Below are positions 1-9,443 of a DNA stretch of 9,443 nt, in pieces. This DNA is from Solobacterium sp. (GTDB lineage Bacteria > Bacillota_I > Bacilli_A > Erysipelotrichales > Erysipelotrichaceae). The notes beneath the pieces are model-generated. The model worked only from the letters and a program-made list of their open reading frames with translations, ran no database searches and was not told the DNA's origin. The DNA lies in the NCBI GenBank assembly GCA_017543025.1, contig JAFYGX010000178.1, forward strand, positions 1-9,443, written 5' to 3'. Numbering within the stretch: position 1 is the first letter of the stretch; each line of letters begins with the position of its first letter. The position numbers and the translations under genes were made by a program.

Positions 1-57
1 ACTTCAACATACATAGGAATAACCGGGAATACAGAAAATCAAAATGCTTGACATAAA

Positions 58-81
58 AAACATGGCAACCAAGCCATGTTT
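58..81. terminator. Stem-loop, possible weak or bidirectional terminator
   Basis: AAACATGGC (58-66) pairs perfectly with GCCATGTTT (73-81) around a 6-nt loop. On the minus strand the stem runs into six T (complement of A55-A60), a good terminator tail. On the plus strand only a poor tail follows (GAAGATTTT). It could end a minus-strand gene lying left of the window or be a leftover of the upstream transcript. No coding sequence is recognisable in positions 1-121. Confidence 0.35.
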
Positions 82-121
82 GAAGATTTTCAGCATGTAT
101 CAAGTTTAAAACTCAGGAGAT

Positions 122-170
122 GACAGATCTGTGAATCGCAGCAATGCGGTTTCCGGATCTGTCTTTTATT
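122..170 (+). terminator. Intrinsic terminator upstream of the pgk operon
   Basis: Positions 122-163 fold into a nearly continuous hairpin of about 20 pairs. The outer arms are GACAGATC and GATCTGTC. The apical stem is CGCA/TGCG closed by a GCAA tetraloop, with one T/C mismatch and some G-U pairs. It is followed at once by TTTTATT (164-170). This is the shape of a Rho-independent terminator and probably ends a gene left of the window. A leader attenuator for pgk is the alternative, but pgk has its own promoter downstream, so simple termination is preferred. Confidence 0.7.
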
Positions 171-201
171 ATGCCTGGCGGAACGAAACGAACCAGTTCT
201 G

Positions 202-250
202 CCGTTATCTGCTCATGTGCATTCTCTGGCATGCATGAGGAGATAACCGG
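202..250. repeat. Imperfect inverted repeat between terminator and pgk promoter
   Basis: TTATCT-G-CTCATG (205-216) is mirrored by CATGAG-G-AGATAA (234-246) with a single G/G mismatch, and flanking CCG/CGG bases extend it. It lies 50-100 bp upstream of the pgk promoter and outside the likely transcript, so it could be a regulator-binding dyad. It does not match the CggR operator or a CcpA cre site. No protein can be assigned to it. It may also be a degenerate mobile-element remnant. Confidence 0.35.
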
Positions 251-301
251 GGAAGATGGAGAAGCAGGAAAGAAATTCACAAAGAATTCATGGTTTGGTC
301 G

Positions 302-331
302 TTTACTCGGTTTCTTGCGTGATGTTATAAT
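302..331 (+). promoter_or_regulatory. Extended -10 promoter of the pgk-tpiA-eno operon
   Basis: A perfect TATAAT (326-331) is preceded by TGT, giving an extended -10. A fair -35, TTTACT (302-307, 4 of 6 consensus), sits 18 bp upstream. Transcription would start near 338, leaving an untranslated leader of about 27 nt that already contains the AAAAGGAGGAG ribosome binding site (343-353). This fits a strong housekeeping sigma factor promoter for highly expressed glycolytic genes. Confidence 0.75.
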
Positions 332-364
332 ATTCACGCCATAAAAGGAGGAGATTTATAATTT

Positions 365-1546
365 ATGTCTAAGGTTACTGTTAGGGATCTGGACGTTAAG
401 GGCAAGCACGTAATTGTACGTGTCGATTTTAACGTACCGCACAAGGGAGAAGTCATTACGGATGACAACCGTATTCAGGCTGCGCTCCCGACAATTAATT
501 ACCTGACGGAGAATGGCGCAAAAGTTCTGCTCTTGAGCCATCTCGGAAAGGTGAAGACGGATGAGGACAAGGCTAAGAACGATATGGCAATCGTTGCGAA
601 GCGTCTGGCAGAAGTACAGAGTGCCCCTGTTACATTCGTTAATGCGACGCGTGGTGAAGAACTCGAAAATGCAGTAAAAGCGCAGGAGAACGGCTCCATC
701 GTTCTCATGCAGAACACCCGCTATGAAAAAGGCGAATCCAAAAACGATCCGGAACTTGGAAAGTACTGGGCAAGCTTGGGTGAAGTGTTCGTTGAAGATG
801 CATTCGGTTCTGTTCACAGAGCACACGCTTCCACTGTCGGCATTCCGTCCAACCTGAAGGAAGTTGCTGTAGGCTTCCTTGTAGAAAAAGAACTCAATGT
901 TCTCGGTAAGGCACTGAACGACCCGCAGCGTCCGTTCGTTGCGATTCTCGGCGGTGCAAAAGTTTCCGACAAGATCGGTGTCATTGACAACCTTCTGAAG
1001 ATTGCAGATAAAGTCCTGATCGGCGGCGGTATGTCTTATACCTTCGCAGCAGCTGTCGGCGGCAAGATCGGCACTTCGCTGCTTGAAGCAGATAAGATGG
1101 ATATGGCAAAAGAATTCCTTGCCAAGGGTGAAGGCAAGCTCTTCCTGCCGGTTGATACGGTAGTAGCGAATGACTTCTCCAACCCGACTGAGATTAAGAC
1201 CGTTAAGGCCGGCGAGATTGACGACGGCTTCATGGGCCTCGATATCGGTCCGGAGACAGTGAAGGAATTCCAGAAGCAGCTCGAAGGTGCGAAGACCGTA
1301 TTCTGGAACGGCCCGATGGGTGTGTTCGAAGATCCGCGTTTCGCAAAGGGAACCGAAGAAATCTGCAAGACACTTGCAGAGCTTGAAGGTGCTACTACAA
1401 TCATCGGCGGAGGCGACAGTGCGAGCGCTGCGAAGAACCTCGGTTTCGCAGAGAAGTTCAGCCACATTTCCACCGGCGGCGGAGCATCCCTGGAATACAT
1501 GGAAGGAAAGGAGCTCCCGGGTGTAGCGATTATCCCGGAGAAGTAA
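365..1546 (+). CDS. pgk: Phosphoglycerate kinase
   Basis: Cytosolic glycolytic kinase that transfers the acyl phosphate of 1,3-bisphosphoglycerate to ADP, giving ATP and 3-phosphoglycerate. The 393-aa length is normal for bacterial PGK. Substrate-site residues are visible: VRVDFNVP (Asp21, Asn23), Arg36 in DDNRI, His59 in SHLGK, Arg119 in NTRYEKG and Arg152 in HRAH. The nucleotide-binding domain shows GGAKVSDKI (196-204), WNGPMGVFE (314-322), GGGDSA (348-353) and GGGASLEY (371-378). [14 protein letters not shown] and [16 protein letters not shown] resemble the Staphylococcus/Erysipelotrichia type. The start at 365 is set by the long purine-rich ribosome binding site at 343-353. First gene of the operon; its stop is four bases before tpiA. 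All recognised residues are intact. Confidence 0.98.
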
Positions 1547-1550
1547 TAAC

Positions 1551-2303
1551 ATGGCAAGAAAACCTATTATTGTTGGAAACTGGAAAATGAACAAAACCCC
1601 TTCTGAAGCAGAAGAATTCATGAAGGGCATCGAACAGGTCCTCACCGGAACCGAAGCTGCTGATTACGGCGTCGGTGCTCCGTTTGTGGATCTTGATGTA
1701 TGCGTAAAGAATGCGAAGAATCTCATCATTGCGGCGGAAAACTGCAATGAAAAGGATTCCGGTGCATATACGGGTGAAGTATCCGTTCCGATGCTGAAGG
1801 AAGTAGGTATTACCTACTGCATCATCGGTCACAGTGAGCGCCGCACATACTATGCGGAGACTGACGCGGCATGTGCTGCCAAGGCAAAGAGACTGCTCGC
1901 AGACAATATCATTCCGATTCTCTGCATCGGTGAAACCGAAGCACAGTATGATGCAGGTGAGACAGCAGATGTCATCAAGAGCCAGCTCGCAGGAAGCCTC
2001 GAAGGCCTGACTGCGGAAGAAGTTGCAAAGATGGTTATCGCATATGAGCCGATCTGGGCAATCGGAACCGGAAAATCCGCTGACGAGACAACTGCGGAAA
2101 ACTGCTGCAAGCTCGTTCGCGACACGGTCTGTGCGCTCTATGATGCGCCGACTGCAGAAGCAGTTCGCATTCAGTACGGCGGAAGCGTTAAGCCGACCAA
2201 CATCAAATCCTACATGGCGTGCCCGGATATCGACGGTGCGCTGATCGGCGGAGCGTCACTCAAAGTTGATTCCTTCAAGGAAATCATCGACGCAACCAAA
2301 TAA
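1551..2303 (+). CDS. tpiA: Triosephosphate isomerase
   Basis: Interconverts dihydroxyacetone phosphate and glyceraldehyde 3-phosphate in the cytosol, feeding both trioses into lower glycolysis. The 250-aa TIM barrel is of usual length. The active site is complete: Asn10 and Lys12 in GNWKMN, His94 in IIGHSERR, and Glu166 in AYEPIWAIGTGKSA, which also carries the mobile lid (loop 6). The phosphate-binding YGGSVKP (209-215) and GALIGGASL (229-237) close the barrel. The ATG lies four bases after the pgk stop. Its ribosome binding site, CGGAGAAG (about 1536-1542), sits inside the end of pgk, so the two are probably translationally coupled. It shares the pgk promoter, and no promoter of its own is evident. 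Confidence 0.98.
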   Translation: MARKPIIVGNWKMNKTPSEAEEFMKGIEQVLTGTEAADYGVGAPFVDLDVCVKNAKNLIIAAENCNEKDSGAYTGEVSVPMLKEVGITYCIIGHSERRTYYAETDAACAAKAKRLLADNIIPILCIGETEAQYDAGETADVIKSQLAGSLEGLTAEEVAKMVIAYEPIWAIGTGKSADETTAENCCKLVRDTVCALYDAPTAEAVRIQYGGSVKPTNIKSYMACPDIDGALIGGASLKVDSFKEIIDATK

Positions 2304-2305
2304 GG

Positions 2306-2331
2306 TTTCAGGAAGACAGAGTCTTCTGAAA
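2306..2331 (+). other. Intercistronic hairpin between tpiA and eno
   Basis: TTTCAGGAAGAC (2306-2317) pairs with GTCTTCTGAAA (2321-2331) around an AGA loop, with one bulged G: 11 pairs in all. No T-run follows, so it is unlikely to terminate transcription. It may be an mRNA processing or stabilising element that tunes the ratio of eno to pgk-tpiA message. No separate eno promoter is apparent downstream of it. Confidence 0.45.
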
Positions 2332-2364
2332 TATAGCAGTTAAGGTATTGAAGGAGGAAAATAA

Positions 2365-3744
<1,380 letters not shown>

Positions 3745-3761
3745 TCTTCTGATGGCTGGAT

Positions 3762-3814
3762 GATCCTGCATACGGCAAGGTGCTTTACCTTCCCGCTGTG
3801 CGGGATCTTTTTTT
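3762..3814 (+). terminator. Strong intrinsic terminator of the glycolytic operon
   Basis: Positions 3762-3807 form a long hairpin of about 19 pairs. The outer stem is GATCCTGCA with TGTGCGGGATC. The inner stem is AAGGT (3777-3781) with ACCTT (3787-3791) around a GCTTT loop, with only a bulge and a C/C mismatch. Seven T follow (3808-3814). It lies 17 bp after the eno stop and separates the operon from the downstream gene. Confidence 0.9.
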
Positions 3815-3934
3815 GCGGAATTGCACATCTGAACATCCGGTAAGGAGTATAGTAGAAGAAAGAAAAACACAGATCGGGCGTTTACTGACAGCTGACTGAC
3901 GGCGGAAAGTTCAGATCTGAAGCGGGAGAACACT

Positions 3935-5131
3935 ATGGAATACAGGGAACTGCTTTTTAATGACGAACGGGGAAATCCGATCCTTTCAATGATTCTTCCG
4001 GAAGGTTCTGTGACGCAGGCGCGGGTACAGACGGAGAACCGGAACGGAGAAGTTAAAGTGAATTATACGGTTCAGGCAAAAGGACTGGGCGGATCGTTTG
4101 AGCTGTATGCAAAGAATGGGGGCTCATATGCGGATAGTACCGGCGGAGCATCTGATGTCATTGAACACAGGCCGTGTGATGCGGCTGAGCAGATCAATGA
4201 GTATGCAAGAGCGTTTGTCTCTCAGACGGGCGAACCTTCGAATCTGTTTTCCCTGCCGCCAAAGCGGATGGAACAGTTAGCCAGGGATGTGCAGATATAT
4301 TGCGCGAAGTCGGCAGAGACTGCCGCACAGGTAGCGGCGATGCAGTCGGTGCCGATCAGGGTGAACTGCGTACAGCAGATTGCGGACGGAGGCATCGGTA
4401 TTTATCCGTTCATGAACGAAGGAACCCGGTATACGCTGCTGACGGCAATCTGGCGCATCGGAATGACACAGGAAATGACGGTGGATATGTCCGGATACGG
4501 AATGATGCAGCAGATGCCGCCAAAGTATATTACAAGCTGGTATGTACCGCTGTCGCTATATATGATTGTTTCGAAAGAAATCGGCGAGGATGATCTTCGG
4601 ACATTTGTAAATGCAGTGAACACTGTGAAAGCTGTACCGGCGTTTGATGCCTGGTGCAGGCAGATTGAAGAGCAGAACACGGCAAAGCAGATGAACGATG
4701 CGCATCAAGCGGCTATGCAGAATCAGGCGATGATCGATCAGATGTGGGCTCAGCATAATGCCGCATGGGCAAGAACGGAAGCGATGAGCAGATCTCTTTC
4801 ACGGGATATGGATTCCTTCCGGGCGGGGCTTGCGGCAAACAGCGCCTCAATGGATGCGTTCCGTGAGAATCTGAATTCGTCGCTTGGCGGTTCAGGTTCA
4901 TCCGGCTTCGGGGAAGGCGGCGAGTCACTGGATGACAGAATTCAGCGCGGCCGGCATGAAGCGATGATGGGCGTTAATACCTATGTCAGGGAAGACGGGA
5001 CAGATTATGAACATACGATCATGAATGACCGGGTATTTGAAAACAACCTGAATCAGAATGATCATTTCGGAACTGAGAATTATTACGGAGACTATGTGCC
5101 GGATGGCTGGCATGAGATTTTCAGGAAATAG
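3935..5131 (+). CDS. Conserved-looking hypothetical cytoplasmic protein
   Basis: I do not recognise this 398-aa protein. It has no signal peptide or clear membrane segment, so it is probably cytoplasmic. Residues 1-75 look like a beta-rich glycine-containing domain. Residues 80-235 form a mixed globular region rich in aromatic residues (FMNEGTRYTLL, YITSWYVPLSLYMIV). Residues 240-315 are Gln/Met/Ala-rich and predicted alpha-helical, probably coiled coil. A Gly/Ser linker (318-330) leads to a compact C-terminal module (336-398) ending ENYYGDYVPDGWHEIFRK. The start at 3935 has GGGAG (3924-3928) six bases upstream, beside a perfect palindrome TCAGATCTGA (3911-3920). Only a weak -10 (TATAGT, 3848-3853) without a good -35 is seen upstream. 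It stands alone between the eno terminator and the mobile element, which begins 28 bp after its stop. Confidence 0.85.
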   Translation: MEYRELLFNDERGNPILSMILPEGSVTQARVQTENRNGEVKVNYTVQAKGLGGSFELYAKNGGSYADSTGGASDVIEHRPCDAAEQINEYARAFVSQTGEPSNLFSLPPKRMEQLARDVQIYCAKSAETAAQVAAMQSVPIRVNCVQQIADGGIGIYPFMNEGTRYTLLTAIWRIGMTQEMTVDMSGYGMMQQMPPKYITSWYVPLSLYMIVSKEIGEDDLRTFVNAVNTVKAVPAFDAWCRQIEEQNTAKQMNDAHQAAMQNQAMIDQMWAQHNAAWARTEAMSRSLSRDMDSFRAGLAANSASMDAFRENLNSSLGGSGSSGFGEGGESLDDRIQRGRHEAMMGVNTYVREDGTDYEHTIMNDRVFENNLNQNDHFGTENYYGDYVPDGWHEIFRK

Positions 5132-5159
5132 CAGAAAGAGAAAAATACCCCCGGGAAAA

Positions 5160-5198
5160 TAAACTGGTCCCATGAAGACGTACAGAACATTGACAGTT
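5160..5198 (+). repeat. Left terminal inverted repeat (IRL)
   Basis: Reading inward from 5160, this 39-bp segment matches the inward-read right end at 26 positions with no gap. Shared blocks are TAAACTGG (offset 0-7), CC (10-11), GTACA (20-24) and TTGACAGTT (30-38). Identical offsets of all blocks on both sides fix the outer boundary at 5160, unless the repeat extends past the window on the right. Confidence 0.8.
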
Positions 5199-5225
5199 CT
5201 GAACGGTCTTGATGGGGCCGGTTTT
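5164..5225 (+). terminator. Long hairpin in the left end, likely blocks read-through transcription
   Basis: Positions 5164-5173 pair with 5212-5221 (10 pairs, two of them G-U), then 5175-5179 with 5206-5210, then CAGAAC (5183-5188) with GTTCTG (5196-5201) around a 7-nt loop. One G/G mismatch and one small internal loop interrupt it. TTTTC follows at 5222. It may also serve as the terminator of the 3935-5131 gene, which has no other terminator before the element. IS elements often carry such structures at the left end to limit transposase expression from outside promoters. Confidence 0.6.
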
Positions 5226-5265
5226 CATTTCAGCGGAGACTCGGGTAAAGCTGATCTGATAATGG

Positions 5266-5283
5266 CCGGAAAGGAGTTTCCGG
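5266..5283 (+). promoter_or_regulatory. Shine-Dalgarno hairpin of the first transposase
   Basis: CCGGAAA (5266-5272) and TTTCCGG (5277-5283) form a perfect 7-bp stem whose four-base loop is exactly GGAG (5273-5276), the core of the ribosome binding site for the ATG at 5288. The stem ends five bases before the start codon. The structure could hinder ribosome loading, or hold the GGAG exposed in the loop. Either way it should set the translation level of the transposase. Confidence 0.55.
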
Positions 5284-5287
5284 TGCT

Positions 5288-7195
5288 ATGGGAAAGAAAA
5301 AAGCAAGTGCGCGGCAGTTCACCGAAGAACAGATCAACAGATTTAAAGCAGATCCGAATGTACGTGACATTGATAAACGTTCTTTGCGGTTCAAATATGC
5401 CTTCCGGGTAAAGATGTATGAGGCCTGGGAGAAAGAAGGCCGTCAGGGAGTTAAGAGGGTTCTGAGTGAAAATGGGTATGATCTGAAAGAACTTGGGAAA
5501 GATTTTATTAGTGGTCTATGCAAATCTTTCAAACGTCATGGCCGCCCTTCCAATGCAAAAGGTGATAATCCTGTCGGATGCCGATCTTATTACCGGGCAG
5601 ACAAGGCAGATGATGAATATCTCCTGGGCACTGGCAAATTCAGAAAATGCAGAAATGGTATTGTCTTCACAGAGAAATTTCAAAACGATCTGTTCTCTGC
5701 GTATCCGGAACAGTCCATTGAGGATGGCCTGCGGAAAGCCGGCATCGATCCTGTGAGAGTTGGCTACCAGCGCATATACACCTTGAAAAGACTGTTTGAC
5801 GGTGCCCGCACAGAACCGAGGAAAATCTGTTACTCTAGTGAAATCGTTGAATCTTATAGCGAGCATCCCTATATAGAATCAATTACCGCGATACAGCTGA
5901 GGTTCAGTAAAGCTTTCTTCAACGAAGCTTTGTTTCTGATCGAGATTATGGACATTGATGAGATTCTGAAGCTGTATGAGATTGAACCGGCAGATCTTCC
6001 TGTTTCCGTCAGAGTCAATCTGTCTTATAAGCTGAGGTCATGGAAAAGAACGGATGACCGGTGTACTGAAGTATCAGAACAACGCGTAAGGATACAGTAT
6101 GGCAGGTATCAGAAGCTCTTTCAGCTGCGGGAAGAACGCTTCAGAAGGATACGGGAAGAAGAGCTCCCACACATGTCGCTTCCCGAGAAGAAACAGCTGT
6201 GTCAGTGGATACAGGGGTATCCGGCTGACCCGATGCGGGTTGTCAGCACAGAATATCTTCTGAAGAAGATCGGTATCTCTCACTCTTCGTACTACTCTAT
6301 TCTCCGTGACGATCATTACGGCATGACGGCGGCTGAAAAAGACGAACAGGATGAACGGGATATCAAGGTGATCCGCAGAGTAATGGAATACCGCGGCTTC
6401 CGCAAGGGAACCCGGCAGATCTATATGATGATGCCAGACGTCACCGGCGATCACTTCTCCAGGAATAAGATCAGGCGGCTTATGAAGAAGTTCGGTGTTC
6501 ATTCCGGGCTGCGGGAAAGGAAACAGTCGAGGATTGATGCGAGAAAACTTCTGGAGGAACACAAGAAAGATAATCTTCTGAAGCGACGATTCCGCCTTGC
6601 ACGACCAAATGAGCACATCCTTACGGATGTGACCTATATCCACTACGGAGACAATAAGCTTGCCTATGGCTCCGCCTCCATAGATGCGGTTACCGGAAGG
6701 CTGTATAACTTTTCGGTAAGTGAGAGTAACGATCTTCAACTGGTCATCAGCACTGTCGACGCCCTTGACGGCATTGAGATGAAACCCGGCGCTATCTTTC
6801 ACAGTGATCAGGGTATCCTTTACCTTAATGAAACATTTCAGAAAAGAATTGAGAAGCTTGGCCTGCGACAGTCCATGTCAAAACGCGGAAATTGCTGGGA
6901 CAACGCTCCCCAGGAAAGCTTCTTCGGCCACTTCAAGGATGAGTGCAGCTATCAGGGCTGCGCGACATTTGAAGATCTGGCAGAGCACATATCGGAGTAT
7001 GCAGTTTACTACAACAATGAGCGCCGGCAGTGGAACAGAAACCGAATGACACCTGTGCAGTATGAGAAATATCTGAACGAGCTCAGCGAGGAAGAATTCA
7101 ACGAATATCTCCGGGCAGAAGAAGCCAGATATCAGGCGATGAAAGACCGCGCTGCAGATGAGGCAAGGCAGAGAGGAAAAACTCTTGGCGTCTGA
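5288..7195 (+). CDS. IS3-family DDE transposase, single-frame form (635 aa)
   Basis: Cuts and joins element ends through an RNase H-like DDE domain. The catalytic triad is visible: Asp447 in LTDVTY, Asp507 in FHSDQG and Glu543 in PQESFFGHFKDE. The last two are separated by 35 residues, as in the IS3 family, and the following Lys550 is also kept. Upstream are an HTH_21-like linker region (about 355-435), a basic segment with an SHSSYY motif (331-336), and two related N-terminal helix-turn-helix modules (about 10-85 and 125-170). In most IS3 elements the N- and C-terminal parts are two frames joined by a -1 frameshift. Here they are one continuous frame. The start at 5288 uses AAGGAG (5271-5276), which lies at a hairpin loop. 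The C terminus (from about 600) is Glu/Arg/Ala-rich. It precedes orfA by 29 bp and may be co-transcribed with it. Confidence 0.93.
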   Translation: MGKKKASARQFTEEQINRFKADPNVRDIDKRSLRFKYAFRVKMYEAWEKEGRQGVKRVLSENGYDLKELGKDFISGLCKSFKRHGRPSNAKGDNPVGCRSYYRADKADDEYLLGTGKFRKCRNGIVFTEKFQNDLFSAYPEQSIEDGLRKAGIDPVRVGYQRIYTLKRLFDGARTEPRKICYSSEIVESYSEHPYIESITAIQLRFSKAFFNEALFLIEIMDIDEILKLYEIEPADLPVSVRVNLSYKLRSWKRTDDRCTEVSEQRVRIQYGRYQKLFQLREERFRRIREEELPHMSLPEKKQLCQWIQGYPADPMRVVSTEYLLKKIGISHSSYYSILRDDHYGMTAAEKDEQDERDIKVIRRVMEYRGFRKGTRQIYMMMPDVTGDHFSRNKIRRLMKKFGVHSGLRERKQSRIDARKLLEEHKKDNLLKRRFRLARPNEHILTDVTYIHYGDNKLAYGSASIDAVTGRLYNFSVSESNDLQLVISTVDALDGIEMKPGAIFHSDQGILYLNETFQKRIEKLGLRQSMSKRGNCWDNAPQESFFGHFKDECSYQGCATFEDLAEHISEYAVYYNNERRQWNRNRMTPVQYEKYLNELSEEEFNEYLRAEEARYQAMKDRAADEARQRGKTLGV

Positions 7196-7224
7196 TATCA
7201 TGTACGGAGATTGGAGAAAAGTGA

Positions 7225-7746
7225 ATGTCGGGACGAAACAAACAGGAAGAAAGAAGTCTTGAGCAGAAAGCAGTGATCGCAGGAGTTAAGCTGGATGAGC
7301 TTCCGGAAGAGATCCGGGAAGCGTTTGCGAACGACTATGTAGAGACTCTGCGCAAGGGAAAGCTTGTCTACAGCCAGGACTTCTACAAGGCCATGGTAAA
7401 GCATGTCAAAGAAGACCATATGACCTATGTGGAGGCTTACAAAGCCTGCGGCTTTAATGTCGCTGCCCTTGGAAAGGATCGCGCCAACGCTGCAGGGAAG
7501 CGTGCTATGGCAATGCACAAGGACGGCAGCCTGTACCGAATACTGCCGACGGATATGGATGCGACAGTTCCGCTGAGCCGTATGGACCGGTCTATGGACG
7601 ATGCCCACAAGCTCGCTTACTTTGAGGCAAGGTGTATGTATCTCGAAGCGGAACTCGAATACGAGCAGGAAAAAAAACGATTACTATATCTGGAGAATCT
7701 TTCCAGATTGCAGAGAATGATGGGGAAAAGAGAAAAAGGAAACTGA
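7225..7746 (+). CDS. IS3-type OrfA of the second transposase
   Basis: A 173-aa DNA-binding half of an IS3-family transposase. Residues 45-95 form a helix-turn-helix-like module (VYSQDF at 48-53, GFNVAALGKD at 76-85) that resembles the two N-terminal modules of the upstream transposase. Residues 128-165 are Leu/Glu-rich (MYLEAELEYEQEK, LLYLENL) and fit the leucine-zipper multimerisation helix of IS3 OrfA proteins. GGAG (7213-7216) lies eight bases before the ATG. An in-line GTG at 7221 is less likely. Its 3' part overlaps the orfB frame, which is -1 relative to it, and carries the A8 slippery run. Made alone, such OrfA proteins usually bind ends and repress. Fused by frameshift, they form the active transposase. 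Confidence 0.88.
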   Translation: MSGRNKQEERSLEQKAVIAGVKLDELPEEIREAFANDYVETLRKGKLVYSQDFYKAMVKHVKEDHMTYVEAYKACGFNVAALGKDRANAAGKRAMAMHKDGSLYRILPTDMDATVPLSRMDRSMDDAHKLAYFEARCMYLEAELEYEQEKKRLLYLENLSRLQRMMGKREKGN

Positions 7747-9056
7747 CCGTCGCAGATAAAATCATTCAAGTGGCCGGCGAACTGTTTCCAGAATCCGCAA
7801 TACTTCGTATGTGCAGGGTAAGCCGCTCCAGTTATATGGAACGCAGAAAGGCACAGGAGGCAGCGGAAGAACGGGAAACGGAAAAGACACAGAAAGAAGA
7901 TGGAATAAAGGAATGCATGCGCAGGATCATCAAGAAGATTTCGTTCGTTCCGGGAGAACGGGTCTTCAAGTCATTTCTCTGGAGAGAATATGAGTGCAAT
8001 GTTGGGCGTAAGCTGATCCGCAGACTGATGGCAGAGATGAATCTCGTCGCAGCCACTCCGAAGAAAGATGCATATAAAGGAAAAGCCAAACATGATCACC
8101 CCTGCACAGCACCTGAAAACCTTGTGAACCAGAATTTCCGTGTTGAACCGCGGCATATCATATGCACCGACATCACTTATCTCTACTTCGGAATTCTTCG
8201 TACAACCATATATCTCTGCGTTTTTCGTGACGCATTCACCAAAGAGATCCTTGGCTGGTCAGTAAAACGCCAGATGACCACAGATCTGATCAAGGCAGCG
8301 TATAAAATGATGATGACCAAACATGGCAATGAGCTTCGTGGCAAGAACACATCTGTTCTGGTCCACAGCGACCAGGGTTCCCAATACCTGTCATTTACCT
8401 TCAAAAAGCTGCTTGAAAATGATGGGTTTCTTCAGTCGGTATCAGCGCGTGGCAACAGCCAGGACAACGCAGCCTGTGAGGCATTCTTCTCCCGGCTTAA
8501 GACGATGGTTCTCGACCCTGTTTCGCTCTGCCGGAGCTTAGATCAGGCAGAGAAGATGCTCGATGGCTGTATTAATCAGTACAATAACGAAATCTATGAG
8601 TTGGACCTTGCCGGGCTGACACCGCATGAGTTTTACCTTTACTGCGTGACAGGTGTCTATCCCTGCGAAGATTACTTCGGCGTAAAAGCAACAGAGCTTG
8701 ATTCCCTTGAATCTATTGTGCAGAGAAACCTGAAACGGCAGGAAGAACAGGCGGAGAAGAGACGGGAACAGAGTCAGGAACGAAACCGGGCCGCTCAGCT
8801 TCTGAAGAAGGACCCGGTTCAGATCACAATTGAAGATCAGCTGCTTCTGGAACGAGTGATCAGACGATACAAGAAACACCGGGATAAAATCGACGATGAG
8901 ATCAAACAGCTGGAAGAAGTGCTGTCTCAGGCGAAAGCTGCTCAGAAGTTCCTTTCCGCCATGCCGGAAGAAGAACGCAGAAAATACGGCACACCGCAGG
9001 CCTGGCAGACAGAACCTCATCTGAATTACATCTACGGTATGGCTGGATTGTTCTGA
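7632..9056 (+). CDS. IS3-type OrfB (DDE catalytic part) of the second transposase, expressed by -1 frameshift
   Basis: The frame opens with GTG at 7632 (474 aa) but has no convincing ribosome binding site. Entry by -1 frameshifting near 7671-7677 is more likely and would give a fusion of about 610 aa (151 from orfA plus 459). The DDE triad is intact: Asp180 in CTDITY, Asp247 in VHSDQGSQY and Glu283 in NAACEAFFSRLK, with 35 residues between the last two. Early residues 40-70 (ADKIIQ..., SRSSYMERR) match the start of typical OrfB. After the catalytic domain ends near residue 340, a further 130 residues continue. They are strongly charged and helical (365-440, coiled-coil-like) and end in a short aromatic tail (HLNYIYGMAGLF). 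IS3 OrfB is usually about 280-300 aa, so this extension is unusual. Confidence 0.9.
   Translation: MYVSRSGTRIRAGKKTITISGESFQIAENDGEKRKRKLTVADKIIQVAGELFPESAILRMCRVSRSSYMERRKAQEAAEERETEKTQKEDGIKECMRRIIKKISFVPGERVFKSFLWREYECNVGRKLIRRLMAEMNLVAATPKKDAYKGKAKHDHPCTAPENLVNQNFRVEPRHIICTDITYLYFGILRTTIYLCVFRDAFTKEILGWSVKRQMTTDLIKAAYKMMMTKHGNELRGKNTSVLVHSDQGSQYLSFTFKKLLENDGFLQSVSARGNSQDNAACEAFFSRLKTMVLDPVSLCRSLDQAEKMLDGCINQYNNEIYELDLAGLTPHEFYLYCVTGVYPCEDYFGVKATELDSLESIVQRNLKRQEEQAEKRREQSQERNRAAQLLKKDPVQITIEDQLLLERVIRRYKKHRDKIDDEIKQLEEVLSQAKAAQKFLSAMPEEERRKYGTPQAWQTEPHLNYIYGMAGLF
7671..7708 (+). promoter_or_regulatory. Programmed -1 ribosomal frameshift signal (orfA to orfB)
   Basis: An A8 run (7670-7677) is read in orfA as GAA AAA AAA CGA, giving the slippery string A_AAA_AAA at 7671-7677. 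Ten bases later a perfect 7-bp hairpin follows, ATCTGGA (7688-7694) with TCCAGAT (7702-7708) around a 7-nt loop. Sliding back one base moves the ribosome into the orfB frame. A-rich slippery runs with a downstream stem are the known IS3-family arrangement. Confidence 0.75.
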
Positions 9057-9404
9057 TACATCTCGGATCTCCTCGTGCCCCTGAAGGGGCGTCGTCGCTC
9101 CGAAGGTTTTCTTGCGGTAATGGGCTGCCAAAAGAGGAAAAGGATCCTAGCCAATCATGGCGTCAGATCCCTCCTCTACAAAATCTCTTTTGTATAGCCG
9201 TCACAATACCGTTCGTGGTCGGACCTCTCCGGAGCCATTGATCTCTCTTGTGACGCATTGATTATACTGCATAATTTCTGATTTGATTCAGCTCTTCGAA
9301 GAAAGAGAATTTTCCTGTGATACAGACCATTTGAAAACGCAGGTTGTGAGCCAGGGGTGGCTCCTTCCTGCGTTTCATTTTTCCTGCCTCCAGACAAATC
9401 TCGA
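9057..9404 (+). other. Noncoding, hairpin-rich segment before the right end
   Basis: About 350 bp with no credible gene on either strand. It contains a chain of stem-loops: CGGA...TCCG (9064-9102) enclosing GCCCC-TGAA-GGGGC; AGAGG/CCTCT with GGATC/GATCC and GCCA/TGGC (9133-9177); TACAAAA/TTTTGTA (9177-9194); CGTCACAA/TTGTGACG (9199-9255) enclosing TGG/CCA and CGGA/TCCG; ATTAT/ATAAT (9261-9275); CTGA/TCAG (9278-9291). An intrinsic terminator closes it. It could be a structured 3' untranslated region or a small RNA of the element. Typical IS3 elements have only a short gap between orfB and the right end. Confidence 0.5.
9335..9382 (+). terminator. Intrinsic terminator near the right end of the element
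   Basis: AAACGCAGG (9335-9343) pairs with CCTGCGTTT (9367-9375), and GAGCCA (9348-9353) with TGGCTC (9358-9363), around a GGGG loop. The tail CATTTTT (9376-9382) follows. It would end the transposase transcript or a small RNA inside the element, 22 bp before the right inverted repeat. Confidence 0.8.
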
Positions 9405-9443
9405 AACTGTCAAACAATTGTACTTGACAAGGGTTCCAGTTTA
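9405..9443 (-). repeat. Right terminal inverted repeat (IRR)
   Basis: Read on the minus strand from 9443 inward, it matches the left end at 26 of 39 positions without gaps (blocks TAAACTGG, CC, GTACA, TTGACAGTT at identical offsets). On the plus strand it reads AACTGTCAA at 9405-9413 and ends CCAGTTTA at 9436-9443, the last base of the window. Confidence 0.8.
9424..9443 (+). promoter_or_regulatory. Outward -35 half of a predicted circle-junction promoter
   Basis: A consensus TTGACA (9424-9429) in the right end points outward, with 14 bp left to the element end. When the ends abut in an IS3-type circle with the usual 3-bp spacer, the first six bases of the left end, TAAACT (5160-5165, 4 of 6 to TATAAT), fall exactly 17 bp downstream. 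This is the layout of the IS911-type junction promoter. It would drive the first transposase only in the circular form. Confidence 0.6.

Follow-up and report, generated by a model that had tools for sequence, protein, structure and literature searches.

A 4.3-kb IS3-type element with two different transposases that, in relatives of the same layout, moves as one unit

The element and its ends

The window, the whole 9,443-nt stretch of Solobacterium sp. DNA analysed here, carries at 5160-9443 an IS3-type element of 4.3 kb that holds two different, apparently active transposases, T1 and then A2-B2, between one pair of terminal repeats. Its features are as follows.

5160..5198, plus strand: left terminal inverted repeat, outer tip TAAACTGG
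5166..5225, plus strand: left-end terminator-like hairpin, its 5' arm inside the inverted repeat, followed by the T-run GGTTTTC
5190..5196, plus strand: left inner box, TTGACAG
5288..7195, plus strand: T1, 635 aa in a single frame, with three N-terminal HTH-type repeats, a coiled coil, an HTH_21 domain and a DDE core
7225..7746, plus strand: A2 (orfA-like), 173 aa, one HTH-type domain, aligned by hhalign to T1 repeat 1 (probability 95.4)
7632..9056, plus strand: B2 (orfB-like) frame, DDE core and a conserved C-terminal extension
7671..7677, plus strand: slippery heptamer A-AAA-AAA, predicted -1 frameshift from A2 to B2
9335..9382, plus strand: terminator-like hairpin lying after B2 and before the right end (AAACGCAGG...CCTGCGTTTCATTTTT), a pattern-scan hit with its stem at 9352-9370
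9405..9443, minus strand: right terminal inverted repeat
9407..9413, minus strand: right inner box, TTGACAG
9424..9429, plus strand: outward TTGACA, -35 half of a predicted circle-junction promoter

Against the NCBIfam IS3 transposase model NF033516 (cut-off 160 bits), T1 scored 211.4 bits and B2 202.3 bits. An earlier note on this DNA had credited both enzymes with a complete D-D-35-E triad, and this is upheld by wider alignments: D447-D507-E543 of T1 and D180-D247-E283 of B2, in both of which 35 residues separate the second D from the E, are invariant in 42 and 38 rows reaching down to 38% and 35% identity to the window proteins, respectively. Sequence comparison with solved structures gave no match at E<=0.01; among the fold matches listed, for which whole proteins were the query, it was mainly the integrase core that was spanned.

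The second transposase is on the reading of its frames an orfA/orfB pair. Where A2 and B2 overlap, a heptamer of the form A-AAA-AA[A/G] stands in frame with A2 at 36 of 36 loci, a count that takes in near-duplicates, and in 34 of 36 B2 is in the -1 frame to A2, as judged from sequence only. A weak tblastn match between A2 and the orfA region of ordinary IS3 elements was found in 18 of 56 loci. The 29 bp between T1 and A2 (7196-7224) had been said to hold no IS end, and indeed the end-motif 8-mer, with at most one mismatch allowed, occurs in 7101-7300 only at 7287, within A2.

Recomputation of the inverted ends around the two tandem transposases returned the 26 of 39 ungapped matches claimed before (5160-5198 against 9405-9443 read as reverse complement); no other site in the window does as well as 5160 (runner-up 20), none of 200 shuffled right ends reached 26 at any position, and the ends recur in relatives. 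Both begin 5'-TA. Within the two-transposase group, GACA stands in the inner box of 21/21 left and 19/20 right ends and outward TTGAC in 19/20 right ends, where most of the 20 right ends were picked by a pattern containing the motif. Nucleotides 21-24 (GTAC or GGAC) are the same at both ends in 12 of 14 elements. If the two ends are joined through a 3-bp spacer, outward TTGACA comes to lie 17 nt from the left tip, whose TAAACT is the predicted -10 half; this poor -10 is found in 16 of 21 left ends, the window's included.

In 20 of 21 left ends, and in 36 of 1050 mononucleotide shuffles, at least five of nucleotides 7-12 are paired with a downstream arm that is followed by at least four T in 8 nt; two-sided changes affect 8 of 11 consensus pairs, as counted directly in the alignment. 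The idea that junction transcripts escape the left-end terminator by starting within its 5' arm is poorly borne out by folding: a fold begun at nt 13 is less stable (-12.3 to -26.1 versus -26.0 to -38.9 kcal/mol), but a paired base still adjoins the T-run in 17 of 21 left ends. Strong stems also occur in the last 100 nt of the right ends of several relatives. The pattern scans, in which the left end gave a terminator hit at 5204-5220, found no excess of terminator-like sites in 5100-9443 (3 found, 3.8 expected) or of promoter-like sites in the window (4 found, 4.5 expected).

A single mobile unit and its relatives

The interval 5160-9443 is almost certainly a single mobile unit. Since the last letter of the window is also that of the right end, the flank beyond it and the target duplication of this copy lie outside, and the copies, target duplications and empty site described here are those of relatives of the same layout rather than of the window's own copy. 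A scan of a genome collection gave 24 T1-type loci, and in 24 of 24 T1 is followed by a frameshifted orfA/orfB pair; 14 elements with both ends measure 3,946-4,606 bp. One complete genome holds nine near-identical copies of 4,006-4,008 bp each and a second holds four; each of the 13 left ends has its right end some 4 kb away, and 3-bp target duplications flank 12 of the 13 copies (15 of 19 sites among relatives, the 13 counted in). At an orthologous empty site in a relative the entire unit is absent and the terminator-like hairpin is intact, and at a further site (L168) genome G307 has the locus without the element, its intergenic stretch diverged. Two contigs (L002 and L003) start and stop exactly at the element's two ends. 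T1 and B2 matches fell in the same 11 of 315 genomes from a single order; in plasmid records, none of 11 matches covered 80% of T1.

The check that the earlier note had proposed, many copies with both ends and short duplications, was thus passed in relatives, and the empty site agrees that the whole interval is what is inserted. Transposases alone between their own ends, which it had named as the contrary finding, did not turn up: the two genomes with nine and four copies hold no one-transposase derivative with ends of the TTGACAG group (at most one mismatch). Relatives of the same layout are IS3-type insertion sequences that move as one unit, make 3-bp duplications and carry two transposases.

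T1 and B2 form separate clades, and the best tree places them in different lineages of IS3 type. A tandem duplication of T1 is disfavoured by this tree, although the AU test retained the T1-B2 sister pairing (p 0.095, short of rejection; 2,000 replicates, too few according to the program). The old fusion of two elements that had been suggested therefore stands in part: the different lineages and the survival of T1-lineage ends only are in its favour, and the retained sister pairing counts against it. Distances among T1 proteins correlate with those among B2 proteins (Mantel r 0.74; 0 of 9999 permutations as high), and the two have diversified together. No close one-transposase relative of B2 was found in viral contigs or in the family to which genome G007 belongs, of which 250 genomes gave 21 matching places; three of these are two-transposase elements, and of the remaining 18, 17 score higher with T1 and one (L221) with B2, at about 31% identity.

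For comparison, 56 loci of T1-lineage IS3 elements with one transposase, mostly from Firmicutes and probably IS1447-like, were assembled. They share with the two-transposase elements the outer ends TAAAATGTACCC / GTCAAGGAC, the junction-promoter halves and the left-end hairpin with its T-run, so that neither promoter nor hairpin is special to the latter. They differ in size (1.4-1.6 kb), in their single transposase and in an inner box that is an A-tract rather than TTGACAG; TGACA occurs at that place in 0 of 45 distinct left and 0 of 44 distinct right ends. Peculiar to the two-transposase group are thus B2, the two extra N-terminal DNA-binding repeats of T1 and the change of the inner box from A-tract to TTGACAG. 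Relatives of the window element often insert in terminator-like hairpins (8 of 19 sites at p<0.05), as do the one-transposase elements (29 of 42 sites, with 3-bp duplications at 23 of the 42), and B2 was rejected as the cause of this targeting because elements with one transposase show it too.

How two transposases may share one pair of ends

Both enzymes most likely act on the same ends, and how they divide the work we infer from conservation and layout. The invariance of both catalytic sites makes a partnership on shared ends the preferred interpretation. We consider it somewhat probable that T1 and A2B2 form a mixed complex on the same two ends and move the element by copy-out, using both active sites. 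Movement would proceed by copy-out/paste-in, the ends being joined across 3 bp into a circle whose junction would build a TTGACA-17-TAAA[A/C]T promoter to drive T1-A2-B2. T1, of the lineage that owns the ends, and the A2B2 frameshift product would then assemble on both ends, the TTGACAG box being read by the T1 repeats, the A2 domain or both, and plausibly one active site would serve the donor end and the other the recipient end of an asymmetric copy-out. The promoter halves at fixed spacing are consistent with copy-out; the invariant triads, the slippery site, the correlated T1 and B2 distances, the extra T1 repeats and an inner box unlike that of the one-transposase relatives point to the mixed complex. 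For the more specific proposal, a transpososome of two unlike DDE transposases in which each active site is needed and the pair reads TTGACAG through an enlarged HTH array, we see an even chance.

The second transposase is not needed in principle, because relatives of T1 whose outer ends and targets are the same manage to move with a single enzyme. Moreover, the co-occurrence and conservation of T1 and A2-B2 would also be expected if the enzymes worked in sequence, one making the circle and the other integrating it with no mixed complex between them, which we regard as possible though unlikely. Copy-out and paste-in differ in symmetry, as an account in PMC7780238 has it, and invariant active sites would suit such a division in time; unequal amounts of the two are to be expected, since only A2B2 depends on frameshifting for its full form. 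However, the single-transposase relatives must perform both steps with one enzyme, and the common box set at the two ends, seen in nucleotides 21-24, suggests the same reader at each.

It is less probable again that one paralogue is a regulator or competitor that occupies the ends to modulate the other, which alone would work as transposase. A lone T1-lineage enzyme suffices in the one-transposase relatives, and in classical IS3 elements products of the OrfA type have a regulatory role; yet nothing would oblige a protein with regulation as its sole task to keep the triad or the slippery site, whereas both triads persist across deep divergence and the heptamer needed for full A2B2 is conserved. 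That B2 is a hitch-hiking selfish transposase with no part in movement is very improbable: its different lineage in the best tree and a gap with no end motif to pair with it would fit, but B2 accompanies every T1-type locus scanned and has co-diversified with T1, and the inner end box is unlike that of one-transposase relatives. Separate IS3 elements lying next to each other, two of which at the size of ordinary relatives would span about 3 kb, or an assembly artefact can be dismissed with near certainty, being refuted by the nine and four copies in complete genomes, their shared paired ends and 3-bp duplications, and the empty site.

Insertion sequences are minimal mobile elements, and in copy-out/paste-in one protein must carry out both an asymmetric and a symmetric reaction; if the mixed complex is real, unlike subunits would fix the asymmetry of the copy-out step. 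With two distinct DDE enzymes, their catalytic residues intact, on one pair of ends, the way subunits divide these reactions becomes testable by single catalytic mutants, and one-transposase relatives with shared outer ends and targets isolate what the second enzyme contributes.

Comparison with known systems

The element resembles IS911, IS2, IS3 and IS150 of the IS3 family in its transposases, which pass the family profile cut-off, in the 35-residue DDE spacing, in the 3-bp duplication (in relatives), in the -1 orfA/orfB arrangement predicted for A2-B2 and in the layout of a junction promoter, present in 19 of 20 mostly motif-selected right ends and belonging to a predicted circle. It differs in having two transposases in 3.9-4.6 kb, where the family norm is one in 1.2-1.6 kb, in ends that begin 5'-TA instead of following 5'-TG...CA-3', and in the three N-terminal repeats that T1 carries in one frame. 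Bipartite ends, a promoter created by fusion and asymmetry in one step are described in PMC7780238 for copy-out/paste-in families, IS3 among them. IS1447, in the portion of PMC6211511 devoted to it, is an IS3-family element with 5'-TA ends, 3-4 bp repeats and +1 transcriptional slippage; that subgroup expresses one transposase by a +1 event, whereas A2-B2 is in the -1 arrangement and is one of two transposases.

Within the open-licence PMC literature we found no report of a two-transposase or a terminator-targeting IS3 element. IS1397 and ISKpn1 carry one transposase. An excerpt of PMC1525189 describes them as IS3 elements that insert in extragenic palindromes; their targets are palindromic units (REP), whereas those here are terminator-like hairpins. 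The element offers a natural test of why two transposases are kept where relatives use one. More than one catalytic protein per element is known from Tn7, whose TnsA and TnsB form a heteromeric transposase; TnsA is a restriction-type nuclease, whereas both enzymes here are DDE integrase-type and belong to one family.

Organization and mobility of the two-transposase element

The element in the window comprises two IS3-type transposases, the second encoded by orfA-like (A2) and orfB-like (B2) frames, as follows.

Features of the element in the window
5160: outer base of the left end, which matches the right end at 26/39 positions
5160-5225: left inverted repeat, which also supplies the 5' arm of a hairpin resembling an intrinsic terminator
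5288-7195: T1, the first, large transposase (635 aa, single frame)
7225-7746: A2, starting 29 bp after T1
7632-9056: B2 frame, overlapping A2
9443: outer base of the right end

Nowhere in the window did any of 200 shuffled right ends reach 26 matches, and both T1 and B2 passed the NCBIfam IS3 cut-off. At 9443 the right end and the window finish together. The last base of the window coincides with that outer base, so a break of the source contig at a repeat is likely; all evidence on copy number, duplications and the empty site comes from relatives. Upstream, a 398-aa gene (3935-5131) without an above-cut-off match in Pfam or NCBIfam sits between an enolase-like gene and the element. The left flank (5132-5159), directly after the stop of that gene, ends in AGAAAAATACCCCCGGGAAAA, a candidate half of a split terminator whose other half would lie beyond the window.

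In a one-per-species genome scan with T1 as query, the best 80 of 584 loci were examined, and 24 were of T1 type (T1 identity 38-60%). T1 N-terminal residues were present in 22 of these, the other two (L020 and L022) being cut by a contig start, and A2- and B2-like frames followed T1 in conserved order in all 24. The remaining 56 matched T1 in its catalytic part alone, and a B2 match above 150 bits was seen in none of them. Across a single order (315 genomes, only a few candidates scored in each), B2 and T1 matches occurred in the same 11 genomes, the T1 set being 10 from one T1 scan plus G025. The two halves of the element are located at contig ends in G186.

The complete genome G306 contains nine copies of 4,006-4,008 bp that share 99.8% identity or more with the first copy and end at the same bases; another complete genome, G298, contains four of 3,945-3,946 bp. 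A 3-bp duplication flanks 12 of these 13 copies, and 15 of 19 sites when the 13 are included (absent at L162, L006, L012 and L017). With one mismatch allowed, a two-end pattern found nine ends of each side in G306 and four of each side in G298, all paired at ~4 kb; no one-transposase derivative lay between such ends in either genome, although the pattern would miss more diverged ends. Since the ends are paired and shared among copies, the whole unit moves, and we are virtually certain that it is one mobile unit, as the earlier note had claimed in describing a single 4.3-kb IS3-like element with two DDE transposases. Two decaying copies, one with T1 split (L173, G298) and one with the B2 frame broken (L163, G306), retain their ends and target duplication. 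An unpaired right end with one mismatch to the pattern was also seen, without a partner left end (G306:C1:1876521-1876558).

An empty-site comparison, proposed as a check in the earlier note, agrees. In G003 the left flank lies on contig C60 (L242) and the right on C43 (L008), with the duplication TGA; these separate contigs were linked through comparison with G022 rather than by assembly. At the orthologous G022 locus (91% across 1,480 columns for the left flank and 94% across 1,561 for the right) the element is missing, and the hairpin at the insertion point, AAAAAGGTCGTGAACGTTGTATTCACGACCT, is intact. Although ~35 nt adjoining the left junction and 9 nt adjoining the right are too diverged for alignment, the GTGA / TATTCACGA hairpin arms are kept on both sides.

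Conservation and ancestry of the transposases

In alignments of hand-chosen rows, with cut or broken copies excluded, the DDE residues were invariant in 42 T1 rows (22 frames from the window and loci, plus 20 of 120 listed homologues) and 38 B2 rows (19 such frames, plus 19 of 120 listed homologues). A slippery heptamer lies within the A2/B2 overlap at 36/36 loci, near-duplicates counted, with B2 in the -1 frame to A2 at all except L014 and L179 (34/36).

T1 and B2 of 27 elements (10 near-duplicate or cut elements dropped) formed separate clades with support of 100 each, and their distance matrices were correlated (r 0.74; 0/9,999 permutations as high). In a tree rooted on E. coli IS2 and including IS3 and IS150, T1 nests among one-transposase elements (group support 92), one of which, L221, falls outside; the one-transposase relative nearest to T1 in this tree, L030, encodes a 444-aa single-frame transposase (support 100 with T1). 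B2 is sister to T1 plus the one-transposase group, with support of 100 for both together; a T1-B2 sister pair was not rejected (AU p 0.095, 2,000 replicates). Mean core identity was 27% between T1 and B2, 39% between T1 and ordinary IS3 transposases and 31% between B2 and the latter, a set drawn by similarity to T1.

Ends, left-end hairpin and target sites

All 21 left ends start TAAA[A/C]TG and have GACA in the inner box (TTGACAG); the tip is TAAAAT in 5/21 and only TAAACT in 16/21. Such end-motif counts are partly circular, as the left ends of L008, L017 and L180 were located by a rule that included the inner box, and most of the 20 right ends compared were located by a pattern already containing GTCAAG and TGACAG. 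The motifs are equally present in right ends whose position was set independently of that pattern, from contig edges or from comparison between copies (the window, L002, L003, L007, L011, L019, L022, L161 and L170). For L018 and L023 no right end turned up within 1 kb. An outward TTGAC in 19/20 right ends, most of them pattern-located, would lie 17 nt from the left tip across a 3-bp circle junction.

In 20/21 left ends, versus 36/1,050 mononucleotide shuffles, the repeat makes up the 5' arm of a strong hairpin with a trailing T-run, and 8/11 consensus pairs show two-sided changes. This hairpin should block transcription arriving from outside. Transcripts from the junction would start near nt 13, within the 5' arm, and might therefore escape it, but the fold bears this tentative idea out poorly: folding from nt 13 gives a weaker hairpin, yet the stem still adjoins the T-run in 17/21.

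Outer motifs located 53 right ends and 51 left ends among the 56 one-transposase loci; these left ends also had to form a hairpin, which is thus partly a product of selection, and a left-end hairpin is also found in four copy-defined one-transposase elements. The search rule made no use of the inner box; at the position of GACA, an A-tract is present in 41/44 distinct right ends and 39/45 distinct left ends, and TGACA occurs in none of them.

These loci (L025-L080), ordinary IS3 elements with TAAAATGTACCC ends, prefer terminator-like hairpins: 29/42 sites at p<0.05, with 3-bp duplications at 23/42, in a set where two sites have masked flanks and several come from one species. Two-transposase elements lie in such hairpins at 8/19 sites (binomial p 1.8e-6), or 8/13 by a stricter palindrome score. 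Controls were random positions in the same flanks, intergenic and other, so the apparent preference may in part reflect the purging of harmful insertions. Because targeting, outer ends and promoter halves also occur in one-transposase relatives, they belong to the T1 lineage; what sets the two-transposase group apart is its second transposase, a pair of additional T1 repeats and an altered inner box.

Proposed mechanism and comparison with known systems

In IS3-type ends, according to PMC7780238, the outer part is met by the catalytic domain and the inner box by the N-terminal domain; the box switch therefore fits a changed DNA-binding part, which may be the T1 repeats or A2. As both active sites are kept, both enzymes probably act on the same ends. 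T1 and A2-B2 would do so most simply as one mixed complex, a model to which we lean slightly and of which terminator escape by junction transcripts forms no part; its main rival is a split in which one transposase would form the circle and the other integrate it.

Searches of the open-licence PMC literature (including PMC4701971, PMC9600943, PMC1525189, PMC6211511 and PMC7780238) gave no report of an IS3-type element with two DDE transposases; nor, in the same literature, is there a report of a terminator-targeting IS3 group or of an ordinary IS3 element with TAAAATGTACCC ends and its own left-end terminator-like hairpin. The novelty in print of the two-transposase element is provisional, judged on open-licence PMC papers. 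Its predicted circle junction has a known counterpart: a fusion promoter is described for copy-out/paste-in elements in PMC7780238, and the spacing of TTGAC, 17 nt and left tip seen here has the same layout.
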